A stretch of 64,000 nucleotides of DNA from Chlorops oryzae (lineage: Eukaryota > Arthropoda > Insecta > Diptera > Chloropidae). Below the pieces are notes generated by a model. That model saw nothing but the letters and a program-made list of their open reading frames with translations, had not been told where the DNA came from and ran no database searches. How positions within the stretch are numbered: position 1 is the first letter of the stretch; each line of letters opens with the position of its first letter. Both the position numbers and the translations under genes were made by a program. Positions 1-64,000 of this stretch are shown here, piece after piece. The stretch lies in contig CM035807.1 of NCBI GenBank assembly GCA_020466095.1, positions 106,283,227 to 106,347,226 of the forward strand. Reading direction: 5' to 3'.

Positions 1-124
1 ACGGACAGACGGACATGTCTAAATCGATTCAGTTTTTGATCCTGATCAAGAATATATATATATGTCTATATCTACGGAGCTCAGTTCTGGCTGTTACAAG
101 ATTTGCACAAAACTAGTATACCGT
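1..124 (+). mobile_element. mini-me/DINE-like element (family B), end fragment
   Basis: The window opens inside a (GACR)n tract, followed by a (TA)n tract and a block that ends near ACAAGATTTGCACAAAAC. The same order is found, inverted, at 34605-35270. A (GTCY)n plus (TA)n pair flanking a conserved core is the reported hallmark of dipteran mini-me elements, now grouped with DINE/Helentron-derived elements. The outer end seen in the other copy (CCCCGCTTACGCTGGG) is missing here, so this is a truncated copy that continues upstream of the window. Confidence 0.6.
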
Positions 125-309
125 TTCGGTCTATTGGAGTGTTAGATTTATCGAATCCTATTAGGGGATTTCCCTTAAACTTGAAAATATACAAAGAGAC
201 ATACAAAACTTCGTTCATTAGTTTCTAGGCCTTTTTGATTTAAGAGTTTTCAAAGTTCTCGAGGCAAATGCATGTTTAAGGGAAGACATCTAATTACATT
301 ACGATACGA

Positions 310-375
310 AACAAGTAAGGGTGTTATAGTCAGACAAGACTGATATAACAATCCCCGACACACATAAATGAATAG
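310..375 (+). mobile_element. mini-me-like element (family A), 5' terminal fragment
   Basis: Starts with ACAAGTAAGGGTGTTATAGT, the same terminus as the full copies at 17018 and (inverted) 26635-27535 and 32495-33367. It is followed by a degenerate version of the terminal hairpin and the CCGACACACA motif. Only about 65 bases are kept. Confidence 0.6.
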
Positions 376-514
376 CTATCTTCGATTTTTTAAAATAATT
401 TATTGTAATATAGGCCCCAATACCGCGCTCATTAAAACAAAGAGTTTTGGAAAAATTCATAGCCATTCTTTTTCCACGTCGACTTAATTAAAATTAAATT
501 AAAATTAAATCTTT

Positions 515-602
515 CACGAAATATTGCAAGCAATATCAAAACGTTGCGCGTAATATTTCACGAAATATTGCACGCAATGTCGAAAAGTTGCGCGCAATGT
601 CA
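515..602. repeat. two-copy 44-bp tandem repeat in AT-rich flanks
   Basis: Two head-to-tail units, each starting CACGAAATATTGC and ending in a GTTGCGCGYAATRT block. Each unit holds short palindromes (ATATTGCAAGCAATAT in the first, TTGCGCGCAA in the second). Both sides are flanked by alternating AAATTAAAT runs that are roughly complementary. No coding or known regulatory role is recognised. Confidence 0.7.
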
Positions 603-1408
603 AAATTTAAATTTAAATTAAATTTAAAGGACAATAAATCGATTGATCGGCATTCGGGCCTAAGAACTCACACTTCTCACTCACTCGTCAAGAATGAAGG
701 CAGAAGTTGAGGGTTCTTCCCGCTGCCCCTAGAAATCATGTTATCGCAAGTTAATCAACCTTTTGACATACTAATATTTTCCCTTTATTTTAATGATAAC
801 AGAACGCGCTTTGAGCATATAAAATCTTCGAATCGTACAATGCGTTCCAGAGTTTATTTGCAAAGCTCCATTCATCTTGGCCCTCAATATTATTTTACTC
901 TTGAAAATATAAGGTTAGCTCAGCGTGTATCATCAGGACAGATGCGTGCATGCAATCGGCGCATCGATATACCTATTCTCTACAAAGAAAGCTTTAATTT
1001 TCATTACAATTACGGGTTTCTATTCAAATTTTTGTTCGGAAAATTGAGGTTCATTCTATTTGATTTCAATTATAATGTTCAATTGCTCTTGATCTCGAAA
1101 AACTCACTAAAATCGTGCTAAAACGAAGGAAGATACAGCGTGTCAAAGCGAACGGTCCACAAGAAAAATTTAAAATTTTTTTTTATCGATTTTTTGGAAA
1201 ACGATATTTTCGATGCCAGTGAATACGACGCCGCAAAATCTACTCGACCGATCCTTTTAATATTTTCTACAATATTTCTACACATAAAGCGAAAGGTACT
1301 AACGAAGATATTTTCCTATTTTTTCTTATTTTTTGTAGCTCATTATTATAATTGCTCTTGTGAGCATCCAGCTACGTATCAAACAGAAATCTAGGCAGGC
1401 AAACAACA
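603..1408. other. upstream region of the secreted coiled-coil gene
   Basis: AT-rich sequence ahead of the ATG at 1409. It contains open frames (738-1121 and 1140-1394) whose translations have no recognisable domain and a composition expected of AT-rich noncoding DNA. The promoter and 5' untranslated region of the next gene presumably lie here, but no clear TATA box or initiator could be fixed. Confidence 0.5.
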
Positions 1409-3583
1409 ATGCGGCAAGCAATCGTTTTACTGCTCCTTGCTGCAATTGGATCGGTCCTTATAAGTTCAGCGATAAGTGAGGTGAGGTAAGTACCTGATAG
1501 ACATTATGAGATACCTTAAGTCCCATCTTGAATTACATTTCGATAAGCATAGAAGATGGGACAGAATTTGCATTTTAAGAGACTTTTTGAAATTAGTTAG
1601 AAATTAATGTCTTAATCGGCAGCAGATTTTATGTATATCCAGTTGTAGCAATGAAAGAAAATCTCTTTTACACTATATGTAGTTGAATAGGATTCATTGA
1701 ATTATTGAATAAAATTAATACTTTTTAAAATAACCGACGTCTGTGCGACTGTCACGCCACGGCGTGACGTAACGCATTTCAGTTAATTATCGATTGCAAA
1801 AAAGACGTTTTATTCGAAAATATTCAAGGAAGTCATGAAAAATGTGAACATCATAAAGCCAAGCTTATCGTTAAAGTAACAATTCCTCTTTTAATAGATT
1901 TTTCAATAATAATTTTACTTTCCTGAAACAAAAAGATGCTGTTATTAATTAATATTATCATAGTCTTGATCAGATTCGTGAAACAATCCAGTCGCTTGTA
2001 CACGGAAACAAACTTTTGTACGACAGATTAGAACGTCATGAGCTCAGGGAGCGTGCTTTGGGCGAACTGCTTAAAAAGGAATTTCAGGCTCAAAGAAACC
2101 AAAATTCGGTATTAAAAGCAAGTTTCGCGAGATTGGATGAACGGGTCTCTGGAATGGAAACCATGCTATTAACGGTAACTATTTATATTTGATTTAGAGA
2201 TGGGCGGTGGCTCTGGGATAACGTAGGGGATGCGTGCTATGCTCTTGATCCAAGGGTCCGAGGTTCGATTCCCAGCACAGGCGAAACGGAGTGTAATGTT
2301 CCAAGCCTAGGCACTAAATATTACAATCTAATTATTCTTGGCGGCGGCCATTTTGCTCCTTTGCCTGTACTCCGTCTGAGGGCGGTGGTGAAGGGACAAT
2401 TACGCATACATTCGTACATACTCGTATCAGTGCCTGACGTCGGTCATAAAATCGAAGTTTTAACATTCTAAAAGTTTAACCTGGCATATGTGGACCGTAC
2501 TGGGTCCCAGCCATTAATATTATAGTCCAAAAAAAAAAAAAAAAACAAAAACAGAACAGAAAGAACTAAATAAGGAGCTTCTCGAGCAGGTGAAGGAGGT
2601 ATCTTCAAACGTCAAGCAACTTTTTAACAACTCATTAGATGTTATGCACAAAGACCAAGACGATATGATTCGAGTGATGTATCAGTTGCTTCCCAATACT
2701 TCGGACCGACTCAGTGAAGCGGACAAAGCGTTTATACAACAACAGGCTAACGACACAAAAAAAGCTTTGGATTCAGTTAAAGCCGATATTATAAGTGCAT
2801 CTGATAAGGGTTAGTCTAGAGAAGCATGGCATGAGTTTGATTCTATTTATATATCGGCTTTTTATTTCGATTTTAGCTCTTGATAAGACAACTTCCCGCA
2901 TTAAAGAAACCGAAGCATATATTGAGGGAAGCCTGAGCAAGGTAATGGGTAGTGTAAATAATTCATCTGATGCAGTTGAAAGGTAAGTGAATATAAAGAA
3001 AATTTTGGTGGAAGACATTACAAGGCTACGTCTAATCCATAGGTTCTATAACGAAATGAATGTCAGTTACAAGAAACTCAATGATCGGCTTGAAATCTTT
3101 GAAAAATTTATCGACACTGTCATGACGAGCACCGATTATATAATTAATATACAGCATAAAGTGGAATTGAAAACAATGCAAGAAATTAAAAATAGCAGCG
3201 ACCTTCTCAAAACGCGATTCGATGGACTCGAGGACATTTTCAATACAAAATTTGAGAATGTGCAAGGACTTAATTCCCTTATGGTGGAGGAGATTAGTCG
3301 TGTCCACCGACAATTTGGAAGCTTACACGGAGAAATAAGACATTGCAGTGATATGTTAAATTTGATGGAGGGCAGGAATGAGGTCTACGTAAATCGTACC
3401 ATAAGCACAATGGTCGGAGGTACTAAGGATAGCATGCTCATTATGGACTCAAATTTAGATTATTTATTTGAAAAGATTTCAATAATGTCAAGGAAAATTA
3501 AAAATACAGAACTCAGTCTTGACGAATCCTTAAGTGATATATGCGATAAATTCTATGCATTACACTCAGACGATGAACGATAA
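1409..3583 (+). CDS. secreted coiled-coil protein, function unknown (5 exons, 394 aa)
   Basis: Exons read from splice sites and phase: 1409-1485, 1964-2174, 2560-2809, 2877-2982 and 3043-3583. The joins are in phase 2, 0, 1 and 2, and every intron has GT-AG ends. The protein starts MRQAIVLLLLAAIGSVLISS, a clear signal peptide of about 20 residues. The remainder is hydrophilic and helical, with heptad-like segments such as KELNKELLEQVKEV and several NxS/T sites (NNS, NTS, NDT, NVS, NRT). No transmembrane segment, globular domain or cysteine-rich module is seen, so it looks like an extracellular or luminal coiled-coil polypeptide. I do not recognise the family. Intron 2 carries a SINE whose A-tail lies just ahead of the acceptor. 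The start is the first ATG of the signal peptide. A candidate AATAAA lies at 3813. The exon structure is inferred, not confirmed by transcripts. Confidence 0.8.
2195..2545 (+). mobile_element. tRNA-derived SINE with poly(A) tail (in intron 2 of the coiled-coil gene)
   Basis: A tRNA-like head (about 2200-2280) has a perfect RNA polymerase III B box, GGTTCGATTCC, at 2262-2272 and an A-box-like TGGCTCTGGGAT just upstream. A unique body of about 250 bases follows and ends in a run of 17 A (about 2529-2545). This is the layout of a tRNA-derived SINE. The head is not a usable tRNA, because no full cloverleaf follows. No clear target duplication was found. The element lies in sense orientation, 14 bases before the next exon. 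Confidence 0.75.
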
Positions 3584-3812
3584 AATTAGAAATATCTTCG
3601 AGAGTTTATGGTCATGCCAAGAGATAATCTGAAATTAAGTATCAAACAAAATCTGTGAGGAACTATGTTAATTTCCGATCGCAGTCTCCGATATATAACA
3701 CAACATGTACAAAACAAAAAGGACATTCTCAGTACTGAAAGTACATTAAAATTTTACATTATTTTTTGGAACCTATAAGGAAATTATTAAATATAATAGT
3801 TTATTATTAATT

Positions 3813-3818
3813 AATAAA
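3813..3818 (+). terminator. candidate polyadenylation signal of the coiled-coil gene
   Basis: AATAAA, 230 bases after the stop codon of the upstream gene. It is the only canonical hexamer close to the stop, but such hexamers are common in AT-rich DNA. Confidence 0.4.
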
Positions 3819-4919
3819 TTTAAGCATTAAATTATTTAATTCATTTGAATGCATGGAAAAGAAAGAGAAGCACACACTGTTACCGAAACATTTAAAAATC
3901 AACCGTCTTCCCATAATTACTTAATTGTTGCTACGTTCGACCAGACACATATCAAACTAAGTAAGACGGCATTTACACAGTAAGACATTTCGTAAGAAAA
4001 TATTTTCTGTTTGCAACTCTTCGATCACTAGGATTTGGTGTAACATAAATATTTTTATGGTATCTTATCTGCATGAAAATTAACTGGCAAGCCTCCGAAA
4101 ACTTTTTATTCGCATACCGTTATCTGGTTTTAGCATTAAAAATATGAAGATTTTTAAGAATTTTTATACTTAATCCGATGGCACACGTGCATAAAATATT
4201 GTGTCTCTCTTTGAAATCCTGATTTCAGACACGCCGATTTGTGGTCGAATTGCCTTAAGTGTACAAGCATTTGTTTTTATCCTGCCGTAAGAGACTTGCG
4301 GGTATCCCTGTTTAAAATAAATCTAGCATGAGTTTTTTAAATGAAGAATGAAATATATAATAGAATCTCATCAGTATAATTTCTTCTGGAATAATTTTCC
4401 ACATATAATTATAAATGAATAATTATTCGAATTTTTTAATGGATAATGGATATGTATTGAATATTGTCAGACCAGATAAAACATAATAATGTTATGTCAA
4501 TGCTATTACAGACTAATCTATGGTTAATCGGACTATGTAACAATGTGGAAAATCGGCATCTAAAATTTTTTCCATGCTACAATACCTCAAGAATGGCTAA
4601 TGGATAAAAAAACTTTACGTTTAGAAGGAAAACTTCTAAGCTGGCCAGCATCGGTCCTGCGAACCATAGGTATTTGACGTGTATTGGGGATATCAGTGTG
4701 ATTGAGATGGCATAGAATATAGCTTTTTTGTCTACCACAATTCACATATATCGTTTTGCCAAATCGCTAGCCTAACCGTACTCAAAATCGAGTTTCGTGC
4801 TGGCACAATTCATCTGTTTAGAATGCCTGTGTTAATTATCGTTCTTCTGCATTATCTTGTTGATACATTTAAACAACTTTGTGTAATTATAATGTTGAGA
4901 ATTTAGTTTTTATTTGCAA
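3819..4919. other. intergenic, no gene recognised
   Basis: AT-rich intergenic sequence. Bases 3845-3935 share a degenerate motif series (CATTTGAATGCATG, then AAGAAAGAGAA, then an ACCATCT/ACCGTCT-like block) with the interior of the MITE at 61051-61231, so an old relative of that element may sit here. Nothing else is recognised. Confidence 0.5.
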
Positions 4920-5358
4920 TAAGACATTTCGATAATGATACAATATTTTTCGATGTGCAAGTGGAGGCTGGGAGGGGGTGAGTAAACGTACTACCGGATA
5001 TCCATCACCCGGCGGTCCCTAAACATAAAAAAAGTGTGTTACATATATGGACACGTCCTATTAATGTGTAAATGGCCTCTTACTACACTTTCGGAATAAA
5101 TGAACCATAAAATAAGCTTTTGGCAATATCTTAGTATTATCTCCGATTAAAACTGGCCATCGCTTTAAGGTTCTGAATGCTAGCAACATCGATAATTATA
5201 AAACAATGAGCATTCCTAATCCTGCTTCATAAAATATGCACCGTGTGCTTCAAAAATACACTCACAGTTTCTTGCAAATGCAAAATAAAATTTGCAAATG
5301 CACATGCACATGCACTGGATAGTGAATACCGCTTGTATTTCATTATCGAAATGTCTTA
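4920..5358. repeat. 19-bp inverted repeat enclosing 439 bp (possible MITE)
   Basis: TAAGACATTTCGATAATGA at 4920-4938 is matched exactly by its reverse complement at 5340-5358. The interior is AT-rich and noncoding, and includes a short TGCACA-rich run near 5295. No target duplication is evident, so the class is unknown. A weaker relative of the arm occurs near 3980. Confidence 0.5.
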
Positions 5359-5616
5359 ACGTGTAAATAGCGTATTAGCGTAACGTGTAGAAGGTCTCAA
5401 TGTAAAAAATCGATATATTTAGACACGATTAATGTCGCGCATCACAAATTTATAAAAGAATCAATTTGGTTTAGATCAATTTGGGAAATAAAGTGTATAT
5501 GTGAATTTAAAGAAATATAAATAGAGGAATAAAAGTCGCTCGGAAATATTGTGGAAGTTGAAGCATTTGTGTTATTTATTTTACGTCAAAAAGTAGAATA
5601 ATATCAAATAGTTAAT

Positions 5617-12848
<7,232 letters not shown>

Positions 12849-12971
12849 AGGCCTGTGTTCTTCGCTTCTAATTTTTGAATTTATCCGTTTTCATTTTAAA
12901 AACATTGATTAAATAAGGTGTAATTTATGTTAATTATAAAGAAAATTTATATATAACTCTTTGGTTAATAT

Positions 12972-12977
12972 AATAAA
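12972..12977 (+). terminator. candidate polyadenylation signal of the RBM5-type gene
   Basis: AATAAA, 124 bases after the stop codon at 12846. A weaker ATTAAA-like signal occurs at about 12907. Confidence 0.5.
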
Positions 12978-13247
12978 ATCAAACGAAATTTTTAAGAAAG
13001 TATTTTTGTCCCCCCCAAATTCATGGAGCCATCAAAAGAGGAAAAAGTTTCTTTGAATCGTTTTCAAGTTCAACCAAAATAAACACAAAATTAATGTAGC
13101 TTGCAACTCTTATAGCAGAATGGTTAAACTCTTCCAAAACATACAAATATCTCTAATTTAGTATAAAATTTGATTTAACTATATTTCAAGAAACTTGGGT
13201 TAATGCACTACAGTCTTGTTGCCCACCCAATATAATATACATACATA

Positions 13248-13814
13248 TAAAGGGTGCCCCAATAAGAACGATAGGAAAATAAATTCAAATAAAACGACAA
13301 CGGTTTTAGATATCAAATTGGTTTTGGCTTTATTTTGAAGCTACATTCATGCCATTATGTATGGAACAAGACATCATTCAAATGGCCACCTCGGGAACGC
13401 TGGCAGTGCTTCAGCAGCGGGGGGTCCTAATTCGACTGCTCGGCGTCGATACGACCGATTTGAATCATCTTCAACACTATGTTTTCATCACTTTGACCAG
13501 TTCGCATTCTGGTTGGCTTCTTCGAGTCCAAAAGTGCTCAAACTTTGGCACGGTGCGTCGAATTGCATGCTCACTGAAGCCATAATGACGGCCGACTTCA
13601 CGACGAAATTCACGTTGCGTATTCACAACAGAATTGGAATTTCGCAAATATTTTTTTTAAAATTATATTTCTAAGCGTTCGGGAAGCGTGAAACGATGAA
13701 TGGTGAAATGGCAAACATTTCTGAATATTCTGATGGCTGGATAACGTTTGTATCTTTGACAGCTGTCAAGTAATCGCTATTGGAAAAACTATCATTACTA
13801 TTGGGGCACCCTTT
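13248..13814 (-). mobile_element. Tc1/mariner-like deletion derivative with transposase remnants
   Basis: Perfect terminal inverted repeats, AAGGGTGCCCCAATA at the left and TATTGGGGCACCCTT at the right, with flanking TATA-type dinucleotides as expected for TA-targeting elements. The minus strand encodes pieces of a transposase. Near 13650-13520 is an N-terminal helix-turn-helix segment with a VVNTQREFRRE-type motif followed by HYGFSEHAIRRTV. Near 13400 is a C-terminal RGGH-type tail. The catalytic core between them is missing, so this is a non-autonomous internal-deletion copy of a mariner-related element. Confidence 0.75.
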
Positions 13815-13948
13815 ATATTGCACCCAATATAAGCGCAAAAATATTACTAACGGGAAGTTTCAAAACAATTAATACCGGGTTTATAAAAGTGCAGGAATTT
13901 CTGCAAATATGTATTCAACAAAGGCAAACGTATGGAATCAATTACAAT

Positions 13949-14216
13949 CAGCCTCATTCTAAATGAATATTCTCCGGGAATTTTTCCACTAAAATTTTTT
14001 CTCTGCGGACAAAAGGAAGTGTTCTAAGCAATTTTTTGGAGAGAAATTTTTCTCCGCGGAAAAATAAAATCAGTAAAAGAAAGTATGTGATGACCTTCGC
14101 TTAAAAATGTTCAAATTCTTGCTCCCTTTATATTTCCTTCCCAGTGTACTTAGAATGGGATAAGTTATTTCAAAGCCGCACGAAAAAATTCCCCAGCAAT
14201 ATTTAGAATCCGCGTT
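13949..14216. mobile_element. MITE, family with CAGC...ATTCTAAAT ends, copy 1
   Basis: The left end reads CAGCCTCATTCTAAATGAAT and the right end ATATTTAGAATCCGCG. The interior shares the AAAGAAAGTATGTGAT block, the TTATATT.CC block and the CTTAGAATGGGA block with copies at 46508-46694 and 57284-57475. Ends beginning CAG suggest hAT affiliation. No transposase is encoded. Confidence 0.65.
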
Positions 14217-14829
14217 CGATTGAAATTGGTTCCATATGTTTGCATATGTTGAATATTTGCGGGGAACTCCTTCGCTTTTTGAAACCGGGCAACCAACCAC
14301 TCAACCGAATCTCTTCCTTCGATTTGAAAACAAATTCAAATTTAACATTTAAATTTTGATTCAAATAATGAATTAAAAAATTGAAATGAGAAAAGCTAAC
14401 CTCAAAGCCATAAAATGAACGATTATTATTTGGGCAATAACGGAACTTTTTGAGAATATATGAGATTTTTGTTTTTTAAGTCAATAACATTCATAAAAAT
14501 TCAACCAGAAGAGTAGAACGATTCGATAAATATTGAAATAAATAAAAAAAATTCCATGTTCTGGTCTTTTTTTAACACAATCATTAAAAAAAGCAAAAAA
14601 AAAAAAAAAATAAAATATAAATTAAATAAAATAAAACAGCATTATGTGACGAAGTTGTTTGGAAGACTAGTTTGACTGATCGCTAGTCTGGTTGGTTGGC
14701 TTTTAGACATCAAAAGCAATATTTACAAAAAAAAATTTTTTTTTTTTAAGAGTACAGATCTTTCGGACGTAGGTACTTCTAAATTAAGAGCGCGAATCTC
14801 TCGCAATATCTGCGAATTTTTTTTTTTTT
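14217..14829. other. AT-rich intergenic sequence
   Basis: No gene is recognised. Bases 14225-14260 resemble part of the element at 49144-49675 (TTCCATATGTTTGCATATGTTGAATATT-like block), so a related old repeat is likely. The rest is A/T runs. Confidence 0.4.
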
Positions 14830-16005
14830 GTTCAGTTCGTTAACGGCAGCATGATAGAACGGTAGAGGCGGCAAAAAGTATGAACCGGCAAAAGATTTCG
14901 AAAAAAACACGATCGCAACGAATATTTCAATGAAGGAAATTTTTTTACACAATTGAATTTCGCGGCAGTACGTTTTGTGCTCTCGACGCGACCGGTGGTG
15001 TTAGTAGATTGGAAAAAAAAAAGAAATTAAAAAGAAACAAATTTTTCCATTACTAATCGCAGCCGCGTACATATATATGTATATATTATATATATGTACA
15101 TATATAGTTGCGTTAATCTCTTTTGCCGTTGCTTAAGCTAAATATTTTTCGAACGCCCTCGCATGAAAATAATAAAAAAAAAACATTTTTTTTTTGTTGT
15201 GTTAAGTGGAAAGAACTCATACATAAATGTGATTTGGATTATTGAGCATACATTTATATAAAAATATAAAAAAAATTTTTAAATAAATAGTTTTGTATAT
15301 CTATTAAAATCATGCATGAGTAGCTCTCGTTTTGGAAACGACTTTGTTTAGATTTAAAATTTTTTTTTACTTTTTTTATTCTTCATTTATATATTTTTCC
15401 ATTGTAATTCTAATGTAACTCTAAAAGAGTTGCGTACGATTTCGAGCACTGATTAAGCTTGGCTAACGTCATTCGGTCTGCCAAATGCGGTCAAAACAGT
15501 TTTTTTTTCCACTTTTTGTTTTTTGTTTGCGCCTTTTGAAAAGTGCTTGAGTTGAAAATTTCGTGCGAATGGAAAGAATATGAAACAAAAAAAAAGAAGA
15601 AAAATAGAATAGATTCACACCTAAATACATCTATAAATGAAATATTTATATATTTTAATGTTCAGTGATTTTAAAAAAATTTTAAATTTTTCTTTCAAGC
15701 AAAACAAAAAAAAAAAAACAGTGAAAATTATTCAAAATAAAAATAAGTAATTGAAAGGAAAAAGTGAAAACCATTTCGTTTTTGGCGAATTCAAAATTTA
15801 AATGAAAATAAATTTAAATGAAATAGTTCTTTCTACATTGGTGAATTCATAAATAATTGGACAGAAAAAAAAAGAAAAGAAAAAAGAAGAGAAGAGAAGA
15901 GACGCACACAGAACACTGACACTAACCCGTTTGAACTCGGCCGGTGGCGATTCGAATCGTTCTTGCTCAACGAATTTCCACATTTGGACACATCCCCACC
16001 AGCAA
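14830..16005 (+). promoter_or_regulatory. possible TATA-less promoter and noncoding first exon
   Basis: A perfect fly initiator TCAGTT at 14832-14837 has a DPE-like GGTAG at about +28. About 1.1 kb of GC-richer blocks follow, free of mobile-element signatures. The stretch ends at ...CCAGCAAAG followed by GTAAATAATT (from 16006), a good splice donor. This is the layout of a noncoding first exon. If so, the next plus-strand acceptor belonging to a recognised gene is the Hsp40 gene 22 kb downstream. This is inference from motifs only. Confidence 0.25.
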
Positions 16006-16613
16006 AGGTAAATAATTTAAGGAACAAGAAGAAACCTCCACACGGTTATACAAAAAAGTTGTATGAATATACATAAATATGAAATATATGCCTTAACATA
16101 CACACGCTGTTCAAGTACTTCTTTCTCAGCGATTTTTGCTGAATTTTTTTTTTTTTTTTTGAATTTCGAAAAGTTTTTTTTTAAATTTATTTTTATTTAG
16201 TTATTTCTTTTTTATTCGTTTCGATATTTTCGCCTATTTTTTTCTTTCGCTGCTAAACCATTTTCATGGTTTTTCATTTCTCAAAATAAGTTTTATTTTT
16301 AGCAGTTCTCTAGTTATTTTATTTTGTGTGTATCTCTTTTATTTATTTATTTATTTGTTTTATTTTTTTTTATTTTTATTTTTTTTTTTGTATGCCATGT
16401 TTTCTGCGCTCTTGGATTCAAATTAATTTTTCTTTAGTCTTAGTTTTTTTCCCAATAATATAAATTGTTCCATTTCGAAAAGATTTAAAGTCGGTCGTTG
16501 CAGTTTTGCTCAAATTTAAATTTATTATTTTAATAATTTGTTCTATTTGAAGGTATTCAATATTTTATTTCGACTCGTTTTTTGAGAGATAAAGTCACGC
16601 TTCAAAAACCAAA
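16006..16613. other. T-rich noncoding sequence
   Basis: Long T and TTTA runs. Nothing else is recognised. Confidence 0.6.
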
Positions 16614-16809
16614 TAAAGGCTCAGTTACTCTTGATAGAAAGTAACTTAACTTAACTTAACTTATAGAAATCTGTTTTCCACAGATTCTTATCTTAAGACA
16701 AATTAAGTTTTCAGTAACTGCACCCATATAAAATATACTAAACATATCAACTCAGCTGATTAAATAAGTAAAGTTAAGTTACGTTCAATCAAGAGTAACT
16801 GAGCCTTAA
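16614..16809. mobile_element. PIF/Harbinger-type MITE with TAA target duplication
   Basis: Element 16617-16806. Terminal inverted repeats begin AGGCTCAGTTACTCTTGAT, identical over 19 bp and then similar for about 20 more (AGTAACTTAACTT / CGTAACTTAACTT). TAA flanks both ends (16614-16616 and 16807-16809), the 3-bp target typical of PIF/Harbinger. It is noncoding and 190 bp long. Confidence 0.8.
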
Positions 16810-17017
16810 GTTCAAGCGTACAGTTCCGGCGCGCTGCTTACGGAAGCTAACAGCTTCCATGGTCAAGCAGAGCTTTTATTTAATTCAATAAACAAACGAG
16901 GCTATCAATAAAGGCTTAATTCCCTGATTTTGTTTTGGCATTCTTGGAAAAGAGAAGTGGTTTTTTGTGGTGTAATCGAATTCAATTTGGAATAATAATT
17001 TCACAAAATGGGAGTAA

Positions 17018-17864
17018 AACAAGTAAGGGTGTTATAGTCAGGCGAGCCTGACAATTAAATACCCGACACAGACACACATGTTCAAATAATTTCTAATATC
17101 AAGAGGTGTTTAAGGCCATTAGGGGCCCCATATATCGACATTTGTTTAATTTCTTTATGAAAACCGCCCCTTTGCCACGCCCACTTTTCCAATTTTTCAG
17201 AATTCTAATCGGAAGTTTAAATATACGCGCAAATTCTAAGTTTCATTGAAATATGTATTTCGAAAAAGTCCGATTTTGAGGCAGTTTTGGGATTTTTGTG
17301 ACAGACCCTAGTACTGGAGGTACCCTTAATAATGGACCTATCAAAAAAATTTTTGGAGAGGATGTTTATGGCAGCAAAAGTACCGAATTTCATTCAAGTC
17401 CCATTTGAATTTCGGGTGTAGGAGAGAGTTTTCGAAAAACGCCCTTCTGCCACGCCCACTTGTCCAATTTTTAGAAATTAATTGCCCTAAGATATGTTCA
17501 AATGTCAAATTCAATCCCATTATCTTGAAAAACTCCGGTTTTAGAGCAGTTTTTGTGATTTTCGTAACAGACCCTAGTACTGGAGGTACCCCTAAAAATG
17601 GTCCGATCGGGTCCATTCTCGAACTTGTTCTTACTCATGTCCCCGTGAGCACGCATACCAAATTTTGTCAAGATAGCTCAACTCCTTCGATAGGATAACT
17701 GTATACAGACAGACGGACAGACAGACGGACATGTCTAAATCGAATCTCCTGGAGACGCTGATCATTTCTATATATATTTTATATGACCTATCTCGACTGG
17801 TTCTGGGTGTTACACACAACCACACAAACGCAATAGACCCTCGACACAGAGTGTGTCGGGTATA
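17018..17864 (+). mobile_element. mini-me/Helentron-like element (family A), full copy
   Basis: Starts ACAAGTAAGGGTGTTATAGT, then the palindromic hairpin GTCAGGCGAGCCTGAC. It ends with a second hairpin, CGACACA-GAG-TGTGTCG, and TATA. The interior holds two diverged copies of a block (GCCACGCCCACTT ... CCCTAGTACTGGAGGTACCC) at about 17170-17330 and 17450-17600, a (GACR)n tract at about 17706-17737 and a TA-rich tract. Two microsatellite-like tracts and end hairpins without coding capacity fit mini-me/DINE elements, thought to be non-autonomous Helentrons. Other copies are at 26635 and 32495 (inverted) and 31619 (partial). Confidence 0.75.
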
Positions 17865-18188
17865 ATTAGGAGTAATTCATAAAGTTGAAGGCTATAAAGA
17901 AAAAAAAAAAAAACGTGGGAAAAATTACGGCTAATTTTATTGTTTGAGAATGATCAGCATTGGGGCATCTACCGAAGCTTTTGTAGACGAATGGTCAAGG
18001 CTCTCACACTCAATAAGTAATGCTGCCGGTCTGTTTTGGGAGATATAACCCTCGAGAGTCCCAGTATAAGGCTAAAATTCCTTTGAATTTGATTTACTTA
18101 GTTTCACAACAAGTTTTACTAAGTACATTTAAGAAAAGTTTTTGGTTTTTGGAACGAAAAATTTAATCGCAAGGGTAGCAAACGATCC

Positions 18189-18330
18189 TAGGTTAGGTAA
18201 GGTCAGGTAAATGTGGCTGCCACCATGATGGTTGACACTAGTAGACCTCATGGGCCCTTTATGATACCACAAAAAATGGTTAACCAGAGGGCCTCTCACC
18301 TCGTAAATTATCGTCTCAGCGAAACGATTC
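18189..18330 (-). mobile_element. tRNA-derived SINE (family 2), internally deleted copy
   Basis: Read on the minus strand, it keeps part of the tRNA-like head (TGAGACGATAATTTACGAGG..., degenerate), the GGTATCATAAAGGGCCCATG body and a 3' tail rich in CCTAACCT. The fuller copies are at 21376-21560 (minus) and 23318-23515 (plus). Confidence 0.55.
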
Positions 18331-18532
18331 CAAGTCTCCTCTAAGGACCAGAAATTTCCATCAATTTTGAGAAGATTCCCCCCTTAACTGGCCAACAGAG
18401 CTCATAGGGAAAAAGTGTCGTTCGGACAATTTTTTATAACCCTTTTTCTATACGAAGTTTACTTTAAAGGAATCCATACAATGGTAGATTATGGCTCCAG
18501 CTGTCACAGTCCCTGGCGCCTATATAAAATAT

Positions 18533-19409
18533 CAGGGACGTGAAATGGTTTTGAACCGAACCGGTTTTGAGCCGTAAAACCGCTTTTATATGCTGATTAA
18601 CCGAACCCCCTTTTTGTAAAGGTTCAGGGTTTAATTTTTACCTGCAACCACGCACAGTTGGTCGCTCCGTCATAGGCCAAAAATAAAAAAAAATCGATTG
18701 GATATTCTTATGAAATTAGTATCGATAGCATCTCTAATATGAGTAAGGTAACCACCACTAACATTTTATTGTGCAAATTTTAGCCCTAAATGGTAAAAAA
18801 AAAATTGCATTAGAAGTGGGTTAGGTTAGGTTAGGTTTAACTGGGTGGCCTTTAAGACCGAGCATAGACCCCATGGGTCCCTAGCTTTGTCAGTACATGT
18901 TGATGCGATGTTGGAGAAAGTTTCTGTTTAGCTTCGGAGCATATAGTTTCCAAAGGCTTTAGATTTCTTCGCGAAATTTAATATTGTTGACAGATTTTGT
19001 TCAGTCATACACTGTAGATCAATCAGCCATGGCTCGCCAAAGAAACCATGTCTTGATCGTGCAAGAGCGCAGTGCATAGTACTGTTCCAGTTTCTTTCAC
19101 TGGTTCCAAACACCTCGACAGAGGTCTGTGCGCAAAGTTCATATAACACAGATGAGCACCCAGCAGGCAATGTCCAGTTATCACCTGAACTAATATCCTG
19201 CAGTCCGCTCGCGAAAGTTGCAATAGGAATTCTCTGTCATTCCTTTTTAGAAGTGGGTTAATAAATTTGTTCATTTTGAGAAATTCCCGAACCGAAACCC
19301 CGGTTCAAAGAAGTAGAAAACCCGGTTGGACGAACCAATCCAAAAGCTCAAACCCGGTTCGAGCCGCCGAACCGAACCGGGCTAATTTTCCACCCAGTTC
19401 ACGTCCCTG
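18533..19409. mobile_element. hAT-like element split by a later LINE insertion
   Basis: Left end CAGGGACGTGAA and right end TTCACGTCCCTG are perfect inverted repeats. The flanking octamers TAAAATAT (18525-18532) and TCAAATAT (19410-19417) match 7 of 8, as expected for an old hAT duplication. The subterminal regions carry AACCGAACCGG-type repeats in both arms. The interior is interrupted by the LINE fragment at 18824-19246. Without that insert the element is about 440 bp and noncoding. Confidence 0.7.
18824..19246 (-). mobile_element. 5'-truncated LINE fragment, ORF2 C-terminus, nested in the hAT-like element
   Basis: Flanked by a perfect 14-bp duplication, TTAGAAGTGGGTTA (18810-18823 and 19247-19260). 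The minus strand encodes SRADCRILVQVITGHCLLGA and, after a frameshift, ARSRHGFFGE and SKAFGNYML. That is the pattern found after the RNase H region at the end of Jockey/I-type LINE polyproteins (TGH...CR.C...ET..H.LC.C..L...R...G). The 3' end finishes in repeated AACCT units. It is truncated and frameshifted, so inactive. Confidence 0.75.
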
Positions 19410-19417
19410 TCAAATAT

Positions 19418-21375
19418 TATCAAAATTAAAATAAAAATCGACCGGCTAAAAGTTTAAGAATTTAGGTAGCCCTCATCCCGAACAATAAAGAGTTGCGGTG
19501 TATGTTAAAAAGTAATTTCCGTGTATAGGACTCTGGTTAGAGAAGAATCTTGAGCGGAAAATTTTTACAGATCTCTAAAGTCCACTCACGAATATGAGTT
19601 TTCTTGGAGTTCATGGAGATATACATACAATAACCTCCTTTTAATATTCTTATTCCAATTCTTTCATTGTGCCTCCTATTGAATTCAAACTTCACACAAA
19701 TTTTTAGACATTGAAACGATCCTCGATGGGATCTTTAGAGTCAAAGACGTTACTCAAAAAATTAAAAAAAAAATACAAGCTCATCAATTAATTTCCTCCA
19801 ATAATGAAAGAATAAAATATGAGCAAAGCACAAGTTTGAGCATAAGAAAATAGGAAGCAAAACAATCAAGCAAATGAGGTAAATCAGAATGAAAAATGAT
19901 GACATTTGAAATGATTTTAAATGCTGCATTTCCTAACGTTGACGGTCAAGAATGACGACCTCATCTGCATATGTGTTTGTGTGCCCCAACACATATATTG
20001 TATATATTTTTTTTTTATTTTTATGAATTTATATAATTATTTTGCATTTTCAACGGCCTTAGTTTGAAAATGATCGAATGCGGCGAAAGAACCGAAAAAT
20101 TGCATATCGACCGACCAACGTCCAGATTAGATAGATGACCTCTTCTCCAGAATATTCATTTAACCATTGCAAAATTGAATTGTGTTTATTTATATTTTTT
20201 ATATATGAACGAGTATGCATTCATGTTTATTTATACATATATGTATTTATTTAATTTTCGAATATAGCGAACGCAAGCGAAATTTTCAAACGAGAAGATC
20301 GTGAGATCAACACAACAAAATATTCTCACAAAACAAAAAAAAAAAACAAAAAAATTACTCTTTTGGGGAGCGTGAAGCTCGAGGCTGATTATTTAAACAT
20401 GTGCTTTTCTCGTTTAATTCTTTATTGTATTTTTAAATTATGACACATACTTAAATCAAAAAATAAAAAAAAAAAAAATAAAAAAATTGAAAAAAAAGAG
20501 AATAAATGAAGAGTTTTACTTAAGAGCATATCAAAAGAGAGCCTGTGCGTTCTGACATGTTCGCTAGTCGTAACTTAAACGATCAGATCGATCTCAATCT
20601 GAACGAGTTTTTAGACAAACAAACAGAATTATTTATTTACATATATAAAATGGAATCAAACTAAAAGAAGAAAGACAAATTGAAGAGGTGTCGAAATGGA
20701 AAAACAAACGAAAAGTGCGTGAGAGTTTTTTTTTTTTTTTTTTTTGTACGTAAAAATAAAATTGATACGTAATATTTGACGAGTTCAAAATCTCTTGTGC
20801 GAAGTTATGAATAAATAGATGCTATAAATTAATGTTCAAGCGTTCAAAGAAAATGAAAAAGAAATGAAAAAAAAAAAAAATAATAAAAAATTAAATTAAA
20901 TAAAAATCTTGTGTTCGCACAAAATGCAAAAATCAACTCAATTAAAACTTATCAATCGGAAATTTGTTAAAACATTTTGTTATTATTAAATGAACTTTGA
21001 CATGAGTTAAATGACTTAATAGAAATAGGTTTTTTTTTGAATAAAAATAAATGTTATTTCTTGCAATTTTTGCAGCTTTGAAGCGCAAACATAACCAAAA
21101 GTGAGCTAGAAGAAATATTTTGTGATTTGATTGGTTGTTCAAAAAGTTCTAGGCCTTTTTTGTTTGGAGAAAACTGATTTCAGCACCTAAATAATTGATC
21201 AAAACAACTTAAAACTTTATCTGGTTAAACAATACACCATCACCATCTTTTATCAGTCGAAGAGAATAGTATTTGATAGCAGATTAAAATTCGGGCATCA
21301 AAGGGTTAAATTTGTCAAAAATAAGGGATTCCATAACAAAAATGGGTTGTAAAAAATTTAACTCTTTACTGCATA
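19418..21375. other. AT-rich intergenic sequence
   Basis: Many A and T runs and no credible reading frame or splice chain. Short microsatellite-like TATG/TTTA runs occur near 19990-20260. No repeat ends are recognised. Confidence 0.6.
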
Positions 21376-21560
21376 ATACATTAGGTTAGGTTAGTGAGGC
21401 TGCCGGCAATGAAGGTTGGCATAATTAGGCCTCACACGGGCCCGTTGTGATACCACGAAAAATGGCAAAAAAAAGACACAAACATCTACGTCCTTAGCTG
21501 GGACTTGAACCCAGAGCCTCTCGCTTCATTAGTTGGCATCTCAAGCAAGTACGGCACACA
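21376..21560 (-). mobile_element. tRNA-derived SINE (family 2)
   Basis: On the minus strand a tRNA-like head reads GTACTTGCTTGAGATGCC..., with a B-box-like GGGTTCAAGTCCC at about 21490-21502. The body has GGTATCACAACGGGCCCGTG and the 3' end is CCTAACCTAACCTAA. The head matches the copies at 21725-21800 and 23318-23395. Confidence 0.7.
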
Positions 21561-21724
21561 GACCGACTGAATAATACGTCAGATAATTTAAAAAAAATTT
21601 TTATTCCCTGTAAGTAGATGGATTTTTTTTTACCATGATAATAATAATATATTTAAAAAATGACAAAAAATGTTTTCCCCAGTAAACGGTTTTAGTAAGG
21701 CTTCGAAAATAATCATATGGGAAT

Positions 21725-21805
21725 TTAACCTCAGCTGGGAGTCCAACCTAGGGCCTCTCGCTTCGTAAATTGGCATCTCAGCTAACTACGGCGCTGAGGC
21801 CGTCG
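21725..21805 (-). mobile_element. tRNA-derived SINE (family 2), head fragment
   Basis: The minus strand keeps only the tRNA-like head. It has an A-box-like CCGTAGTTAGCTGAGATGCC and a B-box-like TAGGTTGGACTCCCAGC, both diverged from family copies. Confidence 0.6.
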
Positions 21806-22868
21806 ACAAGAACGTTACTTTGTCTGGAAATGGCCATTTTTCTCATTTCTCTTTTTGTCTGAAACTATTTATGGGTTCATATGCGATAAAGGGTTAATAA
21901 ATGTTCGTGGGGAAAATAATCAGACTTTCCTCAAAAACCTAGTTCCCCATTCTATACACATACATATATTTATATCAATTTTTTCTTTTTATGGCTTTAA
22001 TGTTTTTGTTTTGTATTGTTCAAATTTTTTGAAACACTTTCTTGGAAAATGGAGGATATTTTTGGGGTCAAAAAGATTTTTTTTTTCGTAATATGTGTGA
22101 AAAATCGGAATTTTTTATGTGCGGGGGTGACACACTGATTTGAGGAAAAATTGGGAACCTCCGAAAACGCTGGTTGAAATTATTGAAATATCGAATTGTA
22201 TGTATTCACTGAGGCACTTAATAGACTTGAAATTATTCAATTTATTAAGTTATACGTATTCGAGGCTTTGTAAAATTAGTAAAACGTTGGAGGAATTCCT
22301 TGGAGTCCAATCGGTCTTAATATTAACTGAAATTTGAACGAAGCTAATGAAAATTGAATTCGTAACACTAATTTAAACAACCCGTAGGAGCTTTAAATGG
22401 CATAAATAAGGACAAGGGGGAAAAAAAGACAAAGTTGATTAAGCAATATTAGGACATCATTAGATAAAATATTTATCAAAGAGAATATACAGCATTCCCT
22501 TGTGTAATAAAATAGTAGGATAGGGATACCTACTTTCAATTTGATTATAATCAATAATTATTGTTTGCGACTCTGAAGTTAACATTCCACATGTTGAACC
22601 TTTATTGTTGGGGTAGGAGTAATGGTAAATTCATTTTCAATATCGCAATTCTTTAAGCATTGAAATTTATGGCAGCACCGTCTTCTGTCTGGGCTGCGAG
22701 TAAAATTTATTTAGATTGTTATTTTCAAAAATCGAGTCATTCGAATGATTGTTTCGTACTCCAAATTGGTGTCCTCCGACTCCAGCACTTCCAAACCTGT
22801 CTATCTTTTTGTATTTTCATGTTTTCCAAATATCGAACTCAAATTTCTTATCGCATTTAAATACGCAA
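21806..22868. other. intergenic, no gene recognised
   Basis: AT-rich sequence with several short open frames but no domain, repeat end or RNA gene that I can identify. Confidence 0.5.
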
Positions 22869-23037
22869 GGGATATTCACAAAGGCGTCGGGAAAATAGTA
22901 AAGTCGGAAAATCGGAAAATTTTATCTGATCAAAAAGTTGTGCAAGATACAAAAACATTTAAAAATTTTTTTAAGAAGTCGAAATTTTCCGATTTTGCGA
23001 CTTTGCAACGTTTTTAACACGCCTTTGTGAATACCCC
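22869..23037. mobile_element. short MITE with about 19-bp terminal inverted repeats
   Basis: GGGATATTCACAAAGGCGT at 22869-22887 pairs with ACGCCTTTGTGAATACCCC at 23019-23037, 18 of 19 matches. The interior has a second complementary pair (AGTCGGAAAATCGGAAAATT / AATTTTCCGATTTTGCGACT), so the whole 169 bp can fold. It is noncoding and its class is unknown. Confidence 0.65.
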
Positions 23038-23317
23038 TACAGTATGTTTAGGAGTATTAAAATATTTTTAATATTTTTTTTTTTTAATTTGAATGGTGAA
23101 AACCAAAAGAGCATTTTTATTTTAAAAAAATGTTTAATAGTGGTACTCATGCAGCTTCGCAAATGCCTTCGCAACTTTTCCCATCGTAAATTTTCATTAA
23201 AAATTTTGACAGTTGTGTGACCAATTTCTCATTTCCCACAATTTGCGAAGCTGCATGAGTCCCACTAATATGTTTGGTTACCAAATATGTACTACCAAAC
23301 TTTGGTAGTATTCGTCG

Positions 23318-23515
23318 TCCTCTCTGCCGTAGTTGGTTGAGATGCCAATTTACGAAGCGAGAGGCTCTGGGTTCTACTCCCAGCTGAGTTCGTGGATGTT
23401 GTTTAGTTTTTCTGTTTCTTCTTTGGTTTAAAATTTTTCGTGCTATGACAACGGAACGTGTGAGGCCTACTAGTGTCACCCTTTATGGTAGCAGCCACAC
23501 TATCCTAACCTATCC
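23318..23515 (+). mobile_element. tRNA-derived SINE (family 2), best copy
   Basis: Head with A-box-like TGCCGTAGTTGGTTGAGATG and B-box-like GGGTTCTACTCCC. The body is shared with the copies at 18189 and 21376 (ATGACAACGG, GTGAGGCCTACTAGTGTCAC, GCAGCCACA), and it ends in CCTAACCTATCC. It is about 200 bp and has no poly(A). Its AACCT-type tail is like the tail of the LINE fragment at 18824-19246. Confidence 0.7.
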
Positions 23516-23697
23516 TTGGTAGTATTGGCACCAATAGAAACTTTTATTAGAAAAAATTAACAAAATGGCGGTCTCAGAAGACTTTTTTCCAGATTTTCGG
23601 GAAAAAAGCCAACAGCTAATTGCTTATAAAAAATCTAAATAAAAAATTTTAGTTTTTAGTGTTTTTTTTTCCAAAAGCTATATGAAAGTTTCATTGT

Positions 23698-23838
23698 CCG
23701 TATTTAGCGACAGTCGCTCGATAATGCAACTCTGAGCGAGTTTCTAAAACGAGCAACACAAATCCCCTTCTTTCGACCGTAGTGTAAATTCGCTCAGAGT
23801 TGCATTATCAAGCGATTATCGCCCTAACCTAAATACGG
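23698..23838. mobile_element. 141-bp MITE with long terminal inverted repeats
   Basis: The ends CCGTATTTAG and CTAAATACGG are followed inward by arms pairing GCTCGATAATGCAACTCTGA with TCAGAGTTGCATTATCAAGC, so about 45 bp per arm with a few mismatches. It is noncoding. TCATT lies two bases outside the left end and directly outside the right end, so the target duplication is uncertain. Confidence 0.7.
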
Positions 23839-25169
23839 TCATTCAAATCGAGCGAGCGGGATTCCCTTCACGATGGTATGGAGAGTTAGGTATATCAGCA
23901 CTCTCGAATATCCAAGAACTCTTTGTTAATTGACGAATAACTCGAAGAGTAATCGTCAAATTTACATGAAATTTGCAGAGACAATATGTAAGTACCTACG
24001 CCTTATTTCTTGAGGATTTTTGATACTCTCGAGAACATTGTCAAGTTAACCAATATAGACTCGAAATATGCAAAAGCTAGAGTTGAATCTATATCAGAAA
24101 ATGTCTCTACTTTATTGAAAATACATCCTTATTAAACTAGAACAATAAAGTCAAACACCAGAAAATTTTTTAAAATATTTGAGGCACTTTTAAAGAGAAT
24201 TTCCGACTGACTCCAAGGTATCATAGTATACAACTAAATCTATTGAAATGAAAGCGTTTTATGAATTTCTAATGATTCTGGTATTTTACATCGATATTTG
24301 TTACGCCTACTCGATTGCTTGCCTTCCAAAGTTTTGAAATATTTAGATTCTTTTGTAAATAGTGCTCCATCGACGTCTCTGATTCATTCAAATTCTTTTT
24401 TAATCATTTGATATAGACTCGAAATTATATTAGAATTTATGAAAACCGGAAATTCGAAATAATTCGGTATAAATGAATCTATTTTTATGCCTATAAAAGT
24501 TTTGTATATTAGTTTTTTGATCGCTTTTATTTATCCAATCATTTCGATACGATATAATAATACGAAAATTGCCTTCAATGACAATGGTCAAAATTCATAT
24601 GAAATAACGAATCCTATAAATTTTACCTAACAAGATTAACCCTCATTAAGTCTTTAAGCTGTCAAGGCTAGAAGTTAAAAATAATAAACAAATTCATCGA
24701 ACATCGAAATGTGTTATTTGAAGTGATGTTGCCACAAAAGAATCCAAATTTATGAGAAAACATCAAACAAATTTAATGAATCCGCATTAAATTCAAAATG
24801 AAATGAAAGGAGCGAAAAAACGTAATTTGAATGTGAAAAAAAAAATTACTTATTTATATCCATTGCGATGCTAATTTGAAGGGGCTTATCTGACAATGAA
24901 TACTGCACGACTTTTCTTCGGTATCTATCAGTTGCCTGCTGGCGCCTTGCGAATTTCGCATTCGTACAGAAATTAATAAAAATTCAATTAAGCGATTTTC
25001 ATGATGAGATACAATACGAACGAGCGTAGTATCTATAAGCTTGACATATCGGCATCCAGATGCAATAGCAATTATATTAACCATTAAAATTGTGTGAATT
25101 TATGTTCTTTTGTTTTCATTTAAAAGCGAAATTTCAAAAAAAATAAATAAAGAAAATTGTATAAAAAAT
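23839..25169. other. intergenic, no gene recognised
   Basis: AT-rich sequence with no domain-bearing reading frame, clear repeat end or RNA gene. Confidence 0.5.
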
Positions 25170-26412
25170 TTTTAAAATTAATATTTAATTGAATTCTATT
25201 CGAATTGTTTATGAATTTATATGTATGGGAGAAACGATAAAATTATGGGATAAATATCGGTATCGGACGTGTTACAGTTGCCCTTGTAATGCCTGGTTTC
25301 CAATGGTGCAGAAATGCCTGCATGCTTTGCGAGGTGATTTATGAGTTAATCATTACCAAGTTGGATAGAAAAAAAATCGAAATATATTTTTTCAAAATTC
25401 ATTTCGATCAACAATTTTGCATATGTATGAAATGTTTACTTATACTGTCATACCTATTTCATTTTCTTTTTCACTCATTTCTCTAATAAATGTTCTTTCT
25501 GTCCGGCTTTTAGTACTTGTATTTTTGGACTAATTCTCAAATAGACTGTTATCAGTTTCTTCAATCTAGTTGGAAATAATGCAAATACTAGTAAGGAAAA
25601 CTTTTTACTGTTTAATAAAGAGAAAACATTGAGAGTTCGATTTAAGTTATTTATTTTTTTAAATAGCTCAATACCGTTCTAATTTCGCTGAGAGAATGCC
25701 TGTCCAATTTAAATCAGGTGATTTTTAATCGAAATCGAAAGCTAGCAAACTTGTCCCTCTAATTCAACTAGAATTTAACTGGTTAAAAATTTTAAAATAA
25801 TATTTAATTGAATTCTATTCAGAATTGTTTATGAATTTATATGTATGGGAGAAACGATAAAATTATGGATACAATCATCGGTATCGGACCGTGTTAATAG
25901 TTGCCCATTGTAATGCCTGGTTTCCAATGGTGCAGAAATGCCTGCATGCTTTGCGAGGTGATTGTATGAGTTAATCATTACCAGTTGGAATGAAATAAAA
26001 ATCGAAATATAGTTTTTGTCAAAATTCATCTTCGCATCAAGCAATTATATGCATATTGTATCGAAATGTTTACTTATACTGTCATACCTATTATCATTTT
26101 CTTTTTCACTCATTTCATGGCTAATAAATGAGTTCTTATCTGTCCGGCTTTTAGTACTTGTATTTTTGGACTAATTTCAAAATAGACTGTTATCAGTTTC
26201 TTCAATCTAGTTTTTTGGAAATACATGCAAATACTAGTAAGGAAATACTTTTTACTGTTTAATAAATAGAAAATCATTGAGAGTTCGAATTTAAGTTATT
26301 TATGGTTTTAAAAGCTCAATTACCGTTCTAATTTCCGCTGAGAGAATGCCTGTCCAATTTAAATCAGGTGATTTTTAATCGAAATCGAAAGCTAGCAAAC
26401 TTGTCCCTCTAA
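25170..26412 (+). repeat. tandem duplication of about 600 bp, second copy rich in indels
   Basis: Copy 1 (about 25170-25762) and copy 2 (about 25788-26412) run in parallel from an AATATTTAATTGAATTCTAT block to AGCTAGCAAACTTGTCCCTC. Long stretches are identical, for example about 75 bases before the end. They are broken by scattered 1-4 base insertions in copy 2 (ATGGGATAAATATCGG versus ATGGATACAATCATCGG). No coding function is seen. Confidence 0.85.
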
Positions 26413-26634
26413 TGCGAATCGAATTGAAATCGGTTCTAAATCTACTTAGAACATAACGATTACAATAGAATTAAAACTTAACTGACCTATCAACTAAATT
26501 GGTAATATACGATTATCTATAATATATAAATAGCCGAACTAAAATCGGTTCAGTACCATTATCTCGAGTATTTCTTAATCGGTTTTTATATATTTTTTTA
26601 ATTGAAAGATATTTGGCGTGAGCAGTGCCCTTTT

Positions 26635-27535
26635 TATACCCGACACACTCTGTGTCGAGGGTATATTGCGTTTGTGTGGCTGTGTGTTGTGTAACACCCA
26701 GAACTAGTCGAGATAGACCATACAAAATGTATATAGAAATGATCAGTGTCACTAGGAGATTCGATTTATGTCCGTCTGTCTATCCGTCTGTCTGCCTGTA
26801 TACAGTTATCTTATCGAAGGAGTTGAGCTATCTTGACAAAATTTAGTGTGCGTGCTCACGAGGACACGAGTAAGAACAAGTTCGAGAATGGACCAAATCG
26901 GACCATTTTTAGGGGTACCTCCAGTACTAGGGTCTGTTACGAAAATCAACAAAAACTGCTCTAAAATCGAATATTTTCAAGATATTTTGATAAAATTTGA
27001 TACTTGAACATGTTTAAAGGCAAGTAATATGATTTCCAAAAATTGGAAAAGTGGGCGTGGCGGAAGGGAATTTTTCGAAAATTGTCTCCTACACCCGAAG
27101 TTCAAATGGTCCTTGAACGAAATTTGGCACTTATGCTTCCTTTGTAGCCATAAACATCCTCTACAAAAATTTCTTTGATAGGTCTATTATTAAGGGTACC
27201 TCCAGTACTAGGTTCTGTCACAAAAATCCCAAAACTTCCCCAAAATCTGACTTTTTCGAAATACATATTTCAATGAAACTTAGAATTTGAGCGTATATTT
27301 AAGCCTCCGATTAGAATTGCTAAAAAAAAAAGGAAAATGTAGTGCGTGCGTGCAAAGGGTATGTATATGGCGGCCCTAATGCCTTTAAAACCTGTTGAAT
27401 ATTCTTTCTTTAAGTGTGCTCCAAATGTTAATAATCCTTAGGGTTGTCCCGTTTAAAAAATTAATTCAAGCATAAAGTGTAGTCGTGAACTCGGGTATAT
27501 TATTGGAGGTCGACCTGACTATAACACCCTTACTG
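26635..27535 (-). mobile_element. mini-me/Helentron-like element (family A), full inverted copy
   Basis: Starts with TATACCCGACACACTCTGTG and ends with GACTATAACACCCTTACT, the same element as 17018-17864 in reverse. It has a (GTCY)n tract at about 26770-26800 and two internal GTACCTCCAGTACTAGG blocks. The Helitron-side hairpin has decayed here (GGTCGACCTGAC). Confidence 0.75.
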
Positions 27536-28770
27536 TGTTATAATTATTGCTTTTAGAAATCGGATGGTTATGACCTCCCAAAAATATATCAAATCAAATC
27601 CCATATAAAGGTATTCCCCCTTAACATAACATTAACAATTCCAGTCAGATAAGAGAAAGAGATAGGCGAGAAACACACTACAGTTTATATGTATATGGTG
27701 GTCGAATTTCGACCACTGGACGACCCTAGTGTTAATAAATTAACTTGACGGCAGCCTCTTTAAGACAAAAGTAATGGCTATTGGGTAGGAAAGCCTTCAA
27801 TCATCATTGATCATTAAATTCGAAAATCATGATTATTTTTCAAACATTGATTTTCCACTCAAAACTCGTATCTGTGAGTGATTCATCAACAAATAAGAAA
27901 CATAAACTTTTTTTTCCAAATATACAGCAATTGTTTTTAGCATTTAAAACTCATCCGTCGAGAATGTTCATGTCCTTCACTGAGTCACTTTCAATTGTTT
28001 TCCCCTGATATGCAAATATTTCAAAGAAATTTTAAGTAGTTCTCTTTCCGAGTCCTTTCATTTTATAATCGAAACTCATGGATATAATCTGTGCACAAGG
28101 CCTATTAACCAATTAAAGTCTCATCGAGTCATGTTTTCCTGAATATTAAAATGATGACAGAATGGATGTCAATTGCATCCATTCAAATATGCTCCAAAAA
28201 ATTTTGTTTCCTCAATACTGAACTTGAGATTTCCGACTATTTCTCAATGAATATATATATATTATTAAATGATCGTAATTAAAAATGATATTGAAAAAAG
28301 TTTTTGTCGCACAAAATGCTGAAACGTCCTTGCACAATGAAAGAGAAAATAAATGCAAAATTACTTATTTAATTTTAATAATAATTTTTTTTTTTCTTAA
28401 ACATAATTTCACTTAAATGATTATGACGAAAAACAATGTCGCCAACACCCACTCACAAATGAGCTGAGCTGATGTTGACACATACATACATATGTATATA
28501 GGAATATACGGAAGATTGGAAGATAAAAACAATTTATATGCTTCCTCGTGTCTTTCGAATGGTTTTGTAACAATTTGTTTGAGTTCCATTAATATTTTAT
28601 GTGACTTTTCATACGAGATGTGTTTAGCCTTAATAGAAAGCCGTAATTAATTTGCATTCTGATATAGAGAAATAATCGGATTACATTCAAACATCTGGAT
28701 TATTTTATAAGCTCATAGTAAAAATCTATAATTTACGGAATGAAATTAAACAAAATTGTATTCGTATTTA
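27536..28770. other. intergenic, no gene recognised
   Basis: AT-rich sequence. A 19-bp palindrome GTGGTCGAATTTCGACCAC occurs at about 27699-27717. Otherwise nothing is recognised. Confidence 0.5.
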
Positions 28771-29402
28771 TACACTGAGAGAACTTAACCATGATTTTTA
28801 AAAAAGGGCACATTGTTATTCACAGTCCTTTTGATTTTCGAGCAGAACGAAAATTTCAAAAGAAAAATGGTTGAGTCAACAACATTTTTGGTTGATTTGA
28901 AAGGAAATATTTTTAATTACATTTCTTTACATTCGGTATAATTCTCATATGTTTTATAGAATAGGACATATAAGATATTCATTCATCTTAGAACTTTTTA
29001 AGCATTGCGGAAGCAGTCACGACAACGGAGTGACCAAATCGGATGAAGTCCATCCGATGGCTATTTTTTGGGGTTATGTTCAGCAGAGGGCTCTGTGGTC
29101 GTTTGCTTTGAACGTTAATTAAATTTGTTTTGACATTTCTTTTTTTATGGGTTTATTTAAGAAAATTTCATTTTATTTTAAAAATTATCTTGTCATTTCA
29201 ATTATGTCCGTGGTTAGTTCAACAATTTAAATTTAAATCCATTTTTGAAAATTATCATTTCAATTCAACCTGAAATATGGTTGATTCAAAAGGAAAATCT
29301 TTATTTTTTCAACATGAAAAATTGTTAAATTAAAAATATTCCTTGTTGTAGGTTTTTCCTTTTGATTTAACCAGTTTTCTGGTTGATTTTTTTCTCTGTG
29401 TA
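28771..29402. mobile_element. candidate MITE with ACAC.GAGA ends
   Basis: Left end TACACTGAGAGAA and right end TTTTTTTCTCTGTGTA form a short imperfect inverted repeat. Further in, GGAAATATTTTTAATT pairs with AATTAAAAATATTCC. It is 632 bp and noncoding. Target duplication is not evident, so class and limits are uncertain. Confidence 0.45.
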
Positions 29403-30053
29403 GTTGATGCAATTCAAGTACAAAAACAGCGAAAGAAATTCGGATATAATTGAATTTATGAAAGAAAAAAGAAATCAGCTTTCAAGGATTTTAAAGCATT
29501 TTGTAAAGCCATACCTACACTTGTTAGCAAATCACCAATTTACTAGTGTAAAAGGCTTCATATACTCATATTATGCACTATACTCAAATGCCACGATATG
29601 ATTAATATATGAACATTTTAAATTTTTAATGCAAGGCGTATGCGAAAATAGCTCATTTCTGAAAATTTTTCACAGGATCATGGATAATTTTCTACAGAAC
29701 AATACATTGGCAGGGGTATAAAGAAGACCTAGTACTGGTGGAGTTGGAACTAGTAAAGCCATAGAGTTTAGCTATTCGCAATTCCTGTAGGGTAGTGATC
29801 TCATTATATTTATGCATTAATTTATTATTGCTTCAATAAATAAATAAATAATCTTAATAATAATTATAATACATGGGAAGATTTTTGGGAGATTTTAAGG
29901 ATATTCAAGAAGAGGTGGCAAAAAATGTACTTGCTTACCTTTAATGTCCAAATATTTTCTTCATACCTGAGTACTGCTCATAGCAAAGATGCTTGAGATC
30001 GGCAACAGGTGTACATGCGGAATAATACAAAACTTTCAAAGATTTTTGTTTCA
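29403..30053. other. intergenic, no gene recognised
   Basis: AT-rich sequence; the open frame at 29404-29601 has no recognisable domain and is not called. Confidence 0.5.
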
Positions 30054-30291
30054 ATTTAGACCAGGGATCGGCGCACTAGGAACAATTTTGCGATAGCCAC
30101 TCACACGTATTGCTTGCGCTCTTCGATTTATGCTTCGCTTTTTTGTTAGTCACTTTCGAAATCGTGTTATAACATCCGCGTCCGCATCGTATTCAAACAC
30201 AACAAAAAATTCACTTTTTTCTTTCAGTGCATTTCTTCGCTTCTCTCACACATACACTATCACTTTTATTTTGCCGATCCCTGATTTAGAC
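30054..30291. mobile_element. hAT-type MITE with perfect 8-bp target duplication
   Basis: Element 30062-30283 (222 bp). Ends CAGGGATCGGC and GCCGATCCCTG are perfect inverted repeats, flanked by ATTTAGAC on both sides (30054-30061 and 30284-30291). CAG ends plus an 8-bp duplication are the signature of hAT elements. It is noncoding. Confidence 0.88.
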
Positions 30292-30574
30292 ACATTTTAC
30301 AGATCTACTGATTCATGTTTCAGTTCATGGATTAATTGAATGGCCTCAAGATTTCTGAAAAACAATAAAAAGATATTTTAATCATAGGTTTAAAAATAAG
30401 AAGGTAACGTCTGCAAAAAATACATATATATATATATGTATATATTGTCCTAATATTTTTTATTGTTTGTTTTTATTACAATAGTTCTGTGTATTTATGA
30501 TCAAAATGAAATGAATTTCTTTTTATAAGTAATCAAACGGTTCGGAATTTTCACTTTTATTTCAATCGCTTTAT

Positions 30575-30625
30575 TTTGTATACTCTATACGTATTTCGGC
30601 GAATTCGCTTCCGCCTTCATCAGGA
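30575..30625 (-). ncRNA. hammerhead-ribozyme-like core, stem I not evident
   Basis: On the minus strand: CTGATGA, then a stem-loop GGCG...CGCC, then GAAA, then the palindrome ATACGTAT ending in A. CUGAUGA-stem II-GAAA-short stem III is the conserved core of hammerhead ribozymes. The compact stem III resembles motifs carried by Penelope-like retroelements. The two strands that should pair as stem I (AGGAATCATC before and GAGTATAC after) do not complement, so this is a decayed copy or chance. No reverse transcriptase is nearby. Confidence 0.35.
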
Positions 30626-31618
30626 TGATTCCTAATTCTTTTTATTGTCCTCTTTTTTGTTTGCTAACAATGCCCCAGTCTGAAGTTTACGATCACTTCC
30701 TAGGACCATAAAAAAATTAAGTTATGGAATACGTCAGTCTCTATGGCTTCAGTTTCCGTACCTTCATCTCTGTTTGGCTTTCTATCTCCTTTTCTATCGA
30801 CTTGACAGTCAGAAGGTTTATATTCGAGCATTCACACTTACTTTTCCCATGAAAATGTTAATCTCATTATTAAGATACGTTCAGACCTCGATTAAGTGAA
30901 TTTCATTAAATGTGCCGATCATAACAAAGAGGTTATTACTCAGAGGTGTTACGCAGTTCAAAGAAGAAGGGTAAAAAAATTGAACGCTGTAAAAATGATC
31001 TGCTAAAACAGTTGCAGAGTTCTGACGTAACTTTCTTTTGTTTCCATAATTAAAAGGAAATTCAAAAAATTCAATTAGTATATTTTTTACAATCTCTTTA
31101 AATAGCTGGCGTTGAAAAACGGAAAATAATCACAATACGGGCTACAATAAGTATTTAAAAAAATTTTTTTTCAATATTTAATCTAACTCTTTCATTTCCA
31201 TCAAATTTGGGTTAAAAACCTTTCCCATGACTTCTGCGATTAATAGTAGAAGTCTGAACGTAAGCAAACAGCTTCTATTTTCTCCAACTTTTCTTTAAGC
31301 ATTTCGTTTGCTCAGTTGCTTTCAAGTTTAAACTTCAACTTAACCCTTACGAGCCAACTTGTACAATACGTCCCACTCAGTTAAAACTTGATTTTTTCTA
31401 TTAGGACATATGTGTCCCATCTCAAACTGTTATTGGGATTATATATCCCAGGATAACCGAAGGACATTCGAAATTTTTCAATATGCAGACATTTTTTTTT
31501 TGCTCCTTTATCCATTTCTGCAATTAGTTTTTTTTTTAAATTCCTGTTTTGAGAAAAAAACTCCGGCGCGAAAGAGTTAAATACTTAATGCCTTCCTTAC
31601 ACTTTATGAAAATCATAA
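30626..31618. other. intergenic, no gene recognised
   Basis: AT-rich sequence. TACGTTCAGACCTC near 30888 and GAAGTCTGAACGTA near 31250 form a weak inverted repeat that could bound an old MITE of about 370 bp. Nothing else is recognised. Confidence 0.4.
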
Positions 31619-31990
31619 AAAAACAAGTGAGGGTGTTATAGTCAGGCGATCCTGACAATAAAATACCGGACACAGACACACAAGCTAAAATAATTTTTAA
31701 ACCACGCCCAAAAAACAGGACCACTTAAGAAAGAATATTGTCGAGGTTTTAAAGCCATTAGGGCCCCATATACCGAATTTTGTTAAATATCCTTAAGAAA
31801 ACCACTTCTTTGCCACGCCTACTTTTCCATTTTTTTTTGGAATTCTAATCGGAAGCTCAAATATACGCTCAAATTTTAAGTTTCATTGAAATATTTCGAA
31901 AATGTCAGATTTTGGGGCAGTTATGGGATTTTTGTGACACGCCCTAGTACTGGAGGTACCCTTAACAATGGACCGATCAAGAACAGTTTT
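31619..31990 (+). mobile_element. mini-me/Helentron-like element (family A), 3'-truncated copy
   Basis: Starts ACAAGTGAGGGTGTTATAGT with hairpin GTCAGGCGATCCTGAC, and follows the full copy at 17018 through the first GTACTGGAGGTACCC block. Similarity stops near 31990. A complete inverted copy begins 505 bases later. Confidence 0.7.
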
Positions 31991-32494
31991 GGGGGTATAC
32001 GCTAACTACAAGTATTCGGACTCACAGGGCTGCATTGAAATTGGTAGCCTGAAGTCTTTTTACTTCACAATATTAATGAGCATGGTCATTCTTTGACCGA
32101 AGTAGATCGTAAACAGTGATGCACGAAGTACTGAAGTTCATAGCGCACTTTTTACGATGAAAATGATATATCTGAGGTGATAGGTCTGAGTCCGCCTGTC
32201 ATCGGAAAGTCACCTCTGCCTTGCTTTCTTCAAAACAATGATCTCTCTACTTCCTTCGCATTTACTTTAAGAACGTAGAGCCCTTAAAAGTGGAGATTTG
32301 TGCTTTCACAGAATATTTCTTTGGGAAAATATTTCCAATGAAATTGTGTCTAAAATAGCTCCGTAGTGCCTTACTACCTTATTCTTTTGTTATCCATGAC
32401 ATCCAGTGGAGCATGGGCCGCTCTTAAGTACCTAAAGAGCTGCAAAAAATCATCTATGATCTGTACACGAAAATTTTTAGGATCTTTACTTTAT
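31991..32494. other. spacer between two inverted mini-me copies
   Basis: Unrelated to the element on either side. No gene is recognised. Confidence 0.5.
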
Positions 32495-33367
32495 TATACC
32501 CGACACACTCTGTGTCGAGGGTATATTGCGTTTGTGTGGTTGTGTGTAACACCCAGAACCAGTCGAGATAGACCATACAAAATATATATAGAAATGATCA
32601 GCGTCACCAGGAGATTCGATTTAGGCATGTCCGTCCGTCTGTCTATCCGTCTGTCTGTCTGTCTGTATACAGTTATCTTATCGAAGGAGTTGAGCTATCT
32701 TGACAAAATTTGGTATGCGTGCTCACGGGGACATAAGTAAGAACAAGTTCGAGAATGGACCTAATCGGACCATTTTTAGTTATAGGGTACCTCCAGTACT
32801 AGGGTCTGTTACGAAAATCACAAAAACTGCTCTAAGGTCGAAGTTTTTCAAGATATTTTGATGAAATTTGATAGTTGAACATATTTAAAGGCCAGTAATA
32901 TTATTTCCAAAAATTGAAAAAGTGGGCGTGGCGGAAGTACGTTTTTCGAAAATTGTCTCCTACACCCGAAATTAAAATGGTTCTTGAACGAAATTTGGCA
33001 CTTATGCTTCCTTTGTAGCCATAAACATCCTTCCAAAAAATTTTCTTGATCGGTCCATTATTAAGGGTACCTCCAGGACTAGGGTCTGCCACAAAAATCC
33101 CAAAACTGCCTCAAAATCGGACTTTTTCGAAATATTTCAATGAAACTTAGTATTTGAGCGTATATCTAAGCCTCCGATTAAAATTCAAAAAAATGAAAAG
33201 TGGGCGTGGCAAAGGGGCAGTTTTCATAAAGAAATTTAACAAAAGTCGGTATATGCGGCCCCTTATGGCTTTAAACATCTCTTGATATTAAAAATTATTT
33301 GAACCTATGTGTCTGTGTCGGGTATTCTATTGTCAGGCTCGCTTGACTATAACACCCTTACTTGTTG
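32495..33367 (-). mobile_element. mini-me/Helentron-like element (family A), full inverted copy
   Basis: Starts TATACCCGACACACTCTGTG and ends GACTATAACACCCTTACTTG. It has a (GTCY)n tract at 32627-32668, two GCCACGCCCACTT-type blocks (in reverse) and the terminal hairpin GTCAGGCTCGCTTGAC. It is about 870 bp and noncoding. Confidence 0.78.
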
Positions 33368-34604
33368 GCAATTTGTGTAGGGGCTGCATAATGCGTTGGG
33401 AAATTTATTAAATATCTAATAAAACTAAAAAAATAAAAACTATTTAAATAGAGCAAAAATAATGGACTGAACGCAATGATGAATTTAAGAATCCGTCAAT
33501 TGATTTCGACCTTGACGAACTGGAACCTTGAATAATTCAAAAATAAACATTGAACATGCTGAGTGCTATTCTTTCAATATGAAACATATCAAATGTGTCA
33601 ATGATTGTTTCACTGATTAGGCACGTTCAATCAAAAACCATAAAATTGACACTTAAAGGCACACAAGAAAGAAAAAAAAAAAACAAACAAAAGAAAAACC
33701 AAAAATCATTTCTTATTGTGTAGTGAACATTTGTTTAGAACTTTTGACCCAATTACAAGCGAAAAAATTTCGAGTTTTTTTCGTTTTCAGGAAATTTATA
33801 AATAGGCAATCTAAATATGGCAATAAATTTGTGCTTTTTTCTCGATGCCAAATATAAATGAAAATGTAGAAAAAAAAAATTATTAAAACTAATAATTTAA
33901 ATTAAAAAATAAAAGTAGCAGAAACTTACGAGTATACATGAATGAATTGAAAACGCTTTTTTTTTGCATGGTCTCACCCGAAATTCATTTAAATTTGAAA
34001 TATTTCAAGAGTTCGCAGATTTGTGAATACGTGTTTGAAAATAATTTCTTTAAAAAAAAAGCGTGCGCTGTTGAAAATTTGATTTTTTTTTTTTTTGAAA
34101 ATTTCTAATTTTGAAAACAGCGTGGGCCTTCATGCGCCAATTTTCTTTTCATGGCAACAGTTTCAAGTGTACTATATATAATTTTAATCTCTTTGAATGT
34201 ATCCCGAAAATGCTTTTTTTTCACACGATTTGAAAATGATTTGACGATCTTAAAAACTACTTACAAAGAGAGCATACGTAACTCTCTAGGAACCAGGAAA
34301 GTGAAAATGTTATCCATTTTGAACTGTTTAACCCTTTACTGTATGATGTATTAAATAAAAGGCAAAATTATTATTAATATTTGCAGGAATTTGTGCGCTG
34401 TTAGAAACAAGGCATAAAGTTGATTTAGCTCTTGATTGTGAAAGTGGTATAAGTCAAAAATTTTTTAAATCAAGTATAAATCTATATTCGCCCATTTACG
34501 AGCATACGCGTATCGATACGGGTTTTAAACTACTTTAATACGTGTATTTGTTTTGCTGGGGTGTGCCTTGAACTAGCGAAAGTAAGCCAAAGTACTTCTT
34601 CGTT
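33368..34604. other. intergenic, no gene recognised
   Basis: AT-rich sequence with several A and T runs and no supported feature. Confidence 0.55.
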
Positions 34605-35272
34605 TTTTTATACCCAGCGTAAGCGGGGTATATTAGTTTTGTGCAAATCTTGTAACAGCCAGAACTAAGCTCCGTAGATATAGACATATATATATATATT
34701 CTTGATCAGGATCAAAAACTGAATCGATTTAGACATGTCCGTCTGTCTGTCCGTCTGTCTGTCTGTCCGTCCGTCTGTGGTCGGATCTCCTCCGAAACGA
34801 CTGAACCAATCAAGTCGAATTTTGGCACACAGGTATATCGGGGTCCGAGTATGATCCTAAGTAAAAATGGGAGACATCCACCCACTGCCACGCCCACAAA
34901 TGAAATTATTGTGTTTTCAGTAAAATGCTTGTAACTTGCGAACTACTAAACACATTTCATTGATATTTGGTGTACTGGTAAACTACAAAAAGGGACATAT
35001 CCTGGAAAAAATGGACGCCGTCCTCCTCGAGCCACGCCTACAAATAAGCCCACAAATAAGGGTTAATCGTAACTTGTGAAGTAAAAGGCGTAGAAGCTTC
35101 AAAATCGCAACATAGGTTGACCAAGGCGAATGAAAGGTGTAGGACAAAAATTTATGTGGCCCACCCACTGCCACGCCCACAAATGGAGAGTCAAAACACA
35201 GTGTGCCAATAATGTCGGGACGCTGGGTATTTCAAAGTCGGGCTTGACCGACTTTAGCTTTCTTACTTGTTT
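34605..35272 (-). mobile_element. mini-me/Helentron-like element (family B), full inverted copy
   Basis: Starts TATACCCAGCGTAAGCGGGG, then has the conserved block seen at the window start, a (TA)n tract (34687-34699), a (GTCY)n tract (34738-34777) and three CCACGCCCACAAATG-like blocks. It ends with the hairpin AAGTCGG-GCTTGA-CCGACTT and TTACTTGTTTT. The last bases (ACAAGTAAG in reverse) are shared with family A, which ties the two families together. Confidence 0.72.
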
Positions 35273-35587
35273 TCACATGTGTTTGCTAAAGGAATTTTTT
35301 AGCAAGGGAAACTTCCCGCGGATCAAACTATCCAACCGATTGCTTTGCTCTCTTTTTTCGATTTTTTACAAAAAAAAAAATCAAGAATTTCAACACTTTT
35401 TTCCACGGTCTAAAATTTTTGAAAATGAAATTTTAATAACTCTGGTACGGACGGTAAAGACATACGTACTGAATAATAACCCATAGGACATCCCTTTTTA
35501 TTGTAGATTCTGCCAAGAGGATGACAAAGAAGATTCTCCTTTACACCTTTTACTTCAATGCCCAGCATTTGCAAGCAAAAGACTCTC

Positions 35588-35704
35588 TTAGTGCTGTTAT
35601 ACACGAGCGTTTTTCAACGCGCGTTTTTTCACTCGCGTGTCGAGTTAGTAGGACGACGGGAGTACGAACGCCGTTAATAAGCGCCTCGTGTATAATAGCT
35701 CTTA
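35588..35704. mobile_element. PIF/Harbinger-type MITE with TTA target duplication
   Basis: Element 35591-35701 (111 bp). Left arm GTGCTGTTATACACGAGCG and right arm CGCCTCGTGTATAATAGCTC are inverted repeats with two mismatches and a one-base gap. TTA flanks both ends. The interior is GC-rich and noncoding. Confidence 0.72.
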
Positions 35705-35883
35705 CTTAGGAAAGTACTTTATTAAGTCTCCAAAGGACTTAAACTTGGCAAATCTTATCCAAATCGCTGCCATTGTGGTTCTAGAGATACATATGTAGGT
35801 GTTCATCTCAATAGGCCATCACAATGGAACTCAGTACCAAGTGTGTCTATATAAAGACAGCCCACTTGACCATACCTAATAAT

Positions 35884-36112
35884 CAGGGGTGTTACAGGAC
35901 TCGATAGCCGTCGGAATCGGAATTAAAACCGATCGAAATTTCATACAAAATTTATAAATTTTGTTGCTTTTGGTTTTGAATCGGAACTATTTATTATCGG
36001 TTCTCAATTCCACAGAACCCTATTTTATCCGGCTATCAATGAAATATATATATGAAAATTCAGTCGACTAAAATTCCAATTCCGACAGCTATCGGATTCT
36101 GTGACACCCCTG
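35884..36112. mobile_element. hAT-like MITE
   Basis: Ends CAGGGGTGTTACAG and CTGTGACACCCCTG are inverted repeats with one mismatch, followed inward by GATAGCCGTCGGAATCGGAA / TTCCAATTCCGACAGCTATC. It is 229 bp and noncoding. Flanking octamers do not match, so the copy is old. Confidence 0.7.
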
Positions 36113-36235
36113 AATAACCCATTCGAGTTTTTATTTCAGACATTATGAACCGCCTCTACCGTGTTAACCAACGACCTTCTTTTTATAGTATACTTTGACT
36201 TAAACAAAATATATTAATGCATCATACAAATATTG

Positions 36236-36398
36236 CAAGATAGCGCCACTTCGGGTACCGCTATTTTGTAGCATTCGTATTGTTGTTGTTTCCCATGCTA
36301 AAGCAAAGTTGTGACTTTGGGCTTTACATGCAAAACCACAACAACGAATCTCTCGTTTTGTATTTGTGACGTCATCGGGCTGAAGTGGCGCTATCTTG
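36236..36398. mobile_element. MITE with perfect 17-bp inverted repeats
   Basis: CAAGATAGCGCCACTTC at 36236-36252 and its exact reverse complement at 36382-36398. It is 163 bp and noncoding. Direct flanks are not clearly duplicated. Confidence 0.7.
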
Positions 36399-36425
36399 TT
36401 GAACTCTGTAAAAAATATATGTATC

Positions 36426-36633
36426 GGGCATGTGATTGGATTCCTTTCCAAATTTTGGGAAAGGGAATTCGTTCTCCATATTTTGAAGAATGTATGGCAA
36501 TTTTGAAAGAATGACATTGTCAAAAAAAAAGGCGCTATACGATAAAATTTTCGAATTAAAATTGAACATTTAAATCCCGAGTTTTATTTCAATTTCCCGG
36601 GGAAATGAATTCCCGGGAATCCAATCACACACC
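36426..36633. mobile_element. MITE with TGTGATTGGATTCC ends
   Basis: TGTGATTGGATTCC at 36431-36444 is matched by GGAATCCAATCACA at 36616-36629, and GGAATTC occurs inside both arms. It is about 208 bp and noncoding, and lies 28 bp from the preceding MITE. Confidence 0.6.
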
Positions 36634-37715
36634 TGATGAATAAATTTTGTATACAGTTTATGGGCCTTACTGAGATATGCAGTAAATGCTTGCACTTTAG
36701 CAGCCTGTTCGCTACGACCTCGCAAAGTGTGAAAGAGACAACTATATTCACGATTGGTTGACCATTTTCCAAATTTAGCATTTACAGTCAAACTTCCCAT
36801 AACTTGGCCTGAATCATAAACCAGTCTTTGGAAACAAGTGATTTCTAATCGTGGAAGCTTAACTTTACAACAACACTTGTTCAAGTACTTACTTATAACA
36901 AGGGTATAAATCGTCCTTGAGCCAATACGATCATTGATTTTATACCGATCACAACAACCTGCATCACTTTCTTTACTTTTATGCGCAGTGCCGACTTATT
37001 TCTCACGATTTGCATCCATTCGGGGTTACTTGAAGGAATTTCATTGCGAACGAATAAGAAATTTTCACTTCTTCGCGCCAATTTCAGCGTAACTAGTGAT
37101 GGAGAAAGTATTTCATAACGAATACGAAGTACTTGATACCTTTTGTGCTTTGAGCTTTAGCAGAAACAGTGTTGCTAACTACACAGGCAAAGAGCGAATA
37201 AAAGTTGTATGTGAATTGTTGGCGTAACGTACATATTTTATAATGAAAATAAGCTAGAAAAAGAATATTTTTGGTTCAAAATGCGATTTCAGTGTTATTG
37301 TAAGCAGCTCAAACAAACAAATCACAAGTATTTTGTAAAATATACAAAGCAATCTTTTGCCCGTTTTACTCTAAGCCAATTTTTGTTCAACGTTCCTGTG
37401 TTGCGTTTTGTTTACCCTTTTGGAACCGTATGTTCGCACAAATGGAGAACCAAAATTATGCAAGAGGAATGAAAAACCAATAAAAGAAAGTTTATCCAAG
37501 ATGAAGTAACCAAAATTCTGAGTTACGCGCTTTGTTTTTTGTAGGAATAAACATATTATAAAACAGCTGATTTCATTATGCCATACACATCGTACCAGGG
37601 CGTTCAATAAGCTCATGGTCAGTAATCGGACTTCAAAATTTTTAAATCTGGTAGATTTTTAAAGTGGTAGATTTTTATAAAAATTAGTAGATTTAAAATT
37701 GTGTAAAATATTAAT
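36634..37715. other. intergenic, no gene recognised
   Basis: No domain-bearing frame is found. Short open frames on both strands have no recognisable product. Confidence 0.5.
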
Positions 37716-37819
37716 ACTAGGTCTGTTCGCGTACTGCATGAAACTGCCAAAACTGCCCATTTTTTTTGAAAACTGTAAGAAATTTGGGCAGTTTCGTGCA
37801 GTACGCAAACAGACCTACT
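37716..37819. mobile_element. 98-bp MITE with about 30-bp inverted repeats
   Basis: Element 37719-37816. AGGTCTGTTCGCGTACTGCA pairs with TGCAGTACGCAAACAGACCT with one mismatch, then GAAACTGCC pairs with GGCAGTTTC. ACT flanks both ends, a possible 3-bp duplication. Almost the whole element folds on itself. Confidence 0.75.
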
Positions 37820-38418
37820 ATATATCACATCTGAACATATAGAAAATTAGGAAACTTACTTATTTTAGGCATTTTTCTTTATTGTAAAATAATGTGTCAA
37901 TATTTTTTTGGATGTCGTTAGCGCCAATACTGCTATTCTTGTCAATACTTTTGACAATAGGAAACTGCCAACATGTTTTCAATAATACATAACATTGCAT
38001 CACATTTTTATGTTCTCAATTATCCGAAATGATCATAAAATATATATAACAAATAAATACATACCCAACGGGAAAATACGTAATACACGAACTTTGTATA
38101 TTTAATGATTCATATATAAATTCAAAGAAGTGGAACTATGCATTACCAGGTTATCGGAATTGTAAGGAGTAGAAGGTTTTTGTTTTTTTTCTACCAACAA
38201 CAACCAAATTGACATGTGCTTACAGTTTGAATTACAATGGTAATGTACGATTTTCCTAGGACATTGCTGCACAAAAATTCATTGCTAACGTAATGGGTAG
38301 TTATGTTGAATGTTTAACTTACTTTGCTTACCTTTTCCGGTTGGGATATATAATACCCATAAAAAATATCATTCGAAAATCTTGTATCGATCTTCAAAAA
38401 AAAATCGAGATTTCTAAG
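37820..38418. other. upstream region of the Hsp40 gene
   Basis: AT-rich sequence with no gene recognised. Confidence 0.5.
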
Positions 38419-38426
38419 TATCGATA
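38419..38426. promoter_or_regulatory. DRE-like motif upstream of the Hsp40 gene
   Basis: TATCGATA is the core bound by DREF in flies and is common in promoters of housekeeping genes. It lies 337 bases before the ATG at 38763, with a second degenerate TATCGAT-type match about 35 bases upstream. I see no clear array of NGAAN heat-shock elements here, so constitutive control is more likely than heat-shock control. This is inference. Confidence 0.4.
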
Positions 38427-38762
38427 TTATCAGCACATCGCTAACCTTAGATAAAGCTTAATACTTTTGATTTCGAATTTAACGAAAATTATTTGTTTTG
38501 AAAGAAAATTATTTGCTAGCGATAGGAACTTTCATTTCATACGTGTATACGTCGTGACAAACAATTAACATATGGTTTTCCTTTAATTTTAGATCGCCGG
38601 ATATAACTTTTGTTTTTGGCCTGTCGCGCTTAAAGTAATAAATGACTTGAAACAATAAGAACGTTGAAAAGCGAAATTTGAACTTGCAACGACAGAAGGG
38701 CGGCGGCAACAGTTCCAACAGTTCGGTTTGTTTTTAAGTTAAAACAAACAAAATAACGAAAA

Positions 38763-41700
38763 ATGGGAAAAGATTTCTATAAAACATTAGGAATCACGAA
38801 AACTGCCACCGATGACGAAATCAAAAAAGCCTACAGAAAACTAGCGCTACGCTATCATCCAGATAAAAACAAAGCCGCAAATGCCGAAGAGAAATTCAAA
38901 GAAGTCGCGGAGGCGTACGAAGTGCTGTCGGATAAGAACAAACGTGAAATATATGATAAATATGGCGAGGAAGGGTTAAAGAGCGGAGGTAAAATTTGTT
39001 CTCTTTGCGATTTCATAACGATGAACCGTTAAAAAACAAAAAGAGATGAATTGTTGTGCTTTCAGGTTCAAGAAATGGCGGCAGCACGAACGGTAATTTC
39101 ACATATCATTTCCATGGCGATCCACGCGCAACATTCGCACAATTCTTCGGCTCGAGCAATCCATTTGCATCGTTCTTCGATATGGGCGATAATCTCTTTG
39201 AGAAGAATGTCTTCGATTTGGATACGGAACACGATTTCTTTTCATCGCCATTCGGTGGGCTGGGGTCACGGCATGGTCTCGGCGGTTTCAGGTGAGTGAA
39301 TTCTTCCGACTACTCGTTTCTTTTTGCAAAAGTTTCTCTTGATGCTCAAAATAATAAAGCTTAGGCCGTCGTTCAGATCACACTCCTTCAATGTTCATAC
39401 GACATCGAAAGCGAAACAAGATCCACCCATCGAACATGATCTGTACGTGACTCTGGAGGAAATCTATAATGGCTGTACGAAAAAGATGAAAATCTCACGT
39501 CGTGTCTCACAGCCGGATGGTGCGTCGAAAAAGGAGGATAAATATGTTAGCATATCGGTAAAGCCCGGCTGGAAATCGGGCACGAAAGTGACATTTCAAA
39601 AGGAAGGCGATCAGGCGCCCGGTAAAATACCAGCCGATATTGTATTCATCATTAGAGATAAGCCACATGCGATGTTCAAACGGGAGGGAAGCGATCTGCG
39701 ATACACGGCGCGACTAACATTGAAACAGGTAAGCCGTGTGTGTGCTAACTATAAAAAAATGTTCGCCTACCTATTATTATTATAAGTATAATAATAATAA
39801 TAATAATAACAATCCAAAGACCTAATTTATAAACTCGATATGCAATGAAAGCATTCCGCATAAATTCAACCATCGTTTTAAATGGTCATTTGCCGGCCAT
39901 ATTAGGTGCATGGGCGAGCGTTGACGATTCCAAGAGCATACTTTGGTTAACATAAATCACAGCAATTTAGTATCTCCAAAACTGCAGTCGAGCCAATATA
40001 GTGGAAAAAATATGCAATAATTTAACGAATTTTCCTCAAAATGTTGCGCTCAACTCGGTGTCATGCTAGCAGCACCAAATCGATCGCCCGAATCGCAACG
40101 AGGTGTTAAATTTTTCACATAGACAAAATAGGCTACTTACTGAAAAATAACACCACGGAAAAATGTTAGTAGAAGTTTCTAAAACGAAAAAAAAAAACTT
40201 TCGGCCAAGGTATTTCCATTTGTTGGAAGACGCATTTGTTACGCGAGTTCCTACCGGTTTTGAAGGAATTAACCTCAATTACACAACAACGGATATCTGT
40301 ATTTATTAATTCAGGGAGATTCAAGTAAAATCGCTATCAAAAATACACAGAAAAAAGTGGCTCACAACCGGAGGGTACGGATTTATTGTAAACATTTCAG
40401 AGCAATTAGGAAACACACACATCCAGAATTCGAATCCTAATAAAAAATTTCGAAATCAATGTAATACCAATAGAAAATCAAGCTACTACGATTTTTTTTT
40501 ATGGGGATTCGATTTCTAGAGTATGCCTAATAGTGATATTTTTCAGTGTTCTTACTAGGAACTGGAAAAAAAATTCCCCAACAATGACGAAAAATGCGTT
40601 AAAACCAATGAAAAATGCTGGTAAAGTATCCAAGCTCATTTCTCTGAAAAATGTCCTTACGATCCTTTTTTGCGCCTTATAACTCGTTAAAATTTTTTAT
40701 TTTGTAGAGGTTTCTTCGTATCCATTGCAATTAAATATTGAATGCAAGAAAATATTAATAAAATAGGCAAAAAGTATTATTTGAAATAATTTTTTTTAGC
40801 ATTATTTAAAGATTTTAAAAAATAATTTGGACACTTTAAAGGCATTTTTTTTATCGGTCTTAACGCATTTTTCGTCATTTTTAGGGCATTTCTATCCGGC
40901 CTTTGGTTCTTTCTGCAGGAACTTAAGGAAGCCGAGGGAGTTTGCTTGACTCTCTTGAGCAAATAGCGTAGATGCCGAAGAATTTAAGAAGATCAAGTGT
41001 TTTGCTGTTTTTTTTGTCTTGAAAAATTCTGTGTTTAGATTTGGAAATTTTTGTCGCGTCAACTCGTAATTTGACGGAGAGAAACGTACCGGGAAAGGAG
41101 AGGGATTTTTATCGCTATTTTTTTCTATTCAAATGCGACAATTGTCAAAATAAGCAAATAAAAACTAGAGTATCACCGAGACAAGGTTTTCGCTGGGTAA
41201 ACGCAAAATTTCAAGGGGGAATTTCAGAAATTTCCGAATTTTTTCAGCAACTACCTTTCTAATGTAAAGATGAACAAATTCTTCCAAAAATGTATCATTG
41301 TGGCTAGGGACTTTATAAATTTTTATTCAGTACATTTCCCTATATTCCTATTCTATCTCCATATTCAATTCTCATATTCCATTCTTCAGTACTAACAATT
41401 TTTTGATTGTGTAAACTTTGATTGTTTGCGTTCCTCCATTTTTTTTTATGTGGTTTTTCGTCGCATCGTACATTTTGATGCAGACCATAGAATTGACCAT
41501 TGCAGTCACGTTAGTTTGTTGTCATGCCAGAATTTGTTGTTAATTGCATTAACTAAACTTGACAAGTGCATTAAATTTACCAACAACAACAACAACAACA
41601 AAACCAGCAACACAGACAAGGCACAGAATTTTTGGTCCGGTCGTGTCAATATTTGGTGTTGGGTTAACTTTCAAACAATTTCAACAACGCGAATTTTTAT

Positions 41701-44700
41701 GAAAACTACTCGCCTTTTCATGCCTGTGAGTTTATCACACAAAAAAAAAAGAAAAAAAAATCAATAAATTCTTGTTAAAATTTTCAAGCTTGTTAAAATA
41801 ACAAATTTAGAAATCAACTTAAATGACAAATTCATTTTTTTACTCATTTAAAATTTATAAATTCCATTTTTTTATTATTATTATTTTTTTTTTTTTAAGT
41901 CTAAAATGGCCTTTTAGGCATTGAGCTATGATATACGTTGTCGTTAGATGCATTTATGGCGATTGGTCAGTGATTGCACGTAGCTGATAGAATGGATTGC
42001 AATATCCTTATATAGCCGTTGATTTAATGAAATGACAGATGAGTGATGCAGAAGGAATTGACGGGAGTTAAAGAATATTTAAAAATAATTTCGTAGATGG
42101 AGTAATAATTTCCTTTTTTTTTCTTCCACTTCATTCCTTTCTCTGCCAATGATATATTTTTGTTAAGCTTATTTTTTTTTATATTCGCATAACTCTGCAA
42201 ACGAAATTTTTGATTAAAATCTTTTACGATTTTTCGCTCTCCATTTCTTTATTTTTTAGATTTTTTAGTTTTTTTTTTTGTGTGTTAGCATGCCAAAGCT
42301 CATAAATTCCACATTGAAATGCAACGCTTGACCTATTTTGTTTGGAAAACGTATCAAGCCAACTCTGGGCATCATAAATATTGCAATAAAATCGAACAAA
42401 ATGGGAAGAAGCCAAAAAAAACAAAAAAAAAAAAAAAATGGGAAACGGTGTCGTCGAGTGTGGAAATCAAAAAAGCGGAATTGCATTCAAATAATGAAAA
42501 ATTCATTGCACATTGCAGCTCAGTAAACATCGACGTCGTTTTCGTTGCCGTTGTCGTCATGACTGTCTCCTTTTTCTGTTTTGTTCTGGCTGCCAGGTTC
42601 TCTTTTTATATTAAATATATATTTTTTTTATCTTTTTTTTTTTTTTTTGATTTTTATTTTGTGGTATTTTTATACCTTTGTTCACCGGCAGCAAAATCTT
42701 TAGTAATAAATAAAAATAACGATGCCATCATAGTTTATGGAATTCCTTTATAGCATTGAGGATTGCGTTGTCGCATAATACGAGAGAATTTCGGGAAATG
42801 CACTGCGATTGTTTTTTGTTTATGGAATCAAAGTGAAGCTATTTATGGCTAAAAATCCGAATTGAATCAATGCCAAATTGATTTTTGTTTTTGGAAATTA
42901 AAATAGGATATTTGACTAGAAAATTTTTATGCTTTGTTCAAGAATTTTTATGCTTTGTTTAAAATTTTTATGTAGAGAAGCTTAAGCCAGTAAAAAATAG
43001 GATCATCCAAAGACTAATATTGGATCGCTGCTTTGAAATCAGAACCAGAAATCGCCGAGTCTCATGCAATTTATACTCATTTGTAGCAATGCATGTCCTT
43101 ACGGGCAAGATATACTTTTGAGCCGTTAATGGACATCAAATAGGGGACTCCTTTCGACCTCGAAAAGGAGGACAAAGAGAGTAAAAGCACAAAGTTAGAA
43201 ATCTTTTTTAAGACAAGGATACGTCGGTAAACTCATAAATAGGGCTCCGAACAAAGGCCCCAAAAATGACAAAAAGTGCGTTATACCAATGAAAAAAATA
43301 CCGGTAAAGTCTGCAAAATGTCCTTAAGGGTTTTGATTTTACCTTTTAAACTCATTAAAATTTTCTTTTGAGGAGGTTTATTCATACTGATTGCAATTAA
43401 TCATGAAAATATGAATAAAAAAGCCACAAAAAATATTATTTCAAATGATTTTTTGGGCATTAGTAAATCAAGGGCTTTGGAAACAATTTTCAGACGCATT
43501 GATTTCGATACTTTGACGGCATATTTTCATAGCTTTTATCCTTTTTAGGGTGTTATTTTCCGAGCCCTACTCATAAACCTTAACAGTGACGTAGCGAGGA
43601 CTAATCTTGACGTGGGCAAGATGAACTAGCGAGGCCCTATAGCTTTTGTTTTACTTACGAACTATGCCTGTATCTTTAAATTTTATGCTCGCTTACATCG
43701 GAGTCTGATTTTTACTTAAATATGGTTATGCGGGGGCTCTAAGTCCTTTTAAATCGTTCAATTCAATTGACTGCGTGCGAGGCCTTGGGCGATGGCCCAC
43801 TTCGCCCACGCCTATCTACGACACTGAACCTTACACCCTTCTGACATATTTAAAGCCACAATCAAAAGCGTTGTCAACAAAAGGGAGCACAGAATATTAG
43901 GCTATCCTAAAGGGCCTGCGGTAGGTCAACCTCTTTGAGGAACTTAATTTTCTCTGACTTGATTTTAGTAGAACAGTTTGATTTAGACTAAATTTACAAT
44001 AGCGCAGGAAATCTTGCAAATATCAAACATGTGCAATCGTTACAATCAAATCCACGGTTGATTTGTGCTCTTTTGAAAACCAAGCATTAATTTGAAATTT
44101 TAAAAATTTTCCCGCAGTTCAGAAAAGGATTAAGCTAAGGATTAAGATTTTGTTTTTTTGTAGAAAGGAATATATTCAATTTCCTGAGAGTTTCCTAATG
44201 GAGTTCGTCAAGCGCTGGAATGGTTGCGAGTCACAAGCTAATCTTTCCATTTTATTTTTTTGCTTTCGTTCGTTCAAACAAACGATGGATGCGTTGTTAT
44301 CGTCTGCATACAGATGGATTCAATTGAGATATACATATATATTCGTTTTATTTTGTGCATTGGCAATGTGAAGCTCCGTCATTTTCGGTGGTAAATGAAA
44401 CTCCAAGCGAGTCGTTTGTTTGATTTCATGCAGTACAGCTTCGTCTCCTATTTCATAATACCTATCATCATTCTATCTCAAAATTTGTCTGTCTGCAGAC
44501 TTTTTTCGAACTGTTTTTTCTTTGGTTGATTTGTTGACTTTTGTTCTCTGTCATAAAATTGTACTGCTGCCATGTCAGTTTGGCATGAAATACGAGTACG
44601 TTCAATCGACTCTTGAAACGACGTTTTTGGCGTACCCATATTTGGTTGCCAGCTATTAAGTCATCATCATAATCGGAGGACCGATTTATTTACACAAATA

Positions 44701-47700
44701 GATTCATAAAAAAAAAATATTTTAAAAATAATACAAAAAAAGAGTTTGAAGCATATTCGAAATGATTATATTTTTTTTTTTTTTTTAGCTTTAAATTGCT
44801 GCATTCTATTGCTGGTCTTTATATGGAAAACGCGCTCATAAATTCACGTTACCGATATGCAAATATGAAAATTTCATTTCACAAAAATTCGCAACTATGA
44901 AAAAAGTTATTTAAACACATGCATTGGTATTGGTGGAGTGCTCGATTTCATTGACTAATATTTTTAAAAATAGTAGCAAAAATGTTCCACACGTCACGGC
45001 TTTACAGCGCTCGATTTTCCGCTTTTTTGTTCAAACTGTATTTATTGCTCATGGATTTTGTTCTCAGGCGCACCGATTTTTTGTTTCTCGTTTTTTTTCA
45101 ATTTTTTTTTTTTTTATTTATTTTTTATTAACATTTTTTTCTTTATTGTTTCATTGTACAATGGCTTTGATTTGTCATTTCGTTAAATGCCACAACAACT
45201 TCCGTAAATGGTCAGATGTCTGAGCATGTTCTGAGCACCAGTGTTGACTGAATTTTTAGCTACACTTTTGGTATAAGTAATCGCTTGTTTTTTTTTATTT
45301 TTATTTTTTTTAATTCGCCCAATAAAAATCTGCTCGTTAAATTGTAAATTGGTCGTCGATTTATGTTGTCACCGGTTTATGTAGCTCGTTCAGAGACATT
45401 AAAAAAACTTTTTTTTTAGAATCCTACTACTATGTGTCTGGGATTAGAGATTTTGGAAAATCTGTTCATAAGAAATCGGGGAGGTTTTTTTTTTGTAACA
45501 AAGCTATATTGTGATTCAAAACGTCGGAGTGTTCGAAAGCTCCATCGCATCATATATATTTTTTTTATTTACAGTCATTAACAGGGCTTGGATTTTGTTG
45601 CTTTCAAAAATTGTAAGCATACTTTATGGAGTAAAAATCTTGTTCAACTCGCATAAAGTTGAAATTCAATTCGATTTTTAACTTCAATATGCATTTTTTT
45701 TGATGTTAGAAAAGCGGTTTGAAGTTCAACTTCGCTAAACCTATTCGCAAAATGTTTAGGTACAAGAAAAATTTTTGCCCCATGAAGTATGCTTTAAATT
45801 TTTTAATGCAAAAAAAATTCGAACTCTAGTCATTAGAATATCTTATTTCTAAGGCAACAGAAAACATTTCAATTCAGCACCTAAAGGTATGCATTTGAAA
45901 TTTCAAAACCAAGTGGATATTATTTAAAGCCTTAATTACCGGAGCTAAATTATGGATTTTCGCACAACTCTCAAAAACTCTTCCTCAATATGTGATAAAA
46001 TGTGCAAAACAACAAGAATGAATAGATTTGTGACTATCAGAAATATTTGGAATATTTAAATGCATACTTTTGGGTGCTGAATTTATATATTTTCTGTTGC
46101 CCTACTTATTGCCATCAAGTGTTTTCAGATAGGTGATGCAATTCAAACATCTTTTGACTATCAATTCTAACCGCTCATCAATAACTTTTTCTGGAAAATA
46201 TCTGAGTGGGAACTTTTGAAAAGAAGATGATTGGAATATCGAAGGCAAAAATGTTTATAATGAAAGAGGTCATACTTGATGCAAAAAACAGTCGAATACA
46301 AATCTGATACGGTGGCTGCCTACCTCATTCCCTGAACTTTTATTCTAAACACAAATACCACTGTCAGAAAATATGACATTCACTGTGCCAAAGAACTTTT
46401 AAACAGTCATAAAATTTAGTACGTGACCGGAAAAACAAAAAATGCATTAGCTATTCTTGTTGATTTATAAAAATGTATTCAATTATAATTGACAGAGACA
46501 ATATTATCAGCGTTATTCTGAATTAATATTCCAATTGCATTTTTTTCCGCGTTAAAAGGAAGTATTTTCTAAACGTCAAAAAAAGAAAGTATGTGATGGA
46601 TAGTGCCCCCCTTATATTCCCTTCTCTCTCTCTTAGAATGGGACAAATATTTTTTTTTTTTTCGAATCCGCAGGGAAAAATTCCCTGCATAATAGTGACG
46701 AGCTAAAAAAAACATTTGAACTATTGAATCTTGATTTGAGTCTACTTTTTATGGATAACACTTAGCATAAATATTCATTTAATTTGAAAAATAAAAAAAA
46801 ATAAATAGCCGAAGGCCTCCGTTGCCAGTGCTCCTAACATGTAAGTTATAAATTCATTAATAACTTTCATTTTGAAAATAAAGTATATAAAATAAAAAAA
46901 AAATGATTTTAGGGATCATTATAATTTCCTTACATTTAAATTATTCACTGATTTATATGGAACCTCTTTTTTCACAATTTATATACGGTTTTAAAATAAC
47001 AAATTCCTAAATCCGAATATTCTGACTCGAACAAATTATTTTCTCATTACAAATCCATAAGCTTTGAACAAAAAATAAGAAGCAATAAACAAAATCTTTT
47101 CTCTGATTGATGAGTATCCTTTTAAAACGGTTTACACGCTTGAACACACACATTCATCCAACTTAGAGAGGACTCCAGTTATAAAGATAAACAAGTTTTT
47201 GAGCGAAAATCAACAATTACACAAAAAAAAAAAAAAAAAAAAAAAAACGACCGCTCAGAGGCCATTCAATCAAGCAAAGATAGTAACAATTTGTTAGCAA
47301 CTTTCATTTCTTTGTTTTTTTTTTTTTTGCCAAGGATAATCAATAATACGAAAATAAACAAAATGAGCAATACATTGGAATTACAATGGGAATCAGCGGA
47401 TGAGACAACAGAATGAAATATAGTCAGAGTCATGCGAAAACATGTCAACAGTATGTTTAAGAACACATTAAGGATGGAGTGGAGACACGACTCCTACGCT
47501 CATATGAAGAGGATTAAGATGCGACATTTAGATACGCGACGCACAAATAAACAGTTTATATGCGTATTTACAAACGAAGATTGATAATTTTGAGTATCGA
47601 AAGGCACACTCTGTTTGCCTGTTGTTGTTGTAGTTGTTGTACACATATATTGACGGAAAATGCGGAAATAAGAGGACGGAAGATTTAACAACATAGTGCT

Positions 47701-48154
47701 GTGGATGCTCCGAAATTGAGCTGTTGTTTTACTTTTCCTGCGTGGCCTTTTTTTTTTTTTTTTTTTTTTTGGACCGTAACGAATACGTCTTTGATTGATC
47801 GTTTGATTGCGTTAAGAGATTTACTTAAATAAGAAAATCCAATTTATTTATTTGAATTCCATTTTGTTGTTGTTTTTGTTGTTGTTGTTATTGTCGTTGT
47901 TCACCTTATCTCTATCCTTCTTTCAGGCACTTTGTGGTGTGGTGTTCCAAGTTCCTACCATGTCCGGTGACAAGTTGCGCATAAGCACAATGCAGGAAAT
48001 TATTAAACCGCACACAGTGAAACGTATACACGGATATGGCTTGCCGTTCCCCAAGGATCCATCACGTAAAGGTGATCTACTTGTGGCGTTTGACATCCAG
48101 TTCCCAGAAAAATTGACTGCAGCACAAAAGGAAGTTCTAAGAGACATGCTATGA
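38763..48154 (+). CDS. type II Hsp40 co-chaperone, DnaJ subfamily B (4 exons, 347 aa)
   Basis: Coding exons 38763-38988, 39066-39291, 39365-39728 and 47927-48154, all GT-AG, phases 1, 2 and 0. Residues 1-70 are a complete J domain with the HPD motif at 32-34 (RYHPDKN), which stimulates Hsp70 ATPase. A Gly/Phe-rich linker follows ([20 protein letters not shown]), then the two beta-rich substrate-binding domains ([51 protein letters not shown]). The C-terminus ([15 protein letters not shown]) ends at the dimerisation region. There is no zinc-finger domain, hence class B. Length and motifs fit the fly CG5001/DNAJB4-5 group. It is a cytosolic or nuclear folding partner of Hsp70. The start has a good AAAATGG context. 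The last intron is 8.2 kb and full of MITEs, while the others are under 80 bases. The gene symbol is left blank because the species is unknown. Confidence 0.95.
40550..40905. mobile_element. degenerate hAT-like MITE (TAGGGCTC family), copy 1
   Basis: AATGACGAAAAATGCGTT near 40582 pairs with AACGCATTTTTCGTCATT near 40863. Between them the sequence parallels the better copy at 43240-43569 (AATGTCCTTA, then ACTCGTTAAAATTTT, GGTTT.TTC.TA, ATTGCAATTAA and TATTATTT.AAAT). The outermost ends are decayed. Confidence 0.6.
42920..42975 (+). repeat. short tandem repeat of AATTTTTATGCTTTGTT
   Basis: Two full and one partial copy of a roughly 22-bp unit, in the Hsp40 intron. Confidence 0.7.
43232..43577. 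mobile_element. hAT-like MITE (TAGGGCTC family) with perfect 8-bp duplication
   Basis: Element 43240-43569 (330 bp). Left TAGGGCTCCGAA and right TTCCGAGCCCTA are inverted repeats with one mismatch. CTCATAAA flanks both ends (43232-43239 and 43570-43577). It is noncoding, and its right duplication abuts the left duplication of the next element. Confidence 0.85.
43576..43834. mobile_element. hAT-like MITE with CAGTGACGTAG ends
   Basis: Element 43584-43826 (243 bp). Left CAGTGACGTAGCGAGG and right CCTATCTACGACACTG are imperfect inverted repeats. The flanking octamers AACCTTAA and AACCTTAC agree at 7 of 8 positions. The interior has GACGTGGGC near the left end and CGCCCACG near the right end, a second complementary pair. 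It is noncoding. Confidence 0.78.
45573..45835. mobile_element. foldback MITE with AGTCATTA duplication
   Basis: Element 45581-45827. AGTCATTA occurs directly outside both ends (45573-45580 and 45828-45835). The arms are imperfect inverted repeats of about 65 bp (AAGCATACTTTATGG / CCATGAAGTATGCTT). It is noncoding and lies in the Hsp40 intron. Confidence 0.75.
45842..46112. mobile_element. hAT-like MITE with TARGGCAACAG ends
   Basis: Element 45850-46104. Left TAAGGCAACAGAAAA and right TTTTCTGTTGCCCTA are inverted repeats with one mismatch, with inner arms ATTCAGCACCTAAAGGTATG / CATACTTTTGGGTGCTGAAT. Flanks CTTATTTC and CTTATTGC match 7 of 8. It is 15 bp from the preceding element. Confidence 0.72.
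46508..46694. mobile_element. MITE, family with CAGC...ATTCTAAAT ends, copy 2
   Basis: Left CAGCGTTATTCTGAAT. The interior AAGAAAGTATGTGATGG, TATATTCCC and CTTAGAATGGGA blocks are shared with the copies at 13949 and 57284. The right end (AAATTCCCTGCATAATAG) is diverged. Confidence 0.6.
46695..47920. other. rest of the Hsp40 intron
   Basis: A/T runs, including A-runs of about 26 at 47223 and T-runs of about 20 at 47750. No feature is recognised. Confidence 0.5.
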
Positions 48155-48355
48155 TGCGTAGTCGTCGCTTATTGTTATTGTCGCTGTTGCCGCTCTCAAC
48201 TAGAAGGAGAATTTGTAAAGAACACAAAAAATGAAAAAAAAAAAACGAAAAAAAAAACTGGGGGAAAAAACAACAAAATTACAATCGAATATACCAGCGC
48301 CGCCCACCACCTCTCTCGGTCGTTTAATATAACAAAGAAAAGTGTGGAAAGTCTT

Positions 48356-48361
48356 GAATAA
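48356..48361 (+). terminator. candidate polyadenylation signal of the Hsp40 gene
   Basis: AATAAA, 202 bases after the stop codon at 48152. Confidence 0.5.
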
Positions 48362-49143
48362 ATTTTCGAATTTTACATTCAATTGTTTTTCGATATCAGT
48401 GTATTTGTATAATTGTATGTACAACTCATTAATTTAGACGTTGATTCAAAAATAATTTGTTTTAAATCCACAGCCGATACAAATCTTTTAATAATAAATC
48501 GGTAATAACCTTCTTTTTTTATTAATCGAACATCGAAAGTTTTAAATTAATAGAGTGTTCAAGAGAAGAGAAAATAACTTTGAAAATATATAAATTGTTA
48601 AGAAAAAAAATCTTTGCTATAAGCTTAATATTTATTTTTGAAAAGAAAAAGAAAAAAAAAAATTAAATAACAAACTGAAAAAAAATTTTGTGTAAAATAA
48701 TTGAGGAATATAATCGATATAAAAAAGTAGGACACAAAAATGCATTTATCTTTGAAAAAATTCAAGAAGTTAATGTATTACAGTTTTGTATAACACTTTT
48801 TTGATTTGCTTTTAAAGTATTGAGAAAATATCACCCCTATTCTGAAAATATTTCACGCGAACTTTTCCGCCAGTTTCAATACAAATTTCAATTGAAACTG
48901 GTGGAAAAATGCTCGAGATTTCGTTGTACGTCTGGAAAGCATATAAGGTCGTAGTTCTCATGTCGGCTTAAGAATTTCGAAGGTTTAAATTTGTCTGGGC
49001 ATTAATGCTTTCTATTGAATTAAGATCGATATACATTTTGTACTATCTTTAACTGTCTAATTACAATATTTGAATCTTTAAGCATTCAAAAATTAAACTA
49101 TTATACTGTTATACTAACAATTTTTAATTTTCAGCAACTTAAG
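48362..49143. other. intergenic, with one hairpin
   Basis: No gene is recognised. TTTTCCGCCAGTTTCAAT and ATTGAAACTGGTGGAAAA (about 48862-48908) form a near-perfect 18-bp stem with an 8-to-10-base loop, probably the remains of a MITE. Confidence 0.55.
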
Positions 49144-49675
49144 CCTGAATTCCAATAGCGCAGGAGCTGCAGGAAATTTCCTGCTGCAGGAGGTGCAGGA
49201 AAAATTCAAATTCCAATAATGCGTGTGCATGGGCATGTCATTGCTGCGGTTTTGAGTGTGAACTTGACTCAGTACATTTTTAGCTACTCTTGTACTCGTC
49301 TTATTTTCTATGAACGGAATGTAATATTCCCTTTTACTTAGCAAATAAGTTATAGAAATCATAAATATAGAGACCGATGCTTAAAAGAAAACATAATTTA
49401 ATGCATATTAATTGATTAAGGAAGAAAAGGATACGTCCGTAGTACCAAGTACCATAAAAAAGTACTCAATAGTTTCTACAACACTGTTATATTCCTTTCT
49501 TCAACTGTTATACTCAGCTGTCATGTTGCTCACGCGCAGGAAATATTCAATTTTTCGAACTCGTGCGTGTGCGTGAGCGTACAGGAAATTGATTCGAACT
49601 AGTTCCATATGTTTTCATGTGTTGAATGTTTGCAGGAATTCACGTTACGCAGCTCCTGCGCAATTGGAATTCAGG
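49144..49675. mobile_element. MITE with CCTGAATTCCAAT ends
   Basis: CCTGAATTCCAATAGCGCAG at the left and CTGCGCAATTGGAATTCAGG at the right are inverted repeats (one mismatch) that extend inward through GAGCTGC. It is 532 bp and noncoding, with many GCAGGA motifs near the ends. TCCATATG and TGTTGAAT.TTTGC blocks link it to sequence near 14230. Confidence 0.7.
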
Positions 49676-50229
49676 CTTTAGACACTAAAAATGCCCTGCA
49701 GGACACTCGACTACTTTCCAACTGCACGCCGATCAGTAACGAATTGACTAATTTGTCAGCTAACGAGTGTTCACGTACGTGTTTCTTCACATTGAGTTGA
49801 CCATACAATATCTACAAGCGACACTTCTAAAATTTTTTGAATTTGCTTGTAGGTATGATAAGAATATGCGGTGAATAGAGACAGAGAACAGTTTAATGAG
49901 TCGACTGAAAAAGATAGTGTTTTGTCAACGACTGCTTGGTGAACAGTTCAATACCCTGCAGGAAGTATGAGTATTAAGTTCTACTTTTACTAGTTCTAAT
50001 TCCACCAGCATGGTTCTCTTAACCCGTTATGATTACCTGTACAAAATTAACATTGCGTTTGGCTAAAATCCTAATTGCACTGAATAATTTTTTTGTGATT
50101 GGACATTGGATAAATTGGGTATATAACATATTCATTTGAAAGTATATTACATTTGATTGTGGTTTTTTGAGTTATATTTTGTTCTAAAATTTTTTAGCCT
50201 CTCTAAGTACGCGAATATTCTAAGACACA

Positions 50230-50690
50230 GAATATTATTCTTTTGATTACAAATAATGTTATAGAAATATAAATATGAGACCGAGCTTTGCAACAACTAT
50301 TTAATGCATATTAATTGTACTAAGAAAATACGCCTTTCCAGTACCATAAAAAAGTAGTCGAATAGTTTCTACACATGCTTATATTCACTATTCTTCAACT
50401 GTTTACTCACAGTCATTGCTCACGCGCAGGAATATTCAATTTCTGAATCGTGACGTTCTGACGTGGGAAATCGATTCGAACTGTCCAATGTTGTTCATTG
50501 TTACACATGTTGCAGTGAATAGTTCGCAGTCTGCTATTGTGAATTCGTTTAACTAGTGCAGGACATCGACTCTTAATGCACAAGTCGTAATGACAATGTC
50601 TCAGCTAGTGATTTTGATAGTGTTCGCTTGCACTATTGATGGATTGACATTTAAAAGCTAAAAATCCCTGTCCTAAACATTTCTAAAAGA
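50230..50690 (+). repeat. indel-ridden partial copy of 49346-49800
   Basis: Follows 49346-49800 in the same order (GTTATAGAAAT, AATGCATATTAATTG, AGTACCATAAAAAAGTA, AATAGTTTCTACA, GCTCACGCGCAGGAA, TCGATTCGAACT). It has many single-base losses and spans beyond the right end of the MITE. Confidence 0.65.
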
Positions 50691-53600
50691 ATACCTCATG
50701 CGCTTTGTTAGAAGCGATTGTCCCAATTGTTTCGAGATATAGAAAAGTAAATTAAATCACACATCCTTCGCATAGTCCAGCCCTTTCTCATACATGAAAT
50801 ATTATATATTTTTACTAGTGGCGCTGCAGGGTATACTTTTAAGTATCCTTATGACTAACAAATAACCAGAGCGTGTTCATTCATTGATTGGCAGGAGTAT
50901 TTATTAAACTGAAACTAAAAGAAATATATTTCAGTCATATATGATGAAGTTCAGGTCTTGACACTTTGAATTTTCCATTTCAATAACAAATCCTGAAGAC
51001 TAATCAATTCAATTGCTTTAAACTATTTTAAATATCAAAGAGATCTCATGAGTTGCTTGAGAAGATGCATGCATAGGTAATTGAATTGATATTTAATCTT
51101 TGCAGTTACGTCGAACTGATTCCTGAATTATAGACAGAAATTACCATAGTTGAAGGTTAAAAGTATCTATTTCTAATTTTATATAAAAAAAAAAATATTC
51201 ATAAACCAGTCAAGAACACAGATAGGACAATGGAGACAAGATGAAATTATATTAATTTGAATTAATAACATATTTTCCTTAAGAGATTGCATTTCTTTTA
51301 ATTTTTTTTTTTTTTGTTCCAGCCCAAGACATAATCTGTACGCCAGAGAATGACGAGAAGGAAAGAACCAAATTTTACCTCCACTCATAGCAAGTGATGT
51401 GAAAGCATTAACCCAAAATTTGATGTTAAGGGACGAGCTTTGTTCCCATTATTTATTAGGAAATTATGATTAAACAGGGGTCGAGAATTTTCATGGAAAA
51501 TCTGTCATGACAACGAGTCGATGCTCTTTGCCATCATAAGGGATGAAAGATGATTTATAATTTTGTATATAAACGAAGTATTTCGTATTTTTCATAAGCT
51601 TTGCAAGATAAGTAGATAGGATTGGTGGGTTGTAATTTTTTTTTTTTTTTTTTGGGGCGAAGTATGGAGCACAGAAGGTTCCACTTGTGGTATTCTAAGA
51701 ATGCAGTTAATGAGATTTTAATAGAAAGTAGTCGGGAGTTGTCAGCTGTGAAACTTATAACGTTCCATGGATGCTGATGCAGATGCTGTGAATGATGAAG
51801 AATTCTTGTTATTTTCGTTAATGAATTCAATGAATTCCATTGAAACTAAAATTTGATGAAATATTTCCCTTCACCATACGCGTGTAAGTAGCTTAATTTC
51901 CTCTATGCTCAAACCGTACATACAAACAAACAAACAAACAAGATGCAAGATGAATTGATGTCTATAAATTTTTCTATAAAATTCTTCATTCGATATTCTG
52001 TGGTGCCAGTTCAGTTCAAACGTTCAGTTCATGTAGACATGGAACATGGTTGATGGTAACTGGCTATCATCATTTACTATGAAATCGATATTGAAAAATG
52101 AAAAATCCACAGAATCAATCTTTTTAAGGGGTCTTCTTCGTTCGCCGAACGACAACTACTTCACTTTCAATTCACAGCAAGTAACAACATCCAGTTCCTC
52201 TAGTCACAACACACACACTATACTTTTGTGTCTTCCCAAACCAAGTCTTCGTCGTCTCGTGCTGTGTTATGCTGCTCTTAGTTCCATTCATTCATCCTCT
52301 TGAAATGCGGTCAGCATTCATCGATTTGAGAGCGACCAACAGAAACGATGAGGAAAATCAACCGCATTTCTGGTTCACGATTTATTGACTGAATTTACTG
52401 AGACGTCACTCACTCGTTGCTGAAGAAGTTGCCAGCGCAACTCGCACTCGTCCTGTGTGCGAATAAAACTTTCGAATTGTACTGCGGAAGTCATTTAAGA
52501 AAAATTACATTTATTCTCATGATTGGATTGTTAAACGAAAAGAGAAAAGGAAAAGGGAAAGGGAAAAGTGGGGGGAAAGCAAAAAGAAAAGATAAAACCT
52601 AGAACAATGTTCTGAAAGCTGGAGGAATGCTTGCATTTTTACGAAAGTGGAAAATTCTTCAATGTTTCGGAGATTCGAAAATTTGAAAATAATTTATAAT
52701 GCAATGTCAATACAGTAGAATCCCGATTCTACGAATCAAATGAGCCCAGTGATAATCCGTATGAATTTTAAATTTTTTGTCGAAATTAAAGTTTCACGAA
52801 AGGTTTATTAAAATAATCGGACGAATTTCTTTCCACATATCCAAAAATATCCACATTGATTTTAACCTACAAAAATATTTCAATTTTTTTTTCTTTTTTT
52901 TTTGATTTTTTGATGAACGAGCAGATAACTCCGGTATGATGATATATCCGAACGAATATGAATACAGAATAACTTTTTCCGTGAGTTGTCCTATCCAAGG
53001 ACATTTCTTCTTCTTTCACCTTTAAATATGATTAAACTGGGTTGAAGACTATGAGCCTAATTGAAAATATTTTTCAATTTGCTGCTCCGCGGCATAGAAA
53101 ATACATACAAAATTGTAGGATAGCTTCAGATTTTGAAAAAAAAAATTACTCCAGTTAAGTCAGTGCCTTGTTGTAGAAGTTTAGAAAATCATTTCTGAAG
53201 ATACTCATACATATGTAATACGGATAATGCCATAACATCCTTTAGTAAAAGAGTAATTGCCAACAGGAGTAACTTGAGGTACTCAACACTATACCTAGGT
53301 GCACAAATGTACAATTTTAAAGACTCGACTAACGGGGTGAGTTTCCAGATTAATTTGCTTGCTTACGATGCAATTAAAAAAAATTGTATGCCTGCTTTAA
53401 GATTGGCTTCTATCATTAGCAAACGAAAGGTATTAGCTGGAACGTAACTTCGACTCAGCTGATCTCATGGGTTGGGTTACATCCTGCGTCTGTGAGACAA
53501 ATTTTATTTATTTTATACAAGGTTTTAATTTAATATGTTGATCAATATTACTTATTTTATAGGTTAATTTTTGAAATAAAATAGAAATGATTTCATGCTA

Positions 53601-54414
53601 AAATTTTAAGTATTTTTTTTTCAATTGATAAAGATAATTTTTTTTAAATTAATTTATAATATAAAAATATTCTATGTAAGAAAAATTTTACTGTTTCAAA
53701 ATTAACTATAGAACAAAAATAAATTAAAATTATTGACAATAATAAATTACTTTAGGCTAATAGAAAGATAAAAGAAAATGTCCTAACCAACCAGAGATCG
53801 AACGTTCGACGCTGGTCAAGCGAGAGATTACCCTTTACCTAAAACTTTGAGTAAAAGAATACAGATTAAATAAAAAACTTAAAGAGAAAAACAAGTCCAA
53901 TAAGCAAAGAGAAAATATTTTTTTTTTTTTTTCAAATCAAAAAATGAACATCGACCAAATTGCCCTCGAATCTCGTTACGGATACATCAGCGTGAGACCT
54001 ATAGAGGTCGACCTTAAAAGTTAGACTGTTTTTCCAATAAGTTTCAATTAATAGGTCTAGTTGCTAACATGTCTCAAACCTAAGAGTGAGTAGTCCTGTA
54101 TTTTTTGCAAACTATGGGTATACGCATATTAATTACCTTTACCAGGAAGAAACTAATTTAAGATACCATCGTACGCCGCCATCGAAGAAATAAATGGTAG
54201 ACCTTTTGAATTGAATTTTAAGAATGGGTTTATAGAAAATATTTTTTATAACAATTATATGTTCTACGCTATTTTAAACATGAAGTTTGAATTTTTACAA
54301 AAAATATATATATAGTAAAACCTATGTCTAAAATTGCTTACAATACACTTGCACTGATTATATGAACTAAAAACACATTCTAATGTACGCTCCTCCCCAA
54401 ACTCCCATCCCATT
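50691..54414. other. long intergenic stretch, no gene recognised
   Basis: AT-rich with short open frames only (for example 51555-51830, 52046-52303 and 52417-52602), none with a domain. An (ACAA)n run lies near 51925 and a purine-rich run at about 52540-52590. No repeat ends with target duplications were found. Confidence 0.5.
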
Positions 54415-55415
54415 TCAATGCTGACAAACAAAACTTTCACCCCCCGCACACTGGACAGTAATATGGAATACTCCCTTCTGACGGTTGATAATTTCGTCAA
54501 CGTGTTTCATTCGAATGGCAACGGATTCAACACTGCGCTTAACATCAATAAAGCGTTTATCGATTTTGGCGTATGTAGATTTAATTTCATTTAAACTACG
54601 GAAACCAGAGCAATAGCCGGAATCATCGGAACGGGCATCGAACGCAATCGATGAATTCTGCAATTCAATGTCTTCTTCGCTATTTAATATCTTCTCCATA
54701 TCATTCTTTTCCGTTTTAGCAGTAGCAGTAGCAGCAAACAGCAACAGCAGCGGCAGCAACAATCATTTGTTGTTGTTGTTGCGATTTTTTATCTTTAAAA
54801 TTTTGACTTTTCGTCCAACGAGACTTTGTCGGCGTTTTGCGTTTTCTTGTCGATGACGCCGCTTCGGCATTCACATGAACAATTAAATCACTTAAATTCG
54901 CCAGTATACCGATTTCCTCATCGTCCGACTTAAGATCTCTTCTCTTCTCGTTCATTAAACGTTTCTCAAGAATGTTCTTTTTATAGCATTTACGATAGCC
55001 ATCGGCATTCTCTTCAACAAAGCTGTCACTTAATTTTGTAAATATTGTTGACATTTCGCTGTCCATTGTCTCGATGGCCTTTAAAGGGTTGATTTTCTTC
55101 TCATCAATTTTACCTTTTTTATTTAATTCGGCATCTCCTCCGGCTGCACCAGTTTCCTTATGAATTGATTTTGCATATTCGATTAACTTTTTACGGTCTT
55201 TGGGGTATACCACCTTCTTTGACGATGACCATGACGATGGACGACGACGACGACAACGACGATGATTTCGATTTCTTTTCACGAAGGTTTATAATTTGGT
55301 AGTTAATGTTCTTCTCAGCTTTTATTTCGCCTAGTTTGGCTAGCAATGTTGATATTCGGCTCTGAAGATTGTAACACCCATCGAGTGCATCATCGATTAA
55401 CTGTATTTCATCCAT
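54415..55415 (-). CDS. unknown hydrophilic protein, single exon with two apparent frameshifts
   Basis: The minus-strand ATG is at 55415 and the TGA at 54415-54417. Three overlapping frames join end to end. The first shift is near 55239-55240, in a GTC triplet repeat coding poly-Ser. The second is at 54736-54738, in a GCT/GTT repeat coding Ala/Val. Each is explained by one extra base in a triplet repeat. Read through, the gene would give about 332 residues: an N-terminal helix (MDEIQLIDDALDGCYNLQSR), a poly-Ser linker, a basic region (KKSQQQQQ) and a helical C-terminus (IKSTYAKIDKRFIDVKRSVE) ending near GGESFVCQH. I do not recognise the family. The shifts may be sequencing errors or real lesions. 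Gln, Ala and Ser runs are the only low-complexity parts. Confidence 0.6.
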
Positions 55416-56115
55416 TGTTATTTAAAAAAAAAAAAAAATATATACGGTATTTAAAAAAAAAAAATAACAATAAATATAACAAAAAATTTTTTTATTTTTC
55501 TATTTTTGCTTTAATTCCAAGAACTAATTGTTTTATAAAAGTTCTTGGAAGAAATTTTATTTCTGACGAGAGTTGAGCGTACACTAAATGATTTTTTGTC
55601 TTTTAACCTCCGTCTTTGATTTCGATTTTGATCTCATGGCAAACTATGGTGGATGAAATGGAAATCGAAATGGAAATCGAAACTGAGAACAAGTGAATTT
55701 AAAGGGAAAATTATCTCTGCCTGTCTTCTGTTTTCACCTTACTTGGAACAGGTAATTATAAAATAGAGAAATAGAGTAATAACTGAACAGGTAAAAACAA
55801 AAGTATACAACTCAACGGTATGCAAATAATTATATTTCGAGAATCGAACCCAGAGAGAACAACAATTAATTCGATGAAACTATGAAATTTAGGTATTTAT
55901 ATTCAGTTTCCATTGATTCTATACAACCTCACATTGATCCAGGCAGAAATCATCTCAATCGTCCGGGATTCTTTGGACTTTTGAGTAATTCGCTCTACAC
56001 GCTGTGAGACATGTCGATAGAAAAACGATTTTTCGGTGGTTAGGGGAGTTTTTTTTTCTTCACCATGCTTCCCTTGCTATCAAAAAAATATTTTTTTTTT
56101 CAAAATGTTTTATAG
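55416..56115. other. upstream region of the minus-strand gene
   Basis: A runs right upstream of the ATG, then AT-rich sequence. No promoter motif could be fixed. Confidence 0.5.
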
Positions 56116-57038
56116 TTTAAAATCAGACCTGTTAAATCCCGATTAAGATTAATAATCATGAATTATTGTTCTTTTTTTAATCTATAATCATTATTAATTT
56201 AACTTCTTGAAATTTTTGATTATTAATGATTGCGATTACCAAATAATCGTGAAATAATCAGGACTAATTCAGATTAATGAAAAAAATCAGAAAAAATCAA
56301 AAAATTATCAAAAAAATAATCCCGATTAATTTTAGATTATTTTTGGGTAGTTTTGATTTTTTTTTGATTATTTTTGATGTTTCCTGATTATTTTTGGGTT
56401 TTTTGATTTTTTTTGATTATTTTTGATTTGTTCTGATTTTTTTTATAAATTTTATTTATTTTAAATTTGTAATTGAATAACATCGTTTTTCCAAAGTATC
56501 CCTATAGTCCGTGGGACCGGCACCGGACAAGTGAATTCACCGGCCACCTGTGGTTAGGACCACCCCTCGTCAAACCACCGGCAATACTTTCGAGAGGCGA
56601 ATTTTACATTGCGATGTCATAGGCAAGGACATATGGGCCCCTCGCTGTACTACATTTAATTATATTCAATTACAAATTGAAAATAATTAAAATTAATAAA
56701 AAAATCAGAACAAATCAAAATTAATCAAAAAAAATCAAAAAACCCAAAAATAATCAGGAAAAATCAAAAATAATCAAAAAAAAAATCAAAACTATTCAAA
56801 AATAATCTTAAATTAATCGGGATTATTTTTTTGATTATTTTTTGATTTTTTCTGATTTTTTTCGTTAATCTGAAATAATCCTGATTATTTCATGATTATT
56901 TGGTAATCGCAATCATTGATTAATATAGGTCATACAAAAATAATCATTAAATAATCACTATTTCACTCATAAGAAAAAAATAATCTGATTAATTAATCAT
57001 TAATTAAATAATCATTATTTAACAGGTCTGTTTAAAAT
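56116..57038. mobile_element. 907-bp foldback element with perfect 8-bp duplication
   Basis: Element 56124-57030. Ends CAGACCTGTTAAAT and ATTTAACAGGTCTG are perfect inverted repeats. Each arm is about 350 bp of TGATTATTTTTGA-type units and their complements, leaving a GC-richer core at about 56480-56660 (CCGTGGGACCGGCACCGG). TTTAAAAT flanks both ends. An 8-bp duplication and CAG ends suggest mobilisation by a hAT transposase. It is noncoding. Confidence 0.88.
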
Positions 57039-57283
57039 ATATGTATATCCTTTTAACTGAAATTTTTATTGATGTCAAAAGATTTTTCAATTTCAGCCCT
57101 TACCTGACACTTCCAAGATTTCTTTCTAGTTTTGCTTCAGGAATGTATAAACTAGAAAAGAGATTGATTGAAACGCTCCTCATAATAACCGAGGTGGCAT
57201 AGATCCCTCCGGGTATGGCGAAATTCTTAGTTCCCTGGGAATAAATAATAAAATAAATAAAAATATTTTTTTGGATGACAAAT
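57039..57283. other. spacer between two elements
   Basis: No feature is recognised. Confidence 0.5.
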
Positions 57284-57475
57284 TCAGCGCTATTCTAAAT
57301 GAATGGGAATTTTTTTGGAGACAAAATTTTTCTCCGCGGAAAAATGAAATCAATAAAAGAAAGTATGTGATCTTCGAAATTCCTGCTCTTTTTATATTCC
57401 CTCCCAGTGAACTTAGAATGGGAAAATCTTGAAGTCCGCAGGGAAAAGTTCTCTGGGAATATTTAGAATCGGGCT
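57284..57475. mobile_element. MITE, family with CAGC...ATTCTAAAT ends, copy 3
   Basis: Left CAGCGCTATTCTAAATGAAT and right ATATTTAGAATCGGGCTGAT are imperfect inverted repeats. The inner arms carry TTTTTCTCCGCGGAAAAAT, and the AGAAAGTATGTGATC and CTTAGAATGGGAAA blocks are as in the other copies. Confidence 0.68.
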
Positions 57476-60440
57476 GATAATAATAATTTCTTTGCCATTT
57501 TTTAGACAACTTACACTTTCCTCGATGACTGTTCTTCATTCGGTTTCATCGCTGTTAAATCTCTTCTTCCAGAATCCTTTTGGCATCGCTTCTTTAACTT
57601 CTTAAACCAATGCAGGTTTAGTTCATGGGTCAGTCCTTTTCTGTTCTCAACATCAAACCAATTTTAAAATTCATTTCTCTTTCCTTAAATAGAAATAAAG
57701 TAAAGTTTGTATTAATTAAGGCGTTAGCAAGGATACACCTAAGCAAAATGAAACGCAATATTATTAATTAACCTCAAACCAATGCCAACAAAAACTTCAG
57801 GAAAAGTTTCTCACAAAAATAAAAAATTTCAAATAAAAAAAGGATCCAATCTCGAAAGATTCGCAACATACTTCAAAAGAAAGTTGAAATTAGGAAAACA
57901 AGGCACAAAGTAAATTCAATTTAAAAGGCAACAGCAGCAGCAGCAGCAGCAGCAATTCCGCTTGTCACGAATCCTTCGGTCCATTGCAAAGAGACCAGAA
58001 ATTCGCTGACATGTGCTATTGATACTGTGTATAATATCCGTGAACAGTGGAAGCGAAATTGGAAAATGTAACGCAATTTTCCACTCATTTCAGTACTTTA
58101 CATTTGAAAGAGGCAGACGGTTTCCACCAATCGAAATTGTAACTTACGTGATTCGACAAGTTTTTCATCGTGTCTTCTATTCATTTGTCTTCTTATTCTT
58201 CAGCCATTTTTTTTTTTTTTTTTGCACAGGATCATAAGGTCTGACATTCGTTCATTGTTCAGCCTTCAGTCTTTTGTTGTTTGCAAATCACGGGAAAATC
58301 ACCGACAACTTCAAAATGTGTGAATTGAATTTTCAAACGAGATTTTGAGATAGAAAAATAGACAAAATAATGGGCGGATAATAAAGACGAATATATACGT
58401 ATTAAAACCATTGATGGAAGAACACGAGCACGACCACGAGCCGACCGACACCGACCGACCGTTGAACAAACAACATCATTCCCATTGTTCATTTATATTT
58501 GTTCGCTCATTTCATTTAGTCATTCAGTAAATGAACGAACGCTTCAATAAATCCACGAAAAAGCCAAAAATTCTTTGAAACTACCAAAAATGGAGCAATG
58601 AAGATGAACGAACACGAATCGTAGAGGCAAAGTTAGAACGTTTGTTTATACGCTATGCCACAGCAGCGAAGTTGTGAAGTTGTTGACGTTGCTCTTGTTG
58701 CTGCCACTTTTCCACCACTTTCCTCGGATGGCTTTCAATTTGTCTTGCTATGATTTGACTCTGCAGGCTTTGATGCTCTCCTAATGCGGATGCGGATGGT
58801 GATGGTGCTGCTACTGCTTCTGCTGCTTGTCGCGCCCAACTGATGTTCGAAATTCGCGTATCGCCCCCTGTAGAAGGTATTTTAAAATTTTCTGCACGTT
58901 TCGGATGTTTATGCCATTAGCGATAAGCTCGGGACGTGGTCGCTTGCTGCCTATTGCATTCTCGATTCACCATCGATTGTCAGAGACATGACAATCGCAA
59001 TAAAAGTCTCAAACGAATAATAATGCTCTCCTCGAATTCTGGTAATTTTGAACGATTTCCATGGTTTGGAACGTAGAGGCTTAGGTTTGACTGCTCTCTT
59101 CTATGGATGCGTCTTGATTCTGAAATCGCTTTAATTATGAAAATGCAAGTGATTTCTGTTAATATTTAATATAAGGCATCCTCTTGCGAGACTTCCTGAC
59201 AAACCGAACCCTCGGCACTCCGAAAAACGTTATTCAGGGCAGTGTCAAACGAATTTGTCGAATTTATAGACTAGTGCCTCAGACCCCCTATAGCCCGGAA
59301 TTTGCTTTTTTACAAAATAGATAGGTAGTACCTTGTAATCCGACAACTACAGATCCAATAACAAGATTCTGTATGCTATATTCTAAACTACAATTTTCAT
59401 TATCGATTTGATTACCCCCGAATAATAGTCATCTCGGATTAGCCGGATTACCGGATTACGATACTATGTATATTCGAAATCGAAATACGATGAAAGTCGA
59501 AGCTATTTTGGGTGGACTTTGTTAGACAAGGAGATGTTTCAATGTCACCAATGGACATCCGAGTTGGGATTTCGGGCTAAGATCTGATGATGTATTGCTG
59601 CAGTCTATGTAGACTGGGTTTTAATAAAAAAAAATGTGAAAATTCTTAAGTATTTGAAGTCATTTTACATTGCAGCAGTATTACTTTTGCAATATTACAC
59701 ATTGCAGAAATGTTGGAGCAACGTTGCAGATGCTGGTACCTTGCTGGTACCTTGCTGCAATATTGCTTTAGTAATATTTAAATAGAATTGAAATATGGAT
59801 GCAATATTGATTAAATATTATTGCAATGCCGACTGGGTAACAACCGATAAGATAATTTTCAAGGCGAAAAAACAATTTATTTTAAAATACGAAGCAACTT
59901 CCAAAGGCATTATCCATGAATTTGGCAGATTAGGTTTGATTCGTTGTTGATTCGTTGACTTTGTTTTCACAGTGTACAAAACATTTGAATATGTAGTAAC
60001 ATGTTATACTTCCAATTCTATAAAACTGAATTTTGTTAAAAATACGTTTTATTTCTCGCTCAGCTGATATTGCAAAAAAGTAATGCTCAGTTATAAATAA
60101 TATTTCCCCCATCTACAGGAATGCGATTATTGCCATTAAATCTATGTAGACCTGTCATTGTAACTAGAACTTTGAATCAAAAGCTAAGGATTTCGTAATT
60201 CACGTTGGGATATTTCGAATCTGGGATTTTCTTTTAGGGCGAGCTGGCAGCACTGCAGTTCATTGAATTGAACGAATTTGTTTTGAACAGCGGAAATTAA
60301 AGAAAATACTCAAACTCAATCTCAGAGCATTTTCGTACAAATTAGTTGCACTTTATTCCAGTATTTAAAATACAATTCCTTAACAGAATGGAGACATCAC
60401 GGAAACCACGAAAATCGCAAAAGGAAGCACGCTTGAACGT
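57476..60440. other. long intergenic stretch, no gene recognised
   Basis: Holds a (CAG)n run of about 7 units at 57931-57953 and GC-richer sequence at 58430-58900 that could belong to a promoter or untranslated exon. Repeated TGCAATATTGC-like words occur near 59680-59830. No reading frame with a domain is present. Confidence 0.5.
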
Positions 60441-60442
60441 GA

Positions 60443-60720
60443 GCTATTGATTTTGCGATTCAGAATTTCTGGATCGCAAAACAAAATCGTATGAAATTGA
60501 TTTTGCGATTCACAATTTCTGGATCGCAAAACAAAATCGTATGAAATTGATTTTGCGATTCACAATTTCTGGATCGCAAAACAAAATCGTATGAAATTGA
60601 TTTTGCGATTCACAATTTCTGGATCGCAAAACAAAATCGTATGAAATTGATTTTGCGATTCACAATTTCTGGTGCAAAACAAAATGTATTGAAATTGATT
60701 TTGCGATTCACAATTTCATC
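60443..60720 (+). repeat. 50-bp minisatellite, about 5.5 units, each a hairpin
   Basis: The units begin near 60443, 60493, 60543, 60593 and 60643. They are nearly identical until the last one and a half units, which have lost several bases. Each contains TTTTGCGAT and, 14 bases on, its complement ATCGCAAAA. There are no unique spacers, so it is not a CRISPR array. Confidence 0.9.
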
Positions 60721-61047
60721 CAAAACACATAACTTGAAATTATTTGCGAATTAATACTGTATCATTTTGTTTTCAAACATAGAAGTTTGTGCAACCATAT
60801 AAATTCATTATCTGATTTACATCTCAAACATACATTGAATTGAACATCTTTTGATCGAATTTTAATACTTACAGTTCATTTTGTTTTCCAGACAACCATA
60901 CAATCATATATATGCATACAATATCGTATAAAGTACTCTCTATTTCTTGACGCTTTTAAATTCACTAAAATGAGTATCGATTGTTGATGTGTGAAAAAAC
61001 ATCGAAAGTTTTGCTTTTATCGACTTGTTTTGAAGTAAAGCGGCCGC
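60721..61047. other. short intergenic stretch
   Basis: No gene is recognised. A NotI-type GCGGCCGC octamer occurs at 61040-61047, just before the next element. Confidence 0.5.
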
Positions 61048-61234
61048 TTACTCGCCGGTCACACTTATGAAACATGTTTTGAAAACATCCCATTTGAATG
61101 CATGAGAAAGAAAGAGAAACAAAGGTTGTTTCGGAACATTCAACAAACAACCATCTCTTTTCTTACCATGTCTCACTTTCTCTACTTACAAATTGTTTCA
61201 AAACATTATTTCACACGTATGACCGGCGAGTTAC
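61048..61234. mobile_element. PIF/Harbinger-type MITE with TTA duplication
   Basis: Element 61051-61231 (181 bp). Left CTCGCCGGTCACACTTATG and right CATACGTGTG-type arm ending TGACCGGCGAG are inverted repeats over about 34 bp with a few mismatches (TGTTTTGAAAAC / GTTTCAAAACAT inside). TTA flanks both ends. It is 26 bases from the Transib-like element. Confidence 0.78.
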
Positions 61235-61260
61235 ACGTACTTCAATATCGTTCAACAAAA

Positions 61261-62499
61261 CGCCGCACAGTGGTTCGTCTTCATACATATCGCGGCAAAA
61301 AATATAAGGAGATGTCGTAGAGCTATGAAACTTGGCATCAAGTCTTTATTTGACATAATTAAGAAAAATATGAAGTTTCATCAAAAATCGGCCACGCCCA
61401 CCGCCCACCTCCCATACAAACCAAAATTTATTTTTAATATAAAACGTGTTCCTTTCGTTCAAATGTCACGAAATTTTGCATGTTGGTAATATTTGATTGA
61501 AGAAATATATCCTGCAAAATTCATTTAAATCGGCCACGCCCACCACCCACCAATTCGATTTCAATTAGAGTAAGAGGTGTGTTTTAATTACGCAAAATTT
61601 ACTATTTTTTTTTAGAAAATAAATAGAATTGGATTCGACTGTAAATTCAAAGCTGAACCGCATATTTATTCATTAGATAACATGTATTTAACAATGTCAT
61701 CCAGTTCTAAATGTTTTTTATTTGGTTGACGTCTTATATGACTAATGTATGGGTCAGATGACACAAGGAGTCGGTTAAAAACATCAGAATTTGTGGTAGT
61801 TCTGCTGAATTTTCTGGAAAACATCAACCTGTACTTCCTATAATCCTTATTTCTTGCTTCCTCAGCTTCTTCTAATAATTAGTTAATTGTTGCTATTATA
61901 ATTCGGCGTAATGAATAGGAGTTCCTAAAAGTATACTATAAATTTTTTAAAAGATTTTTATTGCAATTGTCACGCATTTTTCTTACAAAATTGATGATAT
62001 CTTAAAAGTGCTAGGCTATGCCGGCCGTTTTTTTTCATTATATGTTAGAACTAACTAAAAGCTTCAATTTTTACCCTATTTGAAAGTAACTGCTCGTAAC
62101 TCACATTAGTTCTATTCCAACAAAAATAGCAAATCCTGTATTTTTTGGAGTCATTTTCATTTCCGCATAACTTTTAAACCACTAATCGTATCTTACTGAT
62201 TCCTTTGGTAATTTCATGAGTAAATGTTATATTTTACTATAGAACAAAATTTTTGGTACAGAAAAGATTTTATTTTATATTAATTCCGTACTCAATTTAA
62301 TGAAAAACTTAGTCAATTATTACCCTTGCATGTTTATGTAACTTCCAACGGGTATACCAAGTACTAATATTACTTTTTGAAACAAAAGCTTATGGATTTC
62401 TCTTATTTGGACAATTCTCTACAAAACTGCATCATTACTTTTTCGAAATCATATGGTAGAAAAATTGATTTTTTGCCGCTGAAAAACCACTGTGCGCCG
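61261..62499. mobile_element. Transib-like non-autonomous transposon with 12/23 RSS-like ends
   Basis: Element 61266-62494 (1,229 bp). The left end is CACAGTG, a 23-base spacer, then CAAAAAATA at 61296-61304. The right end, read inward on the minus strand, is CACAGTG, a 12-base spacer, then CAAAAAATC at 62475-62467. The 5-bp sequence CGCCG lies outside both ends (61261-61265 and 62495-62499). CAC-starting heptamers plus a CG-rich 5-bp duplication are the marks of Transib, the superfamily whose transposase is related to RAG1. The interior has no long reading frame. It carries two CGGCCACGCCCACC words at about 61389 and 61534. Mobilisation would need a Transib transposase from elsewhere. Confidence 0.82.
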
Positions 62500-62914
62500 G
62501 TTTGTGGGAAAGACGTTTGCGGGGAAACTCTGCCCACAGGATCGCTCGAATAGAAGCCGAATGGACGCAAAGGTTGAAGCAAACAACCCATTTTGTATAC
62601 CGAACAAATGGAAAAGCAAAATAAAATGTTTATTTAGACCAAAAAGTATTTCGATAAAAATTATCTTCACACATGATTTCGATATACAATACACATCTCT
62701 CAAAGTTATTTCTATCACATCGTCTTCTCATCACTATCGTTTGGTTGCTGCAGCTGATGAGTCAGCATAATTCTTTAGTTTCTTTTTTCAATAAGTGTAT
62801 TAATAAAGCAATTAAGATTGCGGAAATCAGTGTAATTCTACTGCGCCGCCCCGTAATCATGGGCTAGATCAGTTCGAAGGGTATGTATTGTTGAAGGATG
62901 CGTGCAAACACATA
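62500..62914. other. intergenic, no gene recognised
   Basis: Open frames on both strands without a recognisable domain. Confidence 0.5.
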
Positions 62915-62916
62915 GG

Positions 62917-63030
62917 AGGGGCCAAGGTACAATTGTCCGATGGTCGTGCGTCTGTCTCGCTCTCTCTGTATCTCTCTCTCCCACTCTCTCGCACGCACGC
63001 ATTACTCTCGGACTATTGTACCTTGACCCT
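62917..63030. mobile_element. 114-bp MITE
   Basis: AGGGGCCAAGGTACAATTGT at the left and ACTATTGTACCTTGACCCT at the right form an inverted repeat with a gap and two mismatches. The interior is a CT-rich run (CTCTCTCTGTATCTCTCTCT). No clear target duplication is visible. Confidence 0.6.
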
Positions 63031-63050
63031 AACACACACACACAATGTGG

Positions 63051-63347
63051 GCCATGACCAGTGCTGTCGAAATGGTACTTTAGTAGTACTATCGCCTACT
63101 ACTTTACGTACTACTATTTGGTTGTAAATAAATTTTGTTTTCGCTTCTTTGTACAGTGAAAATTAACTGGCAAACCTTTTTAGAATTCTTGATTCTTGAT
63201 TTACGAGTTCTCGAGGTTTTCGACGAAAAAAAAGTTTTTATTTTTCTTCCTTTGTTTAAAAACTACTTTCTCTTCGTTTATTTAATAAAAGCTACCATTT
63301 TAAAAGCACTTTTTCTAAGATACAGAAACGACAGCACTGGCCATGAC
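63051..63347. mobile_element. hAT-type MITE with perfect 8-bp duplication
   Basis: Element 63059-63339 (281 bp). CAGTGCTGTCG and CGACAGCACTG are perfect inverted repeats flanked by GCCATGAC on both sides (63051-63058 and 63340-63347). It is noncoding. Confidence 0.88.
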
Positions 63348-64000
63348 ATTGCAGAAGAACTTTTAGCGCAAATGAAATAAAATGTAGTGCCACACATATT
63401 TAATAAGGATTGTCTCTTTTCGTTTAATATGTAGAAAACTGAAAGGAAACACCATAGCAATGGAATTTTTATGACGACTGTAAAATAGCATTAAAAAACC
63501 ATATTTAAAGAACGGTAAGTACACTTTTTATTTATTGTGTTTCTCATTTAAATAGCAATTCCAATTGATTATCATATCCATATATGACAAATATACATAT
63601 ATTAAGCTCATCCTCTTCTTTCTGATATATGTATGTATTTATGTGTGAATGCATTGTATATGAATGTATGTATTTTTTCTGAAAATCGTTTCGGGTTATC
63701 CTCGCTTCTCGAGAATCTTCTCTAGACGTCGTCTTTCCTTGACACTTAATATCTTCTCGAGTTGTTCGAGTGTCCTGTTGATCTCGCGTTTCGAGTGTAA
63801 TGGCAACCAAAGTGTTGTGATGGCAAAAGTCCTGCGAAAAAACAAAAGCAAAATAAAAGCGCTGATAGTAGAGAGTGAAGATTGGTGGGAAAATATGTAT
63901 AGAAAAATGTTTTCAGTTTTGCTTTCGTTTTTTCTTTTATCGCTCAACAAGGTGATAATTACGCTTATACGCTTAAGGTGACGGTATTAAGTTATTTGCC
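63348..64000. other. end of window, no gene recognised
   Basis: AT-rich sequence. Open frames at 63544-63810 (-) and 63664-63981 (+) overlap each other and show no domain. A gene could begin beyond the window. Confidence 0.45.

Follow-up and report, generated by a model that had tools for sequence, protein, structure and literature searches.

Vertebrate recombination signal sequences (RSSs), the substrates of RAG1/RAG2, combine the heptamer CACAGTG with an A-rich nonamer across spacers of 12 or 23 bp (PMC8289069), and RAG inserts into GC-rich sites of 5 bp; one structure of RAG at strand transfer has CGCCG as its target (PMC11844651). Among the RAG-family transposons, ProtoRAG of amphioxus and AanRAGL have asymmetric ends, 5-bp duplications and RAG2-like genes, with spacers of 27/31 and 4/13, respectively (PMC8289069, PMC9435367). 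The Transib element HzTransib of Helicoverpa zea (PDB 6pqn), with catalytic residues D126, D225 and E436 (PMC6941560), has symmetric ends and little or no nonamer (PMC8289069). Ends of the 12/23 type have been reported for Transib5 of D. melanogaster and for Transib2, N1, N2 and N3 of A. gambiae (PMC8355894, after Kapitonov and Jurka 2005), and PMC9435367 describes asymmetric ends more generally. The initial annotation of the locus studied here described a Transib-like element with 12/23 ends; such an element is not a first, its kind being already in print.

The window, by which we mean the whole 64-kb stretch of DNA analysed, holds an insert of 1229 bp (61266-62494, by direct reading and a scripted count). 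Its left end reads CACAGTG, a 23-bp spacer and CAAAAAATA; on the minus strand, the right end gives, from the outside in, CACAGTG, a 12-bp spacer and CAAAAAATC. These heptamers and spacers, and the flanking CGCCG, had been annotated correctly to the base (Table 1). Two motifs recur at both ends as an inverted pair, CACAGTGGTT adjoining the cut and, in the nonamer region, GCGGCAAAAAAT, and the distance between these motifs is 11 bp greater at the left end than at the right. The insert resembles vertebrate RSSs in its heptamer, A-rich nonamer and 12/23 spacers and resembles RAG targets in its GC-rich 5-bp site, CGCCG. Unlike vertebrate RSSs, these signals are the ends of a mobile element, and the nonamer is CAAAAAATA/C rather than ACAAAAACC. 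ProtoRAG and AanRAGL share the asymmetry and the 5-bp duplications and differ in their spacer lengths and in having RAG2-like genes. Transib5 and the A. gambiae elements, which we know by description rather than by sequence comparison, likewise combine a CAC heptamer with an A-rich nonamer, across a 12-type spacer at one end and a 23-type spacer at the other.

Table 1. Parts of the insert and its flanks, in window coordinates
Feature	Position	Strand	Basis
Target-site duplication CGCCG, left copy (5 bp)	61261..61265	.	direct reading and script
Left 23-type heptamer CACAGTG; 3' end relative to transposase remnant	61266..61272	+	reading, script, copies
23-bp spacer, containing CTTCATACAT	61273..61295	+	script; alignment of 3' ends
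Left nonamer CAAAAAATA	61296..61304	+	script
Two repeats spaced 142 bp apart (61385-61409, 61527-61551)	61385..61551	+	
Last 70 transposase codons and stop (TAA 61666-61668)	61666..61878	-	protein comparison
Internal deletion junction, transposase C-terminus / 5' non-coding part	61876..61878	.	comparison with L053
Right nonamer CAAAAAATC	62467..62475	-	script
12-bp spacer	62476..62487	-	script; 39/40 copies
Right 12-type heptamer CACAGTG; 5' end relative to transposase remnant	62488..62494	-	script, copies
Target-site duplication CGCCG, right copy	62495..62499	.	direct reading and script

Counts of single motifs within the window are poor proof of paired ends. CACAGTG occurs 7 times in the 64 kb against 2.87 expected, and CACAGTGGTT with at most one mismatch occurs twice against 2.05 expected, both matches being exact and identical with the insert's own two ends. 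We considered the five remaining copies of CACAGTG as Transib ends and rejected them, since by eye no CAAAAA-like run lies at a distance of 12 or 23. The copies of the element elsewhere in the genome are more informative. A DNA search of the source genome (442 Mb) with the element scored 40 of 1268 candidates, a set that includes the window copy and was selected by likeness to it. The pairing of the ends goes beyond chance because the 12-type (right) end is present in all 40 scored copies and the 23-type (left) end in 36 of them. The spacer is 12 bp in 39 of the 40 (by eye, it is 16 bp in the exception, L037) and 23 bp in 34 of the 36 (33 parsed, plus L033 by eye, whose nonamer at this end is CGAAAAATA). 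In L031 the 23-spacer carries a deletion, yet the duplication is exact, and in L028 the 23-type end is degenerate. The heptamer is CACAGTG at 38/40 12-type ends and 33/36 23-type ends. Two variants of the ends occur among the copies, and the 38 of the 40 that were measured diverge by 0.9-8.4% from the majority consensus of the right-hand part.

An exact 5-bp duplication, mostly CGNCG, flanks 27 of the 36 two-ended copies; position 1 of these 27 words is C in 24, position 2 is G in 24, position 4 is C in 27 and position 5 is G in 25. The annotation had also predicted an empty site with a single target word. This was borne out for the sister copy L022, whose joined flanks are 94% identical over 270 bp to an uninterrupted repeat in L034, a paralogous empty site with a single CGGCG, and not for the window's own insertion, whose joined flanks had no uninterrupted match in the genome. 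Some copies carry tandem expansions of a 142-bp unit (AAATCGGCCACGCCCACC...) that lies inside the element, at 61385-61551 in the window; in L022 this expansion gives an element of 2479 bp.

We also scanned the genome with the pattern CACAGTGGTT-N(2 to 24)-GCGGCAAAAA. Any spacer from 9 to 31 bp can satisfy it, but it detects the ends of the window element's family only. The scan returned 164 matches, as against none for the reversed control. Among the 100 matches listed of these 164, the spacer was 23 bp in 52, 12 bp in 47 and 22 bp in 1; a second scan gave a spacer of 12 bp in 78 of the 164, with 33 others of the 164 known only as not 12. The same 100 listed matches contained 30 convergent neighbour pairs within 10 kb, every one of which joined a 12-type to a 23-type end, and one further neighbouring pair that was divergent. 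Because the convergent pairs span 1123 to 8578 bp, they need not all be single elements. Moreover, the pairs derive from few ancestors, and the figure of 30/30 therefore reflects faithful inheritance and is no proof that 12/12 or 23/23 pairs fail.

What kind of element is the insert? None of its frames between stops exceeds 73 residues. On the minus strand, however, 61669-61878 codes for the 70 C-terminal residues of a Transib transposase, similar to HzTransib 6pqn at E=8.2e-11 and to 11 public-assembly proteins at 69-79% identity; the best match of all 11 proteins falls between 61669 and 61899 on that strand. When HzTransib is aligned with P0001, one of these proteins, and a numbering offset of 17 is inferred, codon 61858-61860 falls on E436 of HzTransib, the third of the catalytic acids. 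The remnant alone had no Pfam match; of the proteins, P0001 scored above the cut-off of the Pfam RAG1 model and P0009 did not. RSS-like inverted ends beginning with CAC, a GC-rich 5-bp duplication and a RAG1-core-like DDE transposase bear out the annotated membership in Transib, and a heptamer, a nonamer, one 12 spacer and one 23 spacer make up a 12/23 signal pair. The gene lies on the minus strand, which makes the 12-type end the 5' terminus of the element and the 23-type end its 3' terminus.

Comparison with a related locus, L053, accounts for the size of the insert. Element positions 1-180 match the 3' end of L053 (80%), positions 400-613 its C-terminus (84%) and positions 611-1229 its 5' part (77%). 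The insert is therefore a Transib that has lost its middle part, and with high confidence we read it as a non-autonomous DNA transposon of the Transib type. An acceptor-like TTATTAG run had made a splice site directly before the remnant a candidate; the L053 comparison places the deletion junction there instead.

The annotation had called for a search for a Transib transposase whose own ends match, and the genome contains autonomous relatives with the same 12/23 layout. Searching it with P0001 gave 91 matches from 87 scored of 1512 candidates, and we fetched loci up to L070. One family, F1 (L041, L042, L044, L045, L046, L049 and L051), consists of 3.05-kb elements with 12/23 ends and exact duplications (in that order, TGACG, CGGCG, CGTCG, CGCCG, CGGCG, CGCCG and CGGCG). 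They represent six independent insertions, because L046 and L051 are one locus that was copied together with its flanks. Leaving that duplicated pair apart, the independent insertions are 99.5-99.8% identical to one another at different sites, which suggests that F1 moved recently. No stop interrupts the full matched transposase of L041, L042, L044 or L045; a single stop occurs in L046 and in L051, and L049 and L051 match only partially in one frame. Every F1 row has D, D and E, which align with those of the homologous HzTransib transposase, and near the N-terminus there is a GRP motif, a motif that PMC9435367 assigns to the nonamer-binding domain. The 12-type end lies at the 5' side of the gene (spacer GTATTTCGGTGG, 12 bp) and the 23-type end at its 3' side (spacer GTATTGCTTCATACATTTCTTGG, 23 bp), the same polarity as in the window element. 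In L050, a damaged copy of F1, the 12-side spacer measures 11 bp, and L043 has no stop and only its 3' end visible.

Outside F1, the incomplete or damaged loci L053, L054 and L055 also have 12/23 ends with exact duplications, the third catalytic position of L055 being K, and L047 and L052 have 5' spacers of 12 bp, read from that end alone. The family of L053, F4, is the nearest to the window element; no uninterrupted full-length F4 transposase was found among 130 matches, which cover the best candidates only. In L053 itself, numbered in the orientation of the transposase, the 12-type end at about 731-840 is preceded at 8 bp by a 23-type end, and at 3011-3245 two downstream 23-type ends, one of them degenerate, share its CGCCG word; these extra ends point to elements inserted beside or into one another. 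Across the genome, many of the dozens of Transib transposase loci have open frames of 500-700 codons with 36-45% identity to P0001.

When the 3' ends of six asymmetric representatives were aligned, CTTCATACAT was invariant in their 23-spacers. A symmetric relative, L056, has CATACA at the corresponding offset of its 24-bp 5' spacer. This position is possibly a further contact site, or the agreement may be due to chance. We had considered the constancy of spacer length across families as evidence in its own right. The aligned 3' ends are gap-free over 120 columns, and we dropped the argument because the sequence adjacent to the spacer is equally gap-free.

Symmetric relatives are present in the same genome. 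L059 has the heptamer CACACTG, a spacer of 23 bp at both ends and the duplication CGTGT; its sister L061 (98.7% identical) is 7 bp shorter in the 5' spacer and is flanked by the duplication AATCG. L056 has CACTATG, spacers of 24 and 23 bp and the duplication AGCCG. Similar ends without a readable nonamer are found in L058, L063, L064 and L068, only the 3' end is readable in L057, and no ends were recognised in the available letters of L048, L060, L062, L065, L066, L067, L069 and L070. For a tree we took 42 rows (30 loci, 11 proteins and HzTransib), of which 28 were left after the removal of 14 near-duplicates and fragments. All asymmetric rows fall into one clade of 17 (support 100/100), comprising nine loci, which include all six whose 12-type end could be read, together with eight of the proteins from public assemblies (P0001, P0002 and P0004-P0009); P0011 lies outside. 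The sister of this clade is L056 (support 97/93). Parsimony over the eight spacer-scored loci, to which L047 and L052 contribute only their 5' ends, requires one change of end type, a count that is unrooted and by itself gives no direction. The tree is rooted on a single long-branched outgroup. The 12-spacer probably arose once here, through the loss of about a helical turn (approximately 11 bp) from the 5' side of an ancestor close to 23/23. We place a single origin in this direction because both outside lineages with a readable nonamer, which are two only, are symmetric or nearly so (24/23 in L056, 23/23 in L059).

How should the asymmetry be read? One objection is that the element is otherwise symmetric and that the short right spacer reflects either a deletion private to this copy or an A-rich run read by chance as a nonamer. 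The two ends do differ by an 11-bp block, as a single deletion would leave, and L061, 7 bp shorter than L059, shows that private spacer changes occur in the superfamily. The annotation had proposed a genome-wide tabulation of copies as a check, and that tabulation answers the objection, with 12 bp on the right side in 39 of 40 copies. A 12-bp 5' spacer of differing sequence recurs, moreover, in F1, in the L047/L054 pair, in L055, in L053 and in L052, which leaves a private change exceedingly improbable. An asymmetry inherited from the base of Transib, with the symmetric families in this genome having lost it, would agree with PMC9435367, which argues that asymmetry of the ends is the ancestral condition and is shared by every Subgroup I Transib. 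The distribution described above speaks against it: the asymmetric families form one clade with a 24/23 sister and 23/23 further out, and a single change suffices if symmetry is ancestral, on a weak root. We regard an ancestral asymmetry as unlikely.

A different question is whether the asymmetry, although inherited, has any function. The transposase might need the heptamer and adjacent bases only, in which case spacer length would be carried along without any pairing rule. The symmetric ends of HzTransib, with little or no nonamer (PMC8289069), would fit such passive inheritance, as would the exact duplications of L061, despite its short spacer, and of L031, despite a damaged 23-spacer (the damage may precede or follow insertion). 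So would the few ancestors behind the neighbouring pairs and a spacer length no more constant than the adjacent sequence. However, families with transposases 60-82% identical to P0001 all retain a nonamer-like box at each end, and the spacers differ by about one helical turn. On balance, we consider passive inheritance a real possibility, somewhat short of an even chance.

A mechanism of transposition can be proposed along the lines of HzTransib and RAG. A Transib transposase acting in trans, originally F4-like and perhaps now that of F1, would bind heptamer and nonamer at both ends. It would nick and hairpin the flanks at the heptamer, as HzTransib and RAG do (PMC6941560), and the cut ends would be inserted 5 bp apart in GC-rich DNA. 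The synaptic complex would be asymmetric, with spacers that differ by 11 bp, or about one helical turn, so that both boxes would face the same way. A stronger version holds that the F1 transposase, acting without RAG2, enforces a 12/23 rule under which it synapses a 12-end with a 23-end and cuts 12/12 and 23/23 pairs poorly, and that this rule came about when one spacer of a symmetric 23/23 ancestor lost one helical turn, independently of RAG2. From sequence comparison we offer this version as a tentative and rather doubtful proposal. According to PMC8355894, RAG1 alone has no preference for 12/23 over 12/12.

The annotation had suggested that a single insert would bear on how the asymmetry arose. 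The insert by itself does not; its relatives do. A genome with intact 12/23 Transibs beside 23/23 and 24/23 relatives offers natural matched substrates and enzymes, which may bear on whether the 12/23 rule predates RAG2, and the loss of about 11 bp from a 5' spacer is a concrete route to asymmetry. A literature search, conducted largely at the level of titles and the starts of abstracts, found no published description of the window element's Transib family. What the present analysis seems to add is the occurrence of several 12/23 families in one genome, their recent intact copies, the polarity of their spacers and their symmetric sister families.

Searches beyond the source genome added little. 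The window element's end pattern had no confirmed match in viral contigs, nor did the transposase alignment in viral contigs or genome contigs; phage and plasmid searches yielded nothing useful, and a first Rfam search had no match. Several other repeats lie in the same window. Directly left of the element, at 61050-61231, is an imperfect hairpin of 182 nt with arms 76% complementary, which looks like a different MITE. Two Rfam microRNA models fall on this hairpin, both far below their gathering scores, and sequences matching its right part occur at 38 or more further places in the genome. Further to the left are a 50-bp tandem array at 60396-60695 and, at 56222-56920, an A+T-rich inverted repeat with arms of 193 nt that are 84% complementary.
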